DNA of 64,000 nucleotides from the NCBI RefSeq assembly GCF_036014195.1, contig NZ_CP107918.1, positions 3,596,001 through 3,660,000 of the forward strand, written 5' to 3'. This stretch comes from Streptomyces sp. NBC_00442. Its GTDB lineage: Bacteria; Actinomycetota; Actinomycetes; Streptomycetales; Streptomycetaceae. Each line of letters begins with the position of its first letter. The stretch's first letter is position 1. Below, in pieces: positions 1 to 64,000 of the stretch. The notes below the pieces were generated by a model that worked only from the letters and a program-made list of their open reading frames with translations, did not search any database and was not told the DNA's origin. Position numbers and translations under genes: made by a program.

Positions 1-3000
1 CGGCTTTCCACCGCTCTCGCCCACCTCATCGCGGACGTGGCGGGCGTCGACGCCACCGGCAAGGCGCCGATCGCCGCCGGCGGCTACATGGACTCCACCG
101 TCGTCGTCGCGGCGGCCGTGCGCGGCGAGGTCGTACGCATCGAGGTACGCGGCCCCTACGCGGGCGGCGACCCGGTCCACGGGCCCATCGTGCGCGGCAT
201 CGTGCGGGCACACGGCGGCGTCCTGCAGACCGTGGACGTGCCGGGCATGAGCGGCTCCGCGTACGTACTCGAAGTCCCGCTCGGCGCCGGCCGGGGGACC
301 GTCGAGGCGCCCGTGGCCCCGCAGCCCGACGAGGCGCTGCTGCCCGCGCAGCAGGACGGCGGCGGCCGCAGGCGTGGCCGCCGGGCCTCCATGGACGCGT
401 TCCTGGAGAGCCCGGTCGCCGAGGAGAAGTCCCCGACCGGGCGCCGCCGGGCGCGTGCCGAGTCCGGTGCGGGCGCCGGTACCGGTGCCGGGGAGGGCGA
501 CGGCGGCCCGGACGGTGACCGAGCCCGGATTCCGGCCCAGCAGAACACCGGTGACGGCGAAAGCGGCGGAACTCCGGGGAGCGGGGGCGCAATCGCGGGA
601 AGCGGGGGCGGCGCCGACGCTCCCGCTGTCGGCGGCGCCGCGTCCGGTTCCGGGCGGCGCCGCGGCCGGCCAAGCCCCGCCGAACAGGCCACCGGGCAGG
701 GGCCTGGGCAGGCGCTTGGGCAGGGGCCTGGGCAGGCCGTGGGGCGTGCCTCCGAGGGGTCCGTGGTCACGGGTGCGGAGAGCGCCCGCGAGTCCTCCGG
801 CATGGGCAGGGCCGCGCTGGGCGAGACGGTGCCGCCGCAGGGCGTGCCGACCGAGGCCACCGGCCGCCGTGCCCGCCGCGCGCTGCCCGCGCCGGGCGGC
901 GGCGACGACGCGGCTTCCGCCTCCGCTCCCGGCGACGGCGTGGTCGAGCCGACCGGGCGACGGGCCAGGCGCGCCCTCGGTTCCGCCCCGTCCGGCGCGG
1001 CCGCGGGAAGCTCCGCGTCGGGTCAGGAGGGCGGCTCGGTGCGGACGGCGTTCGCGCTGCCGCCCGCCGACGCCGACCGCGCCCCGCACCCGGGACAGCA
1101 CATCGGTCCGCACGCAGGTCCATACGAGGGTCCGCAGGCAGGCCCGTACGCAGGCCCGCACGCAGGCCGGCCCATGGATGCGGTCGACCGTCGCGGGGCG
1201 GGGTCCGTGGGTACGGAACCCATGAGTGCCGAACCCATGGGGGCTGGACCCATGGGAGCTGGACCCATGGGGGCTGGATCTGCAGGGGCTGGACCTGCGG
1301 GCGCTCGGGCCATGGGGACGGGGCGCGTGGGCCCGGGGTCGGAGGAGGCCCGACAGCCGCGCACCGGCGCTGGCGATGCGGGCACTGTGGGCGCCGGCAC
1401 TGTGGGCGCCGGCACTGTGGGGGCCCGGCCTACGGGCGTCGGAACCACGGGGGCTGACCCGATGGTCACGGGACCTGTTGACATCGAGCCCATGAGTGTC
1501 GGCCCAACGGGCCCCGGTCCCATGGGAGTTGAACCCACCGGTACAGCGCGGCCCATGGGCGCTCAGCCCACCGGCCCCGTGTCGATGGGCAAGGCGCCCG
1601 CCGACTCCACCCCGGGCAACCCTCCGCACCCGTCCGCCGCGCCCAACCCCGTCGGCCGTACCCCCGTCGGCTCAGGCCCCTCGGGCGCCGGGCCGGTGGG
1701 CGCCAACCCCATGGGCGCCGGCCGCCCGGCGGGGCCGGGCCCGATGGGGACCGGCCCCGACACGGCGGGGACTGACTCGACGGGGGCCGGCCCCGCCGGA
1801 GCGAACCCCGGTTCCGCACCCACACGTTCCGCATCCGTTTCCGCATCCGCAGGTCCGGCGCCCGCCGCCCCCGCCTCCACGGGTCCCGCCCCTGCGGGTT
1901 CCTCGCACACAGGTGGCGCCCACACGGGCGGCGCGCCCATAGTCGCCCCCGCACCTGCGGGTTCGCCATCCATGGGCGCCGGCTACATGGGTCCCGACCC
2001 TGTGGGCGCCAACGCCACCGCCAACGCCACCGGGTCCCTCCCCACGGGTGCCAACCCCATGGGTGCCAACCCCACGGGTGCCAACCCCATGGGCCCCCTG
2101 CCCATGGGCCCGGCCCCCACCGCAACCGGCCCCGTAGCCACCAACCCCACCGCTACCGGCCCCACGGTGCCCGGCCCCGCCGCCGGCCCGGACGGACATG
2201 TCCCGGGGCGTGGCAACCGGGCCCGCAATGCGCCGGGGCACCAGAACTCCGCCCCCAGCGACCCCCTGGCCGAGCACACCCCGCCCCAGCCGCATCCGGC
2301 GGAGCAGCCCGCCTGGGCGGCCCGCGCGGTTCCGGCGCCGGGTGCGACCGGTCCCGTACCGCCGTCGGTGCCGCCGGTGCCGGGGCAGGCGCAAGCTCAG
2401 CAGCCCGGTCAGGCCCAGGGCGGGCAGAGCGCGCCCGGCCCCGCGCGGCCCGTCCGGCAGCCGCTTCCCGCAGAGACCCCGCCGGGCGGGATCCCGGTCG
2501 TCTCCGGGGACACCCAGGGCCGCGCTTTCAGCGTGCGCGCGCTCGGGCAGGGCACGCCCTTCGGCCAGGCGCAGTCCCAGAACCACACCCAGAGCCACCC
2601 CCAGGCTCAGGCTCGGACCCCGGGGCAGCCCCCGACGCAGGCGGCCCCCGGCACCCAGGCCGGGCAGCCCACCCAGGCCGGGCAGCCCAGCGGGCGGCGC
2701 CGCAAACTCGGCACGCCTCCCGAGGGCGTGGAGCGCCCGGCCGAAGCCTCCGCCCGGCCGCACCCCGTGCTCCCCTCCCCGCCGTCGGAGGGCCAGGGCC
2801 GCGCGTATGCCATCGGGGCGCCGGACGAGGGCGCCGAGGGGCCCGAGCCGCTCGACGGTCCCGGCGGCGCCGTCGAGGTGGCCAACCGGCCGCAGCCTCA
2901 GCCCGTGGACGACGAGCTGCCCCCCGAGCCGCTCGACAATCCGCGTCGGCTGCTCGTCTGGCCCGCGCCCGACGTATCCACCCAGCAGGCGCTGAGCGAG

Positions 3001-3642
3001 CGCGGCTACCGGCCCGTCGTGGTGCACTCCCGCGAGGAGGTCGACGCGCAGATCGCCGCGTTCCCGGCGGCCCTGTTCGTCGACCCGCTGACCGGCCCGA
3101 TCACCCGTACCGCGCTCCAGTCGTTGCGCCAGGCGGCGGTCGCCGCGGAGGTTCCCGTGCTGGTCACGGCGGGGCTCGGGCAGGCCACGCGGGAGGCGGC
3201 GTACGGAGCCGACCCTGCCGTTCTGCTCAAGGCCCTCGCGCCGCGCGACAGCGAGCAGCACCCGTCGCGGGTGCTGCTCATCGAGGAGCACGAGGAGATC
3301 GCGCTCGCGCTCACCGCGACCCTGGAGCGGCGCGGTATGCAGGTCGCGCGCGCCGCCATCGACTCCGAGGCGGTCACGCTGGCCGCCCAGATGCGGCCGA
3401 ATCTCGTCGTGATGGACCTCATGCAGGTACGCCGCCGGCGGGCCGGAATCGTCGACTGGCTGCGCGCCAACGGCCAGTTGAACCACACCCCGCTGGTCGT
3501 CTACACCTCGGCCGGCATCAACCAGGCGGAGCTCCCGAAACTGTCGTCCGGTGAGACCGTCCTGTTCCTGGCCGAACGCTCCACCACCGGCGAGGTACAG
3601 GGCCGCATCGTGGACCTTCTGGCGAAGATCGGCACCAACTAG
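1..3642 (+). CDS. Large sensor histidine kinase, C-terminal part with two receiver-like domains (5' end outside window)
   Basis: The reading frame is open from base 1, so the start lies upstream; 1213 codons are visible. Codons about 25-100 look like the end of a HATPase domain: an IVRGIVRAHGG-like helix, a PGMSG turn and a final YVLEVPLG strand. Codons about 100-970 are low-complexity. A stretch near codons 400-720 is built from short MGAGP/PTGANP-like units; flanking parts are Gly/Ala/Gln-rich with RRARR/RRRGR basic patches. The C-terminus carries two receiver-like folds. The first (about 980-1080) has Asp in LFVDPLTG. The second (about 1088-1205) keeps the acidic patch, Asp1139 (VVMDLM) and Thr in VVYTSAG, but has AERS where the conserved Lys normally sits. 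I infer a hybrid kinase or scaffold with degenerate receivers. The DNA-binding or output target is not visible. The domain calls are secure; its role is not. Confidence 0.7.
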   Translation, partial: RLSTALAHLIADVAGVDATGKAPIAAGGYMDSTVVVAAAVRGEVVRIEVRGPYAGGDPVHGPIVRGIVRAHGGVLQTVDVPGMSGSAYVLEVPLGAGRGTVEAPVAPQPDEALLPAQQDGGGRRRGRRASMDAFLESPVAEEKSPTGRRRARAESGAGAGTGAGEGDGGPDGDRARIPAQQNTGDGESGGTPGSGGAIAGSGGGADAPAVGGAASGSGRRRGRPSPAEQATGQGPGQALGQGPGQAVGRASEGSVVTGAESARESSGMGRAALGETVPPQGVPTEATGRRARRALPAPGGGDDAASASAPGDGVVEPTGRRARRALGSAPSGAAAGSSASGQEGGSVRTAFALPPADADRAPHPGQHIGPHAGPYEGPQAGPYAGPHAGRPMDAVDRRGAGSVGTEPMSAEPMGAGPMGAGPMGAGSAGAGPAGARAMGTGRVGPGSEEARQPRTGAGDAGTVGAGTVGAGTVGARPTGVGTTGADPMVTGPVDIEPMSVGPTGPGPMGVEPTGTARPMGAQPTGPVSMGKAPADSTPGNPPHPSAAPNPVGRTPVGSGPSGAGPVGANPMGAGRPAGPGPMGTGPDTAGTDSTGAGPAGANPGSAPTRSASVSASAGPAPAAPASTGPAPAGSSHTGGAHTGGAPIVAPAPAGSPSMGAGYMGPDPVGANATANATGSLPTGANPMGANPTGANPMGPLPMGPAPTATGPVATNPTATGPTVPGPAAGPDGHVPGRGNRARNAPGHQNSAPSDPLAEHTPPQPHPAEQPAWAARAVPAPGATGPVPPSVPPVPGQAQAQQPGQAQGGQSAPGPARPVRQPLPAETPPGGIPVVSGDTQGRAFSVRALGQGTPFGQAQSQNHTQSHPQAQARTPGQPPTQAAPGTQAGQPTQAGQPSGRRRKLGTPPEGVERPAEASARPHPVLPSPPSEGQGRAYAIGAPDEGAEGPEPLDGPGGAVEVANRPQPQPVDDELPPEPLDNPRRLLVWPAPDVSTQQALSERGYRPVVVHSREEVDAQIAAFPAALFVDPLTGPITRTALQSLRQAAVAAEVPVLVTAGLGQATREAAYGADPAVLLKALAPRDSEQHPSRVLLIEEHEEIALALTATLERRGMQVARAAIDSEAVTLAAQMRPNLVVMDLMQVRRRRAGIVDWLRANGQLNHTPLVVYTSAGINQAELPKLSSGETVLFLAERSTTGEVQGRIVDLLAKIGTN

Positions 3643-3767
3643 CACGAACCGGGTGGAGTCGAAGGCGGCGAGCGGGCCCTCGGCAGCGGCGGGCGCCTCG
3701 CGTCGCGCGGACGTGTGCGTAGGCTGGCCGCGGCGCGCGACACCGTACGAACCACGAGGAGAGACCC

Positions 3768-4352
3768 GTGGCCCCCACGCGCTCCGCCATGCGCCAGGAA
3801 CACACCACCGTCCCCGCCGACAACGGCGAGGTCACCCTGCTCATCGCCCGCCAGGTCGAGGAGGGGTACGAGGAAGCGTTCGAGCAGTGGGCGAGCGAGA
3901 TCCTCGCCGCGGCGAGGCGCTTCTCCGGGCACCTCGGTCACGGGCTCTTCCGGCCCGCCTCCCCCGGCGCGCCCTGGTTCCTCGTCCACCGCTTCCGGGA
4001 TTCGGCCGCGCTCGATCGCTGGCAGGGTTCGAAGGAGCGGGCCCTGTTCTTCTCCAACTGCACCGGCCACCACCACACCGAGATAGCCCGGCGCGAGCTG
4101 ACCGGCATGGAAACCTGGTTCGCCAAGCCCGGGGCGACGCGGCCCGCGCCGCCCCGCTGGAAGATGGCGATCAGTTCGGGTCTCGCCATCTTCCCGATCT
4201 CCCTGCTGGGCAACGCGGTGCTCGGCCCCTACCTCACCGGGCTGCCGCTGGTGCCGCGCACGGCCGTCTTCACCGTGCTGTTCAGCGTGCTCATGACCTA
4301 CGCCGCCATGCCCGCCACCAGCCGCCTGCTACGCCGCTGGCTGCGCGGCTAG
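3768..4352 (+). CDS. Antibiotic biosynthesis monooxygenase (ABM) domain membrane protein
   Basis: 194 aa from a GTG preceded by GAGGAGA. Residues about 15-110 form an ABM-type ferredoxin-like fold: VTLLIARQVEEGYEEAFEQW, then GHLGHGLFRPA and WFLVHRFRDSAALDRWQGS. ABM domains occur in small monooxygenases, haem-degrading enzymes and many proteins of unknown substrate. The C-terminal part (about 125-190) has two hydrophobic helices (ISSGLAIFPISLLGNAVLG and AVFTVLFSVLMTYAAM), so the protein is probably anchored in the membrane. It stands alone and converges with the acyl-CoA ligase gene, 30 bases away. A specific reaction cannot be assigned. Confidence 0.75.
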   Translation: MAPTRSAMRQEHTTVPADNGEVTLLIARQVEEGYEEAFEQWASEILAAARRFSGHLGHGLFRPASPGAPWFLVHRFRDSAALDRWQGSKERALFFSNCTGHHHTEIARRELTGMETWFAKPGATRPAPPRWKMAISSGLAIFPISLLGNAVLGPYLTGLPLVPRTAVFTVLFSVLMTYAAMPATSRLLRRWLRG

Positions 4353-4382
4353 CGGCACAGTCAGCGGCACAGCGCCCCGGGC

Positions 4383-6038
4383 CTAGCCCAGCTCCGTCAC
4401 GTCCAGCTCCCCGTCCGCGTACTGCCGGCGGATCACCTTCTTGTCGAACTTGCCCACGCTCGTCTTCGGCACCGCCTCCACCAGCGCCCAGCGCTCCGGG
4501 AGCTGCCACTTGGCGATCCTCCCCGCGAGGAACTCCTTCAGGGCGGTGTAGTCGGCGGTGGCGCCGGGCTTCAACACGACCGTGGCGAGCGGGCGTTCGC
4601 CCCACTTCGCGTCCGGGACGGCGACGACCGCCGCCTCGGCGACGTCGGGGTGCGCCATCAGCGCGTTCTCCAGTTCCTGGCTGGAGATCCATTCGCCGCC
4701 CGACTTGATGACGTCCTTCGCTCGGTCGGTGAGGCTGAGGTAGCCGTCGGGGCTGATCACGCCGACGTCACCGGTGCGCAGCCAGCCGTCCGGGCTGAAC
4801 TTGTCGGCCGGGCGGAAGTCCTCGCCGCCCACGCCGCCGAAGTACGCGCCCGCGATCCAGGGGCCGCGCACCTCCAGCTCGCCCGCCGACTCCCCGTCCC
4901 AGGGCAGGAACTCGCCGCCCGGCCCGGTGAGCCGCGCCTCGACCCCGGCGGGGAAGCGGCCCTGCGTGATGCGGTACGGCCATTCCTCCTCGGCGCTCAG
5001 CCCGGCCGGCGGGTTGGACATGGTGCCGAGCGGCGACGTCTCCGTCATGCCCCAGGCATGGCAGAGCCGCACGCCGATCTTGTCGTACGCCTCCATCAGC
5101 GCGGGCGGGCAGGCGGAGCCGCCGATCGTGACGCTCCGCATCGAGCTGAGGTCGCGGGGGCGGGCGGTGACCTCGGCGATCAGGCCCTGCCAGATGGTGG
5201 GGACGGCCGCCGCGTACGTCGGCTTCTCGCGTTCGATCATGTCGGCGAGCGGAGCCGGCTGGAGGAAACGGTCGGGCATGAGCATGCTCACCCCGGACAT
5301 GAACGTGGCATGCGGCAGACCCCAGGCGTTCACATGGAACTGCGGCACCACTACCAGCGTCGTGTCCTTGTCGGTGAGGCCCATCGACTCCGACATGTTG
5401 ACCTGCATGGAGTGCAGGTAGATCGAACGGTGGGAGTAGACGACGCCCTTGGGGTCGCCGGTGGTGCCGGAGGTGTAACACATGGCGGCGGCGCTGCGCT
5501 CGTCCAGCTCCGGCCAGTCGTACGTCGCGGGACGCCCGGCGAGCAGTTCCTCGTACTCGTGCACCTGCGGGCCGCTCCCGTCGATGTCGTCGAGCAGCGA
5601 GCGGTCGCCGGGCCCGGACACGACGAGGTGTTCCAGGGTCGGCAGGTGGGGGAGGAGCGGGACGAGCAGCGGCAGCACCGAACCGTTGACGATCACCACG
5701 CGGTCGGCGGCGTGGTTGACGATCCAGATCAACTGCTCGGCGGGGAGACGCAGGTTGAGGGTGTGCAGCACGGCGCCCATGGAGGGGATCGCGAAATACG
5801 CCTCGACGTGCTCCGCGTTGTTCCACATCAAGGTGCCGACCGCCTGGCCGTCCTCGACCCCGAGCTCGCGCAGGGCGTGGGCCAGCCGAGCGGCACGGGC
5901 GCCGATCTCGGCGAAGCTGCGGCGGTGCGGTTCGGCCTCGCCGGTCCACGTGGTGACCTGGGACTTGCCGTGAATCGTCGACCCGTGGGTCAGGATCCGC
6001 GAGATCAGCAGCGGTACGTCCTGCATGGTGCTCAGCAC
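4383..6038 (-). CDS. Long-chain fatty acid--CoA ligase (AMP-binding family)
   Basis: 551 aa. It activates a carboxylic acid with ATP and joins it to CoA. The P-loop motif TSGTTGDPKG is near residue 184. The later motifs are also present: HAWGMTETSPLG, GWLRTGDVGVISPDGYL (adenylate-binding Asp), the hinge-side DRAKDVIKSGGEWIS and the catalytic Lys in PKTSVGKFDKK at the C-terminus. I chose the GTG at 6038 because GGGAGG lies just upstream of it; the ATG four codons later is too far from that site. The length is normal for medium- to long-chain FadD proteins. Its closeness to the acyl-CoA dehydrogenase cluster at 8-13 kb is suggestive, but a sigma factor and a DUF1906 gene lie between, so it is probably a separate unit. 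The substrate is unknown. Confidence 0.88.
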   Translation of the reverse strand: MLSTMQDVPLLISRILTHGSTIHGKSQVTTWTGEAEPHRRSFAEIGARAARLAHALRELGVEDGQAVGTLMWNNAEHVEAYFAIPSMGAVLHTLNLRLPAEQLIWIVNHAADRVVIVNGSVLPLLVPLLPHLPTLEHLVVSGPGDRSLLDDIDGSGPQVHEYEELLAGRPATYDWPELDERSAAAMCYTSGTTGDPKGVVYSHRSIYLHSMQVNMSESMGLTDKDTTLVVVPQFHVNAWGLPHATFMSGVSMLMPDRFLQPAPLADMIEREKPTYAAAVPTIWQGLIAEVTARPRDLSSMRSVTIGGSACPPALMEAYDKIGVRLCHAWGMTETSPLGTMSNPPAGLSAEEEWPYRITQGRFPAGVEARLTGPGGEFLPWDGESAGELEVRGPWIAGAYFGGVGGEDFRPADKFSPDGWLRTGDVGVISPDGYLSLTDRAKDVIKSGGEWISSQELENALMAHPDVAEAAVVAVPDAKWGERPLATVVLKPGATADYTALKEFLAGRIAKWQLPERWALVEAVPKTSVGKFDKKVIRRQYADGELDVTELG

Positions 6039-6237
6039 GGCGTCCTCCCGGTGAGCGCTACGGGTGCGCTCTGTGGCGATAGGGTCTGCCGAATTCTGCT
6101 CACGTACCGCGCGGTATGTCACTACCCGGGAGTAGTTTCGCCTGCGGTTCCGCGAAGTTACCTGCGGATACTCCTCCGGGGTGCGCCGTCCAGGTGCGCT
6201 GCCCGGGACCCGTCCGCCACCCGGCCGTCACCGCGCG

Positions 6238-6783
6238 TCAGCGTATGGGGTCGAGCTCCGGATCCTCGCGGAGCTTGCCGAGCGCGCGCGACACCGCGCT
6301 CTTGACCGTACCCACGGACACGCCCAGCACTTCGGCGGTCTGCGCCTCGCTCAGGTCCTCGTAGTACCTCAGGACGACCATGGCCCGCTGGCGGTCGGGC
6401 AGCTTCATGACCGCCCGCCACATGGCGTCGTGCAACACCTGCTGGTCGGCCGGGTCGGGACCAGGCACGACCTCCGGCTCGGGCAGCTCCTCGCAGGCGA
6501 ACTCGTCCACCTTGCGCTTGCGCCACTGCGACGTACGGGTGTTGAGGAGCGCCCGGCGCACATAACCGTCGAGCGCCCGATGGTCCTCGATGCGGTCCCA
6601 GGCGACGTACGTCTTGGTCAGCGCCGTCTGCAACAGGTCCTCGGCATCGCTCGCGTTCGCGGTCAGCGAGCGCGCGGTGCGCAGCAGCACGGGGCCCCTG
6701 GCGCGGACGTACGACGAGAAGGACGTGTACGCGGGATAGGGCGTCGCCGCTCGGGAGGCGGTGGTGCAGACGGGCGTTGTCAT
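6238..6783 (-). CDS. SigE-family ECF RNA polymerase sigma factor
   Basis: 181 aa. Region 2 spans about 22-90 (SYVRARGPVLLRTARSLTANASDAEDLLQTALTKTY, with AWDRIEDHRALDGYVRRALLNT). Region 4 spans about 120-175 (MWRAVMKLPDRQRAMVVLRYYEDLSEAQTAEVLG then VSVGTVKSAVSRALGKLR, the helix-turn-helix). There is no region 3, as in group 4 sigma factors. The pattern fits the actinobacterial SigE-like ECF subfamily abundant in Streptomyces. No anti-sigma gene lies next to it. The downstream gene on the same strand is more than 150 bases away and the upstream neighbour is a secreted DUF1906 protein, so its regulon is unknown. It is distinct from the classical cell-envelope sigE, which is followed by cseA-C. 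Confidence 0.88.
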   Translation of the reverse strand: MTTPVCTTASRAATPYPAYTSFSSYVRARGPVLLRTARSLTANASDAEDLLQTALTKTYVAWDRIEDHRALDGYVRRALLNTRTSQWRKRKVDEFACEELPEPEVVPGPDPADQQVLHDAMWRAVMKLPDRQRAMVVLRYYEDLSEAQTAEVLGVSVGTVKSAVSRALGKLREDPELDPIR

Positions 6784-6850
6784 GACTCCACGCTATGAGC
6801 GCGAAGGCCCCGCGGGATCGGCCCCAGGTCCCGAAGCCGTGTCCGCCTCA

Positions 6851-6900
6851 GGTTGTAGGGGTGGGGGTGGCTGCACCTCCTGTAGGTGGAGGACGCAACC
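6851..6900 (-). terminator. Imperfect hairpin downstream of the DUF1906 gene
   Basis: An outer pair GGTTG/CAACC (6851-6855, 6896-6900) encloses a perfect CACCT-N5-AGGTG inverted repeat (6874-6888). It lies about 60-110 bases past the stop of the DUF1906 gene and upstream of the sigma factor gene. It could end transcription of the former or act as an operator for the latter. Confidence 0.35.
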
Positions 6901-6962
6901 CCGGCCCTCAGGGTTCAGCCCCCGCGCCACGGCCTTCCGGGGGGGGGCAGCCCCGGCCCGTC

Positions 6963-7940
6963 TCAGCCGATGCGGGCGACCGGGGCGTCGACCTGGTTGC
7001 GGTCCACGACCAGCCGGTACCCGCCGTGCGTCTCCGCCACGTCGCCCGCGTACTGGTGGATGCGCTGCCGGCGCCAGGCGTCCTCGCGCAGCGACTCCTC
7101 CTCGTACACGGCGGCGTCGGTGTGCCAGCGCGCGAACCAGATCACCGCCGGAAGGTCGCCCACCCCGGACTGTCTCGCCTGCTCCATCTGCCGCACCCCG
7201 GAATCGGCGCTGCTGTAGAACCCGGGGAGATAGCCGCGTCCGCGCACCTCGTGGTTCCAGGCCCGCACGAAGTCGAGCGTGGTGCGGGCGCACCCCGCGT
7301 TGCCCACGTCGTACGCCTCCATGTCGAGGAACAGCGGGCTGCCCGACAGGATGCCGAGGGCCTGCGCCTCCTGTACGGCCTGGCCCGCCTCGGACCGGCC
7401 CTGCTTCGCGGGCTCGTTCCCGATCCGCACTCCCTTCTTGTTCTTGGCGTACACGCAGGGCGCTTGCGACCCCACGAACACGGGCAGCACCTGCCACCCC
7501 ATCTCGTGCACCTCGTTCACCCAGCTCCTGCTCAGGTTGGGCTGCGACGCGCAGTGCCGGCCGCGGCCCCCGTAATAGACGCCGACCGCGTGGTACGCCG
7601 AACTCCGCCAGGCCCGCATCGCGGCCAGCGACGGCGCGTTGCAGGTGTCGAAGGCGGCGCCGGTGAAGTGCGGTGCGACCGCGGCGCGTTCGTCGTCGTC
7701 CGGATCCCCGTCGGCCAGGGTGCGGGGGAGCACCGGCGCCCCGGGGTTCGTCACCGCGGCGGCCGTCGGCGCGAGCAGAGCGACGAAGGCGAGGAGCGCG
7801 GCGAGGAAGGCGGCAAGGAGGGTGACGAAGAAGGCCGAGCGGGAGGTGGCACGGGCGGTGGTGCGGGCAGTCGTGCGGGAGGTGGCACGGGAGGTCGTGG
7901 CGGAACGAGCGGGGATCGGGGTGATCTTGGGGCGGCGCAT
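6963..7940 (-). CDS. Secreted DUF1906 (glycoside hydrolase-like) protein
   Basis: 325 aa from the ATG at 7940. The N-terminus is basic with a hydrophobic stretch (AFFVTLLAAFLAALLAFVAL) ending in Ala-rich residues, typical of a Sec signal peptide or signal anchor. The mature part opens with FTGAAFDTCNAPSLAAMRAW and continues with GVYYGGRGRHC, LPVFVGSQAP, LFLDMEAYD, FVRAWNHEVRGRGYLPGFYSS and a final IHQYAGDVAETHGGYRLVVD. This is the DUF1906 TIM-barrel pattern (Rv2525c-like), related to GH25-type lysozyme folds. Members are often Tat- or Sec-exported and are proposed to act on the cell envelope, but no activity is firmly known. No clear ribosome site precedes the start. Confidence 0.82.
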   Translation of the reverse strand: MRRPKITPIPARSATTSRATSRTTARTTARATSRSAFFVTLLAAFLAALLAFVALLAPTAAAVTNPGAPVLPRTLADGDPDDDERAAVAPHFTGAAFDTCNAPSLAAMRAWRSSAYHAVGVYYGGRGRHCASQPNLSRSWVNEVHEMGWQVLPVFVGSQAPCVYAKNKKGVRIGNEPAKQGRSEAGQAVQEAQALGILSGSPLFLDMEAYDVGNAGCARTTLDFVRAWNHEVRGRGYLPGFYSSADSGVRQMEQARQSGVGDLPAVIWFARWHTDAAVYEEESLREDAWRRQRIHQYAGDVAETHGGYRLVVDRNQVDAPVARIG

Positions 7941-8079
7941 GGCCCGAGTGAATGGCCCCGCGCACCACCCGGCCACCGCTCAGCCCAGCGCGTCCGCCGT
8001 CCGAGCGGAGGATCAGCCATCCGGACGGAGGATCAGTCGCCTCGGGAACCGGGTCGCCCCTCCGCGAACGGATGGGCCG

Positions 8080-9246
8080 TCAGCTCTCCCTCCCCAGGAC
8101 CAGCCCCGACGTGGGGACGCCCGTGCCGGCCGTGACCAGGGCGTGCGCCGCTCCCGGTATCTGGTTCACCGCCGTGCCCCTGATCTGCCGCACCGCCTCC
8201 GCTATGCCGTTCATGCCGTGCAGATACGCCTCGCCCAGCTGCCCCCCGTGCGTGTTGAGCGGCACCGCGTCCGCCGCCACGAAATCGGCCGCCTCGCCCG
8301 GACCGCAGAACCCGAACTCCTCCAGCTGCATCAGCACGAACGGCGTGAAGTGGTCGTACAGGATCGCCACGTCGATCTCGGCGGGGCTCAGCCCCGAACT
8401 CCGCCACAGCTGACGGGCCACCACCCCCATCTCCGGCAGCCCGGTCATGTCGTCCCGGTAGAAGCTGGTCATCGCCTCCTGACGGCGTCCGGCTCCCTGC
8501 GCCGCCGCGGTGATCACGGCGGGACGCTGCCGCAGGTCCCTTGCCCGCTCCGCCGTCGTGACGACGATCGCCTGCCCGCCGTCGGTCTCCTGGCAGCAGT
8601 CGAGGAGCCGCAGCGGCTCGACGATCCACCGCGAGGCCGCGTGATCGGCCAGGGTGATCGGCTTGCCGTGGAAGTACGCCGCCGGGTTGGTCGCGGCATG
8701 GCGGCGGTCGGTGACGGCGACATGACCGAACGCCTCGGGAGTCAGGTGGTAGGCGTGCAGATAGCGCTGTGCCGCCATGGCGACCCAGGACGCGGGCGTC
8801 AGCAGCCCGAACGGAAGGGCCCAGCCGAGCGCCGCGCCCTCCGCAGACGGCTCGCGCTGCTGCACACCGGAGCCGAAGCGCCGCCCCGAACGCTCGTTGA
8901 ACGCCCGGTAGCAGACCACCACTTCGGCCACCCCGGTGGCGACGGCGAGCGCCGCCTGCTGCACGGTGGCGCACGCCGCACCCCCGCCGTAGTGGATGCG
9001 CGAGAAGAAGGACAGCTCACCCATGCCGACCGCCTGCGCGACCGATATCTCGGGGCTGGTGTCCATGGTGAACGTGACCAGACCGTCGACGTCCGACGGC
9101 GAGAGTCCCGCGTCGTGGAGCGCCGCCCGGACCGCCTCGACCGCCAGCTTCAGCTCGCTGCGCCCGGAGTCCTTGGAGAACTCGGTCGCCCCGATGCCGA
9201 CGACGGCCGCCCGCCCGCCGAGCGAGTCGGCCCGACGTACGCTCAT
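8080..9246 (-). CDS. Thiolase-like lipid-transfer protein (Ltp2-like retro-aldolase subunit)
   Basis: 388 aa with thiolase fold. It begins AAVVGIGATEFSK, followed by LSPSDVDGLVTF, GGGAACATVQQAALAVATG and a C-terminal LGEAYLHGMNGIAEAVRQIRG. The family includes SCP-x/Ltp proteins. In mycobacteria Ltp2 cleaves the C17 side chain of cholesterol in complex with the DUF35 part of ChsH2. It is the last gene of a five-gene overlapping set, and its start overlaps the stop of the MaoC gene by 4 bases. Operon context, not sequence alone, suggests the aldolase role. Confidence is high for the family and moderate for the steroid role. Confidence 0.8.
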   Translation of the reverse strand: MSVRRADSLGGRAAVVGIGATEFSKDSGRSELKLAVEAVRAALHDAGLSPSDVDGLVTFTMDTSPEISVAQAVGMGELSFFSRIHYGGGAACATVQQAALAVATGVAEVVVCYRAFNERSGRRFGSGVQQREPSAEGAALGWALPFGLLTPASWVAMAAQRYLHAYHLTPEAFGHVAVTDRRHAATNPAAYFHGKPITLADHAASRWIVEPLRLLDCCQETDGGQAIVVTTAERARDLRQRPAVITAAAQGAGRRQEAMTSFYRDDMTGLPEMGVVARQLWRSSGLSPAEIDVAILYDHFTPFVLMQLEEFGFCGPGEAADFVAADAVPLNTHGGQLGEAYLHGMNGIAEAVRQIRGTAVNQIPGAAHALVTAGTGVPTSGLVLGRES

Positions 9247-9701
9247 GCCCCCTCCTCCACATCGGCTCCGGGCGCCACGGACACCCGTACGGTGCCGGTG
9301 ACGTGGTGGCCGAGGCCGTTGGCCCCCGTCACCCGCACCACGGCGACGTCCCCCTCCACCGCGGTGACCGTGCCGGTCAACGTCATCGTGTCGCCCGGAT
9401 GGTTCGGCGCGCCGAGCCGTATCTTCACCGCCCGCAACCGGGCCGTCGGACCGAAGCAGTCCGTGATGTAGCGGCCGACCAGGCCGTTGGTCGTCAGGAT
9501 GTTCATGAAGATGTCCGGGGACCCCTTCTCCTGCGCGAGCACCGCGTCGTGGTGGACGTCCTGGTAGTCGCGCGATGCCACCGCGCCCGCCACGATCAGG
9601 GTCCGGGTGATGGCTATCTCCAGCGGCGGCAGTTCGTCCCCCGCCCTGATGCCGTCGGCCCCCGCTCCCTCCCCGGCCCTCAGGCCCTCTCCGGTCCTCA
9701 C
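9243..9701 (-). CDS. MaoC-family enoyl-CoA hydratase (ChsH1-like)
   Basis: 152 aa single hot-dog domain. The MaoC hydratase motif region is visible in SRDYQDVHHDAVLAQEKGSPDIF (hydratase Asp/His pair), followed by VGRYITDCFGPTARLRAVKIRLGAPNHPGDTMTL. Its ends overlap both neighbours (4 bases each), implying translational coupling. In the mycobacterial igr operon the small MaoC protein ChsH1 works with the MaoC half of ChsH2 as a heteromeric hydratase. The same pairing is present here with the gene at 10750-11724. The first 20 or so residues (Gly/Ala-rich) may not be part of the fold, so an internal start is possible. Confidence 0.8.
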   Translation of the reverse strand: MRTGEGLRAGEGAGADGIRAGDELPPLEIAITRTLIVAGAVASRDYQDVHHDAVLAQEKGSPDIFMNILTTNGLVGRYITDCFGPTARLRAVKIRLGAPNHPGDTMTLTGTVTAVEGDVAVVRVTGANGLGHHVTGTVRVSVAPGADVEEGA

Positions 9702-10750
9702 GCCGTCACCACCCCCTCGGCCGCCTGCTTCTCCGCCACGATCAACTCGCCCAATTCAGCGAGCAGTTCGGCGCCACATCCCAAGTAGGCGTCGAGCTGG
9801 CGGCCCCACAGGAAGTGCCGGTGCACGGGGTGTTCGAGGTCCGCCCCGAGGCCACCGTGCAGATGCTGGCCCGCGTGCACGACACGGGTGCCGGCCTCGG
9901 ACGCCCACCATGCCGCGGTCAGCGCGTGCGTGCCGTACCGCAGGCCCTCGTCCCGCCGCCAGGCCGCCTCGTAGGACGTGACCCGTATCGCCTCGGTGTC
10001 CATGTACGCGTCGGCGGCCCGCAGCAGCACTCCCTGGTTGGTGGAGAGCGGCCGCCCGAACTGCTCGCGGGTCGTGGTGTGCAGGACCGCCCTGGCCAGC
10101 GAGCCCGCGCACACGCCCGCCTGGAGCCCGGCGAACGCGGTGCGCGCGGTGGCCAGCACGTCCTCGTACGCCTCGGTCCCGCCGAGCCGCTCGGCCGCGG
10201 TGGCGGCGAGCGTGAGGCGCCCGGCCGACCACGGCGCGGTCGTCTCGACCGGCTCCGCCACCGCGTCGGCGGTCCGCACGAGCCACAGGTTCCGGTCCGC
10301 GTCCGGGACCAGCACATGGGTGGCGTCCCTCAGCCAGGGAACGAGCGGCACGGACCCGGTCAGCTCTCCCTCACCGCTCGTGCTTACGCGGCCCGCCACG
10401 GAGGGGAACGCCCCGGTCACCACCGCCGTCCCGTCGCGCAGCGCCGGGAGCAGCCGATCTCGCTGTCCGGCCGTGCCGTGCGCGGTGAGCGCGAGGACGC
10501 CGTAGACGCAGGCTGCCGCGAAGGGGACCTGTGCGGTGGTCCTGCCCTGCTCCTCAAGGGCGAGGACCAGACCGAGGAGACCGACCTCCTCGACGGCCGC
10601 GAGCAGCCCCGCCCCGCACAGCGCCTTCCACAGCCCGCCGTCCGTGCCCGTGCCGGCCGCGGCGAGCCGCTCGTGCGTCGAGAGGTCCCCGAAGATCTGC
10701 GCCGCGAGGTCGCGCACGGCGGCCTGCTCATCGGTGGGCGCGAAGTCCAT
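9698..10750 (-). CDS. Acyl-CoA dehydrogenase family protein (FadE28/ChsE1-like)
   Basis: 350 aa from ATG 10750, which overlaps the preceding stop as TGATG. It shows an acyl-CoA dehydrogenase N-domain (MDFAPTDEQAAVRDLAAQIFGD) and a C-terminal helical domain (REQFGRPLSTNQGVLLRAADAYMDTEAI, HLHGGLGADLEHPVHRHFLW). The sequence is divergent in the middle, and I do not see a clear catalytic Glu. This fits the mycobacterial pattern in which two different FadE proteins form an alpha2beta2 enzyme and only one supplies the catalytic base. The likely partner is the gene at 11721-12884. Confidence 0.82.
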   Translation of the reverse strand: MDFAPTDEQAAVRDLAAQIFGDLSTHERLAAAGTGTDGGLWKALCGAGLLAAVEEVGLLGLVLALEEQGRTTAQVPFAAACVYGVLALTAHGTAGQRDRLLPALRDGTAVVTGAFPSVAGRVSTSGEGELTGSVPLVPWLRDATHVLVPDADRNLWLVRTADAVAEPVETTAPWSAGRLTLAATAAERLGGTEAYEDVLATARTAFAGLQAGVCAGSLARAVLHTTTREQFGRPLSTNQGVLLRAADAYMDTEAIRVTSYEAAWRRDEGLRYGTHALTAAWWASEAGTRVVHAGQHLHGGLGADLEHPVHRHFLWGRQLDAYLGCGAELLAELGELIVAEKQAAEGVVTA

Positions 10751-11724
10751 CAGACCGCCTCCGCCCGGAAGAGGGGGAGCTCCAACTCCGCGTCCACACG
10801 GACGAACTCGAGGCTTACGGGCATCCCTATCCGCACCTCGTCCGCCGCCACCCCGACCACATTGCTGACGATCCGCACGCCCTCCGCGAGCTCGATCAAG
10901 CCGACCGCGTAGGGCGGGTCGAAGGCGGGGAAGGGCGGGTGGTGCATCACGACGAACGAGAACACCGTGCCCGCGCCGCTCGCCTCCACCGTGTCCCACC
11001 GCGCCGAACCACAGGCGTGGCACCCCGGCAGCCAGGGGAAGCGCAGCTCGGCACAGTCGCCGCAGCGCTGGATGAGCAGCCGGTGCTCGGCGACGCCCGC
11101 CCAGAACCCGGCGTTGTCCCGGTTCACGACGGGCCGTGGGCGCACGGGCCGTGGGCGTACGGCCCGATCGGCCGGCCGTTGCCCGGCGGCCGGCGAACTC
11201 CGGTGCGCGGGAGCGTATTTGAGGATGCGGAAGCGGTGCGTGCCGGCAAGCTCCCCGTTGGCCAGCACGTCCATCCGCGTGGTGACGAAGTGACCTGTCC
11301 CCAGCTTGGTCGTCTTGCGCTCCGACACCGTCTCGATCACCGCGTCATAGCTGACGCGGTCGCCCGGCCGCAGGTCGCGGACGTACTCCTGCTCGCAGTC
11401 CGTCGCCACCACCGACGCGTATCCGGCGCCGTCGAGCAGCTCGAACAGCTCGTCGTAGGCCGTGGCGCGGCCCGTTCCGTCGCCGTGCCCGGAGAGGCCG
11501 CCCATCGTCCAGGCCTGGAGCATCGTCGGGGGCGCTATGGCGTCCGGCCCGGTGTAGGCGGCGTGGGTGTCGCCCATCGCCTCGCACCAGTGCCGGATCA
11601 TCGGCTCGTTGACCAGGTCCTTGCCGACTCCCGCGGTCGCGGCGGCCCGCCCCTCGAACTTCTTCAGCCGGCCAAGGAAATCCGCCCCGCTCGCCCCACC
11701 CTCTTCCCTCACCACTTCTCTCAC
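10750..11724 (-). CDS. MaoC dehydratase N-domain / OB-fold zinc (DUF35) fusion, ChsH2-like
   Basis: 324 aa. The N-terminal half (about 15-170) is a MaoC-like hot dog (VNEPMIRHWCEAMGDTHAAY, PPTMLQAWTM, then LRPGDRVSYDAVIETVSERK). The C-terminal half (about 195-320) is DUF35: a rubredoxin-like zinc knuckle (CGDCAELRFPWLPGCHACGS) and an OB fold (AGTVFSFVVMHHPPFPAFDPPYAVGLIEL). I chose the GTG at 11724, which forms GTGA with the preceding stop. Longer versions to 12066 run antisense-like through the upstream gene. In mycobacteria ChsH2 has the same fusion: the MaoC half hydrates with ChsH1 and the DUF35 half binds the Ltp2 aldolase. Both partners are encoded downstream here. Confidence 0.85.
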   Translation of the reverse strand: MREVVREEGGASGADFLGRLKKFEGRAAATAGVGKDLVNEPMIRHWCEAMGDTHAAYTGPDAIAPPTMLQAWTMGGLSGHGDGTGRATAYDELFELLDGAGYASVVATDCEQEYVRDLRPGDRVSYDAVIETVSERKTTKLGTGHFVTTRMDVLANGELAGTHRFRILKYAPAHRSSPAAGQRPADRAVRPRPVRPRPVVNRDNAGFWAGVAEHRLLIQRCGDCAELRFPWLPGCHACGSARWDTVEASGAGTVFSFVVMHHPPFPAFDPPYAVGLIELAEGVRIVSNVVGVAADEVRIGMPVSLEFVRVDAELELPLFRAEAV

Positions 11725-12884
11725 CGCTTCCCCCGCTTCATTCCGAGCCGCATCGTCGCGACGATCTCCCGCTGCACCTCGCTCACCCCGCCCCCGAAGG
11801 TGTTGATCTGTGCCGCCCTGTTCATCCGCTCCAGCTCCCCGTCCCCGAAGGCGCCGGGCGAACCGCCCCGTATCAGGCCCGCGTCCCCCACGATTTCCTG
11901 ACACATTCGATACGTTTCGACCGCGGACTCCGTTCCCGTGAACTTCACTCCGCTGGCGTCCCCCGGCGCGAGACTTCCGGCCCCCACATCCCCCACCAAA
12001 CGCCAGCTGAGCAGGCGATTCACCGCCAGCTTCGCGTGCGTGACGGCCACCTTCGCCTTCACCCATTCGTGGTCAACCCGACGTTCGGATGTCACCGGAT
12101 CGGGCGTACAGGCGGCGGTGAGCGCGGCCTCGTAGAAATCCTCGGCCTGCATGCCGATCGCGGCGAGCGCGACCCGTTCGTGATTGAGCTGATTGGTGAT
12201 CAGCCCCCAGCCCGCGTTCTCCTCGCCGACGAGGTTCGCCCGCGGCACCCGGATGCCCTCGTAGTAGGTCGCCGTGGTGGTCAGGCCGCCGACCGTCTCG
12301 ATCGGTGTCCAGGAGAAGCCGGGCGCGTCGGTCGGCACCAGGACGATCGAAATGCCCTTGTGCTTGGGCGCGTTGGGGTCGGTGCGGCAGGCGAGCCAGA
12401 TCCAGTCGGCGTTCTGGGCGTTGGAGGTGAACACCTTCTGCCCGTCGATCACCCAGCTGTCCGCGTCCCGCACGGCCCTGGTGCGCAGGGCCGCGAGGTC
12501 GGTGCCGGCCTCCGGTTCGCTGTAGCCGATCGCGAAGACCAGGTCGCCGCGGAGGATCCTGGGCAGGAAGTACCCCTTCTGCTCGGCGGTCCCGTACTTC
12601 ATCAGGGTCGGGCCGACCGTGTTGAGGGTGACCATGGAGACGGGCGCGCCCGCCCGGTAGGCCTCGTCGAAGAAGACGAACTGCTCGTCGGCGCCGCGCC
12701 CCTGGCCCCCGTACTCGACGGGCCAGCCGAGACCCAGCAGCCCGTCGGCTCCGATCCGGCGCAGCAGCGCACGCTGGGCGTCGGGATCCGTACCGGCCGG
12801 GGGTCCGTCGGGCATCAACCGGGCGAAGTAGGCGCGGAGTTCGGAGCGCAGCCGCTGCTGGCGCTCGGTCGGGGCGAGGTGCAC
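11721..12884 (-). CDS. Acyl-CoA dehydrogenase (FadE29/ChsE2-like), first gene of the igr-like operon
   Basis: 387 aa, complete acyl-CoA dehydrogenase: N-terminal helices (PTERQQRLRSELRAYFARLM), the middle FAIGYSEPEAGTDLAALRT (FAD/substrate loop) and WVIDGQKVFTSNAQNADWIW. The C-terminal domain is also complete, ending with a FGGGVSEVQREIVATMRLGM tail typical of FadE29-like enzymes. It starts the overlapping set 12884 to 8080. A CTGAC-N5-GTCAG palindrome and three tandem 10-base repeats lie in its leader. Same family and similar length as mycobacterial FadE29; the steroid or isoprenoid side-chain substrate is inferred from operon content. Confidence 0.87.
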   Translation of the reverse strand: MHLAPTERQQRLRSELRAYFARLMPDGPPAGTDPDAQRALLRRIGADGLLGLGWPVEYGGQGRGADEQFVFFDEAYRAGAPVSMVTLNTVGPTLMKYGTAEQKGYFLPRILRGDLVFAIGYSEPEAGTDLAALRTRAVRDADSWVIDGQKVFTSNAQNADWIWLACRTDPNAPKHKGISIVLVPTDAPGFSWTPIETVGGLTTTATYYEGIRVPRANLVGEENAGWGLITNQLNHERVALAAIGMQAEDFYEAALTAACTPDPVTSERRVDHEWVKAKVAVTHAKLAVNRLLSWRLVGDVGAGSLAPGDASGVKFTGTESAVETYRMCQEIVGDAGLIRGGSPGAFGDGELERMNRAAQINTFGGGVSEVQREIVATMRLGMKRGKR

Positions 12885-12900
12885 GACGGCGGCCTTCCGT

Positions 12901-12930
12901 GCGTACGGGTGCGTACGAATGCGTACGAGT
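12901..12930. repeat. Three tandem 10-base units GCGTACGNNT
   Basis: Three exact-period copies (GCGTACGGGT, GCGTACGAAT, GCGTACGAGT) sit 17 bases upstream of the acyl-CoA dehydrogenase start, between its probable operator and start codon, so they would lie in the mRNA leader. Each unit contains the palindrome CGTACG. Confidence 0.8.
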
Positions 12931-12960
12931 GGTGGTGCGCGCCGGCGTGCCGGTGCGTTT

Positions 12961-12975
12961 CTGACTGTCCGTCAG
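12961..12975. promoter_or_regulatory. TetR-type operator candidate CTGAC-N5-GTCAG
   Basis: Perfect palindrome with 5-base arms, 77 bases upstream of the first gene of the igr-like operon. Its form (TGACnGTCnGTCA-like) resembles operators of TetR repressors that control acyl-CoA dehydrogenase genes. No tetR gene lies in this window, so the regulator would act from elsewhere. Confidence 0.5.
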
Positions 12976-13170
12976 ATTTGGCTCGGCTGTCAATGCCTCG
13001 CGCGATGCCCGCGCGAACCACGCGCCGAACCGCACACTGAACCACGCACTGCCGGTGTTCCGGGGACCCCGCTCCCGGCACACGCGAACGGCCCGGATGG
13101 CCGTGCCGCAGCACTGTCACCCGGGCCGTCGTTCACCCCATGGACCGGACCCCGCAGCAGGGGTCGCGGG

Positions 13171-13482
13171 TCACCACAGACGGGTGAAGTTCACGGCGAC
13201 ATTGTGGTTGCCCTGGTTGATCGACGTGAACGCGGAGCCGTTCACCTGGGCGGTGTTGTTCTGGTTCGAGGCGCCGGACCCGACGGCCTGCTGCTGCGAG
13301 GTGGACGAATTGCCCCGGTTGTCGTGCCCGACCCCGCTGCCGCTGATGGTCGCCACCGCCGCGTTCGATCCGTGACCCGCGAGGGCGCCGTTGTCGGCAG
13401 AGGCCACGCCCGAGCAGAGGGCGGCGGCGAGGGGCAGCGCGGCAACGGCGGCGAGAACGCGGGCGGTACGGATGCTTGCCAT
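13171..13482 (-). CDS. Small secreted Asn/Ser/Gly-rich peptide of unknown function
   Basis: 103 aa from ATG 13482, with a strong GGAGG 8 bases upstream. The signal peptide is clear (basic MASIRTAR, hydrophobic VLAAVAALPLAAAL, cleavage after ASA near residue 30). The mature part of about 73 residues is polar and rich in Asn, Ser, Gly and Gln: NRGNSSTSQQQAVG, ASNQNNTAQVNG, then INQGNHNVAVNFTRLW at the end. It has no Cys after the signal region. The alternating polar/hydrophobic NxxxVN pattern recalls curlin-like or other amyloid-forming surface proteins, but it is not a recognisable chaplin (no conserved Cys pair) or rodlin. It is a single gene. Surface or aerial-hypha function is only a guess. 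Confidence 0.8.
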   Translation of the reverse strand: MASIRTARVLAAVAALPLAAALCSGVASADNGALAGHGSNAAVATISGSGVGHDNRGNSSTSQQQAVGSGASNQNNTAQVNGSAFTSINQGNHNVAVNFTRLW

Positions 13483-13954
13483 GTCAATTCCTCCAGGAAC
13501 GGGACATACGGGTTGATTCGGCGTTCCGGACCGCTCCCACCTCACGTGAGTGAGACAAGTGCGGTCTGTTCCAAGGCAGTTGGCCGACCGCCTCGGACGC
13601 TCTGTGACGACGTCGCGAGATCAGAGTTGCCCACCGAATCCCCGGCGAACCAGTCAATGGGGAACCTTTCGCCCGCAAGCGTGAGGACATGTCGATAAAC
13701 CCCCAATGCGACACCAAAACTCCGGCCGGGGCTGAACTTTCGCGCCGGAACCGCCCCCTCCCATGAGGAGAACCGTTTCGGCTCGGATTCGGCCAACCCT
13801 TGTCGCCACCGTCCGCTCACCTGAAGGACACCGACACGCCACCGGGTCGTCGCCCCACGCGGGTGGGGTCGTGGAGGGCCGGGCCGGAAGCGGTGTGTGC
13901 GGGGTGGCCTGGACAGGGATTCCCTTTCTCGAACATTCGTACGAACATGGAGCC
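13483..13954. other. Divergent intergenic region between secreted peptide and prim-pol gene
   Basis: 472 bases with lower GC than the flanking genes. It holds the peptide gene's ribosome site at the left end and the LexA-like box at the right. A minus-strand open frame of up to 92 codons (13542-13820) has weak codon bias and is not called. Nothing else is recognisable. Confidence 0.6.
13929..13944. promoter_or_regulatory. LexA (SOS) box-like site
   Basis: TCGAACATTCGTACGA matches the actinobacterial SOS box TCGAAC-N4-GTTCGA with one mismatch in the defined bases. The site ends 11 bases before the start codon of the prim-pol gene, where a bound repressor would block transcription. Confidence 0.45.
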
Positions 13955-14818
13955 ATGGCCACCATCGACCGGCAGTCCGCCACCCTGGCCCTCGCCCACG
14001 CCCTGTCCGCCGCCGAGCGCGGCCTGCCCGTCATTCCGCTGTCCCGCTCCAAGCTCCCCGCGCTCCCCTCGCCGCACCGCAACGGCACGCACCCGGTGCT
14101 CTGCCGGGGGGAGTGCGGCCTCCCGGGGCACGGGGTGCACGACGCGACCACCGACCCCGCCACGGTGCGCGCCCTGTTCGCGGCCGCGCCCTGGGCCACC
14201 GGCTACGGCATCGCCTGCGGCCGGGCCCCGCACCACCTCATCGGGATCGACCTCGACACCAAGCCGCCGGGCACCGACGCCACGGCCGCGCTCCAACTCC
14301 TCGCGCTGCGGCACCTGTTCACGATCCCCGAGACCGTGGTCGTGATCACCCCGAGCGGAGGCCACCACATCTGGCTGGCCGGCCCGCCCGACGCGGTCGT
14401 GCCCAACTCGGCGAGCCGGCTCGCACCAGGCATCGACATCCGGGGCGCGGGAGGCTACCTGGTCGGCCCCGGCTCCCTCAGCGGCCGGGGCGTCTACCGC
14501 CTCGCCCCCGGCACCGCCCACCTCGGCCCGGCCCCCTGCCCCCGCACCCTCCTCGACCTCCTGACCCCTCCGCCACGCCCCCACCACTCCCACCGGCCCG
14601 TCGACCACCACGGGCAGGGCCTGGTGCGCTTCGTCCTCGCCGCCCATGAAGGCCAGCGCAACACCCGCCTGTTCTGGGCGGCGTGCCGGGCATACGAGAA
14701 CGGCATCGGCGAACAGCTCACGGCCGCCCTCGCCTCAGCCGCCGTCCGCACCGGCCTCACCCCCCACGAGGCCCACGCGACGATCGCCTCGGCGGCGCGG
14801 ATGAGCGCGGCGCGATGA
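13955..14818 (+). CDS. Bifunctional DNA primase/polymerase N-terminal (prim-pol) domain protein
   Basis: 287 aa from ATG 13955. It is a stand-alone archaeo-eukaryotic primase-like domain. Residues 10-35 (LAHALSAAERGLPVIPLS) and a CRGECGLPGHGVHDATTD segment precede the metal-binding motif I LIGIDLDTK (DxD, about residues 90-95). Motif II SGGHHIWL (about 133-140) follows, then GIDIRGAGGYLVGPGS (motif III). All three catalytic motifs look intact. The helicase partner found in phage or plasmid prim-pols is absent, as in many Streptomyces homologues. The SOS-like box upstream hints at DNA-damage control. A diverged paralogue without these motifs lies at 20948-21610. Confidence 0.82.
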   Translation: MATIDRQSATLALAHALSAAERGLPVIPLSRSKLPALPSPHRNGTHPVLCRGECGLPGHGVHDATTDPATVRALFAAAPWATGYGIACGRAPHHLIGIDLDTKPPGTDATAALQLLALRHLFTIPETVVVITPSGGHHIWLAGPPDAVVPNSASRLAPGIDIRGAGGYLVGPGSLSGRGVYRLAPGTAHLGPAPCPRTLLDLLTPPPRPHHSHRPVDHHGQGLVRFVLAAHEGQRNTRLFWAACRAYENGIGEQLTAALASAAVRTGLTPHEAHATIASAARMSAAR

Positions 14819-14975
14819 TGGCGCGGATACGGAACCCGGCGCGGTGAGCACGCGGTGCGTCATCCGGCACCGCACAGGCAGCGGGATGGAGGGGGCCCCG
14901 TTGCCGAGCGCCGGCCGATGTGGCGGACGGGATGGGAGCTGGGGCGAGTGGTGGGTTGAGGAGGAGGATGCCGCC

Positions 14976-15269
14976 ATGGCAGAGGAACCGAGACGGCCTC
15001 TCAGCGAGCTTCGGCAAGGCGAGACAGTCCAAGCAACGATCGCTAGTCACCAGCCATGGGGCCTCACGGTAAAGCTCGACGAGTACGAGCCCGTGGGCGC
15101 CTCACTGGACACGATTCGCCGCGGAGGCGAGCCGGGAGTGAAGCGCCTCGTGCGGGAACTGCCGCCCGTGGGAACGACCATCGACCTAGTCGTAGGCGAG
15201 GTGCGCGACTGGCATCACAAGCCGTGGATATGGGTCGACCTCACGGCACCCAGTCCCGCCGAAGACTGA
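14976..15269 (+). CDS. Small S1-like OB-fold protein
   Basis: 97 aa from ATG 14976 behind GAGGAGGATG. The sequence LRQGETVQATIASHQPWGLTV followed by KLDEYEPVGASLDTIRRGG and a closing GTTIDLVVGEVRDWHHKPWI resembles an S1 RNA-binding OB fold. It is one domain only, with no membrane segment. The gene stands between the prim-pol gene and a terminator hairpin, and its function is unknown. Confidence 0.7.
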   Translation: MAEEPRRPLSELRQGETVQATIASHQPWGLTVKLDEYEPVGASLDTIRRGGEPGVKRLVRELPPVGTTIDLVVGEVRDWHHKPWIWVDLTAPSPAED

Positions 15270-15343
15270 CCGTGCCCCCAGCGTGCCCGATCCAGCGGGG
15301 AACACCGGGGAACGACGGTCACCCACGGCCATCGCGTAGCACG

Positions 15344-15378
15344 ACGGTCCCTGACCGATGTACCTGGTCAGGGACCGT
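15344..15378. terminator. Strong bidirectional hairpin between S1-like gene and tRNA-Ser
   Basis: Perfect 13-base arms ACGGTCCCTGACC (15344-15356) and GGTCAGGGACCGT (15366-15378) with a 9-base loop. It lies 75 bases past the plus-strand gene and 7 bases past the 3' end of the minus-strand tRNA. There is no U-run, as is usual in Streptomyces. Confidence 0.85.
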
Positions 15379-15385
15379 TCGTCTG

Positions 15386-15472
15386 CGGTGGGTGTGGGAT
15401 TTGAACCCACGGTGACATCGCTGCCACGACGGTTTTCAAGACCGTTCCCTTAGGCCGCTCGGGCAACCCACC
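15386..15472 (-). tRNA. tRNA-Ser (anticodon UGA)
   Basis: Read on the minus strand it starts GGTGGGTTGCCCGAGCGG. It has a 7-bp acceptor stem (15466-15472 with 15387-15393), a T stem GTGGG/CCCAC around TTCAAAT, and a long variable arm typical of class II serine tRNAs. The anticodon loop CTTGAAA gives UGA, reading UCA. The discriminator is G, as in other serine tRNAs. CCA is not encoded. The serS gene lies 18 kb away and is not linked. Confidence 0.95.
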
Positions 15473-15523
15473 CGCGCCCCGCCTCACCAGGCGCGGAGCG
15501 GTGTACAGCCTACCGGCATCGGG

Positions 15524-17077
15524 TCAGTTGCTGTCGCCCTTGCGTTCGCCCAGGGTGATCGTGACCGTGTTCTCCTTGCCGTCCCGCGTGTATGTCAGCG
15601 GAACCTGGTCGCCCGGCTGGTGCGTCCAGATCTCGCTGATCAGCGTCGGGCCGCTGTCGATGGGCATGTCGCCGAACTTGGTGATGATGTCGCCCGGCTT
15701 CAGGCCCGCCTTGTCCGCGGGACCGCCCGCCGTGATCGGCTGCTGGCTGCCGCTGCCCTGCGGGGAGATCTGGGCGCCGTCCGTGCCGCCGCCCGGGGCC
15801 GCGCCGCTGCCCTGCTGGATGCCGACCGAGGCGCCGATCACCGGGTAGACCGGCTGGCCGGTCTTGATGAGCTGCTCCGCGACGTTCTTCGCCTGGTTGA
15901 TGGGGATGGCGAAGCCGAGACCGATCGAGCCCGCCTGCGACTGGCCGCCCATGCCGCCGGTGCCCGCCGACTGGATCGCCGAGTTGATGCCGATCACCGC
16001 GCCCGCCGAATTGATCAGCGGACCACCCGAGTTGCCCGGGTTGATGGAGGCGTCGGTCTGCAGGGCGCTCATGTACGACGCCTTGGAGTTCTGCCCGTCG
16101 CTCGACGCAACCGGACGGTTCTTCGCGCTGATGATGCCCGTGGTGACGGTGTTGGAGAGACCGAAGGGCGCGCCGATCGCGATGGTCGAGTCGCCGACCG
16201 CGACCTTGTCCGAGTTGCCGAGGGAGAGCGGCTTCAGGTTGGACGGGGCGTTCTTCAGCTTGATGACGGCCACGTCGTAACCCTGGGCGCGGCCCACCAC
16301 TTCGGCGTCGTACTTCTTGCCGTTGGAGAACGTCGCGGACAGCTTGCCGCCGCTCGCCGCGGAGGCCACCACGTGGTTGTTCGTGAGGATGTGGCCTTCC
16401 TTGTCGTAGATGAAGCCCGTGCCCGTGCCGCCCTCGCCGTCACTGCCCTGGGCGTCGATCGTCACCACGCTCGGCAGCGCGTTGGCGGCGACCCCGGCCA
16501 CCGTGCCCGGGTCGCGCTTGAAGTCCTTGGGAGTGTCGGACGAGGCCACCGTGGTGGAGCCCGACCCTCCGTTGTCCCGGTCCGCGGCGAAGTAACCGAT
16601 GGCACCGCCGATTCCGCCGGCCACCAGGGCGGCCGCCACGACCGCGGCGATCAGTCCGCCACCGCGCCTGCGCGGGGCCGGGGCGTGCGGGGCGCCCCAG
16701 GGCTCGCCCGGGTTGCCTCCGCCTCCGCCTCCGTAGGAGGGCAGCACCGGCGGGGGCGGCGGCCAGCCGGCGCCGCCCTGCTGCGGGGGCGCCGACTCGT
16801 GCGCTTCGTGCGCTTCGTGCGTCTCGTACGCGTGCGGCGCCGGAGCGCCCGGAGTGGCGGGCAGCGGCGCGGTCGCCGGGTCCTGGCCGGAACTCGGGGT
16901 GGCTCCGGCCGACGGCGGTACGGGTTCGTGGACGAGCGTGCTCTCCGCCTCGCCGGGCGCCGCGTCCGAACGGGCGGGGGCGGCAGGGGCTGCGGCGGGC
17001 ACGGGAGGTGCAGCAGGTGCAGACGACGGGGCAGGCGGGACGGCCGGAACCGCGGTGCCCTCGTTCTCGGTGCTCAC
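15524..17077 (-). CDS. HtrA/DegP-like membrane-anchored serine protease with PDZ domain
   Basis: 517 aa. The first 180 residues are cytoplasmic, Ala/Pro-rich and unstructured, followed by one membrane helix (GGGLIAAVVAAALVAGGIGG). The S1C protease domain follows, with the triad in ILTNNHVV (His about 234), YDVAVIKL (Asp about 270) and NPGNSGGPL (Ser about 348). The PDZ domain is residues 400-510 (PADKAGLKPGDIITKFGDMP). The protease works outside the membrane in envelope protein quality control. The layout is typical of Streptomyces HtrA paralogues, several of which are under envelope-stress control. It is divergent from the glycerophosphodiesterase gene. Confidence 0.92.
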   Translation of the reverse strand: MSTENEGTAVPAVPPAPSSAPAAPPVPAAAPAAPARSDAAPGEAESTLVHEPVPPSAGATPSSGQDPATAPLPATPGAPAPHAYETHEAHEAHESAPPQQGGAGWPPPPPVLPSYGGGGGGNPGEPWGAPHAPAPRRRGGGLIAAVVAAALVAGGIGGAIGYFAADRDNGGSGSTTVASSDTPKDFKRDPGTVAGVAANALPSVVTIDAQGSDGEGGTGTGFIYDKEGHILTNNHVVASAASGGKLSATFSNGKKYDAEVVGRAQGYDVAVIKLKNAPSNLKPLSLGNSDKVAVGDSTIAIGAPFGLSNTVTTGIISAKNRPVASSDGQNSKASYMSALQTDASINPGNSGGPLINSAGAVIGINSAIQSAGTGGMGGQSQAGSIGLGFAIPINQAKNVAEQLIKTGQPVYPVIGASVGIQQGSGAAPGGGTDGAQISPQGSGSQQPITAGGPADKAGLKPGDIITKFGDMPIDSGPTLISEIWTHQPGDQVPLTYTRDGKENTVTITLGERKGDSN

Positions 17078-17315
17078 AGCTTGCTCTCCTCGGTTTCCAC
17101 TCGGTCTTGGGGACGGTCAGGCGGGGGCCGGCTGACTGGCTGCCGAACTCCGGCGTGGGGCTCGGCACCACCCATGGTGCGCCAGGGGTCCGACATCGGG
17201 CCCCGCACCGTGCGGATGACTCCGCTCAGCTTTTCCCACCGCACGTCAGGCCACTGTAAGCAGGAGCTGTGTATTCGTGCGCCAACCTGTGCTCCGGCGG
17301 TGGCACGATGACGCG

Positions 17316-18143
17316 GTGACCCAAGCACGGCAGCCCAGCCCGCACATCCCAGATCCCGCCCGCGTCCAGGTGGTCGCCCACCGGGGGGCCTCCGAGGACG
17401 CCCCCGAGCACACGCTCGCCGCGTACATCAAGGCGATCGAGGACGGGGCCGACGCCCTGGAATGCGATGTCCGCCTCACGGCCGACGGCCACCTCGTCTG
17501 CGTCCACGACCGGCGCGTCAACCGCACCTCCAACGGCCGCGGCGCCGTGTCCGCCCTCGAACTCTCCGATCTGGCGGCGCTCGACTTCGGCTCCTGGAAG
17601 GACAGCGAGGAGAGCCCGGACTGGAAGGACCGCGAGTTCACCTCGGTCCTGACCCTCGAGCGGCTGCTCGAACTCGTCGCGGACTCCGGTCGCAGGGTCG
17701 AGCTGGCCATCGAGACGAAGCACCCGACCCGGTGGGCCGGCCAGGTGGAGGAGCGTCTCGTCCACCTCCTCAAGAGGTTCGGCCTCACTCAGCCGCCGCC
17801 GGCCGGTGAAACCTCCCCGGTCCGCATCATGAGTTTCTCCGCGCGCTCCCTGCACCGGGTGACGGGGGCGGTTCCCGACATCCCGACCGTCTACCTGATG
17901 CAGTTCCTGTCCCCGCGACTGCGCGACGGACGGCTGCCGGCCGGTGCCCGGATCGCGGGACCCGGCATGCGGATCGTGCGCAACCACCCCGCCTACATCG
18001 AGCGGTTGCACCGCGCCGGGCACCGCGTGCACGTCTGGACGGTCAACGAACCCGAGGACGTCGACCTGTGCGTAAGCCTCGGAGTGGAGGCAATCATCAC
18101 CAACCGGCCGAAACAGGTCCTGTCCCAACTCGGGCGCCCGTAA
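17316..18143 (+). CDS. Glycerophosphodiester phosphodiesterase
   Basis: 275 aa. TIM-barrel GDPD: VVAHRGASEDAPEHTLAAY near residue 20 (first catalytic His and Arg, Glu), LECDVRLTADGHLVCVHD (metal Glu/Asp and second catalytic His), and RVHVWTVNEPEDVDLCVSLG with ITNRP at the C-terminus. It hydrolyses glycerophosphodiesters to glycerol 3-phosphate and an alcohol. There is no signal peptide, so it is cytosolic. GTG 17316 is chosen because the N-terminus then matches family length; an upstream ATG-like start at 17277 adds 13 poorly conserved residues. The gene is monocistronic or followed by the RsbW-like gene after 140 bases. Confidence 0.9.
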   Translation: MTQARQPSPHIPDPARVQVVAHRGASEDAPEHTLAAYIKAIEDGADALECDVRLTADGHLVCVHDRRVNRTSNGRGAVSALELSDLAALDFGSWKDSEESPDWKDREFTSVLTLERLLELVADSGRRVELAIETKHPTRWAGQVEERLVHLLKRFGLTQPPPAGETSPVRIMSFSARSLHRVTGAVPDIPTVYLMQFLSPRLRDGRLPAGARIAGPGMRIVRNHPAYIERLHRAGHRVHVWTVNEPEDVDLCVSLGVEAIITNRPKQVLSQLGRP

Positions 18144-18283
18144 CGCCCCTTACAGGGTGTGCACCGGCGCGTTCGCTCCGTAGGGGACCGTGACGAATGC
18201 GTCGCCCGGCGCCGGTTGGCCGGTTTCCGGTCCAGTCCATTGGGGCATCCACACCGTGGCGTGGGGCGAAGGAGGTCTCGGGG

Positions 18284-18808
18284 GTGGCGTTGGTGGTGGC
18301 ACAGGAGGTGCCCGCGTCGTCGAGCATGGCCGTACCCCATGGCCCTGCGGGCGTGGGCAAGGCACGACACCGGATGCGCGAGCAGCTGCTCGGCAACGGG
18401 GTGTCCGAGCCGGTCGTGGACGATGCCGTACTGATCCTGTCCGAACTGCTCAGCAATGCCTGCCGGCACGGCAGGCCGCTGGGGCGGTCCGACATAGGCG
18501 ACGGCGACATCCAGGCGGCCTGGCAGATCGACAAGGCGGGGCGGCTGACCGTCGAGGTCACGGACGGGGGCGGCCCGACCCGGCCCATCCCGGCGACGCC
18601 GTCGGTGACCGCGCGCGGCGGCCGGGGGCTGAACATCATCAGCGCCCTCGCGCAGGACTGGGGCGTGCGGGACAGCGCCTCCGGCGAGGTCACGGTGTGG
18701 GTGATCCTCACGGCGGCGCACCGGCACGACGATTTCGCTACGCGCGTCGCCGGCCCCGCGACGGTGCCGAGCCTGGAGTTCGCGGACGCGTTCGACGACC
18801 TGGATTGA
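18284..18808 (+). CDS. RsbW-like ATP-binding protein (anti-sigma/serine kinase type)
   Basis: 174 aa from GTG 18284 with GGAGG 8 bases ahead. GHKL ATPase signs are the N-box ILSELLSNACRHG (about 50-62), the G1 box EVTDGGGPTRP and the G2 box GGRGLNIISALAQDWGV. Such single-domain ATPases in Streptomyces either bind a sigma factor or phosphorylate STAS anti-anti-sigma proteins. The usual Asp of G1 is present in VTDGGG. No sigma or STAS gene is adjacent, but a SpoIIE phosphatase (22042) and another RsbW-like gene (25160) lie nearby. Confidence 0.85.
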   Translation: MALVVAQEVPASSSMAVPHGPAGVGKARHRMREQLLGNGVSEPVVDDAVLILSELLSNACRHGRPLGRSDIGDGDIQAAWQIDKAGRLTVEVTDGGGPTRPIPATPSVTARGGRGLNIISALAQDWGVRDSASGEVTVWVILTAAHRHDDFATRVAGPATVPSLEFADAFDDLD

Positions 18809-18936
18809 CTGGACCGAGCGGACGGGCCGACGCGGCTCGGCTCCTTCCCGGAGGTCCGGCCCCGCTCCGGCCCGCACGCCCGTCCCCGATCCCGCCCGGA
18901 GATCCGGCTTCGCCGCGGCCCGGCGGTCCGGGCGGC

Positions 18937-18942
18937 TAGGCT
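18937..18942 (+). promoter_or_regulatory. Probable -10 element (TAGGCT)
   Basis: TAGGCT lies 51 bases before the ATG of the SEC-C gene and fits the Streptomyces housekeeping TAGNNT pattern. No convincing -35 is seen. Confidence 0.35.
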
Positions 18943-18993
18943 CGCGCCCGACACAGCGACACCGCACCACCGCAGTCGGGAGAGAGCCACACC

Positions 18994-19959
18994 ATGGCCA
19001 AGAAGCGTCCCCAGGCGAAGGCCGTCAAGCCGCAGATCAGCGACGGGGAAATCCCGGTCGCCGGGGCCCGTGAGCCCTGTCCGTGCGGCTCCGGCCGCCG
19101 TTACAAGGCGTGTCACGGGCGGTCCGCGTCGCACGCCGTGACCGAGCTGGTCCAGCGCCCCTTCGAGGGCCTGGCCGGCGAGTGCGACTGGGTCGCGCTG
19201 CGCGAGCTGGTCCCGGCCGCGACCGTACCGCTCACGCTGAAGGACCCGCTGCCCGATGGCGTGCCGTCCGTGACGCTGGCGACCGTGCTGCCGATGGCGT
19301 GGCCCGCGCTGCGCCGCGAGGACGGTTCGGTGCTGCTCGGCCTCCAGAACGACACCCCGTCCGGCGACATCAGCCGCGACCTCGCCGACACCCTCAAGCG
19401 CGCGCTGACCGCCGAGCCCGGCTCGCCGGTCGCCGCCCAGCGCGCCGAGCCCGACGGCCCCCGCCTTCAGGACCTGCTCGACCCGGCCGGAGCGTTCGAG
19501 CCCGAGGTGCACACCGGCTTCGAGTTCTGGGTGCCGGACGCGGACAACGCCGCCACCGAGGTCGCCGCTTCCCTGGAGCGGGCCAACGCCGCCGCGATCC
19601 CGACCGTGCGGCTGACGTCGGTCGACTCCTCGTACTGGTGCGAGACCCCGGAGAAGAACCACCTGCGGTGGGTCATGCCGTACGCGGAGGAGAAGCTGCT
19701 CGACGCGCTGGCGCGGCTGCACGCCGCCGGCACGTCCTCGCTCGGCGAGGGGACCCGGCTCGTCGGCTCCTTCCGCGCGCACGGCCTGACGGTGCCGGTC
19801 TGGGACCTGCCGGCCGGGATGGGCGCCGAGGAGTGCGAGAAGCCGGCCGCCGAGTTCGCCGAGCGGCTCGCCGGGGCGCTCGCGAACGAGGAGCCGCTCA
19901 CGGCGGAGGAGCGCCGGGCCCGCGGTGGGCTCACCAACCGCCAAGTGACGCTCAGCTGA
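18994..19959 (+). CDS. DUF5926 family protein with SEC-C zinc motif
   Basis: 321 aa, start ATG preceded by GGGAGAGAG. A lysine-rich N-terminus leads into a SEC-C type metal motif PCPCGSGRRYKACHG at about residues 28-42, which in SecA binds zinc and contacts ribosome or SecB. The remainder (about 50-320) is acidic, has no membrane segment, and matches the actinobacterial DUF5926 group: LVQRPFEGLAGECDWVALRE, VHTGFEFWVPDAD, SYWCETPEKNHLRWVMPY, then VWDLPAGMGAEECEKPAAEF. It is highly conserved among actinobacteria but its function is not known. It is followed by a conserved stem-loop region. Confidence 0.85.
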   Translation: MAKKRPQAKAVKPQISDGEIPVAGAREPCPCGSGRRYKACHGRSASHAVTELVQRPFEGLAGECDWVALRELVPAATVPLTLKDPLPDGVPSVTLATVLPMAWPALRREDGSVLLGLQNDTPSGDISRDLADTLKRALTAEPGSPVAAQRAEPDGPRLQDLLDPAGAFEPEVHTGFEFWVPDADNAATEVAASLERANAAAIPTVRLTSVDSSYWCETPEKNHLRWVMPYAEEKLLDALARLHAAGTSSLGEGTRLVGSFRAHGLTVPVWDLPAGMGAEECEKPAAEFAERLAGALANEEPLTAEERRARGGLTNRQVTLS

Positions 19960-20090
19960 GAGTGACGGCGGCGGCCCTTTCGGTCGGCCGACAGGTGACT
20001 CCTGTCACAACTCGCCGTACTGACAGGTAAATCGGTGTCCGAATTACCGAGATCGAATTTGCGAACGACCGATCTCTTGTTACCGTTCTA

Positions 20091-20137
20091 AGAGCCCGGT
20101 CGCTGGTGCATCCCCCGTCGCCAGCGATCGGGCCCTT
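20091..20137. terminator. Long stem-loop with C-rich loop (terminator or small RNA)
   Basis: Near-perfect arms AAGAGCCCGGTCGCTGG and CCAGCGATCGGGCCCTT (15 of 17 pairs) enclose a loop containing CCCCC. It lies 17 bases beyond the stop of the minus-strand secreted protein and 131 bases beyond the plus-strand SEC-C gene. It is at least a bidirectional terminator; see the finding for the structured-RNA reading. Confidence 0.7.
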
Positions 20138-20153
20138 CCATTTGCCGGCTCGG

Positions 20154-20696
20154 TCAACGAGCCGAGGGTTCCGTGGAGTTGCTGCCGGAACGCAGGAGCA
20201 GCGGTGCGTCCTCTCCCGCCGCCGCGAACTCCGACACCGCCGAATACGCCTCCGCCCCCGCGGCCGGCCCGGTCCGCCTCTCGTGCGGGGTTTCGCAGGA
20301 ATTCGGCTGGTCGTCGGCGGCCACCTGGCAGTTCGTCTCCACGGTCCGCCCGTCCGGGCTCATCAGCGTGAGGACCACGTTCAGCTCCTGGCCGGTGGCG
20401 TTGCGGTAGTAGGTACGCCCCCAGGCGTCGCGCCCCCCGCTCAGCACGCAGGTCTGCGCCTCGATCCCTTCGGGGGAGACCAGGGCGGGACCGCAGTGCG
20501 CGGCCGCTTCCCGCACGGACCGCGGCAGTGGCTTGTTCGCCCGCGCGAGGACGTGAGTGAGGGGGCTTTTTGCGTCATCCGCCGCGGTCAATTCCTCGGG
20601 CCCTCCCGCGGGCCCCGCCGAGGCGACCAGCGGCAGCAGCACGGCGCCCACCACGACGGCCGTGAGCCCGGCGACGCGGAGGTGCTGGAGATTCAT
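20154..20696 (-). CDS. Secreted protein of unknown function with two probable disulfides
   Basis: 180 aa from ATG 20696. The signal peptide is residues 1-27 (LRVAGLTAVVVGAVLLPLVASA). The mature protein has four cysteines (AHCGPAL, AQTCVLSGG, ETNCQVAAD, PNSCETPHE), probably two disulfides, and a beta-rich core (TYYRNATGQELNVVLTLMSP). The tail of about 45 residues is polar. It is of similar size to subtilisin inhibitors, but the SSI signature is absent. It is single, divergent from nothing close, and ends against the stem-loop at 20091-20137. Function unknown. Confidence 0.75.
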   Translation of the reverse strand: MNLQHLRVAGLTAVVVGAVLLPLVASAGPAGGPEELTAADDAKSPLTHVLARANKPLPRSVREAAAHCGPALVSPEGIEAQTCVLSGGRDAWGRTYYRNATGQELNVVLTLMSPDGRTVETNCQVAADDQPNSCETPHERRTGPAAGAEAYSAVSEFAAAGEDAPLLLRSGSNSTEPSAR

Positions 20697-20947
20697 GGGG
20701 GACCCGCCTGCCCTGGAATTCCTGATGGTGGGCCGAAGATAGCCACGGAATCCGGGCGCCCGGCGCCGCGCACACCCAATTCCCGTACAACCAGGGCCCG
20801 CTCGCACCCGAAAGAGTGAAGGCGGCTCGGGAACCGAACCGCCTTCACGCTCATTGGGCGACGCACCCCGCACATCCCGTCCGGGCCGCCCTGCTGCCGG
20901 CCGCCCGGGGCCGCCCCGCTCCTGTCTCGCACCGCCATCGGTGCGTT

Positions 20948-21610
20948 TCAGTACGCCAGCCGGCTCCCGCCGTCCGGTGCGCTGGTGCTCGCCTCGACCA
21001 GCGCGTCCACCACCGCCTCCACTTCGGGGAGCCAGAGTTCGGCCGAGCCCAGCGGGGGCCGCTCCCAGCGGATCTGCCCCTTGCCGGTCTGCGACGGCGG
21101 CAGCACCAGATAGCCGCCCTCGCTGTGGAAGCGGAGCGAACTGGGCACCCAGTCCTTGGAGTAGAGCAGCTCGCCGAGGCGCTCCATCGAGTACGGAGCG
21201 ACCAGGAGCGACCACCGGGTGGGGGTCGCCACGACCGGGCCGAGCCGCACGTCCATGGAGTCGAGGGCGGCGAGCGCCCGCGCTCCGGCGACGGCCGGGA
21301 GGCTGATCGCGCAGGGCGCGCCGCCGCCGGTGGCGAGGAGGACCGGCGCGGCGGGCCGGTTCGTCCACCACCAGCGGATCATGCTCTCGTCGGTGGTCGC
21401 CGCGAGCAGGACGGGGTCGAAGGGGTGCGCACCCGGCACCACGCATTCGGGGTCGGGGCAGGCACAGCCGCGGCCGCCCGCGGCCAGTCCCACTCCGGGG
21501 ACCACGGGCCATTTCCATTGGGTCGCACAGGTCAGCGCGGCGCCGAGCTGAGCAGCCCTTTCACTGCGCCAGAACCGGAACCTGCGTCGCCTTCCAGGGA
21601 TCTCGCGCAT
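20948..21610 (-). CDS. Prim-pol-like protein lacking catalytic motifs
   Basis: 220 aa from ATG 21610 (AAAGGAACG upstream). It aligns by eye with the prim-pol protein at 13955: both share the CxxPxPxC/CGLPGH region followed by a D/E-rich helix, WATGYGIACG against AAPVLLATGG, and GGYLVGPGS against GGYLVLPPS. The active-site motifs differ. Motif I GIDLDTK is CAISLPAVA here and motif II SGGHH is PTRWS, so no metal ligands remain. It may be a regulatory or structural relative of the primase. A conserved C-terminal helix (ELWLPEVEAVVDALVEAS) follows. Its leader contains a canonical U-run terminator (see the noncoding entry). Confidence 0.78.
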   Translation of the reverse strand: MREIPGRRRRFRFWRSERAAQLGAALTCATQWKWPVVPGVGLAAGGRGCACPDPECVVPGAHPFDPVLLAATTDESMIRWWWTNRPAAPVLLATGGGAPCAISLPAVAGARALAALDSMDVRLGPVVATPTRWSLLVAPYSMERLGELLYSKDWVPSSLRFHSEGGYLVLPPSQTGKGQIRWERPPLGSAELWLPEVEAVVDALVEASTSAPDGGSRLAY

Positions 21611-22041
21611 GGGCGCTCGTTCCTTTCCGTTGAACGCCGAGTCCACATCACATGACGTGTGCACAACTTCACTGCGCGTACGTGCTGCGTGAGCAGGCGG
21701 TGGGGATCCGCCGGGATCGATCATGAGCCGTCACCACGGGTGGCGACGGCCACTGCCCGTAACCATTTAAAGCATGGCGAAGGGTGGCGCGTGCATGGCG
21801 CTTGCCGTCCTGCGGGCAAAAAACCCCGCCGCTCGGGGTGGGACGTGGCCGGTCGGCTCTTAAGACGCTCAGGCCGTCCGCAAGGTTCCGAGGCAGTCCA
21901 ACTGCCACGGACCACACCGATTACGTACCCAACACGGTTGAAACGACGCACAGTTGAACGTCCTCAGTCGACCCCAGGACCGGGCGACCAGGATCATTTT
22001 TCGGCCAACTTGGAAGCCCCACGGACACCAATAGTCCCGCT
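21611..22041. other. Divergent leader region with minus-strand terminator
   Basis: 431 bases of lower GC between the prim-pol-like gene (minus) and the SpoIIE phosphatase gene (plus). The half nearer 22041 must hold both promoters; AATAGT at 22031-22036 could serve either strand. The minus strand crosses a U-run terminator at 21818-21839, then about 200 bases to the gene start. TCTTAAGA (21858-21865) sits inside a larger hairpin just before that terminator. Confidence 0.5.
21818..21839 (-). terminator. Intrinsic terminator with six-U tail in the leader of the prim-pol-like gene
   Basis: On the minus strand ACCCCG-AGCGG-CGGGGT is followed directly by TTTTTT. A U-run terminator is rare in Streptomyces. 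It lies 208 bases before the start codon at 21610, so it would end a leader RNA or a separate small RNA. Confidence 0.75.
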
Positions 22042-23532
22042 ATGACAATGCTGGACATCCCCTCACTTGTGCGTGTACATGTGGATGCATTGATAGCGGC
22101 GCAGAATGACATGGGGGTTTGCGATGCTATTGAGCAGAAACGACCAGTCGGAAAGCCGGCTGCCATGAGCGCCCCTCACCTGCCGAAAGTGGCTGGAATC
22201 GATCCAGCCGTTCCGTCTCCGGCGCACACTCACGCGTCGCTGCCCTCACCCGCCGCCCACACCCCACCCGGTGCGGTGCTCCAGGACCGGCTCGCCGGCT
22301 GGGTCTCCGACCTCACCACGCTCCACGAACTCACCGAGCGTCTCGCCCGCACCACCGTGCTCGACGACGCGCTGAACGAACTCCTCAAGGCCGGCGCCGC
22401 TCTCGTCGGCGCGCGGCGCGGGCTCGTCGTCATGGAGCCCGCGGACGGCCTCGGTCCGGTCGTCACCACGGGACTCGGGCTCGCCCACGCCGACCTCGGC
22501 CACATCGAGACCGTGCCGCGCAGCGCCACCGCGTACGGCCGGATCCTGGACGGGCTGCCCGACGCGGGCGGCGCCGACCTCATGGCCGACCAGGACGGCC
22601 TCGACCCGCGCCACCGCGAGGTCGCCGCCCGCCTCGGCTACGCCGCCAGCTACGCGCTGCCCCTCACCACGGAGGGCTCCGGCCGGCTCGGGGCCGCCGT
22701 CTGGCTCTACGACGAGAGCGCGGAGCCCGTCGAGCGCCAGCAGCACCTGGTCGGCCTCTACATCCGGTACGCGGCCGAACACCTGGCCCGCCTCGTCGAA
22801 CTGGAGCGGGCCCGCACCCATGTGGCGACCATCGCCGAGGAGCTGCTGCCCAGCCGGCTGCCTCGGGTCGCCCGCGTCCAGCTGGCCGCCCGCCACCGCA
22901 CCGGGCCGCGCGGCGGCGGCGACTGGTACGACGCGCTCCCGCTGCCCGAGGGCGCGCTCGGCCTCGCGGTCGGCTCCGTCACCGGGTCGGGGCCGAGCGC
23001 GGTCGCGGCGATGGGGCGGCTGCGCGCGAGCCTGCGGGCGTACGCCGTCATGGAGGGCGAGGATCCCGTCGCCGTCCTGTCCGACCTCGAACTGCTGCTG
23101 CGCCTGACCGAGCCCGCCCGCTCGGCCACCGCGCTCTTCGCCTACTGCGAACCCGCCCCGCGCAAGATCGTGCTCGCCGGGGCCGGACACGCCCCGCCGT
23201 TGATCATCGGGGAGCGGCGCACCGAATTCGTGGAGACCTCGCTCTCGGCGCCGCTCGGCATGCTGGCCTGCTGGGAGGCGCCGAGCATGGAGCTTTCTCC
23301 CGACCCTGGAGAAACGGTGCTGCTCTACACGGACGGCCTGCTGCGCCGCACCGGCGCCCCCATGGACCGCGCCTTCGCCCGGCTGCACGCCGCCGCCGCG
23401 AGCGTCCCCAAGCCGGTGCGCGACGATCCCGGGGCGATCCTCGACCACGTGCTGCGCACCCTGCTGCCCGACGGCCTCGACGAGGCCGACCACGCCGAGG
23501 ACGTGGTGATGCTCGCGGCCCGCTTCGTCTAG
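22042..23532 (+). CDS. GAF / SpoIIE-type PP2C serine phosphatase
   Basis: 496 aa. After a variable N-terminus (MTMLDIPSLVRVHVDALIAA) come a GAF domain (about 95-265) and an SpoIIE phosphatase domain (about 270-495). The phosphatase domain contains the linker helix VATIAEELLPSRLP, RTGPRGGGDWYDALPLPEG (metal Asp in GDWYD), AGAGHAPPLI, GMLACWEAP, VLLYTDGLLRRTG and the closing DHAEDVVMLAAR. The usual DVxGHG metal motif is altered to VGSVTGSGPSA, so one metal Asp is missing and activity may be reduced. These enzymes dephosphorylate STAS anti-anti-sigma factors. ATG 22042 is retained because the N-terminal peptide looks conserved in memory of Streptomyces homologues. Confidence 0.85.
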   Translation: MTMLDIPSLVRVHVDALIAAQNDMGVCDAIEQKRPVGKPAAMSAPHLPKVAGIDPAVPSPAHTHASLPSPAAHTPPGAVLQDRLAGWVSDLTTLHELTERLARTTVLDDALNELLKAGAALVGARRGLVVMEPADGLGPVVTTGLGLAHADLGHIETVPRSATAYGRILDGLPDAGGADLMADQDGLDPRHREVAARLGYAASYALPLTTEGSGRLGAAVWLYDESAEPVERQQHLVGLYIRYAAEHLARLVELERARTHVATIAEELLPSRLPRVARVQLAARHRTGPRGGGDWYDALPLPEGALGLAVGSVTGSGPSAVAAMGRLRASLRAYAVMEGEDPVAVLSDLELLLRLTEPARSATALFAYCEPAPRKIVLAGAGHAPPLIIGERRTEFVETSLSAPLGMLACWEAPSMELSPDPGETVLLYTDGLLRRTGAPMDRAFARLHAAAASVPKPVRDDPGAILDHVLRTLLPDGLDEADHAEDVVMLAARFV

Positions 23533-23656
23533 CCGCCGACGCCGCGACGGCCCGCGACGGCCCGCGACGGCCGCGGTAAGAGGCACTACGACCCTGGACC
23601 CCCTTCCGTACGCCCGTACGATGGAGGGCGGCCCAGTGTCGTACCAAGGAGCAGAC

Positions 23657-25126
23657 GTGTCAGAGGAGCTCAGCCCGGCGATCCCGGAAGAGACCGCCGA
23701 CGAGAAGCCGATCCAGCAGCGGAAGAACGGCCTGTACCCGGGCGTCTCCGATGAGCTGGCCGAGAACATGAAGTCCGGCTGGGCCGACACCGAGCTGCAC
23801 GGCCTGGAGCGGGTCGCGCAGGCCGGCCACACCGCCGACCGCCGCGCCGCGCTCTCCAAGCGCTTCCCGGGCGAGCGTCTGGTGATCCCCGCGGGCAACC
23901 TGAAGACCCGCTCGAACGACACCGAGTACAGCTTCCGCGCCTCCACCGAGTACGCGTACCTGACCGGCGACCAGACCGAGGACGGTGTGCTCGTCCTGGA
24001 GCCGGCCGGCGACGGGCACGAGGCGACGCTCTACCTGCTGCCCCGCTCCAACCGCGAGAACGGCGAGTTCTGGCTGTCGGGCAGCGGCGAGCTGTGGGTC
24101 GGCCGCCGCCACTCCCTGACCGAGGCCGAGCAGCTGCTCGGGCTGCCCGCCAAGGACGTGCGCGAGCTGGCCGCCGCGCTGACCGAGGCCACCGGCCCGG
24201 TCCGGTGCGTACGGGGTCACGACGCGTCCATCGAGGCCGCGCTCACCGACAAGGTCACCGCCGAACGCGACGAAGAGCTGCGCGTGTACCTCTCCGAGGC
24301 GCGTCTGGTGAAGGACGCGTTCGAGATCGCGGAGCTGCAGAAGGCGTGCGACTCGACCGCCCGCGGCTTCGAGGACGTCGTCAAGGTGCTCGACAAGGCC
24401 GAGGCGACGAGCGAGCGCTACATCGAGGGCACGTTCTTCCTGCGCGCCCGCGTCGAGGGCAACGACATCGGCTACGGCTCGATCTGCGCCGCGGGCCCGC
24501 ACGCCACCACCCTGCACTGGGTGCGCAACAACGGCGAGGTCCGCTCCGGCGACCTGCTCCTCCTGGACGCCGGCGTGGAGACCAACGAGCTCTACACCGC
24601 CGACATCACCCGCACCCTGCCGATCAACGGCACCTTCTCGCCGCTCCAGCGCAAGATCTACGACGCGGTGTACGAGGCCCAGGAGGCCGGCATCGCGGCG
24701 GTCAGGCCCGGCGCCGCCTACCGCGACTTCCACGACGCCGCCCAGCGCGTGCTCGCCGAGAAGCTCGTCTCGTGGGGTCTGCTCGGCGACATGGACGTCG
24801 AGAAGGTCCTCGAACTCGGCCTCCAGCGCCGCTGGACCCTGCACGGCACCGGTCACATGCTCGGCATGGACGTCCACGACTGCGCGGCCGCGCGCACCGA
24901 GACGTACGTCGGCGGCGACCTGGAGCCGGGCATGTGCCTGACCGTCGAGCCCGGTCTGTACTTCCAGGCCGACGACCTGACCGTGCCCGAGGAGTACCGG
25001 GGCATCGGCGTCCGGATCGAGGACGACATCCTGGTCACCGAGGACGGCAACGAGAACCTGTCCGCCGCGCTGCCGCGCCGCTCGGACGAGGTCGAGGCGT
25101 GGATGGCCCAGCTCAAGCAGGGCTGA
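23657..25126 (+). CDS. pepP: Xaa-Pro aminopeptidase (aminopeptidase P, M24B)
   Basis: 489 aa from GTG 23657, with AAGGAG 6 bases ahead. It removes N-terminal residues that precede proline. The N-domain (about 70-200) contains SFRASTEYAYLTG. In the creatinase-fold catalytic domain the dinuclear metal ligands are LLLDAGVE and YTADITRT (two Asp), HGTGHMLGMDVHD (His, with the second His), CLTVEPGLYF (Glu) and GVRIEDDILVTEDG (Glu). The protein is cytosolic, with a complete and ordinary length. It is flanked by the SpoIIE phosphatase and converges with the RsbW-like gene 33 bases away. Confidence 0.93.
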   Translation: MSEELSPAIPEETADEKPIQQRKNGLYPGVSDELAENMKSGWADTELHGLERVAQAGHTADRRAALSKRFPGERLVIPAGNLKTRSNDTEYSFRASTEYAYLTGDQTEDGVLVLEPAGDGHEATLYLLPRSNRENGEFWLSGSGELWVGRRHSLTEAEQLLGLPAKDVRELAAALTEATGPVRCVRGHDASIEAALTDKVTAERDEELRVYLSEARLVKDAFEIAELQKACDSTARGFEDVVKVLDKAEATSERYIEGTFFLRARVEGNDIGYGSICAAGPHATTLHWVRNNGEVRSGDLLLLDAGVETNELYTADITRTLPINGTFSPLQRKIYDAVYEAQEAGIAAVRPGAAYRDFHDAAQRVLAEKLVSWGLLGDMDVEKVLELGLQRRWTLHGTGHMLGMDVHDCAAARTETYVGGDLEPGMCLTVEPGLYFQADDLTVPEEYRGIGVRIEDDILVTEDGNENLSAALPRRSDEVEAWMAQLKQG

Positions 25127-25159
25127 TCCGGACCGCCCACGCGCCCGGGGGCGCGCCGC

Positions 25160-25618
25160 TCAGGACACCTTGAGCAGCGCGCCCTCGCGCCATTTGAGGA
25201 TCTTGTCGAAGCTGACGACCGCGCCCCGGCCGGGCCGGTTCCTGAAGTGCACGTGGTCGGCGAGCTGTTCGATCAGGCCGAGGCCCCTGCCGTGCTCGGC
25301 CAGGCAGCCGGTTCTCGCGGGCGGCGCGGCACGCCGGGCGCGCCGCGCGGGAAAGCCGGGGCCCGAGTCGGCCACCTCGATGCGGCACTTCTCGCCGTCG
25401 AGGTAGGCCGTCACCCGGTAGGCCGCCGAGGCGCTCCCCGCCACCGTGTCACCGCCGTGCTCGACCGCGTTGGCGCAGGCCTCGGTGAGAGCGACCGACA
25501 GGTCGTAGGAGACGTCGGGGTCGACCCCCGCGGTCTCCATGGTCCCGAGCAGAAGACGACGGGCGAGCGGCACGCTCGCGGCCTCGCGCCGCAAGTGGAG
25601 GGACCACCAGATGCTCAT
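25160..25618 (-). CDS. RsbW-like ATP-binding regulatory protein
   Basis: 152 aa from ATG 25618 with AGGAGG upstream. GHKL ATPase fold: N-box DLSVALTEACANAVEHG (about 45-61), G1 IEVADSGPGFP (about 90-100) and G2 HGRGLGLIEQLADHVHF (about 122-138). The N-terminal SIWWSLHLRREAASVPLARR is typical of Streptomyces anti-sigma-like kinases. With a SpoIIE phosphatase two genes away, it could be the opposing kinase of a partner switch; no STAS protein is visible here. Confidence 0.85.
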   Translation of the reverse strand: MSIWWSLHLRREAASVPLARRLLLGTMETAGVDPDVSYDLSVALTEACANAVEHGGDTVAGSASAAYRVTAYLDGEKCRIEVADSGPGFPARRARRAAPPARTGCLAEHGRGLGLIEQLADHVHFRNRPGRGAVVSFDKILKWREGALLKVS

Positions 25619-25889
25619 GCTCCAGCCTCCTGGCTGCAACGCTGCGGCTCGACATAGTCCTTCTCTCTACGGGCGCAGTATTGCCGCAACTACTCGCCCG
25701 TAAGCACGCTCTTGACGTGATGGCGCCCGTTCGGCGGATGTACGCGCCCCCGCGCGCCGGTGTAAAGCCACCGCGACCGCCCGCCTCCCGCCCCCGGCCG
25801 CCGCACCGCGACGGCGCCACCCGTGCCAAAGACGACCTTTTGGACCTGACGTATGGGGCGGGTAAGGCCAGTGCGATGATGGCCCCGCC

Positions 25890-26747
25890 ATGTCTTCCCT
25901 CCACGCCCCGGCAGGCGCCGGCCTCCGGCTGCTCAGGGCCGCGGTGTTCGCCGCGGTCTGCGTCGTGCTGTCCGCGATGGGACACGTCATGGCGGCCTGT
26001 GCGAGCGTCCCGTGGTGGACGCTGCTCGCCGGTTTCCTCGGGGTGCTCGCGGTCGTGGCGCCGCTCGCCGGACGGGAGCGCTCGCTGCCCTCCATCGCGG
26101 GGGCCCTCGCCGTCGGACAGCTCGGTCTCCACGCCCTGTTCGGCATCGGCCAGCACACGGCGGCCGCCTCCGGCGACGGATCCACCGGGGACCTCCCGCT
26201 GATCCGGTTCGCCGGCAACCTGCTGTGCGGCGACGGCGCGACCCGGCTCAGCGCGGCGGACGCCCGGCGCATCGTGAGCGACGCGGGCATCGACCCGGCC
26301 AGGATCGGCGGAGGCTCTCACGCCACCCTGCCCGGCATGGCGCCGATGAGCGACATGATGCCGGGCATGACGGGCGCGGGTCCGGCTTCGGCGCACTCGG
26401 CCTCGCTCGCCGCCTCGCTGCTGCCCTCGCTCCCCATGCTGCTCTGTCATCTGCTGGCGGCGCTCGCCACGGGATGGCTGCTGCGGCGCGGCGAGGCCGC
26501 CCTGTTCGGCGCGGTGCGCCTGGCGGCCGAGTCCGTCACGGCCGTCGCCGAAGACGCCTCCGTACGGTCCCTGCGCCGCGCCCTGTCCTTCGTGCGGGCC
26601 CTGTGCGCCGGGCTCCTCGCGGCCGCGGGGCAGGGGCCGCGCGTGCCGGCCGCCGGCCCCCACCCGACGCCGCCCCCGTCCGGGGCGGTACTCCAGCACT
26701 CGGTGATCAGGCGCGGTCCGCCCGCGGCACACGCCCTCGCAGCCTGA
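25890..26747 (+). CDS. Polytopic membrane protein with Met/His-rich loop, copper gene cluster
   Basis: 285 aa. Hydrophobic segments lie near residues 12-35, 42-60, 66-85 and 175-195. The external loop between the third and fourth (about 90-170) contains MAPMSDMMPGMTGAGPASAHSA split by Gly/Pro, a Met-rich composition like Cu(I) binding loops. The C-terminal 70 residues are basic/polar and cytoplasmic. It starts 106 bases before the ycnI-like gene and reads in the same direction, so copper handling is a context-based inference. The family is not recognised. Confidence 0.68.
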   Translation: MSSLHAPAGAGLRLLRAAVFAAVCVVLSAMGHVMAACASVPWWTLLAGFLGVLAVVAPLAGRERSLPSIAGALAVGQLGLHALFGIGQHTAAASGDGSTGDLPLIRFAGNLLCGDGATRLSAADARRIVSDAGIDPARIGGGSHATLPGMAPMSDMMPGMTGAGPASAHSASLAASLLPSLPMLLCHLLAALATGWLLRRGEAALFGAVRLAAESVTAVAEDASVRSLRRALSFVRALCAGLLAAAGQGPRVPAAGPHPTPPPSGAVLQHSVIRRGPPAAHALAA

Positions 26748-26852
26748 ACGCGGCCCACTCCCCACACGTACCGCAGGAGTGGTGTCGCGGGCCCCGCGCA
26801 CCCGTGCGCGGTGGCCGTCCCCACCCTTCCTGCTCACTGGAGTGTCTCTGCC

Positions 26853-27572
26853 ATGAACGCTGCCCGTTCGCGCACCCGTATCGCCCTCGTCGGCTCCGTC
26901 GCCGCCGGCTCCGTCCTGCTGCTCTCGGGAACGGCCTTCGCCCACGTCACCGTGCAGCCCGAGGGGGCGGCCGCCAAGGGCGGTTACGCCGTCGTCGACT
27001 TCAAGGTCCCCAACGAGCGCGACGACGCCAAGACGGTCAAGGTCGAGGTCAACTTCCCGACCGACCACCCGCTGGCGTCCGTCATGCCCGAGCCGGTGCC
27101 GGGCTGGAACGTCGAGGTCACCAAGTCCAAGCTGGACAAGCCGCTGACCGTGCACGGCAAGCAGATCAACGAAGCCGTCACCAAGGTGACGTGGAGCGGC
27201 GGGGCGATCGAGACCGGCCAGTTCCAGAAGTTCCCGCTGTCCATCGGCTCGCTGCCCACCGACACCGACCAGCTCGTCTTCAAGGCGCTCCAGACGTACT
27301 CCAACAACGAGGTGGTGCGCTGGATCGAGGAGGCGAAGCCGGGCCAGGCCGAGCCCGCGAACCCGGCGCCGGCCCTCAAGCTGACGGCCGCCGCGACCGG
27401 CGAGGGCGGCGCCACGTCCGCCGCGGACAAGAGCACGGCCGGTCGGAAGACCGCTGCCGCGTCCACCTCGGACACCGACACCACCGCGCGCGTGCTGGCC
27501 GTCGTGGGCATCGTCGTCGGCGTCGCGGGCGTGGCCTTCGGAGTGTTCGCCGGACGGCGACGCTCCGCGTAA
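26853..27572 (+). CDS. ycnI: YcnI-family (DUF1775) copper-binding envelope protein
   Basis: 239 aa from ATG 26853. A signal peptide (VGSVAAGSVLLLSGTAFA) is followed immediately by His: AFA-HVTVQPEG. In YcnI proteins this new N-terminal His and nearby acidic residues bind Cu(II). The DUF1775 core is residues 28-165 (AVVDFKVPNERDDAKTVKVE, PGWNVEVTKSKLD, VTWSGGAIETGQFQKFPLSI). A linker and a C-terminal membrane helix (VLAVVGIVVGVAGVAFGVF) with a GRRRSA tail anchor it outside the membrane. It probably passes copper to the Sco, PCuAC and CopCD proteins encoded downstream. Confidence 0.9.
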   Translation: MNAARSRTRIALVGSVAAGSVLLLSGTAFAHVTVQPEGAAAKGGYAVVDFKVPNERDDAKTVKVEVNFPTDHPLASVMPEPVPGWNVEVTKSKLDKPLTVHGKQINEAVTKVTWSGGAIETGQFQKFPLSIGSLPTDTDQLVFKALQTYSNNEVVRWIEEAKPGQAEPANPAPALKLTAAATGEGGATSAADKSTAGRKTAAASTSDTDTTARVLAVVGIVVGVAGVAFGVFAGRRRSA

Positions 27573-27619
27573 CCCGCCCCCTGCACCCCTTCCACCGGAA
27601 AAGACCGGAACATCACCTC

Positions 27620-28279
27620 ATGCGCACCAAGACCGCGCTGACTGCCGCCGCCCTCGCGGTGGCAGCGGCGCTCACCCTGACCGCGTGCGGCAGCAGCGGC
27701 GACGACGGCTCGCACAGCCCCGTCGCCGATGTCTCCGCCTCCGCGAAGACCCAGGCCGCGACGTTGCTCGACCGGCCGTTCACCAAGCCCGACTTCGTCC
27801 TCACGGACACCAACGGCAAGAAGTTCGACTTCCGTGCCGAGACCAAGGGCAAGCCGACGCTCATCTACTTCGGCTACACCAACTGCCCGGACGTCTGCCC
27901 GCTCACCATGGGCAACATCGCCGTCGCCAAGAAGTCGCTGCCCAAGGCCGACCAGGACAAGCTCCAGGTCGTCTTCGTGACGACCGACCCCGAGCGCGAC
28001 ACCCCCGCTTCGCTCGGCAAGTGGCTCAAGGGCCAGGACCCGTCCTTCATCGGCCTGACCGGCGACTTCGCCACCATCCAGAAGGGCGCCCGCTCGATCG
28101 GCATCGGCATCGACCCGGCCACCAAGGACAAGGACGGCAAGGTCGTCTCGATGCACGGCGCCCAGGTCATCGCCTTCTCCCCCAAGACCGACCAGGGCTA
28201 TGTGCTGTACGGCGAGGACGCCACCGTCGCCGACTACACCAAGGACCTGCCGAAGATCATCAAGGGGGAGAACCCGTGA
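27620..28279 (+). CDS. sco: Sco-family copper chaperone lipoprotein
   Basis: 219 aa from ATG 27620. The lipobox LTAC is near residue 23, followed by a Ser/Asp spacer. The thioredoxin-like fold has the copper CxxxC in FGYTNCPDVCPLTMGN (about 92-106) and the distal His ligand in SMHGAQVIAFSP near residue 180. Sco proteins metallate the CuA site of cytochrome oxidase. In S. lividans the homologue, together with ECuC, is required for copper-dependent morphogenesis. It overlaps the next gene by 4 bases (GTGA). Confidence 0.92.
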   Translation: MRTKTALTAAALAVAAALTLTACGSSGDDGSHSPVADVSASAKTQAATLLDRPFTKPDFVLTDTNGKKFDFRAETKGKPTLIYFGYTNCPDVCPLTMGNIAVAKKSLPKADQDKLQVVFVTTDPERDTPASLGKWLKGQDPSFIGLTGDFATIQKGARSIGIGIDPATKDKDGKVVSMHGAQVIAFSPKTDQGYVLYGEDATVADYTKDLPKIIKGENP

Positions 28280-28746
28280 ACCGCCGCACCACCCACGCCG
28301 CCCGCACGTCCGTCGCCGCCGTCATAGCCCTGTCCGCGGGCCTGGCCCTCGCGGGCTGCTCCGACAGCGCGGAGGCCAAGCCGAAGCTCCAGGTCAGCGA
28401 CGCGTTCATGCCGCTGCCGACCAGCGACATGGCCGGCGGCTTCCTCGTCGTCAAGAACGACAGCAAGACCGCGGACAAGCTCACCAAGGTCACCAGCGAC
28501 CTGTCGGACGACGTCACGATCCATGAGACGAAGGACCAGAAGATGGTCGAGGTGAAGTCCTTCGACGTCCCGGCCAACGGCGAACTGGACCTCGAACGCG
28601 GCGGCAGCCACATCATGTTCATGGGCCTGAAGAAGAAGCCGAAGCAGGGTGACAAGGTCGCCGTCGAGCTGCACTTCGAGAAGGCCGGCACGGTCAAGGT
28701 CGACCTTCCGGTGAAGGAAGCGATCTACAACTCGAAGCACCACTGA
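28276..28746 (+). CDS. PCuAC-type extracytoplasmic copper chaperone lipoprotein (ECuC-like)
   Basis: 156 aa from GTG 28276, which overlaps the sco stop. Lipobox LAGC is near residue 28. The PCuAC Cu(I) motif is present as HETKDQKMVEV and, downstream, GGSHIMFMGLKK: the two His and two Met ligands of the H(M)x10Mx21HxM pattern. The chaperone delivers Cu(I) to Sco or directly to oxidases. It is membrane-tethered outside the cell. The tail YNSKHH may add a binding site. Confidence 0.9.
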   Translation: MNRRTTHAARTSVAAVIALSAGLALAGCSDSAEAKPKLQVSDAFMPLPTSDMAGGFLVVKNDSKTADKLTKVTSDLSDDVTIHETKDQKMVEVKSFDVPANGELDLERGGSHIMFMGLKKKPKQGDKVAVELHFEKAGTVKVDLPVKEAIYNSKHH

Positions 28747-28774
28747 GGCGTCCAGAGGGACTTGAGGGACTGAC

Positions 28775-30703
28775 ATGACGGCCACCGCCCCACCCCTTCG
28801 CACCACCGCGCGCCGCAGCCTGACCCGGCTGCTGCTCGTCACGGTGGCGCTGCTCGGCGCGCTGTTCGCGGGCGCCGCGGACGCGTCCGCGCACGCCGCA
28901 CTGACCGGCAGCGACCCGAAGGACGGGGCGGTGGTCGCCACCGCCCCCGCCCAGGTCGCCCTCACCTTCTCCGAGGGCGTCGCCCTGGACGCCAACTCCA
29001 TCCGGGTCCTCGACCCCACGGGTAAGCGCTCCGACACCGCAGAACTGATCAACCTGTGCAGCGGGAACATCGTCAAGTACGGCGTCCGGCTGCGCACCGG
29101 CATCCCCAACGGCACCTACACCGTGGCCTGGCAGGCCATCTCCGCCGACAGCCACCCGGTGTCCGGCGCCTTCACCTTCTCCATCGGCGCCCCCTCCGCG
29201 ACCGCCGCGGTCGTCCCCAGCCAGGAAGTGGGCGGCGGCCTCGTCGGCACCCTCTACGGCATCGCCCGGTACGCGGCGTACGCCGGCTTCGTGCTGCTCA
29301 CCGGCGGCGCCGCCTTCGTGCTCGCCTGCTGGCGGCGGGGCGCGGCCGTGGGCGCGGTGCAGCGGGTCGTCGTCGGCGGCTGGCTCGCCATGACCGCGGC
29401 CACCCTCGCGATGCTGCTGCTCCGCACCCCCTACACCGGTTCCGGGAAGCTCTCGGACGCGTTCGACCTCAACGGGCTGCGGGCCGTCCTGGAGACGAAG
29501 CCGGGCGCGGCGCTCATCTCCCGGCTGCTGCTGCTCGGCGCCGCCGCGCTGTTCGTGTCGGTGCTGTTCGGCGCGTACACCAAGCGCGAGGGCGAGCACG
29601 AGAAGGCCGAGAAGCAGGACCTCACCTTCGGCCTGGCCGTCGGCGGGACCGTGGTCGCCGCCGGACTCGCCGCGACCTGGGCGCTGGCCGAACACGCCTC
29701 GACGGGGCTGCAGCCCGGCATCGCCATGCCCGTCGACGTACTGCACCTGCTGGCCGTCGCGGCCTGGCTCGGCGGGCTCACCACGCTGCTCGTCGTCCTG
29801 TACCGCGCCCCGGACATCGAGCGCGCGGCCGTCCTGCGCTTCTCCCGCATCGCGTTCTGGAGCGTGGCCGTCCTCGCGGCGACCGGCGTCTACCAGTCGT
29901 GGCGTCAGGTCGGCACCTGGTCGGCGCTGACCGGCACGGCCTATGGGCAGCTGCTGCTCGTCAAGGTCGGCCTGGTGGCCGTGCTGGTCGTGACCGCCTC
30001 CTTCTCGCGGCGCTGGACCGCCCGCCTCTCGGAGCGCACCGCGACCGCCGAGGACGGGGCCGCCGCGATCGTGGAGCAGCGCACGAACGAGCCGGAGCCC
30101 GTCACCGTCCCCGACGACGGCAAGGACACCAAGCGGGCCGCTCAACTCGCGCGCCAGCAGGCCGCGATGAGCTCCGCACGCGACAAGCGCGTACGCGACG
30201 CCGATCCCGGGCGGAGCGGGCTGCGCCGCACGGTCCTCGCCGAGGCAGGCGTGGCCGTGGTGCTGCTGGCCGTCACGACGGTGCTGACGCAGACCGAGCC
30301 CGGCCGCACCCAGGAGGCGGTGGACCGGGCGAAGGCCGGATCCCAGGTCGCCGTGGCGGACCGGCCCGTCGACATCCGGCTGCCCTTCGACACCGGCGGT
30401 CGCAGCGGCAAGGGGACCGTGGAGCTCACCCTCGACCCGGGCCGCACCGGCGCCAACGACCTGCACGTCTATCTGACGGATCCGGCGGGCAAGCCGATGG
30501 ACGCCCCCGAGGTGAAGGTCGCCTTCACACTCGCCGCGAAGGCGGTCGGGCCGCTGCCCGTCGTGCCCGACCACGTCACCGTCGGACACTGGAGCGCGAG
30601 CGGCGTACAGATCCCGATGGCCGGCGACTGGCAGGTCTCGGTGACGGTACGCACCTCCGAGATCGACGAGACCACCGTGGACAAGAACGTCAAGATCGGC
30701 TGA
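28775..30703 (+). CDS. CopC-CopD fusion copper import/handling protein
   Basis: 642 aa. The signal peptide ends near ASA, leaving His as the first mature residue (SAHAALTGSDPKDGAVV), the CopC copper ligand. A CopC domain (about 40-140; second His in ISADSHPVSGAFTF) is followed by about eight membrane helices (150-440) forming CopD (YGIARYAAYAGFVLLTGGAAF, LHLLAVAAWLGGLTTLLVVL). A further external domain (about 510-640; KGTVELTLDPGRTGANDLHV) resembles the YtkA/FixH-like fold. CopCD pairs move copper across the membrane in bacteria that need it for exported oxidases. There is an Ala/Gln-rich cytoplasmic loop at about 430-490. Confidence 0.9.
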   Translation: MTATAPPLRTTARRSLTRLLLVTVALLGALFAGAADASAHAALTGSDPKDGAVVATAPAQVALTFSEGVALDANSIRVLDPTGKRSDTAELINLCSGNIVKYGVRLRTGIPNGTYTVAWQAISADSHPVSGAFTFSIGAPSATAAVVPSQEVGGGLVGTLYGIARYAAYAGFVLLTGGAAFVLACWRRGAAVGAVQRVVVGGWLAMTAATLAMLLLRTPYTGSGKLSDAFDLNGLRAVLETKPGAALISRLLLLGAAALFVSVLFGAYTKREGEHEKAEKQDLTFGLAVGGTVVAAGLAATWALAEHASTGLQPGIAMPVDVLHLLAVAAWLGGLTTLLVVLYRAPDIERAAVLRFSRIAFWSVAVLAATGVYQSWRQVGTWSALTGTAYGQLLLVKVGLVAVLVVTASFSRRWTARLSERTATAEDGAAAIVEQRTNEPEPVTVPDDGKDTKRAAQLARQQAAMSSARDKRVRDADPGRSGLRRTVLAEAGVAVVLLAVTTVLTQTEPGRTQEAVDRAKAGSQVAVADRPVDIRLPFDTGGRSGKGTVELTLDPGRTGANDLHVYLTDPAGKPMDAPEVKVAFTLAAKAVGPLPVVPDHVTVGHWSASGVQIPMAGDWQVSVTVRTSEIDETTVDKNVKIG

Positions 30704-30714
30704 GTTGACCTGAC

Positions 30715-32022
30715 ATGACCGAGAGCAAGAACGCCAAGAAGGCCGCGCCGACCGGGAACGCCGAGCAGGCGCCGGCCGCTTCCGCCGAGCCCGGCCCGGA
30801 GATCTCCCGGCGCAAACTGCTCGGCACCGTGGGCGGTGTGGGTGTGGCCGGCCTGGCGCTGGGGGCAGCGGGCGGAGCCGGGGCGTACGCGGCGGTCGCA
30901 TCGCCGGATGCCACGAGCCCGCTGACGTCGGTCGGTTCCACAGAGGTGATGTTTCACGGGAAACATCAAGCGGGGATCAGCACTCCGCTTCAGTCCACGG
31001 GCCACCTGATCGCCTTCGATCTGGCCCCCGGCGCCGGGCGCAAGGAGGCGGCCGCGCTGATGCGCCGCTGGTCGGCGACGGCCGGGGCACTGATGGCGGG
31101 CAAGCCCGCGGGCAGCGGCGACACGGGCGTCGCCCTGGACGCCGGCCCGTCCTCGCTGACCGTCACCTTCGGCTTCGGCCACAGCTTCTTCGACCGTACG
31201 CGGTTGACCGACCGGCGCCCCGGACAGCTCGACCCGCTGCCCGACTTCTCCTCCGACCAGCTCGACCCGAAGCGGTCGAACGGCGACCTGTGGGTGCAGA
31301 TCGGCGCGGACGACGCGCTGGTCGCCTTCCACGCCCTGCGCGCGATCCAGCAGGACGCGGGCGCCGCGGCGAAGGTGCGCTGGCAGATGAGCGGCTTCAA
31401 CCGCACGCCGGGCGCTACCAAGAAGCCGATGACCGCCCGCAACCTGATGGGCCAGATCGACGGCACCGGCAACCCCAAGGTCTCGGACGCCGACTTCGAG
31501 CAGCGCGTCTTCGTGCCGGACACCGGGCAGCCGGCGTGGATGGCGGGCGGCTCGTACGCGGTCGTGCGCCGGATCCGGATGCTCCTCGACACCTGGGAGA
31601 AGCTGCCGCTCACCGACCAGGAGAAGGTGATAGGGCGCAAGAAGGCGGACGGCGCCCCTCTTTCGGGGGGTACCGAGACCACCGAGATGCGGCTCGACGC
31701 GTTCGGGGCCGACGGCAAGCCGGTCATCCCGGGGAACGCCCACGCACGCATCGCCGCCCCGGAACAGAACGGCGGCGCGGCCATGCTGCGGCGCGCGTTC
31801 TCCTATCACGACGGCATCGCGGCGGACGGTACGCCGGACGCGGGTCTGCTCTTCGTCTGCTGGCAGGCAGACCCGGTCAGGGGCTTCGTGCCGGTGCAGC
31901 GCAAGCTCGACCGGGGGGACGCGCTGTCCGCGTTCGTGCGGCACGAGGCGAGCGGTCTGTTCGCGGTGCCGGGCGGGCCGCGGGCGGGCGAGTACGTGGG
32001 GCAGCGGCTTCTGGAGTCATGA
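30715..32022 (+). CDS. dtpA: Tat-exported dye-decolourising peroxidase (DtpA-like)
   Basis: 435 aa. The Tat signal is SRRKLLGTVGGVGVAGLALG after a charged, Lys/Ala-rich start. DyP landmarks are GQIDGTGN (GxxDG, Asp near residue 249), NAHARIAAP (proximal haem His near 343) and LRRAFSYHDG (distal Arg). It follows CopCD by 11 bases, so it shares the copper operon. In S. lividans DtpA is the peroxidase of this same operon and is needed, with Sco and ECuC, for GlxA-dependent glycan deposition at the hyphal tip. That role is known there and inferred here. A parS-like 14-mer lies inside the gene (30951-30964). Confidence 0.92.
   Translation: MTESKNAKKAAPTGNAEQAPAASAEPGPEISRRKLLGTVGGVGVAGLALGAAGGAGAYAAVASPDATSPLTSVGSTEVMFHGKHQAGISTPLQSTGHLIAFDLAPGAGRKEAAALMRRWSATAGALMAGKPAGSGDTGVALDAGPSSLTVTFGFGHSFFDRTRLTDRRPGQLDPLPDFSSDQLDPKRSNGDLWVQIGADDALVAFHALRAIQQDAGAAAKVRWQMSGFNRTPGATKKPMTARNLMGQIDGTGNPKVSDADFEQRVFVPDTGQPAWMAGGSYAVVRRIRMLLDTWEKLPLTDQEKVIGRKKADGAPLSGGTETTEMRLDAFGADGKPVIPGNAHARIAAPEQNGGAAMLRRAFSYHDGIAADGTPDAGLLFVCWQADPVRGFVPVQRKLDRGDALSAFVRHEASGLFAVPGGPRAGEYVGQRLLES
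30951..30964. other. parS-like ParB site with one mismatch
   Basis: GTTTCACGGGAAAC differs from the Streptomyces parS consensus GTTTCACGTGAAAC at one base. It lies inside the peroxidase coding region, near codon 80. Confidence 0.55.
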
Positions 32023-32114
32023 GCCGGGAAGCCGTCGAACAGGCGCGCCCGCCTGGTGGGACGGCCGGTCGGAGCGGTGCGTGCCCGGGAGTTCGGGCCA
32101 TTAGTGTGAACCGC

Positions 32115-33050
32115 ATGTCCGCCACGCGATACACCTATCTGGGGCCCGAGGGCACGTTCACCGAGGCCGCCCTGCGCACCCTGCCCGAGGCAGCCACCCG
32201 CGAACTGGTCCCGATGGTCTCCGTGCCGGCCGCCCTGGACGCGGTGCGCTCCGGGGAGGCGGCCGCGGCGCTCGTCCCCATCGAGAACTCGGTGGAGGGC
32301 GGGATCACCACCACGCTCGACCAGCTGGTCTCGGGCGAGCCCTTGATGATCTACCGCGAGGTGCTGCTCTCCATCAAGTTCGCGCTGCTCGTACGCCCGG
32401 GGACCGCGCTCGCGGACATCAAGTCGGTCACCGCACACCCGGCCGCCCAGCCGCAGGTGCGCAAGTGGCTGCAGGCCAACCTGCCCGAGGCGCTCTGGGA
32501 GTCCTCCGCCTCCAACGCCGACGGCGCCCGCCTCGTCCAGGAAGGGCGCTACGACGCGGCGTTCGCGGGCGAGTTCGCGGCCGCGACGTACGGCCTCGAA
32601 CCGCTGATCACCGACATCCATGACGCGGTCAACGCGCAGACCCGGTTCGTGCTCGTCGGCCGTCCGGCCCGCCCGGCGGCCCCGACCGGCGCGGACAAGA
32701 CCTCGGTGGTCGTGTGGCAGCGCGAGGACCACCCCGGTGCCCTCCTGGAGCTGCTCCAGGAGTTCTCGGTGCGCGGGGTCAACCTGATGCTGCTCCAGTC
32801 CCGCCCGACGGGTCAGGGCATCGGCAACTACTGCTTCGCCATCGACGCCGAGGGCCACATCTCGGAACGGCGGGTGGGGGAGGCGCTGATGGGGCTGCGG
32901 CGCATCTGTCCGGAGATCCGCTTCCTCGGCTCGTACCCGAGGGCGGAGGTCACGCTCGACGACGTACGGCCGCCTCGGCAGGGGACCTCGGACGCGGAGT
33001 TCGACCGGGCGGCCGACTGGCTGGCCCGCTGCCAGGACGGGCGCGCGTAG
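32115..33050 (+). CDS. pheA: Prephenate dehydratase
   Basis: 311 aa. It converts prephenate to phenylpyruvate in phenylalanine synthesis. It begins RYTYLGPEGTFTEAALRTL, then LVPIENSVEGGITTTLD (substrate loop), NAQTRFVLVG (TRF catalytic motif) and a regulatory ACT domain (about 200-285) with GALLELLQEFSVRGVNLMLL and the Phe-binding QSRPTGQGIGNY. It is monofunctional, with no chorismate mutase, as in other actinobacteria. TAGTGT (32102-32107) ahead of the ATG may be its own -10. Next comes the DnaA-box region and then serS. Confidence 0.94.
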   Translation: MSATRYTYLGPEGTFTEAALRTLPEAATRELVPMVSVPAALDAVRSGEAAAALVPIENSVEGGITTTLDQLVSGEPLMIYREVLLSIKFALLVRPGTALADIKSVTAHPAAQPQVRKWLQANLPEALWESSASNADGARLVQEGRYDAAFAGEFAAATYGLEPLITDIHDAVNAQTRFVLVGRPARPAAPTGADKTSVVVWQREDHPGALLELLQEFSVRGVNLMLLQSRPTGQGIGNYCFAIDAEGHISERRVGEALMGLRRICPEIRFLGSYPRAEVTLDDVRPPRQGTSDAEFDRAADWLARCQDGRA

Positions 33051-33670
33051 GACCGGTCGGCATCGCCCCCAGGTGGTGTCCCGAGGCGGTTGTCCCCAGT
33101 CGCCGGGGCGCCTCGGCAGCCGGTCCTACCTGCTGATTTTCGTTGTCCACAAAGTTATCCACAGGCTCGGTTCTCGACCTGTGGGTAAGTCGACAACACA
33201 ACCGGACACAGTCGACAAATCCCTCTAGTGACGACACATCGGTCCACAGGCCGCCAGGACATCCTCTGTCACCCCAATTCCGTTGATCAACTCTTTAGAG
33301 CGAGCAATTCCCACCCGAATGAGTGTGTGAAACGGGTTTGAGAGGGGAATCCTCGGCCCCGCACGCGGCTTTCGGAATGATCTCCTCCGCAGTCCACAGA
33401 TCTCCCACACAGCCTGTGGATAAGTTTCCGTACGCGTCCACCTCTGTGGACAAGTCCCGCGCAAGTGCGGTGCGCGGCAAGGGAGTCGGTCAACGGCCGT
33501 CCCGGAAACGCCTCTTTTCAGGGAATAGCGTCGCTTTCCTTGACAGTCGCTCAGGAAATGCAAGGGTCAGCCTTCCCAATTCGGTCAATCTGGACAAAGC
33601 GCCACGCTGTCGGGGCGCGCGGGGGATATACCGGTGGGGTGGCAGGAGTCTGCACCGGTAGCCTGGAGGG
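33051..33670. promoter_or_regulatory. pheA-serS intergenic region with DnaA-box cluster and serS leader
   Basis: 620 bases without a gene and AT-richer than its surroundings. Perfect DnaA boxes lie at 33143-33151 (TTGTCCACA), 33155-33163 (TTATCCACA), 33415-33423 and 33445-33453 (both reverse). Degenerate ones lie at 33180-33188 (reverse), 33240-33248 and 33390-33398. The right third probably carries the serS promoter (TTGACA at 33540-33545); the serS ribosome site is GGAGGG just before its GTG. Confidence 0.8.
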
Positions 33671-34960
33671 GTGATTGACCTTCGCCTGCTCCGTGAGGAC
33701 CCCGACCGTGTTCGCGCCTCCCAGCGCGCCCGTGGAGAGGACGTCGCCCTCGTCGACGCCCTGCTCTCCGCCGACGAGCTGCGCAGGTCCTCGGGCCTCC
33801 GCTTCGACGAGCTGCGCTCCGAGCAGAAGTCGCTCGGCAAGCTCATCCCCAAGGCCACGCCGGACGAGCGCGCCGAGCTCCTGAAGAAGGCCGAGCAGCT
33901 CAAGACCGACGTGAAGGCCGCGGAGGCCGCGCAGAACGACGCCGACGAGCAGGCCAAGCAGCTGCTCCTTCGGCTCGGCAACATCGTCCACGCGGACGTT
34001 CCGGTCGGCGGCGAGGAGGACTTCGTCGTTCTGGAGACGCACGGCACCATCCGCGACTTCGGCGCCGAGGGCTTCACCCCCAAGGACCACCTGGAGCTCG
34101 GCGAGGCGCTCGGCGCCATCGACGTCGAGCGCGGCGCCAAGGTGTCGGGCTCGCGCTTCTACTACCTGACCGGTGTCGGCGCGCTCCTGGAGCTCGCCCT
34201 GGTCAACGCGGCGATCGCCCAGGCCACCGAGGCCGGCTTCATCCCGATGCTGACGCCGGCGCTGGTCCGCCCGCGCGCCATGGAGGGCACCGGCTTCCTC
34301 GGTCAGGCCGCCGAGAACGTGTACCACCTGGAGAAGGACGACTACTACCTGGTCGGCACCTCCGAGGTCCCGCTCGCGGCGTACCACATGGACGAGATCC
34401 TCGACGCGGACAAGCTGCCGATGCGCTACGCCGGCTTCTCGCCGTGCTTCCGCCGCGAGGCCGGTACGTACGGCAAGGACACCCGGGGCATCTTCCGGGT
34501 CCACCAGTTCGACAAGGTCGAGATGTTCTCCTACGTCCACCCGGACGACGCGGAGAACGAGCACAAGCGGCTCCTGGACTGGGAGAAGCAGTGGCTGACC
34601 GCCCTCGAACTGCCCTTCCAGGTCATCGACGTCGCCACCGGCGACCTCGGCTCCTCGGCGTCGCGCAAGTTCGACTGCGAGGCGTGGATCCCCACCCAGG
34701 GCAAGTACCGCGAGCTGACCTCGGCCTCCAACTGCGACGGCTTCCAGGCGCGGCGCCTGTCGGTCCGCATGCGCGACACCAGCGACGGCAAGAGCAAGGT
34801 CACCCCGCTCTCCACCCTGAACGGCACGCTCTGCGCGGTCCCGCGCACCATCGTGGCGATCCTGGAGAACCACCAGCAGGCCGACGGTTCGGTGCGCGTA
34901 CCGGCCGTCCTCCGTCCGTACCTGGGCGGTCGCGAGGTCTTGGAGCCGATCGCCAAGTGA
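33671..34960 (+). CDS. serS: Seryl-tRNA synthetase
   Basis: 429 aa from GTG 33671, with GGAGGG adjacent. The N-terminal tRNA-binding coiled-coil arm (about 25-110: [38 protein letters not shown]) precedes a class II core with motif 2 [24 protein letters not shown] (split loop) and motif 3 [20 protein letters not shown]. It charges tRNA-Ser, and also tRNA-Sec where present, with serine. It overlaps the following HAD gene by 4 bases, so the two are cotranslated. Confidence 0.97.
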
Positions 34961-35778
34961 GTACCGCCCCGGGCCGCCCGTTCCCGTACAGGCTGGTCGC
35001 CACCGATCTCGACGGGACGCTGCTGCGTTCCGACGGCTCGGTCTCGCAGCGCACCCGTGACGCGCTGGCCGCCGCCACCGCGGCGGGCGCCGCGCACATC
35101 GTGGTGACCGGCCGCGCGGTGAACTGGACCCGGCACATACTGGACGACCTGGGGTACGACGGGCTCGCGGTGTGCGGACAGGGCGCGCAGGTCTACCACG
35201 CCGGTGAGCACCGGCTCCTGACCTCGGTGACGCTGGACCGTCAGCTCGCCGGGCTCGCCCTGTCCAAGATCGAGGCGGAGATCGGCCCGCTCGCCCTCGC
35301 CGCGAGCCGCGACGGGCTCGACGGCGACGTGCTGGTCGGACCCGGCTACCAGGTCCAGGAGGGCCCGCTCCCGGTCAACCGCTTCGAGGACCTCGCCGAG
35401 CTGTGGTCGGCCCCGCTGAACAAGGTCTACATCCAGCATCCCGACTACGACGACGACGCGCTCGCGGCGATCACGCGGCAGGTCGTCGGCAGCCTGGTCG
35501 GCGTCGTCATGGCGGGCGCCGGCGTCGTGGAGCTGCTGCCGCTGGGCCTCAGCAAGGCGACCGGGCTCTCGCTCGCGGCACGCCGGCTCGGCTGCAGGGC
35601 GGCGGACACGATCGCGTTCGGCGACATGCCCAACGACATCCCGATGTTCGGCTGGGCCGAGCACGGCGTGGCGATGGCCAACGCCCACGACGAGCTGAAG
35701 GCCGTGGCCCACGAGATCACGGCCTCCAACGACGACGACGGCATCGCCGTGGTTCTGGAGCAGTTGCTCGGTCGGTGA
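34957..35778 (+). CDS. HAD-IIB (Cof-type) phosphatase
   Basis: 273 aa from GTG 34957, which forms GTGA with the serS stop. HAD motif I is [14 protein letters not shown] (nucleophile Asp about 16), motif [12 protein letters not shown], motif III Lys in [14 protein letters not shown], and motif [14 protein letters not shown]. The type IIB cap lies between II and III. The substrate is probably a sugar phosphate or flavin-type phosphate, as in other Cof enzymes, but is not predictable. A second, similar HAD gene is at 54542. The downstream region carries a strong hairpin. Confidence 0.88.
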
Positions 35779-36094
35779 GGGGCGCCGTGGTGACTGTGGC
35801 TCTCACGCGCTGCGTGATCGGCGATGGCGTCACGGCCCCTGGGCAGTCGCCCGGTCGGTGACGGCCGGGCCCCGGCGGGCAGCCCCGCGGGAAGTGGGAG
35901 GGGCGGCCTCGCGCGGATGCGCGCTCGAAGCGGCCGCCCCTGTGCAGCCGTGCACGGGCGGCGAACCGGAGTCGTCGGTGCTGCTCCGGTGCCTGCCGCG
36001 CGCCGCCCCGGCCAGGAGCCCGACAACCCGTGCAGGCGGTCGTCGTCGTGCCCCTCCCCCGTGCCGCGGGCCGCGCGTCTCGTGTGCGGCTGCG
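35779..36094. terminator. Gap between convergent genes with bidirectional hairpin (35900-35940)
   Basis: 316 bases without a gene. GGGGCGGCC (35900-35908) pairs perfectly with GGCCGCCCC (35932-35940), and an inner GCGC-rich stem extends it. This ends the serS-HAD transcript and probably the rhomboid-like transcript. Nothing else is recognisable. Confidence 0.7.
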
Positions 36095-36781
36095 TCAACC
36101 ACTGTGCCCGGCACGGTCGTTGGCCGCCACTGCTTTTCGCTCCGGCAGGTCCCTGGTCAGCGGCCAGCAGGCGAAGCCGATGAACAGCGCCGTCACATGG
36201 CCGAGGTCGGTGAACGTACCGCCGGTGGCGAGCGGAATGCCGAAGAAGCCGAGCAGCCCCGCCAGATAGAACCAGCGCCACGGCCGGGCCAGCCGGTAGA
36301 CGAGGATGCCCGCGGACGCGGCGAGCCCGTAACTGACGCCGATGTCGACGACATGGGACATGGCGTGCGCCAGGCGCCGGGGCAGATGCTGGTTCTGGAT
36401 CGACCACAGGACGTACTCCTGGCTGATCAGGGTCGCCACCACATGCCCGACGACGACCGTGCACAGCCAGCGCAAGGTGCCGAGCCAGCGCTCCACCGTG
36501 CCGTGGACCACCTCGAACATCACCAGGTAGAGCAGCAGCGAGGACGGGTTCTCGATCCAGAACGCGCTGGTGAAGAGGGACTGCACCGGGTGTCGGGTCA
36601 GCTCGTGGATGTTGCTGCTGTTGCGGTGCAGCAGGAAGCGCTCGAACTCCCGGGTGGACAGCTGGATGACGAGGCTGGTGACCGCGATGGACAGCAGCCA
36701 GATGTGCGTGCCGGGCGTGGAACGCACCCAGGCCCGGATCGGCCGCGAGGGCTCGGCGCCGCGGTGGAGCAGGGTCGTCAT
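36095..36781 (-). CDS. Rhomboid-like membrane protein, probably catalytically inactive
   Basis: 228 aa from ATG 36781 (a second ATG at 36826 would add 15 residues). Six or so membrane helices; the pattern is LLSIAVTSLVIQLS, FWIENPSSLLLYLVMFEVVHG, VVVGHVVATLI, GVSYGLAASAGILVYRLA and FYLAGLLGFFG followed by LGHVTALFIGFACW. The last resembles the His-bearing helix of rhomboid proteases (GHVTALFIGF). The nucleophile motif GxSx appears only as VSYGLAASAG, so activity is doubtful. It is divergent from the FadR-type regulator, sharing the 15-base direct repeats at 36833-36862. Confidence 0.8.
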   Translation of the reverse strand: MTTLLHRGAEPSRPIRAWVRSTPGTHIWLLSIAVTSLVIQLSTREFERFLLHRNSSNIHELTRHPVQSLFTSAFWIENPSSLLLYLVMFEVVHGTVERWLGTLRWLCTVVVGHVVATLISQEYVLWSIQNQHLPRRLAHAMSHVVDIGVSYGLAASAGILVYRLARPWRWFYLAGLLGFFGIPLATGGTFTDLGHVTALFIGFACWPLTRDLPERKAVAANDRAGHSG

Positions 36782-36832
36782 CCCTAGATGATGGCTCCTG
36801 ACGCTGAGGAAGGGATGAGACGCCATGCCGGA

Positions 36833-36862
36833 CAGTTGTAGGATGACCAGTTGTAGGATGAC
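36833..36862. repeat. Two perfect 15-base direct repeats, probable FadR-type operator
   Basis: CAGTTGTAGGATGAC occurs twice head-to-tail at 36833-36847 and 36848-36862. The pair sits midway between the rhomboid-like start and the GntR/FadR start, and each unit carries a GT-N6-AC core (GTAGGATGAC), as in FadR-subfamily operators. It is likely the autoregulatory site. Confidence 0.7.
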
Positions 36863-36889
36863 TGGGCAACCGGGTGAATGGAGTACGGC

Positions 36890-37582
36890 GTGACCCTTCG
36901 GACGGCGGGGCGGCAGTCCCTGGTGGACACCGTGGTCGATCAACTGCGGGCCCAGCTGACCAACGGCGACTGGGCGGTCGGCGACCGCATCCCGACCGAG
37001 CACGAGCTGGCCGAGCAACTGGGCGTGGGCCGCAACACGGTCCGCGAGGCGGTACGGGTCCTGGTCCATGCCGGGCTGCTCGAATCCCGCCAGGGCAACG
37101 GCACGTTCGTACGCTCCACGGCCGACCCTTCCGCGGTTCTCCGGGAAATTCGCGCCGCCGGCACCCTTGACGTGCTCGAACTCCGCGTCGCATTGGAGGC
37201 CGAAGCCGCCCGGCTCGCCGCGGAACGCCGGGACACCGCCGACATGGTGGCCCTGCGCGCCGTGCTGCGGACCCTGCGCGAACACGGCGACCGGGCCGCC
37301 GACGCCGACATGGCGTTCCACATGGGCGTCGTCCAGGCCACCCACAACCCGGCGTTCATCGAGGTCTACCGGTTCTTCTCGGTCCAGGTGCACGAGAGCC
37401 TGGTCACGTCGCTGCGCGACGAGGAGATGCCCCCGATCGACCTCGACACGCACGAGGCCCTGGTCGACGCCATCGAGAGCGGCGACCCGGCGGCCGCGGA
37501 ACGCACGGTCCGCGAACTGCTGCGCACGCCGCTGGAGGCGGTACGAGCGGTTGCGGCCCGACGCGACGCGCCGCGTGGATGA
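36890..37582 (+). CDS. GntR/FadR-family transcriptional regulator
   Basis: 230 aa from GTG 36890 with GGAG 6 bases ahead. The winged HTH is at about 5-70 (QLTNGDWAVGDRIPTEHELA, VGRNTVREAVRVLVHAGLL, QGNGTFV). An FCD ligand domain spans about 85-215 (LDVLELRVALEAEAARLAAE, DADMAFHMGVVQATHNP with the metal-binding Asp/His, DTHEALVDAIESGD). It probably controls the MFS carrier downstream, which starts 131 bases later, and itself. The ligand is a small carboxylate by family habit; not identifiable. Confidence 0.9.
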   Translation: MTLRTAGRQSLVDTVVDQLRAQLTNGDWAVGDRIPTEHELAEQLGVGRNTVREAVRVLVHAGLLESRQGNGTFVRSTADPSAVLREIRAAGTLDVLELRVALEAEAARLAAERRDTADMVALRAVLRTLREHGDRAADADMAFHMGVVQATHNPAFIEVYRFFSVQVHESLVTSLRDEEMPPIDLDTHEALVDAIESGDPAAAERTVRELLRTPLEAVRAVAARRDAPRG

Positions 37583-37713
37583 CGCGCCGCGTGCATGACG
37601 CGCCGGGCGACTGAGCTTCGGGCGGCGCGTCGGGCGACTGAGCGTCGGGCGACGTGTTCGGCGGCGCGCCGGGCGACGTCCGCCCGTTCCTGGTCGGCGG
37701 TTGACGTTCGACT

Positions 37714-39048
37714 GTGAGAAATCTGAGAAAGGTGCTTGTTTTGTCACGCCCGGATACTGATCATCTGCTGTTGCCCGATGCCGAGGCCGATGTACGGCCC
37801 TCGCCCCAGGGCCTCGCCGCACGGCGGGCGCTGCTCGCGCATCCGGTGGTGCTGCTGGTCGGGATCGTGCTGGCGTCGGTGAACATGCGCGCCGCGCTGG
37901 CCAGCGTGTCGCCGCTGGTGGGCGAGATCAGCGATTCGTTCGGCCTCTCGTCGACCGCGAGCAGCCTGGTGACCTCCGTACCCGTGCTCTTCCTGGGCCT
38001 CGGCGCGCTGGTGGCCCCATGGCTGGCCCGGCGCTTCGGAAGCGAGCCGGTGCTGCTGTTCGCCCTGCTGCTCCTGGCGGTCGGCATCGTGGTGCGGGTG
38101 GCGCCTTCGGCGGTGGCGCTGTACGGCGGAGGCGTGCTCGTCGGCACGGCGATAGCCCTGCTCAACGTGCTGATGCCCGGTCTGATCAAGCGCGACTTCC
38201 CCGACAAGGCCGCGTCGATGACGTCCGTCTACACCGGCGCGATGATCGCGGGTGCGACGCTCGTGGCCGCCTCGTCCGTGCCGCTGGAGAAGGCGTTCGG
38301 CGGCAGCTGGGAGGCCTCCCTCGCGGTCTGGTCGCTCCTCGCGGTGCTCGCGGCGGTGGCGTGGCTGCCGCAGGTGCTGATCGCGCGGGGCCGTACGGGC
38401 CACGAGGTACGGACCGGTGCCTCCGCAGGTGCCTCCCCTTCCGGAGCCGCACAGGACACGACGTCCGGCGCCGCGGGCAGGAGCGTGTGGCGCTCGGCCC
38501 TCGCCTGGCAGGTCACCCTCTTCATGGGACTCCAGTCGCTCTGGTCGTACGTCCTGATCGCATGGATGCCGACGATCTTCACGGACCACGGCATGAGCCG
38601 CTCCACGGCCGGGGTGATCTTCGCGTTCAACAACCTGATCCAGGTGGCGGGCGCCTTCGCCGTGCCGCTCCTGGCGGGCCGGATGCGCAGCCAGCGCCCG
38701 CTGATCGTGCTGGTCACCTCGTTGGTCGCCGCCGGGTACGCGGGCCTGATGATCGCCCCGGTGAGCGGCGCCTGGCTGTGGTCGGGCGTTCTCGGCATCG
38801 GGCAGGGCGGCGCGGTGGGGCTGGCCCTCACCCTGATCGTGCTGCGCTCGGGCGATGCCCGTACCGCGGCCCGGCTGTCCGGCATGGCCCAGACCGTCGG
38901 CTACTTGCTGGCCGCCGCCGGCCCCCTCGCCGCGGGCGCCGTCCACCAGGCGACAGGGGGCTGGACCGTACCGATCGCCCTCGTGCTCGGCGTCTGCGCG
39001 GCGGCCCTGACGGTGGGACTCTTCGCGGCCCGTGACCGGACGGTGTGA
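37714..39048 (+). CDS. MFS transporter, CynX/NimT (cyanate/nitroimidazole) type
   Basis: 444 aa with 12 predicted helices, for example VVLLVGIVLASVNMRAALAS, the loop 2-3 region LVAPWLARRFGSEP and the second half ALAWQVTLFMGLQSLWSYVLI. The NMRAA motif in helix 1 is characteristic of the CynX/NimT subfamily. The central loop (about 230-255) is Ala/Ser/Gly-rich. The start is uncertain: GTG 37714 or a TTG at 37741 that has AAAGG at better spacing. It follows the FadR-type regulator and is probably its target; the substrate is not predictable. Confidence 0.85.
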   Translation: MRNLRKVLVLSRPDTDHLLLPDAEADVRPSPQGLAARRALLAHPVVLLVGIVLASVNMRAALASVSPLVGEISDSFGLSSTASSLVTSVPVLFLGLGALVAPWLARRFGSEPVLLFALLLLAVGIVVRVAPSAVALYGGGVLVGTAIALLNVLMPGLIKRDFPDKAASMTSVYTGAMIAGATLVAASSVPLEKAFGGSWEASLAVWSLLAVLAAVAWLPQVLIARGRTGHEVRTGASAGASPSGAAQDTTSGAAGRSVWRSALAWQVTLFMGLQSLWSYVLIAWMPTIFTDHGMSRSTAGVIFAFNNLIQVAGAFAVPLLAGRMRSQRPLIVLVTSLVAAGYAGLMIAPVSGAWLWSGVLGIGQGGAVGLALTLIVLRSGDARTAARLSGMAQTVGYLLAAAGPLAAGAVHQATGGWTVPIALVLGVCAAALTVGLFAARDRTV

Positions 39049-39377
39049 CACCGGGCGGGCCCAGCGCGGGGCGAGCCTGGCACGGGTCGGGGCGGGCCCG
39101 GCACGGGGGCGGGCCCGGCACTGGACGACCCGGCGAAACGTTTGTTCCCAACTGGTGTTCCCCGGACGCGTGACTTGTACGAAAGTCCGCTCGTTGTCCC
39201 ATGTGCGTGGAGGCAACTGGGGTTAGTGGCGTCGTACCTTTCGTGAATTCGGGGATTGCCGGTCGCGGTACAGACCGGTCATTGAGTCAGTGGCGTAGAT
39301 GAGCGGACCTCCACCCCTGCGGCCCGGGGTCAGGGCGTCCCTGTCATGCACCGACGACCACGAACGGAAGGCCGACC
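39049..39377. other. Intergenic region upstream of the palindrome gene
   Basis: 329 bases without a gene. A 14-base direct repeat GGCGGGCCCGGCAC occurs at 39091-39104 and 39108-39121. The right half is AT-richer and probably carries the promoter of the next gene, whose ribosome site GGAAGG is at 39365-39370. Confidence 0.5.
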
Positions 39378-40160
39378 ATGCCATCCGAAGTCGCTCTACT
39401 CGAATCGCGCACGCTGCGCGCCGACCATCTGGGGCGCGTCGACGTCCTGGAGAAAGTCAGGGCGTTGCAGGTGCTACCCGATGGAATCCATTTGTCCACA
39501 GAGGCCGTCGCCAGGTACTTCGATGTACCCACAGAGGCCCTCAACAGCGTCGTCAAGCGCCACCGCGACGAACTGCACACCAACGGGATGCGCACCCTTA
39601 AGGGTTCTGAGCTGCAAGTCTTTGAAATGGCCAACTTGGCCATTTCAAACGACGGCCGCCCTTCGAGTTATCCACAGGGCCGGGCGCACCTCCGGCTCTT
39701 CACCCGCCGCGCCGTCCTCAACGTAGCCATGCTCCTTCGCGACAGCGAAGTAGCCCGCTGTGTGCGCACCTACCTCCTCGACACCGAGGAGGCCCCCCGC
39801 ACCGTCATCGCGAGCGATCCTCGCTACGACGGCCTGGACCTGCGGGTCAGCAACCTGGAGACCTCCATGGCCCAGATCGGGCCCGCGCTCCAGGAGCTCG
39901 GTCCGGTGCTCAACCGGATGTCGGTGCGGCTGGAGTCGCTGGATCACCGGATGACTGTGATGGACCACCGCATGGAGGCGATGGACCGTCGCCTGGAAGC
40001 GGTGGATCGCCGCGTCGCATCCCTGGACCGGCGCCTGGATGCCACGAACCACGTCGTCGGGGCCATGAGCGTCCGGCTCACGGATCTCACCGAGGACGTC
40101 GCCGACATCCAGCGGCGCCTCCCCCACCCCCCGCACCCGCGCCGCAAGCGCCGGAAGTAA
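39378..40160 (+). CDS. HTH/antirepressor-like protein with C-terminal coiled coil
   Basis: 260 aa from ATG 39378. The N-terminal part (about 20-60) has a helix-turn-helix-like segment (LSTEAVARYFDVPTEALNSV, then KRHRDELHTNGMRTLKG). A middle segment LRLFTRRAVLNVAMLLRDSEVARCVRTYLL recalls phage-type Bro/ORF6N/antirepressor-like proteins. The C-terminal third contains five uninterrupted heptads of the form hDxRhxx (about 190-225), a strong coiled coil, then a basic PRRKRRK end. It probably binds DNA as an oligomer. Its own coding DNA contains two perfect DnaA boxes, a 12-base palindrome and a perfect 29-base palindrome. I cannot name the family. Codon bias is weaker around 39480-39680, suggesting constraint on the DNA itself. 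Confidence 0.78.
   Translation: MPSEVALLESRTLRADHLGRVDVLEKVRALQVLPDGIHLSTEAVARYFDVPTEALNSVVKRHRDELHTNGMRTLKGSELQVFEMANLAISNDGRPSSYPQGRAHLRLFTRRAVLNVAMLLRDSEVARCVRTYLLDTEEAPRTVIASDPRYDGLDLRVSNLETSMAQIGPALQELGPVLNRMSVRLESLDHRMTVMDHRMEAMDRRLEAVDRRVASLDRRLDATNHVVGAMSVRLTDLTEDVADIQRRLPHPPHPRRKRRK
39594..39605. repeat. Perfect 12-base palindrome ACCCTTAAGGGT
   Basis: Intragenic, 15 bases upstream of the 29-base palindrome, in the same coding sequence. Confidence 0.8.
39621..39649. repeat. Perfect 29-base palindrome within a coding sequence
   Basis: Arms TTTGAAATGGCCAA (39621-39634) and TTGGCCATTTCAAA (39636-39649) are exact inverted copies around a single C. It encodes FEMANLAIS in the HTH/coiled-coil gene. 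It is AT-rich against a background of more than 70% GC. Confidence 0.95.
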
Positions 40161-40213
40161 CCGCGGACGGCGGGGGACAACCGCCCCGGGCGCCCCACAG
40201 GTAGTCCGGCCCG

Positions 40214-40239
40214 GTGCACAACAGACGTGCACAACAGAC
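40214..40239. repeat. Tandem duplication of GTGCACAACAGAC
   Basis: Two exact 13-base copies, directly abutting, between the HTH/coiled-coil gene and the terminator hairpin. Each begins with the palindrome GTGCAC. Confidence 0.85.
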
Positions 40240-40274
40240 GGTGCCCGGCGACGCGTTGACGTCGCCGGGCACCG
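40239..40274. terminator. Perfect 15-base stem hairpin, bidirectional terminator
   Basis: CGGTGCCCGGCGACG (40239-40253) and CGTCGCCGGGCACCG (40260-40274) with loop CGTTGA separate the converging HTH/coiled-coil gene and ABC permease gene. Confidence 0.88.
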
Positions 40275-40322
40275 CCCTGTCAGGAAAAGCCTGGCCGCTC
40301 CCCCCATCGAGGAAACCCCCCG

Positions 40323-41045
40323 TCACTCCTCCCCGGCCAGCTTCAGCGTGCGCAGCTTCTGGCCCGCGTACCAGGTGGCCAGGGCGGTCACGCCCACCAG
40401 CAGGGTCACCGCGAGCGGCAGCCCCACGTCGGAGGAGATCACGCCGTTCTCGCCGATGCGCTGGGCGAGGGCGAGCGACCACTGCTGCACGCTCAACGTG
40501 CGGGCACCCGGCACCAGGTTGCCGAACAGCGCCTCCCAGACCAGCGCGTACACCAGGCCGAAGACCACGGCGTGCCGCGTGATGGTGCCGAGCAGCAGGA
40601 ACACCGCGGCATACGCGATGGACGCGACCAGGGCCGCCACGGTGTAGGCGATCGCGATCTGCTGGCCGTTGCCGTTGAGGATGAACCCGGCGATCAGCGT
40701 CGGGATCGCGGAGAACGCCATCGTCACGGCGATCGCGACGATCAGCTTGGTGACGATGATCGTCGACCGCTTCACCGGCTTGGCGAGCAGATAGACGATC
40801 GAGCCGTCGTCGATCTCCGGGCCGATCGCGCCCGTGCCGGCGATGACACCGATCAGCGGCACCATCGTGGCCAGCGCGAAGCTGCCGAGGAGGTCGGCCG
40901 CGACCTGGTCGTCGGCTCCGCTGCTGAAGGACCGTACGGCGACGGAGATCACGATGAGCAGAGCCGGCAGGACGAAGAGAATGGCGGCCCGGCGGCGGCC
41001 GAGCAGAGCCCGGTAGGTGAGCCGGGCGACGGTCGGGTTGTACAT
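40323..41045 (-). CDS. ABC-2 type transporter permease
   Basis: 240 aa, six membrane helices (ILFVLPALLIVISVAVRSF, MVPLIGVIAGTGAIG, IVTKLIVAIAVTMAFSAIPT and others). The signature EIDDGSIVYLLAKPVKRS, with a short cytoplasmic loop after helix 2, is typical of ABC-2 permeases. It is the last gene of a four-gene minus-strand set (ATPase, permease, ATPase, permease). It pairs with the ATPase at 41074-41985, 28 bases upstream. An export function is likely; the substrate is unknown. Confidence 0.85.
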   Translation of the reverse strand: MYNPTVARLTYRALLGRRRAAILFVLPALLIVISVAVRSFSSGADDQVAADLLGSFALATMVPLIGVIAGTGAIGPEIDDGSIVYLLAKPVKRSTIIVTKLIVAIAVTMAFSAIPTLIAGFILNGNGQQIAIAYTVAALVASIAYAAVFLLLGTITRHAVVFGLVYALVWEALFGNLVPGARTLSVQQWSLALAQRIGENGVISSDVGLPLAVTLLVGVTALATWYAGQKLRTLKLAGEE

Positions 41046-41073
41046 GGGAACGTCCGCTCCTTTCTGGAGGCGC

Positions 41074-41985
41074 TCAGGCCGCTACGAGGTAGGAGAAGAC
41101 GGATTCGAGGGACTCGTCGGACGGCGAGACCGTCAGCAGACGGATGCCGTTCGCCTGGGCCACTCGCGGGAGCAGCGTGGTGAACCGGCCGAAGTCGACG
41201 GCCTGGATGCGCAGGGCGCCCTCCTTGAGGTCCACCTCGATCCCGGCGGTCGAGGGGTCGGCGATCAGCGCCGCGGCCAGCGCGCGGTCGTCGCTCGAAC
41301 GGATCAGATAGCGGTGCGGGCGGTCCGTCATGAGACGGCGGATCTTGCGGAAGTCGCCACTGGCGGCGTGCCGCCCGGCCACGATGACCTCGATGTGCGA
41401 GGCGAGCTGCTCGACCTCTTCGAGGATGTGCGAGGAGAACAGGACCGTGCGGCCCTCCGCCCCCATCCGCCGCAGCAGCTCCATCAGTTGCATGCGCTGG
41501 CGCGGGTCCATGCCGTTGAACGGCTCGTCGAGCAGCAGCACCGACGGGTTGTGGACGAGGGCGGAGGCCATCTTGACGCGCTGGCGCATGCCCTTGCTGT
41601 AGGTCTGGATCTTGCGGTCCTGCGCGTACTCCATCTCGACCGTGGCCAGGGCCTGACCGGCCTCGCGAGCACCGAGGCCGTGCAACTCGGCGTTGGCGAC
41701 GACGAATTCGCGTCCCGTGAGGAAGTCGTACATGGCTTCCCGCTCGGGGACGATGCCGACCTTCTTGTAGACGGACTCGTTGCGCCAGATCTGTTCGCCG
41801 TCGAGCGTGACCGTGCCCGTGGAGGGGGCGAGGAAACCGCCCATCATGTTGATGAGGGTGGACTTTCCCGCCCCGTTGGGACCGAGCAGGCCGGTGACAC
41901 CGGGGCCGATCGTCATGGTGACGTCGTTGACCGCCACCACGTTGCCGAACCAGCGTGAGGTGTGGTCGATCTCGATGGTGGTCAC
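41074..41985 (-). CDS. ABC transporter ATP-binding protein
   Basis: 303 aa from GTG 41985, which overlaps the upstream permease stop (GTGA). Walker A is GLLGPNGAGKSTLI (about 33-46), the signature YSKGMRQRVKMA, Walker B VLLLDEPFNGMD and the H-loop ILFSSHILEEV-like FSSHILEEV. The C-terminal 80 residues form the small regulatory domain of CcmA/DrrA-type ATPases. It drives the permease encoded next. No resistance signature allows naming of the substrate. Confidence 0.9.
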   Translation of the reverse strand: MTTIEIDHTSRWFGNVVAVNDVTMTIGPGVTGLLGPNGAGKSTLINMMGGFLAPSTGTVTLDGEQIWRNESVYKKVGIVPEREAMYDFLTGREFVVANAELHGLGAREAGQALATVEMEYAQDRKIQTYSKGMRQRVKMASALVHNPSVLLLDEPFNGMDPRQRMQLMELLRRMGAEGRTVLFSSHILEEVEQLASHIEVIVAGRHAASGDFRKIRRLMTDRPHRYLIRSSDDRALAAALIADPSTAGIEVDLKEGALRIQAVDFGRFTTLLPRVAQANGIRLLTVSPSDESLESVFSYLVAA

Positions 41986-42869
41986 AGCCCCACCTTCCGG
42001 TAGCGGCGCGTCAGCACGGCGAACGAGCCGTAGATCAGCGCGAGGACGACGAGCAGGTAGAGCACTCCGGCACCGGACCCCGGGCCGCTCCCGCCGGGGA
42101 AGCTGGAGCTCGCTCCGAGGAACGCGGTCTGTACGCCGTCGATGAGCGTGATGGGGGAGAACAGGCCGATCCACTGGACCGCGCCGGGTGAGCCCTGGTT
42201 GAAGGCGATGGCCTGGACCGCGGAGACCGCTCCGAAGGAGACCGTCAGTACGGCGATGACGGCGGCGACGCCGAATCCGCGGCGCGGCGTCAGCGCGGCG
42301 ATGACCAGGCCGAGGCCGGCGAAGAGGAGGGAGAGCAGTGCCACCGAGACCAGCCCCTCGGCGAACCCCTTGGTCTGGTCCGCGAAGTCGAGTTTGGCGA
42401 GTAGAGCACCGATATACAGGATCACCAGCGGCACGCCCGTAATGACGAACAAGGCCGACGCCATGGCGGCGAACTTGGCCAGGACGTAGTCGACGTGCTC
42501 GATCGGCCGCGAGAAGTACAGCGGCACCGTCTTGAAGCGCAGGTCGCGTGAGACCGACTGGGGCGCCTGGGCCGCGACGAACAGACCGATGACGGCCTGC
42601 AACAGGATCGCGTACCGCGTGTACTGCACCGGCAGGTCGTTGGCCTTCGTGGCGACGGCGACCGCGACCATGATGGCCGCCGGCACGCACATCACCGCGA
42701 AGAGCAGCATGGGCAGGACCTTGGACTTGGCGCTGCGGCCGAGGCCGTACGCACCGCGCAGCGACTGCGAGAAGAGGGACCTGCGGGCGTAGGCCCGGCC
42801 GAGGCGCGGCCCGTCGTAGTTGCGGTAGCCGATGTTGTGGATCTGGGTCTGGGCGCTGTCACTTGCCAT
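41982..42869 (-). CDS. ABC-2 type transporter permease
   Basis: 295 aa from ATG 42869. A cytoplasmic N-terminus (IGYRNYDGPRLGRAYARRSL) is characteristic of YhaP/NosY-like permeases. Six helices follow (PMLLFAVMCVPAAIMVAVAV, YAILLQAVIGLFVAAQ, LFVITGVPLVILYIGALLA and more). VSRDLRFKTVPLYFSRPIEHVDYVLAK is the ABC-2 cytoplasmic signature. Overlaps on both sides (11 bases with the upstream ATPase gene, 4 with the downstream one) indicate a tightly coupled operon. Confidence 0.87.
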   Translation of the reverse strand: MASDSAQTQIHNIGYRNYDGPRLGRAYARRSLFSQSLRGAYGLGRSAKSKVLPMLLFAVMCVPAAIMVAVAVATKANDLPVQYTRYAILLQAVIGLFVAAQAPQSVSRDLRFKTVPLYFSRPIEHVDYVLAKFAAMASALFVITGVPLVILYIGALLAKLDFADQTKGFAEGLVSVALLSLLFAGLGLVIAALTPRRGFGVAAVIAVLTVSFGAVSAVQAIAFNQGSPGAVQWIGLFSPITLIDGVQTAFLGASSSFPGGSGPGSGAGVLYLLVVLALIYGSFAVLTRRYRKVGL

Positions 42870-43911
42870 CGCGGCCGCCTCCCTTCTGCTCGGCGCCGGA
42901 CGCGGTGGCTGCCCACGCGGCGGCGCGTTCGGAGACCGGCTCCGTCGCCGGGGTCTGGAACACCTCGGCGATGTGGTGACGGCGTTGTTCCATCCGTACG
43001 AGACCGAGACCGAGGTCGGCCACGGTGTCGCGGACCGTGTCGTGGACATCCTCGCCGGTGGCCTCGACCAGCAGGATGTGACCGGCGCCGGGCAGTCCGT
43101 CCTCGACACCGGCGTGCAGCGTGAGGCCGGCCGCGGTCAGCGCCGCGCGGACCGCTTCCGTTCCGTCGCGGTGGGTGTCGGAGTCGGTGACCTCGACGGC
43201 CAGGGTGGTGGTGGTCTGGGTGAAGTCGCTGGTGGAACTGGAGCGCAGCAGCTTGCCGCCGTCGATGACCACGACGTGGTCGCAGGTGCGCTCCAGCTCG
43301 CCCAGGAGGTGCGAGGTGACCAGGACCGAGATGCCGAAGTCGCTGTGGATGCGGCGGATCAGGCCGAGCATCTCGTCGCGGCCGACCGGGTCGAGGCCGT
43401 TGGTCGGCTCGTCCAGGAGAACCAACTGGGGGTCGTGGACGAGGGCTTGAGCGAGCTTGACCCGCTGCTTCATGCCGGTGGAATAGCCGCCGATGGGGCG
43501 GTAGCGCTCCTCGTAGAGGCCGACGTGGCGCAAGGTGTCCGCGGTGCGTTCGCGGGCCGCGGTGGCCGGCAGGCCCGACATGCGTGCCATGTGGACGACG
43601 AACTCGGTGGCCGAGACGTCGGGCGGCAGGCAGTCGTGCTCCGGCATGTAGCCCACCCGCTCACGGATGGCGCCGCCACTGGTGGCGACGTCCAGACCGA
43701 GCACGGCGGCGGTGCCCTCCGTGGCGGGCGAGAGACCAAGAAGAATCTTGATCAACGTGGACTTGCCGGCTCCGTTGGCGCCCACCAGCCCGGTCACTCC
43801 GGGGCCGATGTCCAACGAGAGCCGGTCAAGCGCGGTCACCCTGGGGAACCGCTTGCTCAGGCTTTCGGTCGCGATCACAGTCACGTCATCGACGGTAGTG
43901 GCGTGGGCCAC
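42859..43911 (-). CDS. ABC transporter ATP-binding protein, first gene of the ABC operon
   Basis: 350 aa. Walker A is GLVGANGAGKSTLIK, the signature YSTGMKQRVKLAQ, Walker B VLLDEPTNGLD and the switch LVTSHLLGELE. The extended C-terminal domain (about 225-350) ends in a polar Ala-rich tail. The start is uncertain: GTG 43911 lacks a ribosome site, and a GTG at 43884 would drop nine residues. It begins the four-gene set that forms two paired ABC-2 exporters. Confidence 0.88.
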   Translation of the reverse strand: MAHATTVDDVTVIATESLSKRFPRVTALDRLSLDIGPGVTGLVGANGAGKSTLIKILLGLSPATEGTAAVLGLDVATSGGAIRERVGYMPEHDCLPPDVSATEFVVHMARMSGLPATAARERTADTLRHVGLYEERYRPIGGYSTGMKQRVKLAQALVHDPQLVLLDEPTNGLDPVGRDEMLGLIRRIHSDFGISVLVTSHLLGELERTCDHVVVIDGGKLLRSSSTSDFTQTTTTLAVEVTDSDTHRDGTEAVRAALTAAGLTLHAGVEDGLPGAGHILLVEATGEDVHDTVRDTVADLGLGLVRMEQRRHHIAEVFQTPATEPVSERAAAWAATASGAEQKGGGRDGK

Positions 43912-44018
43912 AGGAATCGTCAGCCCAGACGGCTGGATCGATCTCCGACTCCAGAGGTACGGCCCCGTAGGGGACCCCGTACGTGAGGCTGATGGGTTCC
44001 CCGGCCCGAGTGACGCGG

Positions 44019-44045
44019 TTGTCCACCGTCGCGCCGTTGTCCACA
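44019..44045 (+). promoter_or_regulatory. DnaA-box pair upstream of the M24 gene
   Basis: TTGTCCACC (44019-44027, one mismatch) and TTGTCCACA (44037-44045, perfect) lie 18 bases apart in the divergent gap between the ABC operon and the M24 gene. Confidence 0.5.
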
Positions 44046-44135
44046 GGCTGGTGCAGGGCCCTTGACGCAGCCGCCGGTCATTGTCACATTCATCAGTGTC
44101 AAGTTACGCACGCGTAGGGCGACAGGGGTGGACGG

Positions 44136-44984
44136 ATGCCATCGGCAGTGAAGGCTCAACCCGACACGCGGCTGAGCGGGTTCAGGGAAGTGCAGAGCCT
44201 CGCGTACGCGTGCGCGGAGGCGGTCGCCGCCCAGCTCAAGCCGGGGGTGACCGAGCGGGAGGCGGCCCGCATGCAGCGCGAGTGGCTGCGTGAGCGGGGC
44301 GTGCGCGACTGGTTCCACCTGCCGTTCGCCTGGTTCGGTGACCGCACGGCGTTCGTGAACTTCCGCGTGCCGCTGCAGTTCTTCCCCACCAACCGGCGCC
44401 TGGAGGCGGGGATGCCCTTCATCCTCGACATGGCCCCCGTCTACAAGGGCTTCACCGCCGACATCGGCTACTCGGGCTGCCTCGGTCTCAACCCGGTGCA
44501 CGACCGGCTGCTCGCCGACCTGGAGGCGCACCGGGCGCTGATCCTGCGCGAGGTGCGCGAGAAGCGGCCGCTGCGCGAGATCTACGAGAGCGTCGACCGG
44601 CTCATGGTCCGCCAGGGCTACGCCAACCGGCACCGCGCCTACCCGTTCGGCGTGATCGCCCACAAGATCGACCGGGTGAAGGAGCGCCGCTGGTCGCCGA
44701 AGGTCTTCGGGTTCGGCACCCAGGCGCTCAAGGGCCTGGCGAGCGATGCGGTCCACGGCCACCGGGACGGCTGGTCGCCCCTGTGGTCCCCCTACAAGTT
44801 CTCCGACCACCCGCCCCACCCGGGGCTGTGGGCGGTCGAGCCGCACCTCGGCTTCCGGGGTACGGGCGCGAAGTTCGAGGAGATCCTGGTCGTCACCGAC
44901 TCCAGGGACCCGGAGCAGAGCGCGTTCTGGCTGGACGACGACCTGCCGCATGTGCGGCGCTGGGCCGAGGAGAAGGCGGCGTGA
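44136..44984 (+). CDS. M24-family metallopeptidase-fold protein
   Basis: 282 aa with creatinase/methionine-aminopeptidase fold: LAYACAEAVAAQLKPGVTER, RTAFVNFRVPLQFFPTNRRL, FILDMAPVYKGFTADIGYSG (metal Asp pair), a His in AVHGHRDG and a Glu in GLWAVEPHLGFRGTGAKFEEILVVT. A full set of five ligands is plausible but not certain. It starts an overlapping unit with the EphD-like fusion and the PF10118 protein. The role in that unit is unclear; it may be a hydrolase on a related small substrate rather than a peptidase. Confidence 0.78.
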   Translation: MPSAVKAQPDTRLSGFREVQSLAYACAEAVAAQLKPGVTEREAARMQREWLRERGVRDWFHLPFAWFGDRTAFVNFRVPLQFFPTNRRLEAGMPFILDMAPVYKGFTADIGYSGCLGLNPVHDRLLADLEAHRALILREVREKRPLREIYESVDRLMVRQGYANRHRAYPFGVIAHKIDRVKERRWSPKVFGFGTQALKGLASDAVHGHRDGWSPLWSPYKFSDHPPHPGLWAVEPHLGFRGTGAKFEEILVVTDSRDPEQSAFWLDDDLPHVRRWAEEKAA

Positions 44985-46756
44985 GCGTGACGAACGGGCA
45001 CATCGAGGGAGCGCGCGAGCGCTGGGTGCGGACCGGCGGCATAGAGCTGTGCGTGGCGGAGCTGGGCGACGACACCCAGCCGACCGTGCTGCTCGTGCAC
45101 GGCTACCCGGACAGCAAGGAGGTGTGGTCGGAGGTGGCCGGGCGGCTCGCCGAGCACTTCCACGTGGTGCTGTACGACGTCCGGGGCCACGGCCGTTCCA
45201 CGGCGCCCGCGCCGTTGCGCGGCGGGTTCACGCTGGAGAAGCTGACCGACGACTTCCTGGCGGTCGCGGACGCGGTCAGCCCCGGCCGGCCGGTCCACCT
45301 GGTGGGGCACGACTGGGGGTCGGTCCAGGGCTGGGAGTTCGCGACCGTCGAGCGCACCGAGGGCCGCATCGCCTCCTTCACCTCCATGTCGGGCCCCTCG
45401 CTCGACCACTTCGGCCACTGGATCAAGAAGCGCATGAGCCGCCCGAGCCCGCGCGCGGCGGCCCAGCTCCTCGGCCAGGGCGCCAAGTCCTGGTACGTGT
45501 ACATGCTGCACACGCCGGTCCTTCCCGAGCTCGCCTGGCGTGGTCCGCTGGGCAAGCAGTGGCCCAAGATCCTTCAGCGGGTGGAGAAGGTGCCCGCCGA
45601 CGGCTATCCCACGTCCTCACTGCCGCAGGACGCGGCACACGGCGCGTGGCTCTACCGCGACAACGTCCGCGCCCGGCTGCGCCGCCCGCGCACCGACGCC
45701 TACGCCCATGTGCCCGTCCAGTTGATCACTCCGCTCGACGACGCGTTCCTCTCGCCGAAGCTCTCCGCCGATCTTGAGCATTGGGCGCCCCGTCTGGTGC
45801 GGCGCACCCTCCCCGCCAAACACTGGGTGCCGCGCACCCGGCCCGACCAACTGGCCTCCTGGATCACCGAGTTCGTCCGGGCCAACGAGGACGGCATACC
45901 GGCGCAGGACACCGTCGCGACCGGGCCGCACGCCGACCGGTTCGCCGGGCAGCTCGTCCTGGTGACGGGGGCCGCGAGCGGCATCGGCCGCGCCACGGCC
46001 TTCGCGTTCGCCGAGGCGGGGGCTCGTATCGTCGCCGTGGACCGGGACGCCGAGGGAGCCGGCCGGACGGCCGAGATGTCCCGGCTGATCGGCGCACCCG
46101 AGGCCTGGGGCGAGGCCGTCGACGTCAGTGACGAGCAGGCGATGGAGAAACTCGCCGAAAAGGTCGCCTCCGAATACGGCATCGTCGACGTCCTGGTCAA
46201 CAACGCGGGTATCGGGCTCTCCGGCTCGTTCTTCGACACCACCGCCGAGGACTGGAGGAAGGTCCTCGACGTCAATCTGTGGGGCGTCATCCATGGCTGC
46301 CGGATCTTCGGCAAGCAGATGGCCGACCGCGGACAGGGCGGCCACATCGTCAACACCGCTTCGGCGGCCGCCTACCAGCCGTCCCGGGCGCTGCCCGCCT
46401 ACAGCACGTCGAAGGCGGCGGTCCTGATGCTCAGCGAGTGTCTGCGCGCCGAACTGGCCGGCCAGGGCATCGGCGTCTCGGCGATCTGCCCCGGCCTGGT
46501 CAACACCAACATCACCTCGACCACGCATTTCGCCGGGGCGGACACCACCGAGGAGAAGCGTCTCCAGAAGAAGACCTCGCGCCTGTACGGGCTGCGCAAC
46601 TTCCCGCCGGAGAAGGTCGCTTCGGCGATCCTGCGCGCCGTGGTGAAGAACCAGGCCGTGGTGCCGGTGACACCCGAGGCGCGCGGTGCCCATCTCATGT
46701 CCCGGTTCATGCCGAGGACGCTCCGCGCGATCGCCCGATTGGAGCCGCCGCTGTGA
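44981..46756 (+). CDS. Alpha/beta (epoxide) hydrolase fused to short-chain dehydrogenase, EphD-like
   Basis: 591 aa from GTG 44981 (GTGA overlap). The N-terminal half (about 15-310) is an epoxide-hydrolase-type fold: HGYPDSKEVW (oxyanion HGxP), VGHDWGSVQGWEFA (nucleophile Asp), PLDDAFLSPK (acid) and AKHWVPRTRP (His). The C-terminal half (about 322-590) is an SDR: LVTGAASGIGRATAFAF (NADP site), LVNNAGIGLSG, VNTASAAAYQP and YSTSKAAV (catalytic Tyr/Lys). Mycobacterial EphD (about 590 aa) has the same order and acts on mycolic-acid-related lipids. Streptomyces lacks mycolates, so the natural substrate here must differ. Confidence 0.87.
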   Translation: MSVTNGHIEGARERWVRTGGIELCVAELGDDTQPTVLLVHGYPDSKEVWSEVAGRLAEHFHVVLYDVRGHGRSTAPAPLRGGFTLEKLTDDFLAVADAVSPGRPVHLVGHDWGSVQGWEFATVERTEGRIASFTSMSGPSLDHFGHWIKKRMSRPSPRAAAQLLGQGAKSWYVYMLHTPVLPELAWRGPLGKQWPKILQRVEKVPADGYPTSSLPQDAAHGAWLYRDNVRARLRRPRTDAYAHVPVQLITPLDDAFLSPKLSADLEHWAPRLVRRTLPAKHWVPRTRPDQLASWITEFVRANEDGIPAQDTVATGPHADRFAGQLVLVTGAASGIGRATAFAFAEAGARIVAVDRDAEGAGRTAEMSRLIGAPEAWGEAVDVSDEQAMEKLAEKVASEYGIVDVLVNNAGIGLSGSFFDTTAEDWRKVLDVNLWGVIHGCRIFGKQMADRGQGGHIVNTASAAAYQPSRALPAYSTSKAAVLMLSECLRAELAGQGIGVSAICPGLVNTNITSTTHFAGADTTEEKRLQKKTSRLYGLRNFPPEKVASAILRAVVKNQAVVPVTPEARGAHLMSRFMPRTLRAIARLEPPL

Positions 46757-47685
46757 GTACCGAGCGCCGGGACGGATCGACGGGCGACGAGCACTACCGG
46801 ATATCCCCGCGGCGGGTCTCGTTCGACTGGGACGAGACGCCGCTGCACTGGATACCGGACGAGCCCACCGCCACCCATGTCATCAATGTGCTGCACCTGC
46901 TGCTGCCGGCGGGCGAGCGCTGGTTCGTGAAGGTGTTCAAGGAAGCCCTGCCGCTGGTCACCGACCCCCTGCTGCTCAAGGACGTCAAGGGGTTCATGGG
47001 CCAGGAGGCCACCCACAGCGTCCAACACGCCTTTGTACTGGACCACTTGGCACGCCAACGGCTCGACACCGGGCCCTACACCCGGCACGTCGACTTCCTC
47101 TTCGAGAAACTCCTCGGCGAGACGCCGCCGTTCGGTGCGCCGGTCCCGACGCAGGAGTGGTTGCGCTTCCGGCTCTCGCTGATCGCCGCCATCGAGCAGT
47201 TCACGGCCGTCCTCGGCACCTGGGTACTGGCCGCCGAGGGCCTGGACCGGGCCGGATGCGACGCGGTAATGCTCGATCTGCTGCGCTGGCACGGCGCGGA
47301 GGAGGTAGAGCACCGGGCGGTCGCCTTCGACATGTACCAGCACTGCGGCGGCTCCGGCCTGCCTCGCTACGCCCGCCGCGTCGAGGGGATGGCCGTCGTC
47401 GCTCCGGTGCTGCTGTGGCTCTGGGCGTGGGGCGCCTCCTATCTGATCCGGCACGACCCCCAACTCGCGGGCCGGGCACGCTATTCGCTGCGTGAGCACA
47501 ACCGGGCGGTACGCCGTGGCCTGCTGCCCACCTGGAAGGAGCTGGGCTCGGCCGTACCCCGCTATCTGCGCCGGTCGTACCATCCCTCGCAGGAGGGTTC
47601 CTTGCGCAAGGCCGTCGACTACCTCGCGACCTCGCCGGCGGCCCGAGCGGCGGCGGGTGCCGTGGGCCGCGCCGCCCTGGGTTAG
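46753..47685 (+). CDS. PF10118 putative metal-dependent hydrolase (ferritin-like diiron)
   Basis: 310 aa from GTG 46753 (GTGA overlap). The helical bundle carries ExxH pairs GQEATHSVQH near residue 80 and WHGAEEVEHRAVAFDMY near 180, plus an intermediate Glu in AAIEQFTAVLG, a diiron-type ligand set. The C-terminal part has one hydrophobic helix (AVVAPVLLWLWAWGASYLI) and a polar tail. The family is annotated as metal-dependent hydrolase, but the ligand layout looks like a diiron oxygenase or desaturase relative. It is the third gene of the overlapping unit and probably works on the same lipid-like substrate as the EphD-like fusion. Confidence 0.83.
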   Translation: MSTERRDGSTGDEHYRISPRRVSFDWDETPLHWIPDEPTATHVINVLHLLLPAGERWFVKVFKEALPLVTDPLLLKDVKGFMGQEATHSVQHAFVLDHLARQRLDTGPYTRHVDFLFEKLLGETPPFGAPVPTQEWLRFRLSLIAAIEQFTAVLGTWVLAAEGLDRAGCDAVMLDLLRWHGAEEVEHRAVAFDMYQHCGGSGLPRYARRVEGMAVVAPVLLWLWAWGASYLIRHDPQLAGRARYSLREHNRAVRRGLLPTWKELGSAVPRYLRRSYHPSQEGSLRKAVDYLATSPAARAAAGAVGRAALG

Positions 47686-47709
47686 AGGGAGTGGGTCGGA
47701 GGAGTGGGT

Positions 47710-48672
47710 TTGTCCGGGCAGTCAGCACGTCAGCATGGGGCATCGCAGCCGCCGGCTCCGGCCGAGTACCGGATCGAGGACCTGGCGCACGCCAGTGGCG
47801 CCACGGTCCGCACGATCCGCGCCTACCAGGACCGCGGGCTGCTGCCCCGGCCCGAGCGACGCGGTCGCTCCAATGTGTACGGCGACACCCATCTGGCCCG
47901 GCTGCACCAGATCGCCGATCTGCTCGACCGCGGCTACACCCTGGCCTCCATCAAGGAACTCCTGGAGGCCTGGGACTCCGGCCGCGGGCTCGGCGGTGTG
48001 CTCGGCCTGGTCGTCGAGGTCGACGGCCCCTGGACCGACGAGGAGGCCGCTCGGATCTCCCGAGCCGATCTCGACGCGACGTTCGGCGGCGATCCCGACG
48101 ACAACGCCGTGGCCGAGGCGGTCGAGCTCGGCATCCTGGAACGCATTCCGGACAACGCCACCGAGTTCCTCGTCCCCAGCCCCCAAGAACTGGCCGTGGC
48201 GGCCGAATTGCACGCGGCCGGTGTGCCGCTCGACGCCATCTCCGGCCATCTGCGCGAACTGCGCGGCCAGGTCGAACACATCGCGGCCCGCTTCCTCGAC
48301 TTCACCACGGAACACGTCTTCGCCCGCTACCTCGGCCCACGGCCACCGACCGACACGGAGGCCACCGAGGCGGCCGATCTGGTACGCCGCCTGCGCCCCC
48401 TGGCCCAGCAGACCGTGGACGCCGAACTTGCCCGCGCCATGCGCTTGTTCGCCACCCGCCATCTTCAGCAGCACCTGGGCGCCCCGGCCACCACCCCGCC
48501 CGGCCCGGACCCCGCCCCCGTGACGCTCCCCGCCCCCACCATCCGAGCCGTCCAGGCCCTGGTCGGCCCGGACAACGTCGCCGCGTTCATCACCGCGGCC
48601 GCCGAACGGGAGGTCCAGGCACGTACGTTGGACGCGCTGACCGGCCAACCCGGAACAGACAAGAGGGACTAA
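47710..48672 (+). CDS. MerR-family transcriptional regulator
   Basis: 320 aa. The winged helix (about 20-90) is YRIEDLAHASGATVRTIRAYQDRGLLPRP then HLARLHQIADLLDRGYTLAS. The large C-terminal region (about 95-320) is helical and ligand-binding by inference (ELAVAAELHAAGVPLDAISGH). I chose TTG 47710, which is 8 bases from GGAGGA; a GTG at 47704 is too close. It follows the PF10118 gene by 24 bases and probably regulates that operon. It ends against an inverted-repeat region rich in DnaA boxes. Confidence 0.85.
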   Translation: MSGQSARQHGASQPPAPAEYRIEDLAHASGATVRTIRAYQDRGLLPRPERRGRSNVYGDTHLARLHQIADLLDRGYTLASIKELLEAWDSGRGLGGVLGLVVEVDGPWTDEEAARISRADLDATFGGDPDDNAVAEAVELGILERIPDNATEFLVPSPQELAVAAELHAAGVPLDAISGHLRELRGQVEHIAARFLDFTTEHVFARYLGPRPPTDTEATEAADLVRRLRPLAQQTVDAELARAMRLFATRHLQQHLGAPATTPPGPDPAPVTLPAPTIRAVQALVGPDNVAAFITAAAEREVQARTLDALTGQPGTDKRD

Positions 48673-48826
48673 GAGGTCAATTCACCTCCCTCTCTGTCGA
48701 TTTGAGCAAATCGCCTAAATGGAAAGTCAGTTGTCCACAGTGAGGTCAAAATACCTGTGGATAACTTGACTTCACTGTGGAACAAACCCAACTACCCTTG
48801 TCCGAACGGGTGATTGACGTCACTCT
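48673..48826. promoter_or_regulatory. AT-richer convergent gap with inverted repeats and DnaA boxes
   Basis: Between MerR (plus) and carotenoid oxygenase (minus). CGATTTG-AG-CAAATCG (48698-48713) is a perfect dyad. TCCACAGTGAGGTCAA (48734-48749) and TTGACTTCACTGTGGA (48766-48781) form a 15/16 inverted repeat. Perfect DnaA boxes lie at 48731-48739 (forward) and 48756-48764 (reverse, inside the loop). Confidence 0.65.
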
Positions 48827-50188
48827 TTAGCGATCCGCGAGCCAGTTGCCGTGGAACCCGAAGGGCACGCGCTGGGGAAGGTGGACCGTCGCGACCGGCG
48901 GAGCGGCAAGGTTGTCCGCATCGATGACGACGAGATCGCTCGCGTCCCTGGCGGCGTCGTACACATAGGTGAGCAGCCAGCCCGGCCCACCCGGCCGGTC
49001 GTCCGCCGGGGCGAACGCCGCCTCGGCCGGGGTCCGCCCCGCTCCGAAGTCGTGCCGCGCCACCGATCCCGTCCGCAGGTCGTACCGGAGCAGCGCCCCC
49101 GGTATGGGCCCCGAGGACGGCGACTGCGCCACCGCGACGTGCCCGAACCGGGCTTCAAGGCCGGCGAGCCGGTCGTCGATACGGGGAAACTCGCAGGCCT
49201 GGTCGTCGATCTGCTCCTCGTGGGCCACGCGGGTCTCCAGCTCCAGCGTCCACTTCCACAGCGAAGGCCGCTCGACCCCCAGTCGCTCGTACCGGACCAC
49301 GTGCAGCACGATCCGGTCCCCGCGCCCGGCGCCGTCGCCCGGCTCGTCGTACGCGTTCAGCGCGTGGAAGACGTAGCAGGGGTCGATCGTCAGCCACCGC
49401 ACCTCACCGTGGGGATCGTCTCTGCGCAGCACGCCCAGCCGTGCCCCGTGCTCCGCGTCCCACCGATAGGGCATGCCGCCGCCGGGTCGCATCGCCGTCC
49501 CCAGATCGAAGACCGCGGGGAGATCCATGAACACCACGTGGGAGGCCGTGAGGTGGAAGTCGTGCATCATCGTCGCCGCCGGCACCTCCACCGGGCGGCT
49601 CACCACCAACTCGCCCTTCGCGTCGGCACGGTGGTACGTGAGATATGGCTCGCGGACCGTGCCGTACCCGAAGAAATGCAGCTCCCCCGTGACGGGGCAG
49701 GTCTTGGGGTGAGCGGTCATGGCAGTGGTGAGGCGCCCGCCGAAGTCGTACGGCCCCAGCGTCTCCAGTTCGTACCCGGGCCGGCAGTCCAGCTCGTACG
49801 GGAAGGACGACTCGACCAGGGCCAGGGTGCGGCCCGCGTGGCGCACCACGTGGGTGTTGGCGACTCCGGCGGTGTAGTCGGTGTTGCCCTCACGATCGTG
49901 GGTCCGCGCCCCGTCGGTGAACGTGGAGGTGCGCACCCAGCGATTGCGGTAGGACCGGGCCCTGCCACCTTCGAGCCGGACTCCGTGCACCATCCCGTCC
50001 CCGAAGAACCAGTGCGGGGACGCGGCGTCCTGCGGGTTGGGGCCGTTGCGGACGTACCAGCCGGACAGCTCCGACGGTATGGCGCCGGTGACCGGCAGCT
50101 CGTATGTGGTCAGCTCTTGCGGGACCGGTGCGAAATTGCCCGCGAGGTGTGCGGCCGGCAGCGCGGCGGCGCCGCGTGTCGCTGTCAT
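48827..50188 (-). CDS. Carotenoid oxygenase family protein (RPE65-type)
   Basis: 453 aa, ATG 50188. Seven-bladed propeller with four Fe(II) His ligands: MTAHPKTCPVTGELHFFGYG, TMMHDFHLTASHVVF (HDF), PCYVFHALNAYDE (FH) and a final FGFHGNWLAD. It cleaves double bonds of carotenoids, apocarotenoids or stilbenes. Substrate choice is not readable from the sequence, and no carotenoid genes are in the window. Its start lies 3 bases from the stop of the membrane-protein gene, so the two form an operon facing the PadR gene. Confidence 0.92.
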   Translation of the reverse strand: MTATRGAAALPAAHLAGNFAPVPQELTTYELPVTGAIPSELSGWYVRNGPNPQDAASPHWFFGDGMVHGVRLEGGRARSYRNRWVRTSTFTDGARTHDREGNTDYTAGVANTHVVRHAGRTLALVESSFPYELDCRPGYELETLGPYDFGGRLTTAMTAHPKTCPVTGELHFFGYGTVREPYLTYHRADAKGELVVSRPVEVPAATMMHDFHLTASHVVFMDLPAVFDLGTAMRPGGGMPYRWDAEHGARLGVLRRDDPHGEVRWLTIDPCYVFHALNAYDEPGDGAGRGDRIVLHVVRYERLGVERPSLWKWTLELETRVAHEEQIDDQACEFPRIDDRLAGLEARFGHVAVAQSPSSGPIPGALLRYDLRTGSVARHDFGAGRTPAEAAFAPADDRPGGPGWLLTYVYDAARDASDLVVIDADNLAAPPVATVHLPQRVPFGFHGNWLADR

Positions 50189-50190
50189 GG

Positions 50191-50748
50191 TCAGGCCCCC
50201 TTGTGGACGGCGGCGCGGCGGGCGCGCTCCGGGTACTGGGCGGTGATGACGGCCGGGATGGCGAAGCCCGCGACCTGGGCGACGATCGAGGCGGTGCTGC
50301 CCAGGGACTGAGCGTCGATGACCGCGAGCGCCAGGGCGGTCAGCGTGAAGGCGAGCGCCCAGACGGAGGTCAGCACCACGTTGATCCGGAGGAACACCGG
50401 GTTGGTCCACACCTCGCGCGGCGCCTGCCGCTTGGCGATGCCCGTGGTGAAGGGCTTGCGGACGGCGAGCGTGGCCCAGGCGGTCAGCGCCAGCCATCCG
50501 GTGGCCAGCGCGCCACCGTACTCACGCAGCCCGCTGTCCGTGGCGGCGAAGGCTATGACGCTCAGGACGGCGAAGAAGGCGATCGTGGACTGCTCCAGGA
50601 TCAGGGAGTCGGCGCTCACGCCTCGCCTGCGGTCCATGGCGAAGAGGTAGGCGCCCGTGACGAGGGCGGCGAGCGCGCCCCACTGCCAGTGCGCGCTGCC
50701 GACGGCGGCGAACACGATCCACGGGATGAAACCGCGCAGGTAGTTCAT
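50191..50748 (-). CDS. Four-to-five-helix membrane protein upstream of the carotenoid oxygenase
   Basis: 185 aa from ATG 50748 with AAAGGGGG 6 bases ahead. Helices: MNYLRGFIPWIVFAAVGSAH, WGALAALVTGAYLFAM, TIAFFAVLSVIAFAAT, ALATGWLALTAWATLAV, VVLTSVWALAFTLTALALAV and IVAQVAGFAIPAVI. The sequence resembles intracellular-septation-protein-A-like hypothetical membrane proteins, not firmly. It is divergent from padR and probably repressed by it. Confidence 0.7.
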   Translation of the reverse strand: MNYLRGFIPWIVFAAVGSAHWQWGALAALVTGAYLFAMDRRRGVSADSLILEQSTIAFFAVLSVIAFAATDSGLREYGGALATGWLALTAWATLAVRKPFTTGIAKRQAPREVWTNPVFLRINVVLTSVWALAFTLTALALAVIDAQSLGSTASIVAQVAGFAIPAVITAQYPERARRAAVHKGA

Positions 50749-50781
50749 GGATCCCCCTTTGTCCCGGGCGTCTCCACCCGG

Positions 50782-50852
50782 CTCCACATTCCAACTTCGA
50801 CATGTCGAATGTAGAGGTTCCTCAATTGACGTGTCAAGAGTGGAATGTAGAG
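50782..50852. promoter_or_regulatory. PadR operator region
   Basis: Perfect 14-base palindrome TTCGACATGTCGAA (50796-50809). TTGAC-GT-GTCAA (50826-50837) is a second dyad. GAATGTAGAG is repeated at 50807-50816 and 50843-50852, with an inverted near copy CTCCACATTC at 50782-50791. The ACATTC/GAATGT spacing resembles PadR sites. It lies between divergent padR and the membrane-protein/oxygenase operon. Confidence 0.65.
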
Positions 50853-50859
50853 TGAGTGC

Positions 50860-51375
50860 ATGAGTCTCCGTCATGCAGTCCTGGGCCTGCTGTCCGACCG
50901 TCCGGCCAGCGGCTACGACCTGATGAAGCTGTTCGAGACCTCACTCGCCCACGTCTGGTCGGCGACGCAGAGCCAGGTCTACGGAGAGCTGGGCAAACTC
51001 GCCGATGCCGCGCTCGTCGAGGTCTCGGCCGAGGGCCCCCGCGGGCGCAAGGAGTACGCGATCACCGCCGCGGGCCGAGCCGAGCTGCGCCACTGGCTCA
51101 CCGAGGTCGAGCCGGTCCGCACCCGCCGGAGCGACTCCTTGCTCCGGGTCTTCTTCCTCGGCGAACTCACCCGCATCGAGGCGCAGACCTATCTGCTCAA
51201 CGAAGCCGAACGCTCGGCCCGCCAACTCACCGGCCTCCAGCACGCGGAGGCATCCATCGACTGGGGAGACGACCGGATTTCGGTGCACGGCCGCCTCGCC
51301 CTCGAATACGGCAAACGCCTGAGCGCCATGCACGAGGAATGGGCACGGTGGGCGGCACAGGAGCTCGCGCCCTGA
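50860..51375 (+). CDS. PadR-family transcriptional repressor
   Basis: 171 aa from ATG 50860. The winged helix occupies about 1-80 (VLGLLSDRPASGYDLMKLFE, VWSATQSQVYGELGKLADAA, EYAITAAGRAELRHWLTE). The C-terminal PadR/AphA-like helical domain covers 85-165. It is divergent from the membrane protein-carotenoid oxygenase operon and probably represses it until a phenolic or other inducer binds. A full palindrome and repeats lie between them. Confidence 0.9.
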   Translation: MSLRHAVLGLLSDRPASGYDLMKLFETSLAHVWSATQSQVYGELGKLADAALVEVSAEGPRGRKEYAITAAGRAELRHWLTEVEPVRTRRSDSLLRVFFLGELTRIEAQTYLLNEAERSARQLTGLQHAEASIDWGDDRISVHGRLALEYGKRLSAMHEEWARWAAQELAP

Positions 51376-51448
51376 CCGAGCACGAGCTTCCGGGCCGCCC
51401 AAGGAAATTGGGATGCCGGGCCCCTGTGCCGCCCGGCACCCTGGCGCC

Positions 51449-52039
51449 ATGACATTCCCCCCTCAGGAGCCCGCGCGTGACGGCGCGCGACCGCTCCCGG
51501 ACGACAGACGCACCGTCAAGGTGTCCAAGTACCTGTCGAAACACCTGCGCCACCAGCCCGAACGGATCGGTGTCGCACTCGACCCGAACGGCTGGGTGGA
51601 GATCGACGTGCTGCTGCGGGCCGCGGCCGCGCACCACTTCCCCATCACCCGCACCGAGTTCGACCATGTGGTGGCCACCAACGACAAGCGGCGTTTCGCC
51701 GTGGAGGGCGACCGGATCAGGGCCAGCCAGGGCCACACCGTCGCCGTCGACCTGGACCTGCCGGCCGCCGAACCACCCGCGTACCTCTACCACGGCACCG
51801 TGGCCCGCACCCTCGACGCGATCCGAGCCGAAGGCCTGCGCCCGATGGACCGCCACCACGTCCACCTCTCACCCGACCGGGAGACCGCCGGCCGGGTCGG
51901 AGCCCGCCGTGGCCGTCCCGTCGTGCTGAGCGTGGACGCCGGCGCCATGCACCGGGCCGGCCATGTCTTCCACGTCAGCGCCAACGGGGTCTGGCTCACC
52001 GACGCGGTGCCGCCGGAGTACGTGCGGCTACCGGGCTGA
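51449..52039 (+). CDS. kptA: RNA 2'-phosphotransferase (KptA/Tpt1)
   Basis: 196 aa from ATG 51449. In eukaryotes and archaea Tpt1 removes the 2'-phosphate left after tRNA splicing, using NAD. The conserved set is here: VKVSKYLSKHLRHQPERIG (first Arg/His), DKRRFAVEGDRIRASQGH (Arg), YHGT (NAD-binding His) and a later Arg in RVGARRGRPVVL. Bacterial versions are active but their natural substrate is not settled. The N-terminal 20 residues are polar. No tRNA-splicing or RNA-repair gene is adjacent. Confidence 0.9.
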   Translation: MTFPPQEPARDGARPLPDDRRTVKVSKYLSKHLRHQPERIGVALDPNGWVEIDVLLRAAAAHHFPITRTEFDHVVATNDKRRFAVEGDRIRASQGHTVAVDLDLPAAEPPAYLYHGTVARTLDAIRAEGLRPMDRHHVHLSPDRETAGRVGARRGRPVVLSVDAGAMHRAGHVFHVSANGVWLTDAVPPEYVRLPG

Positions 52040-52064
52040 GTGCGCGCTTGGCATGATCGACGGC

Positions 52065-52529
52065 ATGGTTCATCCGCATCTGCCCACCACCGAGTCCGTC
52101 GTCGGCGCGATCCGCGTGGTCGCCGACGAGCACCGGCTCGACGTCGAGGTCACCGACGACATCGGCGCCGACCGCACCTCACGCCGCACCTCCGCCGGCG
52201 CGTTCACGGTCCTCGACCCCGACGGATCGCTGCCCCACGAGGCATTCGTCGAACTGGGCGGCTCCCCGTCCGTGACCGTACGGGTGTATCCGGAGGACGA
52301 CGCCCAGATCACCGTCGACGGCGTGCAGTTCGACGACGTTCCGCGCGACCACGTGCCGGCCTTCCTGCGCTCCCTCTACGGCGGTCTCGCCCACATCAAG
52401 GGCCGCGTCTTCCCACCGGGCTGGTGGCTGGTCGTGCCCCTTCCCGGCGACGAGACCTACAGGGAGCTGGTCCTGCTCGGCGCACTCACCCCCTGGATGA
52501 GCGCACACGTGCGGGGCAGGAAGGGCTGA
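52065..52529 (+). CDS. Small conserved protein of unknown function
   Basis: 154 aa from ATG 52065 (an in-frame ATG at 52053 would add MIDG). No signal peptide or membrane segment. Acidic, beta-rich sequence with SVVGAIRVVADEHRLDVEVT, TVRVYPEDDAQITVDGVQFD and a conserved-looking PPGWWLVVPLPGDETY. I do not recognise a family. It converges with the LLM oxidoreductase across a 34-base perfect palindrome. Confidence 0.7.
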   Translation: MVHPHLPTTESVVGAIRVVADEHRLDVEVTDDIGADRTSRRTSAGAFTVLDPDGSLPHEAFVELGGSPSVTVRVYPEDDAQITVDGVQFDDVPRDHVPAFLRSLYGGLAHIKGRVFPPGWWLVVPLPGDETYRELVLLGALTPWMSAHVRGRKG

Positions 52530-52534
52530 ACACC

Positions 52535-52568
52535 CCCCTGCCGTTCGGACCGGTCCGAACGGCAGGGG
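52535..52568. terminator. 34-base perfect palindrome, bidirectional terminator
   Basis: Arms CCCCTGCCGTTCGGACC and GGTCCGAACGGCAGGGG abut with no spacer. The palindrome lies 6 bases past the plus-strand stop and ends directly at the minus-strand stop codon (TAG), so it serves both converging genes. Confidence 0.9.
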
Positions 52569-53480
52569 CTAGGACCGGCCCTGACCGCCCAGCTGCGCGA
52601 GCCCCTCGGTCGCGATCCTCTCGAAGACCCGCGGATCGGCGGCGAAGTCGGAGTCCGGGATCGGTGTGTGCAGAACGATCTCGGTGATGCCGAGCTCGAA
52701 GTGCCGACCCGCGAAGTCCACGAACGCGTCGAGGGATTCCAACACCCGCCCGGCCTCAGGAGTGAAGCCGGTGAGCAGGACCTTGTCCAGCTCGTCCACG
52801 TCCCGCCCGATCTCCTCGCAGGCCGCGCCCAGCTTCTTGAGCTGGCCGCCGATCGCGTCGAGGGACTGCTCGGGCGTGCCGGTCTCGAACAGCTTCGGAT
52901 CGCCCGTGGTCACCCACGCCTGCCCGTGGCGCGCGGCCAGCCTCAGCCCGCGCGGGCCGGTCGCGGCCACCGCGAAGGGGATCCTGGGCCGCTGTACGCA
53001 TCCGGGGATGTTGCGCGCCTCGACGGCCGAGTAGAAGGTGCCGTCGTACGTCACCGACTCCTCGGTGAGCAGCCGGTCGAGCAGCGGCACGAACTCGCCG
53101 AAGCGGTCCGCACGTTCCCGTGGCGTCCACGCCTCCTGCCCCAGCACGGTGGCGTCGAAGCCGTTGCCGCCCGCGCCGATCCCGAGGGTGAGCCGGCCCT
53201 CGGACACGTCGTCGAGAGTGAGCAGATCCTTGGCGAGCGTCACCGGGTGCCGGAAGTTGGGCGAGGTGACGAGCGTGCCCAGCCTCATCCGGGTGGTGGC
53301 GGCAGCGGCGGCGGTGAGCGTGGGGACCGCGCCGAACCACGGTCCGTCCCGGAAGGTCCGCCACGACAGATGGTCATAGGTGTACGCGGTGTGGAAGCCG
53401 AGTTCCTCGGCGCGCAGCCAGGTGTCGCGACCGCCGTCGTGCCAGCGGTCGATCGGCAGAATCACAGTGCTCAGTCGCAT
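52569..53480 (-). CDS. LLM-class (F420-dependent) oxidoreductase
   Basis: 303 aa luciferase-like TIM barrel: MRLSTVILPIDRWHDGG, LGTLVTSPNFRHPVTLAKDL, LTLGIGAGGNGFDA (cofactor loop), FAVAATGPRGLRLAARHGQ and a C-terminal GITEIVLHTPIPDSDF. Actinobacterial members of this type use F420, but some use FMN; the sequence does not decide. The substrate is unknown. Its 5' end overlaps the DUF72 gene by 10 bases, so the two are cotranscribed. Confidence 0.87.
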   Translation of the reverse strand: MRLSTVILPIDRWHDGGRDTWLRAEELGFHTAYTYDHLSWRTFRDGPWFGAVPTLTAAAAATTRMRLGTLVTSPNFRHPVTLAKDLLTLDDVSEGRLTLGIGAGGNGFDATVLGQEAWTPRERADRFGEFVPLLDRLLTEESVTYDGTFYSAVEARNIPGCVQRPRIPFAVAATGPRGLRLAARHGQAWVTTGDPKLFETGTPEQSLDAIGGQLKKLGAACEEIGRDVDELDKVLLTGFTPEAGRVLESLDAFVDFAGRHFELGITEIVLHTPIPDSDFAADPRVFERIATEGLAQLGGQGRS

Positions 53481-54355
53481 GGGTCGACCCTACGAGAGCC
53501 GAGCAGGTCCCGCATCGACCGGGCGGCCCGCACGGCGGCGTCCCCACAACAGTTGTTGAACAGGACGTGCACCTCCCGGGCCCGCTCGGCCATCGCGTGG
53601 ACGCGCGGAACCCATTCGGCGAGCTCCTCGGGCGCGTATCCGTGGCGGAACCGCTCTTCCTTGGTGCCGGTTCCCCATGCGGTGCTGCGGCCGTGGAAGC
53701 GCACCAGGGCGAGTTCCGGCGAGGTGACGCGTACGACCGGTGGGACGGAGGCGGGGAGTGTCTGAACCATGTCCACGGCCACGGCGGCCGTGCCCAGCTC
53801 CGTCAGCAGGGCGCTCGTCGCATCGATGTGCTCGGCGCGCCACCAGTCGGGGTGCCGGAACTCCACGGCCATCGGCCACCCCGCGGCCCGCTCACGGCAC
53901 CGGCGAAGGAACGCGACGGCGGCCTTCCCCGGTGCGAGCTGCGGCGGAAACTGGAAGAGGACCGTGCCCAGGCGGCCGGACGCGCGAAGCGGTCCGAGGG
54001 CTGCGCCGAACCGGTTCCACACCTCGTCGAGCAGTCCCTCATCACGGGCCGCCCGTTGCCGCGCTAGGGCCGGACGCAGGTCGGCGGGCAACGCTTCAGG
54101 CCGAGTCGGGTGCCCGGTGAGCAGGGAGAACGCCTTCACATCGAATCGGAAGCCCTCCGGGGTGCGGTCGGCCCACAGCAGACTGTTGCGGATGCTGGGC
54201 AGCCCGTAATACGTGGAGTCCACCTCGGCCACGGGGAACTGCTCGGCGTAGTGCCGCAATCTGCCCTCCGCGTCACGACGGCCCTTGGGATACCAGCCGC
54301 TGGACACCAGCGCCTTGTCCGTCCACGAGCAGGTTCCGACCCGGATCCGTCCCAT
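53471..54355 (-). CDS. DUF72 domain protein
   Basis: 294 aa from ATG 54355. DUF72/YecE TIM-barrel: IRVGTCSWTDKALVSSGWYP, FPVAEVDSTYYGLPS, FRFDVKAFSLLTGHPTRPE, GTVLFQFPPQLA, VEFRHPDWW and a conserved C-terminal VLFNNCCGDAAVRAA. The family is widespread and uncharacterised. The ATG is supported by the family-typical start; a longer frame to 54475 adds a basic extension unlike other members. It overlaps the LLM gene. Confidence 0.85.
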   Translation of the reverse strand: MGRIRVGTCSWTDKALVSSGWYPKGRRDAEGRLRHYAEQFPVAEVDSTYYGLPSIRNSLLWADRTPEGFRFDVKAFSLLTGHPTRPEALPADLRPALARQRAARDEGLLDEVWNRFGAALGPLRASGRLGTVLFQFPPQLAPGKAAVAFLRRCRERAAGWPMAVEFRHPDWWRAEHIDATSALLTELGTAAVAVDMVQTLPASVPPVVRVTSPELALVRFHGRSTAWGTGTKEERFRHGYAPEELAEWVPRVHAMAERAREVHVLFNNCCGDAAVRAARSMRDLLGSRRVDPCD

Positions 54356-54541
54356 CGCGCGAGCCTTCCCCGGACCACGTGACGGATTCGTCCCGAGCCA
54401 GCTGGGTGGCCGCCGCGTCCGGCCGGCCCGGAGCACCACCACCGTCGCGTACGCCCCCCTGTGCCCCGGGCGCACCGGTCAGCGCTCTCATCTGTGCGCC
54501 CACTCGCACGCACGTGCACTCACATACGGGACAATGAGCCG

Positions 54542-55411
54542 GTGACCTCTGCTACGGATCCCGCCCCGGCCATTCGCCCCGTCCCCACCGCGCCGCGGCT
54601 CATCGCGACGGACCTGGACGGCACCCTGCTGCGTGACGACAAGTCCGTGTCGGACCGTACGGTCGCGGCCCTGGCCGCCGCAGAGGAGGCGGGCATCGAG
54701 GTCTTCTTCGTTACGGGCCGCCCGGCCCGGTGGATGGGTGTCGTCAGCGCCCATGTCCACGGCCACGGTCTGGCCATCTGCGGCAACGGCGCGGCCGTCG
54801 TCGATCTGCACGGCGACGGCGACGGACCCCGGTTCGTGAAGGTACGGCCCCTGGAGGGGCCCGCCGCCCGCGATGTCGTCGCGCTGCTGCGTGCGGCCGT
54901 GCCCGGCACGTCCTTCGCGGTCGAGCGCACCACTGGCTTCCACCACGAACTCGCCTACCCGCCGCTGCACATGGACCCGGCGGCAAGCATCGCTCCCGCC
55001 GAGAAGTTGCTGGCCGAGGACGCCGACACGGGCGGCCATCCGGTGCTCAAGGTGCTCGCCTTCCACCCCGAGCTGGCCCCCGACGACTTCCTCGCCCTGG
55101 CCCGCACCGCGGTCGGAGCACGCGCCGAGGTCACCCGGTCCAGCCCGACCGCGCTCCTGGAGATCAGCGGCGCGGGCGTCTCCAAGGCTTCCACCCTGGC
55201 TCTGTGCTGCACCGAGCGGGGCATCTCTCCCACCGAGGTGGTGGCCTTCGGCGACATGCCGAACGACATGGAGATGCTGAGCTGGGCGGGCATGTCCTAC
55301 GCGATGGGCAACGCCCATCCCGATGTCCTCGCCGCCGCTTCCGGGCGCACCACCGCCAACAACGAGGACGGCGTCGCGGTCGTGATCGAGCAGATCCTCA
55401 AGGCTCTCTGA
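54542..55411 (+). CDS. HAD-IIB (Cof-type) phosphatase
   Basis: 289 aa from GTG 54542. Motif [16 protein letters not shown], motif II FVTGRPARW, motif III Lys in GAGVSKASTLALCC, motif [14 protein letters not shown]. The type IIB cap in between carries FHHELAYPPLHMDP. It resembles the HAD protein beside serS. The substrate is unknown. The end converges with the DevS-like kinase gene, and two parS sites occupy the gap. Confidence 0.88.
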   Translation: MTSATDPAPAIRPVPTAPRLIATDLDGTLLRDDKSVSDRTVAALAAAEEAGIEVFFVTGRPARWMGVVSAHVHGHGLAICGNGAAVVDLHGDGDGPRFVKVRPLEGPAARDVVALLRAAVPGTSFAVERTTGFHHELAYPPLHMDPAASIAPAEKLLAEDADTGGHPVLKVLAFHPELAPDDFLALARTAVGARAEVTRSSPTALLEISGAGVSKASTLALCCTERGISPTEVVAFGDMPNDMEMLSWAGMSYAMGNAHPDVLAAASGRTTANNEDGVAVVIEQILKAL

Positions 55412-55439
55412 CCCCTGGATCGGCGCGCGGACGGCCGGT

Positions 55440-55479
55440 GTTTCACGTGAAACGGGCCGACGCTTGTTTCACGTGAAAC
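55440..55479. other. Two perfect parS sites (ParB binding)
   Basis: GTTTCACGTGAAAC at 55440-55453 and 55466-55479, centres 26 bases apart, in the gap between the converging HAD and kinase genes. Streptomyces ParB loads at this 14-mer, which clusters around oriC. Confidence 0.93.
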
Positions 55480-55519
55480 AGGCATCGGACGCCCGTCACG
55501 GCGGGCGCCCCGGCGGGCG

Positions 55520-57277
55520 TCAGAGCGGTGCCTCCCACAGGACCGTCGTGCCACCCCCGCCATCCCCGATGCCGGGGCCGTAGGAACTCGATCCGCCGAG
55601 CGCCTCGGCCCGCCGCTGAAGGTTGCGCAGTCCGCTGCGGCGGCCGCCGGGCGGGATCCCGACCCCGTTGTCCGCGACCGTGAGCCGCACACCGGGGGTG
55701 CCGTCCGGCAGCTGGGCCGTGGCGTCGACGGCGACCTCGATCCGGGACGCCTCTGCGTGCCGGAAGGCGTTCGAGAGTGCTTCCCGCAGCGCGGCGATCA
55801 GGTTCTTGCCGGTCAGTTCGCCGACCAGGGTGTCGACGGCGCCGAGGAAGCGGTGGGCCGGCTTGAAGCCGAGCGGAACGGCCGCCATGTTGATCTCCCG
55901 CAGCACGCGGGTGCGCAGCCCGGAGGGCGCCTCCGCCGGGCCCTGTTGGAGCGCGAAGATCGCGGTGCGGATCTCCTGGATGGTGACGTCGAGTTCGTCG
56001 ACCGCCTTGCCGATGCCGCCCTGCACCTCGGGCACGATGGACTTGCGCTGCGCACCCTCCAGCATCATTCCGGTGGCGAACAGGCGTTGGATGACCAGGT
56101 CGTGCAGGTCACGGGCGATGCGGTCACGGTCCTCGTACACCGCGAGCCGCTCGCGGTCCCGCTGAGCCTCCGCCATCATCAGGGCGAGTGCGGCCTGTGA
56201 GGCGAATTGGCTGGCGAGCGTCCGCTCGGCCTCGGTGAAGGGGCGCGCGCCCAGCACGCGGGGCGTGGCGAGAGCGCCCAGGACCCTGCCGCCGCTCTGC
56301 AACGGCAGCAGCATGCTCGGTCCGTAGCGCTCCGACAGCTTGGTGATCATGCGAGGGTCGGATGCCGCCTCATCGACGAAGACCGCCTCGCCGTCGAGCA
56401 GCGTGGACACGACCGGACTTTCCGGCGGCACCACCATGCCGAGCGAGACACGCGGATTGTCGGCGGAGACCGCGACGATCTCCAGACCGCCCTCCTCGGC
56501 CGGCAGCAGCACGATGCCGGCGTCGGAATCGGCCAGATGGCGGGCCTGTTCGGCGACGACCTCCAGGGCGTCGTCCGCGTCACCGCCCGAGAGCAGGGCC
56601 GTGGTGACGGCGACCGACCCGTCGATCCACCGCTCGCGCTGGCGTGCCGCCTCGTAGAGCCGGGCGTTGCCGATGGCGATCCCGGCCTCGGTGGCGAGGA
56701 CCCGCACCATGTGCAGGTCGTAGTCGTTGAATTCGCCTCCGCTGTGCTTCTCGGTCAGATAGAGATTGCCGAAGATCTCGCCCTGCACGCGGATCGGGAC
56801 ACCGAGAAAGGTGCGCATCGGCGGATGATGCGGAGGGAGCCCCGCCGAGCGGGGATCGGCGGAGATCTCGGCAAGTCGCAGGGGTTCGGGGTGATGGATC
56901 AACCAGCCGAGCAGCCCGCGGTGCCCGTCGGGCCGGTGTCCGATCGCCCGTGCCTCGGCGTCGTTGACGCCGTACGTCACGAAGTCCGAGAGCCCCCTGC
57001 CCTCCTCGTCGACGACCCCGATCGCCGCGTACCGCGCGCCGGCGAGTTCGGCCGCCGTCTCGCAGATCCGGTCGAGGGTGGAGTGCAGCTCAAGGCCCGT
57101 CCCCACCGAGCGCATCGCCTCAAGGAGCTGGGGCACCCGCGCGGTGAGCTCGGTGGACAGCCCCTGCAGGCTGCGGGTGGCCCGGGTCGCCGCTTCGAGC
57201 GGATCCTGCTCCCCGCCGGCCAGGCCCTGGACGTCCTGGTGGCCCGGCGGTCTCTTCGGGTCTCGCGGCACTGACAT
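55520..57277 (-). CDS. DevS/DosS-like sensor histidine kinase with two GAF domains
   Basis: 585 aa. GAF-A (about 60-205) contains HHPPMRTFLGVPIRVQGEIF, as in the haem-binding GAF of mycobacterial DevS/DosS. GAF-B covers about 230-375. HisKA_3 phosphoacceptor is DRIARDLHDLVIQRLFATGM (His near 390). The HATPase (about 480-580) includes the N-box REALSNAFRHAEAS and the G-box VADNGVGIPPGG. DevS-type kinases sense O2, NO or redox state. The gene begins 19 bases after cydDC and reads the same way, so oxygen-linked control with cytochrome bd is likely. No response regulator is adjacent. Whether haem is bound is inferred. Confidence 0.87.
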   Translation of the reverse strand: MSVPRDPKRPPGHQDVQGLAGGEQDPLEAATRATRSLQGLSTELTARVPQLLEAMRSVGTGLELHSTLDRICETAAELAGARYAAIGVVDEEGRGLSDFVTYGVNDAEARAIGHRPDGHRGLLGWLIHHPEPLRLAEISADPRSAGLPPHHPPMRTFLGVPIRVQGEIFGNLYLTEKHSGGEFNDYDLHMVRVLATEAGIAIGNARLYEAARQRERWIDGSVAVTTALLSGGDADDALEVVAEQARHLADSDAGIVLLPAEEGGLEIVAVSADNPRVSLGMVVPPESPVVSTLLDGEAVFVDEAASDPRMITKLSERYGPSMLLPLQSGGRVLGALATPRVLGARPFTEAERTLASQFASQAALALMMAEAQRDRERLAVYEDRDRIARDLHDLVIQRLFATGMMLEGAQRKSIVPEVQGGIGKAVDELDVTIQEIRTAIFALQQGPAEAPSGLRTRVLREINMAAVPLGFKPAHRFLGAVDTLVGELTGKNLIAALREALSNAFRHAEASRIEVAVDATAQLPDGTPGVRLTVADNGVGIPPGGRRSGLRNLQRRAEALGGSSSYGPGIGDGGGGTTVLWEAPL

Positions 57278-57296
57278 GCCTTGAGAGTAGTTAGTC

Positions 57297-60200
57297 CTAT
57301 TTGGCGAGGAAAGTCGGGTCCTGTCGTGCCTCGGTCTCGCGCTCTCGTTCCAGCATGTGCCGCAGCGGCCCGTCGACCAGTGCGAGGTCCTCGTACGCGC
57401 CGCGCTGCACGGTCCTTCCCTCGTCGAGTACGAGCACTTCGTCTACGGCTTCCAGTCCGCGCAGCCGGTGCGTGATCAGCACGGACGTGCGGCCTTCGGT
57501 GATGTCGAGCAGGTCCCGGGTGAGGGCGTCCGCGGTCGCGAGGTCCAGGTGTTCCGCGGGCTCGTCCAGGACGAGCACGGGGAAGTCGGCGAGGAGGGCA
57601 CGGGCCAGGGCGAGCCGCTGGCGCTGCCCGCCGGACAGCCGGGCGCCGTGTTCGCCGACGAGGGTGTCGAGACCGTCGGGCAGGGCGTCGACCCAGTCGA
57701 GGAGCCGGGCCCGGTCCAGGGCACCCCGCAGCTCGTCGTCGGTGGCGTCGGTGCGGGCGAGCCGGAGGTTCTCCCGCACCGAGCTGTCGAACAGGTGCGC
57801 GTCCTGGGCGCAGAGCCCGACGAGCCGCCGCACGTCATCGCCGTCCAGGCGCGTCGCGTCGCTCCGGCCGACCGCGTAGGTGCCCTGCGTGGGGTCGAGG
57901 AAGCGCAGCAGCACTTGGGCGAGGGTGGTCTTGCCGGATCCCGAGGTACCGACGACCGCCACCCGCTTGCCCCGGGTGAGGCGCAGCCCGAAATCGTGCA
58001 GTGCGTCCCGCTCCTGCCCGACGTACCGCGCGTGAATGCCGCGCAGCTCCAGCGGAAACGGTGTGGCGGGCGCGGCGGAAGGCGCTTCCGGGTCCCGTAC
58101 GGGGGCGGGCGCGTCGAGCACCTCGTAGACGCGCTCGGCGCTGCGGCGGACCCGCTGGCGCGACTGCACGGCGGCGGGCAGCCCCGTCACGCCCTCGAAG
58201 GCGGCGAGCGGAACCAGCACCACCACGGCGAGCAGCACCCCGTCGAGCCGTCCGGCCGCGACCGCCTGCACCCCGGCCAGCGCGGCAACGGCCACGGTGA
58301 CGCCGCAGACCAGCGCGGAGAGCCCGGCGCCGAACGCGGTGGCGGCAGAACCCCGTGAGGCGATCCGGGTCAGCGTCGCGTCGGCGTCCTTCACCTCGCG
58401 GGCGCGCCGGTCGATGGCCCCCGCCACCGTCAGCTCGCCGGTTCCGGTGAGCAGATCGGCCACTCGGGTGGCGAGCAGTCCGCGTGCCGGTGCCAGGTGC
58501 CGCTCGGCCCGCCGGGCCAGAGCCCCGCTGACGCACGGCACCACGACCCCCGCCAGGAGCAGGCCCGCGGCCAGCACGGCACCGGCCTCGGGCAGCAGCC
58601 ACGCGGTGAAGCCGGCACTCACGACCGACACGATGACGGCGACCCCGGCCGGAAGCGCCCAGCGCAGCCAGTAGTCCTGGAGTTCGTCCACGTCGGCGAC
58701 CAGCCGCGCGAGCAGGTCCCCTCGGCGGGTCTCGCGCAGTCCCGCGGGTGCGATGCGCTCAAGGCGCCGGTACACCGCGACCCGCAGCTCGGCGAGCATC
58801 CGCAGAACGGCGTCGTGCGAGACGAGACGCTCGGCGTAGCGGAACGCGGCGCGCCCGATCCCGAAGGCTCGGGTCGCGGTGACGGCCACCATCAGATAGA
58901 GCACCGGTGGCTGTTGTGCGGCGCGCGAGATGAGCCAGCCGGACGTGGCCATGAGGCCGACGGCCGAGCCCAGCGCCAACGCACCGAGGATCAGCGCGAG
59001 CGTGATGCGGCCGCGTACTCCGCGCGATGCGGCACGCACCCGGGCCAACGGGTTGTGGCCGGCCACCGGCTCCGACGTGACGGCGTCCGGTCCGGGGATG
59101 GGCTCAACCGGAGTCTTACGAAGGGGAGTTGATGCCGGTCGGGATGTCCCCTGCACCGGGGCGCACGACGGTGCCTCGGTGGCCCGCAGCTCGACCACGC
59201 GGTCCGCGACGGCGAGCAGGGCCGGGCGGTGCACGACGAGCAGGACCGTACGGCCCACCGCGAGCCTGCGTACCGCGTCGACGATGCCGGCCTCGGTCTC
59301 GCCGTCCAGCGCGGCCGTCGGCTCGTCGAGCAGCAGAACCGGCCGGTCGGCGAGGAAGGCGCGGGCGAGGGCGAGGCGTTGACGCTGCCCCGCCGAAAGC
59401 CCCGCGCCGCCCTCACCCAGGACCGTGGCCACGCCATCCGGCAACGCGGCCACGAAGTCATGCGCGCCCGCGTCGCGCAGCGCGTCTCGCACGGCCGCGT
59501 CGTCGGCGTCGGGCCGGGCCAGACGCACGTTCTCGGCGATCGTCCCCGCGAACAGGTGCGGCCGCTGCGGCACCCAGGCGATCCGCTCGCGCCACCGCGC
59601 GAGGGAGAGCGTCGCGAGATCGGTGCCGGACACGAGGATCCGTCCACCGTCCTGCGGCGTCACGAAGCCGAGCAGCGCGTTGAGGAGCGTGGACTTGCCG
59701 ACACCGCTCGGGCCGGTCAGGGCAACCGTCTCGCCCGGCGCGACGACCAAGGAGGCATCCGCCAGGGAGGGTTGCGTACGCCCGGCATGCCGCACAGTGA
59801 CGGCGTCCACCTCGATGCGGACCGGTCCCGCCGGCACCTGCGCGCTCCCGCCCTGGGGCAGCGGGGTCTCCAGGACTTCGAAGATCTCCTCCGCGGCCGA
59901 GAGTCCCTCGGCCGCGGCGTGGTACTGCGCCCCGACCTGACGCAGCGGCAGGTAGGCCTCCGGGGCCAGGATCAGGATCACCAGGCCGGTGGAGAGATCG
60001 AGGTCGCCGTGGACCAGACGCATACCGATGCCCACCGCGACCAGCGCCACCGAGATCGTCGCGAGGAGTTCGAGGGCGAAGGAGGAAATGAAGGCGATCC
60101 GCAGCGTCTTCAGGGTCGCCCTGCGGTAGTCGGAGGTGATCGTCCTGATCGACTCGGCCTGCGCCTTGGCCCGGCCGAACACCTTGAGCGTCGGCAGCCC

Positions 60201-60824
60201 GGCCACCACGTCCAGGAAGTGCCCCGACAGGCGGGACAGCAGCCGCCACTGCCGGTCCATCTGCGACTGCGTGGCCCACCCGATGAGCATCATGAACAAC
60301 GGGATGAGCGGCAAGGTGACGACGATGGTGGCCGCGGACACCCAGTCCTCGGTGACGATCCGCGCCAGTACCGCCACCGGCACCACGACCGCGAGGCCCA
60401 ACTGCGGGAGATAGCGCGCGAAGTAGTCGTCGAGCGCGTCGACACCGCGTGTGGCGAGCGCCACCAGGGAGCCCGTGCGCTGACCGCTCAGCCACTCCGG
60501 TCCGAGCCCCGCCGCCCGTTCCAGGAGGCGGCCCCGCAGCTCCGACTTGACCGCGGCGCTCGCCCGGTGGGCGGCGAGCTCCGTGAGCCAGGAGACCACC
60601 CCGCGCCCGGCCGCGACGGCCACGAGGAGCAGCAGCGGCGTCCTCAGTGCGGCGACATCATCACCGTGCTGGAACGCCCCCACGACGATGTCCGCGATGA
60701 GCATGGCCTGGGAGACGATCAGCCCGGCCCCGACCAGCCCGAGGCCCACCACCGCGGCGAGGAAGAAGCGCGTGGCTCGGGCGTAGCGCAGCAGGCGCGG
60801 GTCGATCGGTTTCACGTGAAACAT
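57297..60824 (-). CDS. cydDC: Fused CydD-CydC ABC transporter for cytochrome bd assembly
   Basis: 1175 aa. The CydD half (1-560) has six helices, then Walker A GPSGVGKSTLLN, signature LSAGQRQRLALARAF and Walker B VLLLDEPTAALD. The CydC half (about 600-1170) repeats the plan with GTSGSGKTTLAQ, LSGGQRQRLALARALL and VLVLDEPAEHLD. It exports thiols (cysteine/glutathione-type in E. coli) and is needed to assemble cytochrome bd. In Streptomyces the two subunits are one polypeptide. The start overlaps a parS site: codons 1-5 (MFHVK) are formed by it. No good ribosome site is seen; GTG 60815 is an alternative. Confidence 0.93.
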   Translation of the reverse strand: MFHVKPIDPRLLRYARATRFFLAAVVGLGLVGAGLIVSQAMLIADIVVGAFQHGDDVAALRTPLLLLVAVAAGRGVVSWLTELAAHRASAAVKSELRGRLLERAAGLGPEWLSGQRTGSLVALATRGVDALDDYFARYLPQLGLAVVVPVAVLARIVTEDWVSAATIVVTLPLIPLFMMLIGWATQSQMDRQWRLLSRLSGHFLDVVAGLPTLKVFGRAKAQAESIRTITSDYRRATLKTLRIAFISSFALELLATISVALVAVGIGMRLVHGDLDLSTGLVILILAPEAYLPLRQVGAQYHAAAEGLSAAEEIFEVLETPLPQGGSAQVPAGPVRIEVDAVTVRHAGRTQPSLADASLVVAPGETVALTGPSGVGKSTLLNALLGFVTPQDGGRILVSGTDLATLSLARWRERIAWVPQRPHLFAGTIAENVRLARPDADDAAVRDALRDAGAHDFVAALPDGVATVLGEGGAGLSAGQRQRLALARAFLADRPVLLLDEPTAALDGETEAGIVDAVRRLAVGRTVLLVVHRPALLAVADRVVELRATEAPSCAPVQGTSRPASTPLRKTPVEPIPGPDAVTSEPVAGHNPLARVRAASRGVRGRITLALILGALALGSAVGLMATSGWLISRAAQQPPVLYLMVAVTATRAFGIGRAAFRYAERLVSHDAVLRMLAELRVAVYRRLERIAPAGLRETRRGDLLARLVADVDELQDYWLRWALPAGVAVIVSVVSAGFTAWLLPEAGAVLAAGLLLAGVVVPCVSGALARRAERHLAPARGLLATRVADLLTGTGELTVAGAIDRRAREVKDADATLTRIASRGSAATAFGAGLSALVCGVTVAVAALAGVQAVAAGRLDGVLLAVVVLVPLAAFEGVTGLPAAVQSRQRVRRSAERVYEVLDAPAPVRDPEAPSAAPATPFPLELRGIHARYVGQERDALHDFGLRLTRGKRVAVVGTSGSGKTTLAQVLLRFLDPTQGTYAVGRSDATRLDGDDVRRLVGLCAQDAHLFDSSVRENLRLARTDATDDELRGALDRARLLDWVDALPDGLDTLVGEHGARLSGGQRQRLALARALLADFPVLVLDEPAEHLDLATADALTRDLLDITEGRTSVLITHRLRGLEAVDEVLVLDEGRTVQRGAYEDLALVDGPLRHMLERERETEARQDPTFLAK
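60809..60822. other. Perfect parS site overlapping the cydDC start codon
   Basis: GTTTCACGTGAAAC read on either strand. On the minus strand its first G is the third base of the cydDC ATG, and the site supplies codons 2-5 (Phe-His-Val-Lys). Confidence 0.93.
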
Positions 60825-60869
60825 CCCCCAACGGAAAGGGTCGGAGCGGGGTGGGCCCGGGAGGGGTGT

Positions 60870-60883
60870 GTTTCACGTGAAAC
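60870..60883. other. Perfect parS site between cydB and cydDC
   Basis: GTTTCACGTGAAAC, flanked by GTGT/ACAC so that the dyad extends to TGTGTTTCACGTGAAACACA. It lies in the 106-base gap between cydB and cydDC. Confidence 0.93.
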
Positions 60884-60930
60884 ACACCCGTGGACCGTGA
60901 GAGCCTCCGGCGAACCGTGCGGCCCCGGGG

Positions 60931-61932
60931 TCAGTGCGCTTCGGCGATGTTCTTCGTGCCGATCCGCTTGCGGAACACCCAGTACGTCCAGCCCTGGTAG
61001 AGCAGTACGACCGGGGTCGCGACCCCCGCACACCACGTCATGATCTTGAGGGTGTACGGGCTGGACGAGGCGTTGGAGACCGTGAGGTTCCAGGCGTCGT
61101 TCAGCGAGGACGGCATGACGTTCGGGAAGAGCGTCAGGAAGAGCATCGCCACCGCGGCGGCGATCGTGATGCCCGACAGCGCGAACGACCAGCCCTCTCG
61201 CCCCGCCTTGATGGCCGCGATCGCCCCGATCAGTGCGAGGACAGCGACGACCATCGCAACGAGGCTCTTCGTGCCCCCGTCCGAGACCTGGGTCCAGATC
61301 AGGAATCCGAGGGCGAGTACGGCCGCCACCAGGCCCAGCTTGAGCGCCAGCGCGCGGGCCCGCCCGCGGATGTCGCCGAGCGTCTTGAGCGAGGCGAAGA
61401 CCGCACCGTGGAAGGTGAAGAGGGACAGCGTGACGAGCCCGCCCAGGATCGCGTACGGGTTGAGCAGGTCCCAGAAGCCGCCCACGTACTCCATGTGCGC
61501 GTCGATCTTCACGCCGTGCACGATGTTGGCGAACGCGACGCCCCAGAGGAACGCCGGGATGAGCGAGGTCCAGAAGATGGCCTGCTCCCAGTTGCGCTGC
61601 CACTTCTCCTCGGGCCGCTTGGCCCGGTATTCGAAGGCGACACCTCGGACGATCAGGCAGACGAGGATGATCAGCAGCGGCAGATAGAAGCCGGAGAAGA
61701 GCGTCGCGTACCACTCGGGGAAGGCGGCGAAGGTCGCGCCGCCGGCCGTGAGCAGCCACACCTCGTTGCCGTCCCACACGGGGCCGATGGTGTTGATCAG
61801 GACGCGCTTCTCGGTCCGGTCCCTGGCCAGCAGCTTCGTCAGGATGCCGATCCCGAAGTCGAATCCCTCCAGGAAGAAGTAGCCGATCCACAGGACGGCG
61901 ATGAGTACGAACCAGACGTCGTGGAGTTCCAT
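60931..61932 (-). CDS. cydB: Cytochrome bd ubiquinol/menaquinol oxidase subunit II
   Basis: 333 aa, eight or nine helices: WFVLIAVLWIGYFFLEGFDF (hallmark start), NTIGPVWDGNEVWLLTAGGA and YQGWTYWVFRKRI at the end. It pairs with CydA in the membrane; the bd enzyme reduces O2 to water with high affinity. It starts 18 bases after cydA. Length is typical for actinobacterial CydB. Confidence 0.96.
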   Translation of the reverse strand: MELHDVWFVLIAVLWIGYFFLEGFDFGIGILTKLLARDRTEKRVLINTIGPVWDGNEVWLLTAGGATFAAFPEWYATLFSGFYLPLLIILVCLIVRGVAFEYRAKRPEEKWQRNWEQAIFWTSLIPAFLWGVAFANIVHGVKIDAHMEYVGGFWDLLNPYAILGGLVTLSLFTFHGAVFASLKTLGDIRGRARALALKLGLVAAVLALGFLIWTQVSDGGTKSLVAMVVAVLALIGAIAAIKAGREGWSFALSGITIAAAVAMLFLTLFPNVMPSSLNDAWNLTVSNASSSPYTLKIMTWCAGVATPVVLLYQGWTYWVFRKRIGTKNIAEAH

Positions 61933-61950
61933 GCCTCGATCTCCTCAGCC

Positions 61951-63459
61951 TCAGTACGAGAAGGCCATCGGCCGGTCGGGGTCGCGGTCGTCCCCGCCGA
62001 TCTTGGTGGGCGGATTGAGGTCGGCCTCGGTGAGCTCGGGCGGGCCGGCCTTCACGTACTTCACGAGCAGCCTGACCTCGACCACCGCGAGCACGGCGTA
62101 GAGCAGCGTGAAGACGATCATCGACGTGAGGACCTCGCCCTGCGAGACGCTGGGGGAGACCGCGTCCCGGGTGCGCAGTACGCCGTAGACGACCCAGGGC
62201 TGGCGGCCCATCTCGGTGAAGATCCAGCCCCACGAGTTGGCGATCAGCGGGAAGCCGAGCGTCCAGACCGCGAAGAACCAGTACCACTTGGTCAGGCGAG
62301 TCCCGAGCGCCGTGTTCTTGAAGAGCACCAGGTTGGGCACTTCGTCCTCACCGGTCCTCAGCCCCGGAGCCAGCATGAACTTCTTACGGGTGAGCCAGAG
62401 CCCGGCCAGGCCGATGACGAAGGACGTCATGCCGAAGCCGATCATCCAGCGGAAGCCCCAGAAGGTGACCGGAATGTTGGGCCGGTAGTCGCCGGGCCCG
62501 AACTTCTGCTGCTCGGCCTTGTTGACGTCGTTGATGCCGGGGACGTACGAGGAGAAGTTGTTGTCGGCGAGGAAGGACAGGACGCCGGGCACCGAGATCT
62601 CGACGTCGTTGTGGCCCTTGGCCACGTCACCCACGGCGAAGATCGAGAACGGCGCGGGCTTCTCGCCGTCCCACAGGGCCTCGGCGGCGGCCATCTTCAT
62701 CGGCTGCTGCTTGAACATGACCTTGCCGAGCGAGTCGCCGCTGACGGCCGTGAGCAGCCCTCCGATCACCAGGGTGACCAGGCCCAGCCGCAGCGACATG
62801 CGCATCACGGGGATGTGCTTCTTGCGGCGCAGGTGGAGGGCGGCGACGCCGACCATGAACGCGCCACCGGTGAGGAAGGCCGCGGTCAGGGTGTGGAAGA
62901 CGACGACCAGGGTGGTGTCCTGGGTCAGGACCTTCCAGAAGTCGGTGAGTTCCGCGCGTCCGGTGACCTTGTTGAGCTTGAAGCCGACCGGGTGCTGCAT
63001 CCAGGAGTTGGCCGCCAGGATGAAGTAGGCGGACAGGATGGTCCCGATGGAGACCATCCAGATGCAGGCGCAGTGGATCTTCTTCGGCAGCTTGTCCCAG
63101 CCGAAGATCCACAGCCCGATGAAGGTCGACTCGAAGAAGAAGGCGATGAGCGCCTCGAAGGCGAGCGGGGCACCGAAGATGTCGCCGACGAAGCGCGAGT
63201 AGTCGGACCAGTTCATGCCGAACTGGAATTCCTGGACAATGCCCGTGACCACACCCATCGCGATGTTGATCAGAAAGAGCTTGCCCCAGAACTTGGTCGC
63301 CTTGAGGTACTTGTCCTTGCCGGTTCGCACCCAGGCGGTCTCCAGGCCGGCGACGAGCGCGGCGAGCGAGATCGTCAAGGGGACGAAGAGGAAGTGGTAG
63401 ACGGTGGTGATGCCGAACTGCCATCGCGCCAGGGTCTCCGGCGCCAGAGCCAGGTCCAC
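61951..63459 (-). CDS. cydA: Cytochrome bd oxidase subunit I
   Basis: 502 aa from GTG 63459, with AAGGAGAG upstream. Signature regions: LARWQFGITTVYHFLFVPLT (haem-binding His near 20), the quinol-site QQPMKMAAAEALWD (about 250-265) and GWIFTEMGRQPWVVYGVLRT (about 405). The Q-loop is short, as in Gram-positive bd enzymes. First gene of the cydA-cydB-cydDC-kinase block, behind an exact Rex operator. Confidence 0.97.
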   Translation of the reverse strand: MDLALAPETLARWQFGITTVYHFLFVPLTISLAALVAGLETAWVRTGKDKYLKATKFWGKLFLINIAMGVVTGIVQEFQFGMNWSDYSRFVGDIFGAPLAFEALIAFFFESTFIGLWIFGWDKLPKKIHCACIWMVSIGTILSAYFILAANSWMQHPVGFKLNKVTGRAELTDFWKVLTQDTTLVVVFHTLTAAFLTGGAFMVGVAALHLRRKKHIPVMRMSLRLGLVTLVIGGLLTAVSGDSLGKVMFKQQPMKMAAAEALWDGEKPAPFSIFAVGDVAKGHNDVEISVPGVLSFLADNNFSSYVPGINDVNKAEQQKFGPGDYRPNIPVTFWGFRWMIGFGMTSFVIGLAGLWLTRKKFMLAPGLRTGEDEVPNLVLFKNTALGTRLTKWYWFFAVWTLGFPLIANSWGWIFTEMGRQPWVVYGVLRTRDAVSPSVSQGEVLTSMIVFTLLYAVLAVVEVRLLVKYVKAGPPELTEADLNPPTKIGGDDRDPDRPMAFSY

Positions 63460-63648
63460 GTCGGCACTCTCCTTACATCGCCGTGGTCACAGCCGCAGGC
63501 TTGCCCCTTTAATCCGCCCGATCACGGGAGGAAGCGGGACACGCTTGTGAACGCGTTCACATTCACAAGCATTATGTCGTACGCACTGTCGAGCCCCCCA
63601 GGGGGGTCCCCTAGGGCGTGCGCCACATCTGCGCCACCGGGCGGAGAC

Positions 63649-63762
63649 GGGAAAGAACGGGCGCGGGGGCGGGAAAGATGCGGGCACAGAGAAGGGGAAA
63701 GCGCGGGCGCAGGAGCGGGAGAGGTGTGGGCACAGGGGGCGGGAAGGCGCAGACGCAGGGGC
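63649..63762. repeat. Five degenerate tandem units alternating 22 and 24 bases
   Basis: Units begin GGGAAAG/GGGAGAG/GGGAAGG at 63649, 63671, 63695, 63717 and 63741, giving lengths 22, 24, 22, 24, 22. G-rich on the plus strand, between the Rex operator and the gene at 63816. Confidence 0.65.
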
Positions 63763-63789
63763 GGGCGTGGACACCCTCTTCCCATCGCT

Positions 63790-63806
63790 TTCAACATCTT
63801 GTTGAA
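63790..63806. promoter_or_regulatory. Operator-like palindrome TTCAACA-N3-TGTTGAA
   Basis: Perfect 7-base arms ending 9 bases before the ATG of the last gene. Likely a repressor site for that gene. Confidence 0.5.
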
Positions 63807-63815
63807 TGCGGCGCC

Positions 63816-64000
63816 ATGGAGAACCAGCTACGGATACGCATCTCATGGCCCGCGGGCAGCCTCACCGCGACCCTTGAGGAAACCCCCACGAGCACGGCGC
63901 TCGCGGGGGCACTCCCGATCACGTCCACCGCCCACACCTGGGGCGAGGAGGTCTACTTCGACACCCCGGTCTCCCTGGCCCAGGAACCGGACGCGCGCCA
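63816..64000 (+). CDS. DUF3830/cyclophilin-like protein, 5' part (runs off window)
   Basis: 61 complete codons are visible: MENQLRIRISWPAGSLTATL then EETPTSTALAGALPITSTAH and TWGEEVYFDTPVSLAQEPDAR. The pattern strand-strand-(E)T.TA..(L/W).ALP....A..WG.E.YF matches DUF3830 / cyclophilin-like (TM1367-type) small beta barrels. No signal peptide. No strong ribosome site is seen; the palindrome at 63790-63806 crowds the start, so a leaderless or short-leader transcript is possible. The gene is divergent from cydA. Confidence 0.65.
   Translation, partial: MENQLRIRISWPAGSLTATLEETPTSTALAGALPITSTAHTWGEEVYFDTPVSLAQEPDAR

Follow-up and report, generated by a model that had tools for sequence, protein, structure and literature searches.

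The DNA analysed here, referred to as the window, is a stretch of 64,000 nucleotides from Streptomyces sp. NBC_00442 (contig NZ_CP107918.1), and all coordinates are window positions. It carries a plus-strand gene for a protein of 260 amino acids, in whose coding sequence lies a long palindrome accompanied by several shorter elements. The features are as follows:

39378..40160, plus strand: gene, 260 aa, with a helix-turn-helix (HTH) or diverged ORF6N-like N-terminal domain followed by a long C-terminal coiled coil (ORF, Pfam, AlphaFold)
39492..39500, plus strand: second perfect DnaA box TTGTCCACA, within the gene (motif match)
39531..39581, plus strand: predicted recognition helix, codons 52-68, with residues 53, 56, 57 and 60 covarying with the half-site (mutual information, AlphaFold, sister contrasts)
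39603..39614, plus strand: conserved DNA motif GGCKCTGASCTG (in the window GGTTCTGAGCTG), codons 76-79, upstream of the palindrome (class-32 genes, defined below)
39621..39649, no strand assigned: palindrome centred on 39635, with half-site GGCCAT at +3..+8; proposed as operator for the gene's own protein (inverted-repeat scan)
39666..39677, plus strand: AGTTATCCACAG with the perfect DnaA box TTATCCACA (39668-39676), beginning 33 nt past the palindrome centre (class-32 conservation)
39819..40118, plus strand: coiled coil, codons 148-247 (AlphaFold; domain searches of relatives)

The palindrome reads TTTGAAATGGCCAA C TTGGCCATTTCAAA, a 29-bp element in which two 14-nt arms, 100% complementary, flank a single central base, just as the first-pass annotation had described it. 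Translated, it supplies residues 82-91 (FEMANLAISN) of the protein. The GC content of its arms is 36% vs 71% for the whole window, and at the base composition of the window perfect odd palindromes with 14-nt arms are expected 0.0024 times per 64 kb and 0.29 times per 7.7-Mb genome, which bears out the earlier view that so AT-rich a palindrome is very unlikely to arise by chance. With up to three mismatches allowed, neither a second copy of the 29-mer nor a further match to the central 19-mer was found in the organism's own 7.7-Mb genome; the site is unique there, and a repeated genome-wide landmark was ruled out. Two other symmetrical sequences were seen nearby: a perfect 12-bp palindrome, ACCCTTAAGGGT, noticed by eye shortly upstream at 39594-39605, and an inverted repeat with 15-nt arms and a 6-nt loop downstream of the gene (40239-40274), possibly a terminator between convergent genes.

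The AlphaFold model of the window protein contains helices at residues 41-48, 52-68 and 148-247 and is of low confidence as a whole (pTM 0.32), with a pLDDT of about 70 in the HTH block formed by the first two helices and below 50 over residues 78-107, the region into which the palindrome-coded stretch falls. Kinship with ORF6N is weakly suggested by sequence: the Pfam ORF6N profile (PF10543) scores 17.3 bits against the window protein, below its gathering cut-off of 27.8, and 22.5 bits against the relative L106, and profile alignment to canonical ORF6N (hhalign) gives E 3e-4 and a probability of 39.8 over 49 columns, those of the HTH among them. The Rha family (PF09669) gave one sub-threshold match. 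Domain search returned no ANT match in the window protein, which has the coiled coil instead, while some other family members carry Mrr_cat nuclease or KilAC/ANT domains in its place. The three relatives tested for this (L106, L108 and L112) combine the same DNA-binding module with a C-terminal Mrr_cat restriction endonuclease domain, and the phage relative MooMoo possesses an ANT domain. NCBIfam yielded only coiled-coil-type matches for the window protein, all below cut-off, and none for the relatives searched. A sequence search for relatives in the PDB was set aside, the matches listed being confined to the coiled-coil half of the protein.

Homologues are encoded in 61 of 150 genomes of the same genus and in 143 of 392 genomes of an overlapping set. 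When 29 homologues and a further 80 named loci, the latter from a second collection whose genomes overlap with the first, were aligned, the arms were found to vary among species and yet mostly to stay inverted copies of each other (for example CCATAGCGACA...TGTCGCTATGG, CCATAGGGACA...TGTCCCTATGG and GAAAGGTCCAACTTGGACCTTTC). After exclusion of L134, in which no frame was found, the merged set holds 199 unique genes, nearly all from Streptomyces. They were sorted by how far the palindrome centre lies past the point where the Gly76 codon starts: 32 nt in class 32 (144 genes), 20 nt in class 20 (48 genes) and other positions in the remaining seven. A palindrome score of at least 8 is reached by 167/199 homologues vs 223/3,980 synonymous resamplings, and 151 of the 199 outscore all 20 of their own resamplings; 32 score below 8, L086 has no convincing palindrome at the corresponding place and no DnaA box, and the palindromes of L084 and L087 are weak. 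Expected frequency and synonymous resampling together rule out a chance palindrome. Nor do the homologues keep the peptide while letting synonymous positions of the arms vary freely; the opposite was seen, the peptide changing and the palindrome being kept.

The bases of the arms follow the amino acids of the predicted recognition helix of the same gene. Written as helix and half-site, representative pairs are VRRLTDRH-GTCGCT, VKKVTQRH-GTCCCT, IRQLxARH-GTCACT/G, VKSLxKRH-GGACCT and VEKLAERH-GTCGGT, next to LNSVVKRH-GGCCAT in the window; class 20 obeys the same logic (IKSLVKDH-GGACCT, IRALVxDH-GCAACT). Residues 53, 56, 57 and 60 track bases +4 to +7, and their spacing of i, i+3, i+4 and i+7 places them on a single face of the predicted helix. 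The helix tables comprise 194 genes, five of the 199 with other centres having been left out, and the information test 189 of these. In class 32 (141 genes, Neff 32), ranking the residues by the mean of their mutual information with +4..+8 puts 57, 56, 60 and 53 in the first four places. Analysed apart, class 20 (48 genes, Neff 14.5) has residues 60 and 53 as its top two and residue 56 in sixth place, and its three strongest pairs after correction are 53/+6, 57/+4 and 56/+7. Information shared with the arms is likewise seen at residues beyond the helix (18, 67, 103, 104, 139 and 140), and is partly phylogenetic.

Several of the assignments are close to deterministic. Lysine, arginine or glutamine at residue 57 goes with TC at +4+5 in 229/230 arms, lysine or arginine at residue 56 with C at +7 in 309/312, glutamate at residue 56 with G in 28/28, and aspartate at residue 60 with G at +6 in 84/84. 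Other residues are ambiguous, alanine at 57 occurring with CA, TC or TA and serine at 57 with GA, GC, AG or AC. Gene pairs with at least 80% identity outside helix and site have identical sites in 427/522 cases when their key residues are equal vs 711/2,126 when these differ. Sister pairs, chosen greedily on a midpoint-rooted FastTree tree of the residues outside helix and site, lead in the same direction. At residue 57 they provide 28 contrasts, in which exchanges among K, R and Q keep TC at +4/+5 (9/9) and other exchanges change the site (19/19, or 18/18 when L133, a contrast with an unreliable helix, is dropped). At residue 56 there are 30, and C is retained in all 16 K/R exchanges; the base is changed in eight and kept in six of the remaining 14, and G and C are exchanged in all three contrasts between E and K or R.

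What the locus contains, at the level of sequence, is a conserved intragenic palindrome whose arms covary with the predicted recognition helix of the same gene. Long, covarying complementary arms could also be those of a hairpin in the mRNA, as the first-pass annotation had offered among its options, or in an antisense RNA. This explanation is highly improbable on the details of the arms. The mismatches among them (123 of 1,746 arm pairs) consist of 22 G·U on the sense strand, 35 A·C, which are G·U when read on the opposite strand, and 66 others, so that neither an excess of G·U on the sense strand nor any wobble tolerance is evident; base +1, beside the centre, is paired in just 51%, and the loops would be of 1-3 nt. 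A hairpin would moreover leave the coupling to the recognition helix unexplained.

We consider it very probable that the palindrome serves as operator for the product of the gene in which it lies, binding being read from the covariation, and the earlier suggestion that it is the protein's own binding site gains strong support from that coupling. A dimer would contact each half-site through residues 53, 56, 57 and 60 of the HTH recognition helix, and a change in the helix would be matched by a change in both arms. As the putative operator lies inside the region coding for the DNA-binding domain, reader and address would travel together. The likeliest consequence would be negative autoregulation, with RNA polymerase blocked about 250 nt into the gene; judged by the position of the site alone, such autoregulation through an intragenic operator is probable.

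Relatives of the window protein are also found in phages. In the phages examined, those of Gordonia and Mycobacterium phages are annotated as antirepressors, those of Paenibacillus phages as restriction endonuclease, transcriptional regulator or antirepressor, and those of streptococcal satellite phages as CiaB. A repressor, Cro/XRE or excise gene adjoins the relative in 8 of the 12 phage regions examined. The phage set contains 104 unique genes, namely 102 viral or phage genes together with L130 and L131 from bacterial genomes; 69 of them score at least 8 and 35 lower, and 43 outscore all the control windows taken from the locus concerned, 61 not doing so. The recognition code trained on Streptomyces was transferred to the 58 non-redundant genes among the 69, the 35 weaker genes being excluded; rarely seen residues were skipped, leaving 49, 42 and 51 rows, and sites with an even centre were shifted by one base by choice. 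Residue 57 predicted +4+5 correctly in 33/49 (permuted mean 12.4, maximum 22), residue 56 predicted +7 in 32/42 (permuted mean 14.9, maximum 25), and residue 60 predicted +6 in 33/51 (permuted mean 19.9, maximum 29.5). All three scores exceed each of 5,000 permutations, and the prediction at residue 57 fails in both arms for 14 of the 49 genes. In three phage genomes no close second copy of the long site was found: Powerball has no other copy with up to two mismatches (the next are at three and four), Finkle none with up to four (the next is at five), and Javan313 none with up to five. With a shorter 17-bp core, Finkle has three additional sites at two mismatches.

Canonical ORF6N genes display a corresponding arrangement. 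At nine ORF6N loci belonging to other classes of the same phylum a palindrome occurs at the corresponding codon, scoring at least 8 in eight of them, and four of the nine also contain a control window that scores equally or higher; one such site, CGTTTGAGGTCACAAACTGTGACCTCAAACG, encodes LRSQTVTSN. In an enlarged set (48 viral loci and further genomes), 56/65 unique genes score at least 8 and 9/65 below, 32 beat all control windows and 33 do not, and synonymous resampling gave 36/1,300 vs 55/65 observed. The helices align such that ORF6N residue 29 equals window residue 57, and this residue specifies base +4 throughout the genes that score at least 8 and have an odd centre and an ungapped helix, both arms of each gene being counted: Q with T in 58/58 arms, E with C in 28/28, K/R with G in 22/22 and T with C in 2/2 (mutual information 1.49 bits, permuted maximum 0.44). 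In four named plasmid ORF6N genes from Bacteroidota, Campylobacterota and Spirochaetota, a sample of 4 of 10 matches, the best palindrome of the whole locus lies inside the domain, that of L442 leading narrowly (9.5 vs 9). The ORF6N model is good (pTM 0.76, recognition helix 24-33), and in it the palindrome-coded stretch forms the end of helix 48-58 and the next loop; a fold search with this model found no solved structure at E of 0.001 or less, the best being a human Ski-like domain (E 0.28). Among Bro-N genes, 11/13 score at least 8 vs 28/116 control windows, and 8/13 score at least 10 vs 14/520 resamplings. Several of them (among L427-L439) have strong intragenic palindromes, that of L435 being perfect over 35 bp. 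Among the titles listed from an open-access library, whose silence does not prove novelty, none describes an operator within ORF6N or Bro-N genes, and "ORF6N domain" and "palindrome" occur together in no paper of that library. Compared by sequence, the chromosomes of Streptomyces, phages and satellite phages, and the canonical ORF6N genes as well, all display the same geometry.

In the subfamily of the window, the palindrome has a companion. The box TTATCCACA is found downstream of it in 134 of the 144 class-32 genes, and the codons that spell it are rare ones: AGT is kept in 125/144 genes (63/849 Ser codons elsewhere in these genes), TAT in 136/144 (53/403 Tyr) and CCA in 140/144 (38/316 Pro). 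The DnaA box adjoining the palindrome is conserved at the DNA level in this subfamily; the box at 39668 is the one that the conservation test covered. At the motif GGCKCTGASCTG, codon 77 is TCT in 61/144 class-32 genes and in only 5/849 Ser codons elsewhere in their aligned part. The spacing from palindrome centre to box is 21 (39 genes), 24 (2), 30 (18), 33 (70), 34 (1) or 42 nt (4), so 131 of the 134 genes have 21, 30, 33 or 42 nt; these values are compatible with whole helical turns in roughly one-turn steps, independent changes being few. None of the 48 class-20 genes has an exact box within 120 nt, and the box therefore seems to have been added within one lineage. The gene itself lies 82 kb from dnaA. 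In 31 genomes, 30 of them hand-picked among genomes with matches, mostly for few contigs, plus the organism's own, the distance from dnaA is 26-117 kb for the 32 genes present: 15 of them are found between -74 and -117 kb, another 15 between +26 and +35 kb, and single ones at -36 kb and +84 kb. Two of the matches (G402 and G442) are weak or partial. Streptomyces oriC is known to be surrounded by the DnaA-box clusters D78, H24 and H69. The window has a cluster of its own at 33143-33453, with TTGTCCACA at 33143 and TTATCCACA at 33155 on the plus strand, two boxes on the minus strand (33415 and 33445) and near matches; it sits between pheA-like and serS-like genes, recognised by eye from their translations, and is possibly the known D78 cluster.

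Taken by themselves, the conserved box, its stepwise spacing and the distances to dnaA would suit an accessory replication element, that is, an initiator-like protein with its site in its own gene working together with DnaA near oriC. We regard this as unlikely, given that class 20 has no exact box within 120 nt, that the organism's genome holds no second site copy with up to three mismatches (the repeat scan of the gene covered inverted repeats only), that the spacing evidence comes from few independent changes, and that the neighbours of the phage relatives in 8 of 12 regions are the repressor, Cro/XRE or excise genes named above and not replication genes. Of the earlier notion of a replication landmark, the nearness to oriC and the conserved DnaA box hold, and the lack of an exact box in class 20 speaks against it. 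It is less likely still that the locus is a site of DnaA titration or sequestration near oriC at which the palindrome merely aids DnaA assembly. Such a site could account for the conserved box, the position near dnaA and the further cluster at 33143-33453, but conservation of the palindrome extends to class 20, where the box is missing, and to relatives from phages and plasmids, and the partner with which it codes is the helix of the protein from the same gene and not DnaA. Under the operator reading, the protein of the window's subfamily would probably sit beside DnaA on the neighbouring conserved box, and gene expression, DnaA occupancy near oriC, or both may be coupled; the evidence here is weaker than that for the operator itself.

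By analogy, the closest known kinds would be phage antirepressors and initiators with internal origins. The window protein resembles ORF6N (PF10543) in its aligned HTH and in the place of the palindrome, and it resembles phage antirepressors (PHROG anti-repressor Ant) in that its phage relatives are mostly annotated so; it differs from both in falling under the Pfam cut-off, in having a coiled coil instead of KilAC/ANT, in its position near oriC and in the DnaA box. Initiators with the origin inside their own gene include lambda O, P1 RepL and those of RepA_N plasmids, whose rep genes carry multi-iteron origins. They share with the present family a cognate site within the coding sequence and coevolution of site and protein, whereas here there is one palindrome at a nearly fixed codon in a domain with several C-terminal partners. 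The D78, H24 and H69 clusters likewise consist of origin-proximal DnaA boxes; the box here is perfect, conserved and intragenic, with a palindrome next to it. Autoregulators such as lambda Cro and toxin-antitoxin systems usually have their operator in the promoter; the window protein may similarly bind a palindrome controlling its own gene, but in most family members examined the putative operator is inside the region coding for the DNA-binding domain.

It is reasonably probable that ORF6N, its relatives in Streptomyces and phages and some or all of Bro-N form one superfamily of mobile DNA-binding domains that are "reader plus address" cassettes, in which the sequence coding for the domain would also hold the palindrome to which the domain binds. 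The codon at which the palindrome stands would be nearly fixed, peptides of the signature type L(R/K)SQxxTS would be translated operators, site and helix would coevolve by a simple code, and autoregulation would be kept through domain shuffles, one Streptomyces lineage having undergone domestication beside a DnaA box in the oriC region. A few hundred related genes of bacteria and phages contain a site of this kind at the corresponding place, and their DNA-binding specificity would then be readable from the gene itself. If this is true, the genes of many little-characterised regulators in phages and bacteria would directly reveal their DNA-binding specificity, a large set of related helix-site pairs would provide a natural recognition code, the apparent conservation of the ORF6N signature would be explained, and a route would be given by which mobile DNA-binding domains retain their regulation on moving. 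As for Streptomyces, attention is drawn to a DnaA-linked locus that is conserved in the neighbourhood of oriC.
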